Positions 1-5,197 of a stretch of 5,197 nt of DNA are shown in pieces; the stretch's first letter is position 1, and the number at the start of each line of letters is the position of its first letter. The stretch spans positions 1 to 5,197 of the forward strand of contig JALTZH010000049.1 of assembly GCA_027051265.1 (NCBI GenBank), in the 5' to 3' direction. The translations under genes and the position numbers were made by a program. Source of the DNA: an archaeon. Its GTDB lineage: Archaea; Hydrothermarchaeota; Hydrothermarchaeia; JALTZZ01; JALUTC01. The notes beneath the pieces are model-generated. The model was not told the origin of the DNA and searched no databases. It saw nothing but the letters and a program-made list of their open reading frames with translations.

Positions 1-749
1 ACATAATCCTTTTCTCCTATACTTACACCACCACTTGTTATTAAAATATCGTACTCATCAATTCCTCTCATGATTATATTTCTAATTTCCTCATAGTTAT
101 CTCCCACTACTCCAAGATAATTTGCATCATGTCCCCATTTCTTAACAAAAGCTACGATCATCGGCCCATTTATATCGTTGATGAATCCTCTCTTTATTTC
201 ATCACCGTTTGAAAAAACGCCTACTCTTAATTTTCTATAAACTTTTACCCTTTTTATTCCAAGACTATGAAGTATCGCAATTTCCTGCGGTTTAATTCGT
301 CTACCTTTCTCAATAACTACTTCTCCTTCTTTAACTTCACATCCCTTTTTTAGGACATAGGTCCATGGTTTTATTCTCTCACCATATAGCAGCTCGCCTT
401 CAACTTTAGCCAGTTCAATTTTTAAAACGGCATTTGCACCTTCTGGCAATGGGCTGCCTGTTGTTACATAATACGCTTCTCCAGGCTTAATTTTTGGTAT
501 TTTGGCAACATCGGCAAATATCTTTCCAACTATTTTGAGAGGATATTTATCCTCAGCTCTTATTGCATATCCATCCATAGTTGCCAGATTATACCTTGGT
601 AAGGTTTTTGGTGATATTATATCTTCAGCTAATTCTCTATCCAATGCTTCATCCACGTTTACTTCTTCAATTCCTCTCTTATAATAGTATTTCGCTCTTA
701 ATTCTTTGATTATTCTTAAGGAATCATCCATGCTTATCATTTCGTACAT
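1..749 (-). CDS. moeA: Molybdopterin molybdenumtransferase MoeA, 5' part (3' end beyond the left edge)
   Basis: MoeA inserts molybdate (or tungstate) into adenylylated molybdopterin, the last step of molybdenum cofactor synthesis in the cytoplasm. The minus strand gives 249 complete codons with no stop before position 1. Visible family motifs, in order, are 'MDGYA' (residues 58-62, with conserved Asp59), 'TTGSPLPEGANAV' (96-108), 'NGDEI' (181-185, usually TGDEL), 'INGPMI' (193-198) and 'TSGGVSIGEKDY' (238-249), the hallmark of the MoCF_biosynth domain. Residues 1-170 or so correspond to the N-terminal MoeA domains and 171 onward to the molybdopterin-binding domain. The C-terminal domain of this roughly 400-residue family lies outside the window. 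I chose the ATG at 749; in-frame ATGs at 740 and 731 are possible alternatives. The Asn for Thr in the TGDEL motif is a minor deviation. It is transcribed divergently from everything else here, so it is not part of the mobile patch to its right. Confidence 0.93.
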   Translation of the reverse strand, partial: MYEMISMDDSLRIIKELRAKYYYKRGIEEVNVDEALDRELAEDIISPKTLPRYNLATMDGYAIRAEDKYPLKIVGKIFADVAKIPKIKPGEAYYVTTGSPLPEGANAVLKIELAKVEGELLYGERIKPWTYVLKKGCEVKEGEVVIEKGRRIKPQEIAILHSLGIKRVKVYRKLRVGVFSNGDEIKRGFINDINGPMIVAFVKKWGHDANYLGVVGDNYEEIRNIIMRGIDEYDILITSGGVSIGEKDY

Positions 750-771
750 AAATTAAATATACAATTTTATG

Positions 772-785
772 TAAATTAATCGAAA
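772..785 (-). promoter_or_regulatory. Possible moeA promoter (TATA-like box)
   Basis: Reading the minus strand, TTAATTTA lies 23-30 bases upstream of the moeA ATG at 749. This is where an archaeal TATA box would sit for a leaderless transcript. A weak purine/pyrimidine BRE-like stretch precedes it. The match is AT-rich and imperfect, so this is a positional argument only. Confidence 0.3.
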
Positions 786-831
786 ATGAAATCAAATTTA
801 AAGAAATTCGTCAGTATTAACAAACGTCGTT

Positions 832-866
832 AAGAAAGCCTCGCTTTTCAAAGCGGGGATGAAGAT
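832..866 (+). mobile_element. Solitary right-end hairpin resembling an IS200/IS605 (omega RNA 3' end) relic
   Basis: The sequence AAGAAAGCC-TCGCTTTTCA-AAGCGGGGATGAAG contains an eight-pair stem (839-846 with 851-858, one G-U pair) closed by a four-base loop. Hairpins of this form, beginning AAGCC and followed by GGGGATGAA, are typical of the right ends of archaeal IS200/IS605-type elements, where they end the TnpB guide RNA scaffold. No transposase gene lies to the left: moeA starts 83 bp away on the other strand. It is therefore a remnant or a short non-autonomous derivative, if the assignment is right. It could also be a simple chance hairpin or a terminator. Confidence 0.45.
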
Positions 867-875
867 GCAATGGCA

Positions 876-892
876 ATCGAAACATTTATATA
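876..892 (+). promoter_or_regulatory. Archaeal BRE/TATA promoter, leaderless spacing to the ATG at 913
   Basis: TTTATATA at 885-892 is preceded by the purine-rich AATCGAAAC, which fits a BRE element. The box is centred about 25 bases before the ATG at 913, the spacing expected if transcription starts on the start codon. This is the best-looking promoter in the window, yet the ORF it serves is only 14 codons long. Confidence 0.5.
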
Positions 893-912
893 GTGAATTA
901 TAAATAATTAAT

Positions 913-957
913 ATGCAAAATGCTAAGAAGAGAGAGTTTAAATTGTATGAAAAATAA
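913..957 (+). pseudogene. 14-codon ORF behind a strong promoter (gene remnant or tiny ORF)
   Basis: The ORF reads MQNAKKREFKLYEK and then TAA. The composition (charged, Lys/Glu rich) looks like the start of an ordinary cytoplasmic protein rather than random AT-rich DNA. The next 120 bases have frequent stops in all plus-strand frames. I read it as the surviving start of a decayed gene with its promoter. A functional small peptide or a transcript whose product is the RNA cannot be excluded. No family is recognised. Confidence 0.25.
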
Positions 958-1079
958 TCAGCATGATAATTATAAGATATCTTCTCATTATATAACTTGC
1001 CTACTTATAAATTATAATTTAAAAGTTGAATATCAATGATAGTTATACTCTCGTGAGATATCTTAGCTTTAAAGAGTGA

Positions 1080-1202
1080 GACATCTTCCGCTTATCTTAC
1101 TTCTATGGTAGACGATTTCATACAGGAGTTAAAAATTGGTTTTATGATAACTCCATTAGGGAGTCGGTTAAATTAATTGCGGAGTTTAAATCTCTATTTT
1201 AA
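1080..1202 (+). pseudogene. Unassigned coding-like fragment, C-terminal end of a lost gene
   Basis: One frame is open for 40 codons and ends at TAA 1200-1202. It includes 'YFYGRRFHTGVKNWFYDNS' followed by 'IRESVKLIAEFKSLF'. The residue mix (Arg, Trp, Phe, Gly, amphipathic end) looks like real protein, unlike the neighbouring frames. There is no start codon, and a stop lies just upstream at 1077-1079. It may be the tail of a transposase or of the gene that began at 913, though the frames differ. I do not recognise the family, and a chance open frame is possible. Confidence 0.25.
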
Positions 1203-1205
1203 ATT
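1194..1205 (+). promoter_or_regulatory. Possible promoter of the secreted-protein gene
   Basis: TTTTAAATT lies within this stretch, about 40-45 bases before the ATG at 1243. A start about 25 bases downstream would give a leader of roughly 15 bases. No clear Shine-Dalgarno sequence is seen before 1243. The call rests on position and AT content only. Confidence 0.25.
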
Positions 1206-1242
1206 CCTCCTTATTACGTTCCGTTAAATTATTATCAGTAAG

Positions 1243-1316
1243 ATGAAAAATAAATAATTTTTGGAATATGTTTAATAATGGCAGGGTTAATAATAGGAAG
1301 TGCTTCTGTAAGAGCA
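1243..1316 (+). other. Signal peptide region split by a one-base frameshift
   Basis: ATG at 1243 reads M-K-N-K and then TAA (1255-1257). In the frame of the downstream ORF, the codons from 1254 read 'IIFGICLIMAGLIIGSASVRA' across the ATG at 1278. Adding one A in the run at 1252-1254 joins them into a textbook Sec signal peptide: a lysine-bearing n-region, about 15 hydrophobic residues, and a V-R-A cleavage motif ending at 1316. As the sequence stands, only the second half of the hydrophobic core follows the ATG at 1278. The likely explanation is a single-base deletion in the genome. Recoding is less likely because I see no canonical slippery heptamer. Confidence 0.6.
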
Positions 1317-2093
1317 AATAAAGTAAATAGTACTGAAATAAAGCATTTATTTTCACCAATAGATTATGATGTACGTAAATATCTAATTAATGAGCGTTCT
1401 TCAGAGGAATTAAATAACTATGCCAAATATTTAGTGAGAAAGTATAGTAAGCGTTTAGATGTTATTATAGACAAATTAGAAAGAATCACTGAAAAGAACC
1501 TAACACAAAAAGAGAAGGAGAAAATTAAATATTTACTAATAAGAGAATATTTAAGCAAAATTGATCAAGAACAACAATTTAATAGATATATCAATATTAG
1601 TAAAGAAATGGTAAAATTAATTCCAATAGGTATTTATAAAGATTCTAAGTATATTTATAAAATATATTACGCACCATTAAGTAGCAATGTTCCATATCCA
1701 ATATATTACTGGATACAGGTTTATCCAGATGTTTATGGTGGTAAAGGAATAGATGATTCTGGAAATAATTATAATGTTAACGGGGGTAACAATCTCTATC
1801 AAATTTCTGTTGAATATACAACAAACTATGTAAAATACACCTTATATTTCAAAGATGAAGATCATCCAGATCCAACATGGGATGCTATCTATGATGCCTG
1901 GAGACAAATATTATATGGTAGGATTGAAGATATAGAGAGCTTTACTGTCAAAGATGGTATAATATTCTTTGATGATATTTGGGATAATAATAAAACTTAT
2001 GCAGAATGGTGGGGACAATTCGTTGATTTGAGGATTTGGAGTGATTTGGAAATTATGGAAATTTTTAAAATTTTGGAAAATTTTGTTTATTGA
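1278..2093 (+). pseudogene. Secreted protein of unknown family, 5' part, interrupted by an IS607 element
   Basis: The open frame is 271 codons, but only the first 247 (to 2018) are original; codons 248-271 and the stop are read from the left end of the inserted element. The gene continues at 4050-4187, giving an ancestral product of about 304 residues including the restored signal peptide. Residues 1-13 are the end of the signal peptide. About 25-105 is a charged, helix-rich segment with many Lys and Glu. From about 107 the sequence becomes rich in Tyr, Trp, Asn and Gly ('YAPLSSNVPYPIYYWIQVYP', 'HPDPTWDAIYDAWRQI'), which suggests a beta-rich extracellular domain. No cysteine is present in the mature part, and no catalytic motif is recognised. 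The gene is probably inactive owing to both lesions. Its neighbour is a small membrane protein, which leaves open a secreted effector with a membrane partner. Confidence 0.75.
2025..2048 (+). repeat. Three GATTTG direct repeats in the left end
   Basis: GATTTG occurs at 2025, 2033 and 2043, each followed by AG or GA, within the first 40 bases of the element. Short subterminal repeats at this position are plausible TnpA binding sites. I found no equally clear set at the right end. Confidence 0.4.
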
Positions 2094-2101
2094 TGAGGGT
2101 G
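2062..2101 (+). promoter_or_regulatory. Promoter and ribosome binding site for tnpA
   Basis: TTTTTAAAAT at 2062-2071 is a fair TATA box and would place transcription initiation near 2092. TGAGGGTG at 2094-2101 resembles the archaeal Shine-Dalgarno consensus TGAGGTG and lies directly before ATG 2103, supporting that start. The signals sit inside the element, so tnpA-tnpB would have their own short-leader transcript. Confidence 0.45.
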
Positions 2102-2102
2102 T

Positions 2103-2723
2103 ATGGATCGGTTATATAAGGTTTCAGAGGTTGCGAAGAAGCTAAATGTTTCAACAGCAACTATTAGGAAGTGGATTAGGTCAGGAAGGTTAAGAGCGAA
2201 GAGGATAGGTAAGTTATGGATGATACCCGAGAACGAACTCAAACGTTTTTTAGGGGAGAAAGCAAAGGAAGTTCGAGCCGTTATTTATGCAAGGGTCAGC
2301 TCTCATAAACAGAAGAAAGATGGAAACCTTGAAAGACAAATAGATAGGTTGAGGAATTATTGTTCAGCGAGAGGATACAAAGTTGTTGAAATTATAACAG
2401 ATGTTGCTAGTGGATTGGATGAGAATAGGGAAGGATTACGCAAACTTTTTGAGATTGTTGAGAAGAATAGAGTCGATGTTGTTGTGGTTGAATTCAAGGA
2501 TAGGTTAACGAGGTTTGGTTTCGAATATCTTAAGAGATACTTCGAATTCCATAACGTTAGAGTTGAGGTTGTGGAAGAAACGGAGAAAAGCTATATGGAA
2601 GAACTCATAGAAGATTTCGTTTCCATTGTAATCAGTTTCGCCGCAAGAATATACGGGAAACGTTCCCAAAAGTTTAAGAAGATAAAAAAGGTTGTAGAAG
2701 AGGTGGTGAAGGATAACGATTAA
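2103..2723 (+). CDS. tnpA: IS607-family serine recombinase (transposase TnpA)
   Basis: TnpA catalyses excision and integration of the element through a 5'-phosphoserine intermediate. The 206-residue length fits the family. Residues 3-50 form a MerR-like winged helix-turn-helix ('YKVSEVAKKLNVSTATIRKW', then 'GKLWMIPENELKRFL') that binds the element ends. Residues 58-165 are the resolvase catalytic domain: 'YARVSSHKQ' (62-70) with nucleophile Ser66 and Arg64, 'ERQIDRLRNYC' (77-87), 'DVASGLDENREGL' (100-112) and 'KDRLTRFGFE' (132-141) with Arg134 and Arg137 of the active site. The DNA-binding domain being N-terminal to the catalytic domain is the distinctive IS607 order. A helical C-terminal tail (166-206) probably mediates oligomerisation. 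All catalytic residues I can check are present and there is no frameshift, so it could be active. tnpB follows seven bases after the stop, as in an operon. Confidence 0.93.
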   Translation: MDRLYKVSEVAKKLNVSTATIRKWIRSGRLRAKRIGKLWMIPENELKRFLGEKAKEVRAVIYARVSSHKQKKDGNLERQIDRLRNYCSARGYKVVEIITDVASGLDENREGLRKLFEIVEKNRVDVVVVEFKDRLTRFGFEYLKRYFEFHNVRVEVVEETEKSYMEELIEDFVSIVISFAARIYGKRSQKFKKIKKVVEEVVKDND

Positions 2724-2742
2724 AACGGTTGTGAAAACGGTT
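2722..2742 (+). repeat. 9-bp direct repeat across the tnpA-tnpB junction
   Basis: AAAACGGTT occurs at 2722-2730 and again at 2734-2742, a near-perfect 12-bp tandem duplication. It spans the tnpA stop codon and the tnpB GTG start. It lengthens the spacing between the GAGGTG at 2700-2705 and the tnpB start. Confidence 0.6.
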
Positions 2743-4038
2743 AAGGTTAAACTTATACCTTTAACAAAAGATGATAAGAATCAATTACTCTCTTTACTAA
2801 ATGATTATACATCAATGATAAAAGAAGCTTTAGATGTTATTGTTAGGAATGATACTCGTAGCAGAAAGAAGGCTCACAAGATATGCTATCAAGTTCTAAG
2901 GAAGAGATATCCTCACTTACACAATAAGTTCGTTCAAGAAGCATATAAAAGAGCACTAGCAATGTACCGAAGCTATAGAAGGTTGTTGAATAAATGGAGG
3001 AAATTACCAGAAATGAAAAGAAAGAAGATTTCACATCCATCACCACCAAAAGTAAAGGAGAATAATGTCATAGAGCTTCATATTGATACGTATAAGCTTG
3101 AGAAAATGCACGGTTTCTTAATACTGAAAGTGTCTAAGAGTAGTGGCGTATTTCTTAAGTTTCTTATATTGAAGTATAACCACGCTATAAGATCGCTTAA
3201 CGGTGCCAATCTTGGCAATTCTAAGATATTGATTGACAAGAATAATGTTTATTTGCTTTTAACAATACGTAGAAACGTTGAGGTTAATGTGCATAAAAAC
3301 AAGCTCTTCATAGATGTTAACGAGAATAGTGTTGATTGCTTACTGGTAGATTATGATAAGAATAAAGCCACATTGTTCTCGATAAGACATGATATTAGAA
3401 AAATACGTACCAACTATAGGAGAATAAGAAAGAGCATACAAATGAAAGTGAAAAACCCATACCTACAAAAGAAACTCCTAGCTAAATATGGTTACCGTGA
3501 GAGAAAACGTGTAGAAGATAGATTGAAGAAAATAACCACACTATTAGCAGAGATAGGTAAGCAATATAATGCAGACCTTATTAGAGAGAAGCCCAGTGAT
3601 TTAAAACTGAATGGTAAAAGGAAGAGTAAGCAACTAAATTATAGATTATCGACTTTCCCTTATCGTAAATTCATAACATGCCTCGATTATAAATTCTATG
3701 AGCGAAAATTAAACGTAGATAAAGAAAATTCCAGAAATACTTCCATTACTTGTCCTGTATGTGGTTATATTAATAAGAAAAACCGTGTTAGAGATTTATT
3801 TATATGTAAAAAATGTGGCTTCACTTTCAACATCCATTACGTCGCTTGTCTTAACCTCTTCTCCCGCTCCAATGACGGTATCGTAACCATCAGGAGCGGG
3901 AGATTATTCCTCATATCTCGTAAGACCGCTCATGTGGTAACGGTCAATGTAGCTCCCAATGATGCACCGATTAATAATGACGTGCTGAGGGAGAAGCCCG
4001 TGCACATCTCCAAAATACTCAAAATCCCTAAAATTTAG
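2731..4038 (+). CDS. tnpB: TnpB, RNA-guided nuclease-like protein of an IS607 element, with altered RuvC-III motif
   Basis: TnpB proteins are RuvC-fold, guide-RNA-dependent DNA nucleases that help their element persist at the donor site. This one has 435 residues. Residues 1-185 hold the N-terminal recognition/wedge region. RuvC-I is 'FIDVNENSVD' (193-202) with Asp195, and RuvC-II is probably 'ADLIREKPSDL' (281-291) with Glu286. A zinc ribbon follows, C341-P-V-C344 and C359-K-K-C362. The expected RuvC-III motif (F-D-R-D-x-V-A-x-x-N-L) instead reads 'FNIHYVACLNLF' (366-377), with His369 in place of the catalytic Asp. The last 60 residues lie over strong RNA secondary structure and are probably dispensable as protein. 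The GTG start is the only standard start after the in-frame stop at 2707. Translation may depend on reinitiation after tnpA, since no Shine-Dalgarno sequence lies at normal distance. It could be an inactive or regulatory TnpB, or use a rearranged active site. Confidence 0.88.
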   Translation: MKTVKVKLIPLTKDDKNQLLSLLNDYTSMIKEALDVIVRNDTRSRKKAHKICYQVLRKRYPHLHNKFVQEAYKRALAMYRSYRRLLNKWRKLPEMKRKKISHPSPPKVKENNVIELHIDTYKLEKMHGFLILKVSKSSGVFLKFLILKYNHAIRSLNGANLGNSKILIDKNNVYLLLTIRRNVEVNVHKNKLFIDVNENSVDCLLVDYDKNKATLFSIRHDIRKIRTNYRRIRKSIQMKVKNPYLQKKLLAKYGYRERKRVEDRLKKITTLLAEIGKQYNADLIREKPSDLKLNGKRKSKQLNYRLSTFPYRKFITCLDYKFYERKLNVDKENSRNTSITCPVCGYINKKNRVRDLFICKKCGFTFNIHYVACLNLFSRSNDGIVTIRSGRLFLISRKTAHVVTVNVAPNDAPINNDVLREKPVHISKILKIPKI

Positions 4039-4043
4039 TGCAC
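3855..4043 (+). ncRNA. Predicted right-end guide RNA scaffold (omega RNA / reRNA) overlapping tnpB 3' end
   Basis: In this family the scaffold is encoded at the right end of the element, and the guide is the host sequence just beyond. Here the strand can fold into a long hairpin: 3860-3870 pairs perfectly with 3893-3903 (11 bp). Above an AA bulge, 3873-3879 pairs with 3886-3892 (one C-A mismatch) around a six-base loop. A second stem joins 3924-3928 with 3941-3945. A third joins 3998-4005 with 4038-4045 and ends at the element border. The guide would then begin near 4046 (ACAACCACAACATGG). The 5' boundary is a guess, since TnpB is known to process it from its mRNA. Confidence 0.6.
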
Positions 4044-4045
4044 GG
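3998..4045 (+). repeat. Terminal 8-bp inverted repeat at the right end of the IS607 element
   Basis: CCGTGCAC (3998-4005) and GTGCACGG (4038-4045) are perfect inverted copies around a 32-base AT-rich loop. The outer arm starts at the tnpB stop codon and ends on the GG of the crossover. It may be both the last scaffold stem and part of the TnpA recognition site. Confidence 0.65.
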
Positions 4046-4187
4046 ACAACCACAACATGGAGATATGACACGTAATTATACGTATAATACTAAAATATTC
4101 GTAAGTAATGTTTGGAATCATGCGATGGATACTTTAGACAAGAATCCAAGTATGAGTAAAGTCTGGTGGTATACATCTTGGTTTTAA
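4044..4187 (+). pseudogene. Secreted protein, 3' part, displaced by the IS607 insertion
   Basis: From the second GGACAA the frame reads 'GQPQHGDMTRNYTYNTKIF' and then 'VSNVWNHAMDTLDKNPSMS', ending 'KVWWYTSWF' and TAA at 4185-4187. The Trp, Tyr and Asn-rich style matches the 5' part at 1278-2018. The frame is the same as upstream because 2031 bp is a multiple of three. It has no start or promoter of its own, apart from an internal ATG at 4065, so it is probably not translated. Removing the element restores one continuous gene. Confidence 0.75.
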
Positions 4188-4216
4188 TTTTTTAATTTAT
4201 TTTTTAATTTTTTAGT
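4181..4216 (+). terminator. T-rich archaeal terminator after the secreted-protein gene
   Basis: Four successive T runs (TTTT, TTTTTT, TTTTTT, TTTTTT) separated by AA or AATTTA directly follow the stop at 4187. Archaeal RNA polymerase terminates on such U tracts without a hairpin. It would separate transcription of the membrane protein gene from what lies upstream, at least in part. Confidence 0.5.
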
Positions 4217-4232
4217 TGAGAGGAATGAAATA

Positions 4233-4577
4233 ATGAAAATCTATGAAGTCATGTCTTTGTTCCTAATAATTATACTTGCAATAGTGATTATAGGTAAGAT
4301 TTTTATAGCTTATATAAATCCCGAGGTTTTCTTTTTTGGTGAAAAATTAGGTGGTGATAAAGCTAGGATTTATTTAATAGGAAATGCTTCGGTTTGTATT
4401 TTTTTAGTAATTTTACTCTTAAAAAAGAATTATTGGAAAGGTACAATTTTAACCACTTTATATTTTATATATAATATATATGAAGGATATATATCTTATC
4501 AAACAATACCACATTTCATACTATTCTCACTTATAATATCAATCCTAATGCTGATATGTCTTAAACTCAACATTTAA
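4233..4577 (+). CDS. Small membrane protein with four predicted transmembrane helices
   Basis: The product has 114 residues and is mostly hydrophobic. Helices are expected at about 7-28 ('LFLIIILAIVIIGKIFIAYI'), 45-64 ('ARIYLIGNASVCIFLVILLL'), 70-88 and 93-112 ('PHFILFSLIISILMLICLKL'). The loop 29-44 contains 'NPEVFFFGEKLGGDKA'. This size and topology recall DoxX-like or DUF-type four-helix proteins, but I cannot assign a family. ATG 4233 is supported by GAGAGG at 4218-4223; the ATG at 4225 is followed at once by a stop. It lies 45 bp after the interrupted secreted-protein gene in the same direction. It could therefore be its functional partner (immunity, anchoring or export), but nothing in the sequence proves this. 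Confidence 0.65.
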   Translation: MKIYEVMSLFLIIILAIVIIGKIFIAYINPEVFFFGEKLGGDKARIYLIGNASVCIFLVILLLKKNYWKGTILTTLYFIYNIYEGYISYQTIPHFILFSLIISILMLICLKLNI

Positions 4578-4800
4578 GTGCTAATACTTTTGTAAGATTT
4601 AATTCACCATATTTCATTATGCCATATCAAAAAGATACAGAGATTAGCAAGGGGCTTGTTTTCTCACTATCTTACTTAAGTTCTTTTCTTAAGGTCAGAA
4701 ATGATATAGGTTTTAGAAAATTTAAATTTTACTTATATTCTTCGATCATTTCTCTTCGAATAATTTCTCTATAATTTTATACTTTCTCTAATTATTTTTT
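4578..4800. other. AT-rich intergenic stretch without a convincing gene
   Basis: The only plus-strand candidate is a 51-codon ORF from ATG 4619 to TAA 4772-4774 ('MPYQKDTEISKGLVFSLSYL' at its start), open upstream to 4565. It has no ribosome binding site or recognisable family and may be chance. TTTCTCT occurs three times at 4749, 4764 and 4783 in a pyrimidine-rich run. CTTAAG occurs at 4675 and 4688. Neither has a clear role. Confidence 0.4.
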
Positions 4801-5184
4801 AAACCACCTATTAACATAGCTGTTCATAGTTTTGTTAAGCTTCGCTTGAAAAAAGACGTTAAAACTATCTTCGTCGGTAATCCCAAAGATTTAAGAAGAA
4901 ACAATAACAAAGACAAGAAAGTTAATGCTATTATCCACAACTTCTTCAGCTATAGATATATCATCCAAAGAATTAAAATCACAGCCAAAAACTTCGGTAT
5001 TGAAGTTAAACCCGTAAATGAATATAATACCCCCCTCCCGTTGCACTTGGTGTGGATCAGCCTTGTTCATTAAAAAAGGTAATTGTTTAAATGTCTTAAC
5101 TGCGGTGTAGAAGCTCATAGAGACGTCGTAGCTACGCTAAATATAGCCCTCGTCTCAATGATGTCCTCTAAGTCTACTCCGTAA
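4801..5184 (+). pseudogene. tnpB: TnpB 3' remnant (IS200/IS605-type) with two frameshifts
   Basis: The first frame reads 'HSFVKLRLKKDVKTIFVG' then 'NPKDLRRNNNKDKKVN', 'IHNFFSYRYIIQRIKIT' and 'FGIEVKPVNEYNT'. These are standard TnpB sequence around RuvC-II and the approach to the zinc ribbon. At the C run 5030-5035 the frame shifts by one and continues 'SRCTWCGSALFIKKGN' (first Cys pair). Near 5083 one base is missing and the original frame returns with 'FKCLNCGVEAHRDVVATLNI' (second Cys pair and RuvC-III Asp), ending at TAA 5182-5184. The N-terminal half is absent: stops precede 4801. The canonical Glu of RuvC-II appears here as Asn ('VGNPKDL' instead of 'VGDLKG' or 'EDL'). It is a dead gene from an element distinct from the IS607 copy, whose TnpB differs throughout. 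Confidence 0.82.
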
Positions 5185-5191
5185 GGAGCAG
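5174..5191 (+). ncRNA. Small hairpin at the end of the tnpB remnant, possible scaffold RNA piece
   Basis: CTCC-GTAA-GGAG (5177-5188) makes a four-pair stem with a GNRA tetraloop. Two more pairs lie beyond an A-C mismatch. It overlaps the stop codon of the broken tnpB, where the guide RNA scaffold of such elements normally begins. The stem is short and the window ends here, so the call is tentative. Confidence 0.25.
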
Positions 5192-5197
5192 GATTAG

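What the first reader, a model, noticed from the sequence alone, without database searches (positions are those of the whole stretch)
2013..4049. Base-exact IS607 insertion: the disrupted gene can be rebuilt in frame
GGACAA stands at 2013-2018 and again at 4044-4049. Removing the 2031 bp between them rejoins E-W-W-G-Q to P-Q-H-G-D without a frame change, and the open frame then continues to a stop at 4187. This fixes both ends of the element from the sequence alone. It also shows that the last 24 codons of the 1278-2093 ORF are element sequence, so a plain ORF call gives a chimeric protein and misses the true C-terminus. Few insertions can be delimited so precisely from one copy.
Basis: partly seen in the sequence, partly recalled or inferred. 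Interest (0 to 1): 0.7.

Follow-up and report, generated by a model that had tools for sequence, protein, structure and literature searches.

The report
IS607 insertion; borders misplaced by 6 bp

Summary
The raw facts are right: GGACAA stands at 2013-2018 and 4044-4049, removing 2031 bp keeps frame, the rejoined frame stops at 4187, and the last 24 codons of the 1278-2093 ORF are element sequence. An IS607 element (TnpA serine transposase plus TnpB) does interrupt a real gene: uninterrupted homologues align across the junction.

The "base-exact" border is wrong. Seven other right ends continue ...GTGCACGGGCAACCA(C/T) before diverging, so CCA 4050-4052 belongs to the element. Eight left ends share GA(C/T)|(T/A)ATTC. 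The shared crossover is A(C/T): AC at 2015-2016 and 4052-4053, a 2037-bp unit. A second copy, inside another tnpB, heals exactly at the same AC. GGACAA is a chance hexamer; the element's half exists only because this copy has A at 4046.

Characterised IS607 elements cross over at GG; this lineage uses AC/AT, prefers (A)G upstream, has 257-272 bp miniature derivatives, and its TnpB carries His for the third RuvC Asp. It is a modest variant of a known family, useful mainly as a correction.

The parts
1278..2016 (+). 5' part of the interrupted gene (secreted-type protein of unknown function), up to and including the left crossover AC
   Evidence: tblastn to uninterrupted homologues G017:C19 and G018:C60. 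The homologues carry an N-terminal hydrophobic segment.
2015..2016 (+). left crossover dinucleotide AC (core A[C/T] in 8 of 8 copies; preceded by G in 8 of 8)
   Evidence: Alignment of 8 left ends
2017..4053 (+). IS607-family element, 2037-bp unit (equivalently 2015-4051)
   Evidence: Right ends of 8 copies conserved to 4053. Empty site GGACAACACGG in homologues. Second copy heals at AC.
2017..2093 (+). element left end read through by the chimeric ORF (its last 24 codons)
   Evidence: left-end conservation in other copies
2103..2723 (+). tnpA: IS607 serine transposase, 206 aa, MerR-like HTH plus resolvase domain, catalytic Ser in the RVSS motif at residues 64-67
   Evidence: NCBIfam IS607 transposase 207 bits (cut-off 110), Pfam Resolvase and HTH_17; PDB 6dgc ISC1926 TnpA E=6.6e-43
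2731..4038 (+). tnpB: 435 aa RNA-guided nuclease-like protein; RuvC Asp (IDVNEN) and Glu (REKP) kept, third catalytic Asp replaced by His (NIHYVAC)
   Evidence: NCBIfam guided_TnpB and Cas12f2; alignment to TnpB/Cas12f; residue positions
3858..4053 (+). conserved right end, predicted reRNA scaffold region overlapping the tnpB 3' end; kept in tnpB-less copies
   Evidence: 8-copy alignment A1; consensus fold with 7 of 27 pairs showing both-side changes
3996..4005 (+). 5' arm of the terminal stem GCCCGTGCAC, pairing with 4038-4047
4038..4047 (+). 3' arm of the terminal stem GTGCACGGAC; 4046 A (G in 7 other copies) creates the spurious GGACAA
4044..4049 (+). second GGACAA: element-internal and coincidental, not a border
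4052..4053 (+). right crossover dinucleotide AC
   Evidence: A in 8 of 8, C/T in 8 of 8, then flanks diverge
4054..4187 (+). 3' part of the interrupted gene, ending at TAA 4185-4187
   Evidence: Homologues align across the junction to VWNHAMD.LD.NPSMSKV
4846..5197 (+). tnpB remnant of another element; carries uninterrupted CATAGAGACGTCGTAGC at about 5115-5131, the target motif of a second copy

Best explanation
An IS607-family element (tnpA, tnpB and a structured right end) integrated as a double-stranded circle by serine-recombinase exchange over a 2-bp core, A(C/T), into the sequence GGGG-AC-AACATGG of a gene for a secreted-type archaeal protein. The unit is 2037 bp, with AC on each side and no target duplication beyond the core. 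Removing it restores a 290-codon gene reading ...AEWWGQHGD.... Shown by sequence comparison: the borders, the core, the empty site and a second independent insertion. Inferred from the family: a circular intermediate, TnpA doing both excision and integration, and the right end acting as the guide-RNA scaffold of TnpB, with (A)GAY at the left junction as its target-adjacent motif.
For: Right ends: 8 copies are conserved through CAACCA (one CAACTA) and Y, then diverge. Left ends: 8 copies read GA(C/T)|(T/A)ATT. Empty site: homologue DNA is GGACAACACGG (GQHG) in G017:C19 and G018:C60; the 2037-bp excision gives GGACAACATGG and raises tblastn from 136 to 141 and from 122 to 127 bits. Second copy: C139 and C119 are two halves of one miniature copy (103-bp exact overlap). 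Its flanks joined at AC align to the tnpB remnant in this window, and the BLAST pieces of that remnant end at query base 279 and restart at base 278, a 2-base overlap that falls on AC at 5123-5124. TnpA and TnpB assignments. No target duplication and exchange over 2 identical bp are the IS607 mode (PMC6188088, PMC4058570).
Against: The closest clean uninterrupted homologues are only about 40-46% identical; no empty copy of this very locus was found, and the one other record of the locus, WAOB01000021.1, is also occupied and ends inside tnpB. Two of six two-ended copies (C178, G002:C153) have AT on one side and AC on the other, so the second core base may tolerate a mismatch or has mutated. At 2017 this copy has A where the others have T, so crossover anywhere within the shared ACAA cannot be excluded from this copy alone.
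Confidence: 0.94

Rival explanations
1. One reading: a 2031-bp element between two GGACAA copies, in effect a GG core as in canonical IS607.
For: GGACAA is present on both sides and the frame is kept. GG is the core of studied members (PMC6188088).
Against: CAACCA following the right GG is conserved in copies at different sites (one has CAACTA), so it is element DNA. No left end except this one has GG next to the border. Homologues lack the extra PQ. A hexamer match is expected by chance.
Confidence: 0.03
2. The 1278-2093 ORF is the natural gene and the downstream 4054-4187 frame is unrelated.
For: A plain ORF exists.
Against: Homologues continue past GQ into HG....VWNHALD.DDNPSLDKV, matched by 4054 onwards, and none ends like the 24-codon tail; scores fall from 141 to 111 and from 127 to 99 bits for the chimera.
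Confidence: 0.01
3. The junctions are an assembly or binning artefact of a metagenome.
For: The genome is a 257-contig assembly, and several copies of the element lie at contig ends.
Against: A separately deposited contig (WAOB01000021.1) has the same left junction. Both flanks together match one homologous gene across the junction.
Confidence: 0.02

Closest known systems
ISC1926 / ISC1904 (Sulfolobus IS607-family elements)
   Same: TnpA is close to the ISC1926 catalytic domain (PDB 6dgc, E=6.6e-43); tnpA-tnpB order; no target duplication; archaeal host.
   Different: Chen et al. (PMC6188088) give GG termini and GG targets for the elements they study; here the core is A(C/T).
IS607 (Helicobacter pylori) and ISXfa1
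   Same: Exchange over a 2-bp identity. IS607 prefers (G)GG (PMC6188088) and ISXfa1 TnpB depletes a GGG motif (PMC10711439), parallel to (A)G-AY here: one preferred upstream G next to the core.
   Different: Core GG there against AC/AT here.
Miniature derivatives of insertion sequences (MITEs)
   Same: 257, 261 and 272 bp copies keep about 80 bp of left end and a conserved right end without complete tnpA or tnpB.
   Different: They keep IS607-type ends without terminal inverted repeats, including the structured right end.
TnpB / Cas12f nucleases
   Same: RuvC Asp and Glu and zinc ribbon aligned.
   Different: His in place of the third RuvC Asp, here and in the G002 copy; other lineages in the class also show His there.

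Membership tests
IS607 family | TnpA is a serine recombinase with an N-terminal MerR-like DNA-binding domain | tested here: met
   NCBIfam IS607 transposase 207 bits against cut-off 110; HTH_17 at 4-51 and Resolvase at 59-192
IS607 family | tnpB downstream of tnpA | tested here: met
   guided_TnpB profile 81 bits (below its cut-off of 100); Cas12f1-like TNB domain above its Pfam cut-off
IS607 family | No target-site duplication beyond a 2-bp crossover | tested here: met
   Only AC need be shared; the empty site is restored as in homologues and in a second copy
IS607 family | Crossover dinucleotide GG (as in the characterised members) | tested here: not met
   Core A(C/T) in 8 copies. GG is a property of the studied members, not a stated requirement of the family: PMC10711439 speaks of matching dinucleotide motifs. 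It therefore marks a variant rather than excluding membership.
IS607 family | Transposition through a circular intermediate | not testable with these tools
   Needs DNA or read data
Active TnpB RNA-guided nuclease | Intact RuvC D-E-D triad | tested here: not met
   Third Asp is His in NIHYVACLNL, aligned to NADYNAARNI of Cas12f
Active TnpB RNA-guided nuclease | Right-end guide RNA | tested here: inconclusive
   Conserved, partly covarying right-end fold (8 sequences, covariation term -0.27); no Rfam family reaches its gathering score

The most novel reading that the evidence does not exclude
An IS607 lineage that has moved its crossover and target motif from GG to (A)G-A(C/T), tolerates a mismatch in the second core base, and carries a TnpB with His for Asp that is either nuclease-dead (a binder) or has a rearranged active site, while its right end is spread by miniature copies.
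Probability: 0.35. Interest if true: 0.45.

Novelty: new variant of a known kind. Interest (0 to 1): 0.3.

Why it matters
It shows that an IS607 border read from one copy by a short repeat can be wrong even when the frame agrees, and that comparison with other copies corrects it. It also gives one archaeal IS607 lineage in which the crossover bases differ from the GG of the studied members. That makes testable how TnpA's 2-bp core and TnpB's adjacent motif change together.

Tried and rejected
A viral-contig scan with the host protein gave no relatives, with TnpA only one distant match (44% over residues 4-53), and with the right-end motif nothing. Rfam gave no match at gathering score (one Yersinia sRNA match far below it). 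The weak 'adhesin Lsa23' hit of the host protein (33.8 bits against cut-off 270) was not taken as a family assignment, and Pfam and PHROGs gave nothing usable. The AlphaFold2 model of the host family had mean pLDDT 60.6, too poor for a fold search. A GG core was rejected, and so was core C(N): it fails in four of six two-ended copies, whereas A(C/T) fits all six at the first base and four of six at both. The paper search for the MAG name found nothing.

Full report
GGACAA is at 2013-2018 and 4044-4049, and excising 2031 bp keeps the frame to the stop at 4185-4187. The element between them is an IS607-family unit: tnpA at 2103-2723 (NCBIfam IS607 transposase, 207 bits; ISC1926 TnpA structure 6dgc, E=6.6e-43) and tnpB at 2731-4038.

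The hexamer is not evidence for the borders. With the two flanking zones shuffled base by base, a shared 6-mer appears in 84% of trials and an in-frame one in 45%. The frame test cannot help either, since the true unit, 2037 bp, is also a multiple of three.

Other copies decide. The genome holds several partial or miniature copies, and a related genome, G002, holds a 932-bp deletion derivative 93-96% identical over the shared parts. Aligned at their right ends, eight copies read CACG(G/A)(G/A)CAAC(C/T)A(C/T) and only then diverge. Only this copy has A at 4046; the other seven have G, so the GGACAA match rests on one base difference inside the element. Left ends in eight copies read G-A-(C/T), then (T/A)ATT. 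The only bases shared by both sides are A(C/T). In this window they are AC 2015-2016 and AC 4052-4053, a spacing of 2037 bp.

Uninterrupted homologues give an independent test. G017:C19 and G018:C60 encode 290 and 293 aa relatives that align across the junction. Their DNA at the site is GGACAACACGG, protein GQHG. Excision of 2037 bp gives GGACAACATGG, protein GQHG; excision of 2031 bp gives GQPQHG.

A second insertion confirms the core. Contigs C139 and C119 end inside one miniature copy (103-bp exact overlap). Its flanks rejoined at AC give CATAGAGACATCATTGCTACG, a tnpB catalytic motif (ETHRDIIATLNI), and align to the uninterrupted tnpB remnant in this window. When that remnant is searched against the genome, the C139 piece ends at query base 279 and the C119 piece starts at 278: the two-base overlap is AC 5123-5124.

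Mechanism. IS607 elements integrate without target duplication by serine-recombinase exchange over two identical bases; IS607 itself prefers (G)GG (PMC6188088, PMC4058570). Here the same reaction appears to use A(C/T) with a preferred upstream G (8 of 8) and A (7 of 8). By analogy with ISXfa1, where GGG is the motif of TnpB and the fixed right-flanking base is part of the RNA scaffold (PMC10711439), (A)GAY may be this TnpB's motif; that is inference. The right end folds with a terminal stem 3996-4005/4038-4047 and some both-side changes, which fits a guide-RNA scaffold but is weak evidence with eight related sequences.

TnpB keeps the first RuvC Asp and the Glu but has His where other TnpB and Cas12f proteins have the third Asp. 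The G002 copy has the same His, and several other TnpBs of the class have His there too. Whether it cuts DNA is open.

The interrupted gene belongs to a family of proteins with an N-terminal hydrophobic segment and a conserved DEDHP....YD..R....GR.ED.E.F core; no known domain was found. Verdict: a real IS607 insertion and a useful reconstruction, but a wrong border and an overstated claim of exactness from one copy.

Noticed in passing
window 2731-4038 (TnpB, motif NIHYVAC starting at residue 367): Third RuvC catalytic Asp replaced by His; shared with the G002 copy (L040), and His also occurs there in L042, L063 and L067 (DRHVNAAINI).
   Followed up: partly
G000:C22:223-494, C155:4909-5169, C178 (L032), C139/C119: Miniature copies that keep IS607-type ends and a conserved right end (C22, C155 and C178 are 272, 261 and 257 bp); these three share an internal segment not found in the window's element.
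   Followed up: partly
G002:C153 (L070 1414-2346): 932-bp deletion derivative that fuses the start of tnpA to the end of tnpB; it is 93-96% identical although G002 is in another family of the order, so recent transfer or shared sampling is likely.
   Followed up: no
window 1257-1280; L020 (G000:C107): The host gene's hydrophobic N-terminus continues upstream of ATG 1278; a paralogous fragment in C107 begins ATG TTT GGA where the window has ATT TTT GGA, so the true start may be ATT 1257 or lost.
   Followed up: partly
window 4846-5197: tnpB remnant of a family with 20 matches in this genome (itself included); at least two members are split by insertions (C139/C119 at the catalytic HRD codon, and a gap at C232).
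   Followed up: partly
L023 (WAOB01000021.1): The same occupied locus is deposited in a MAG labelled DPANN group archaeon, although relatives' genomes are up to 2.4 Mb; the label may be doubtful.
   Followed up: no
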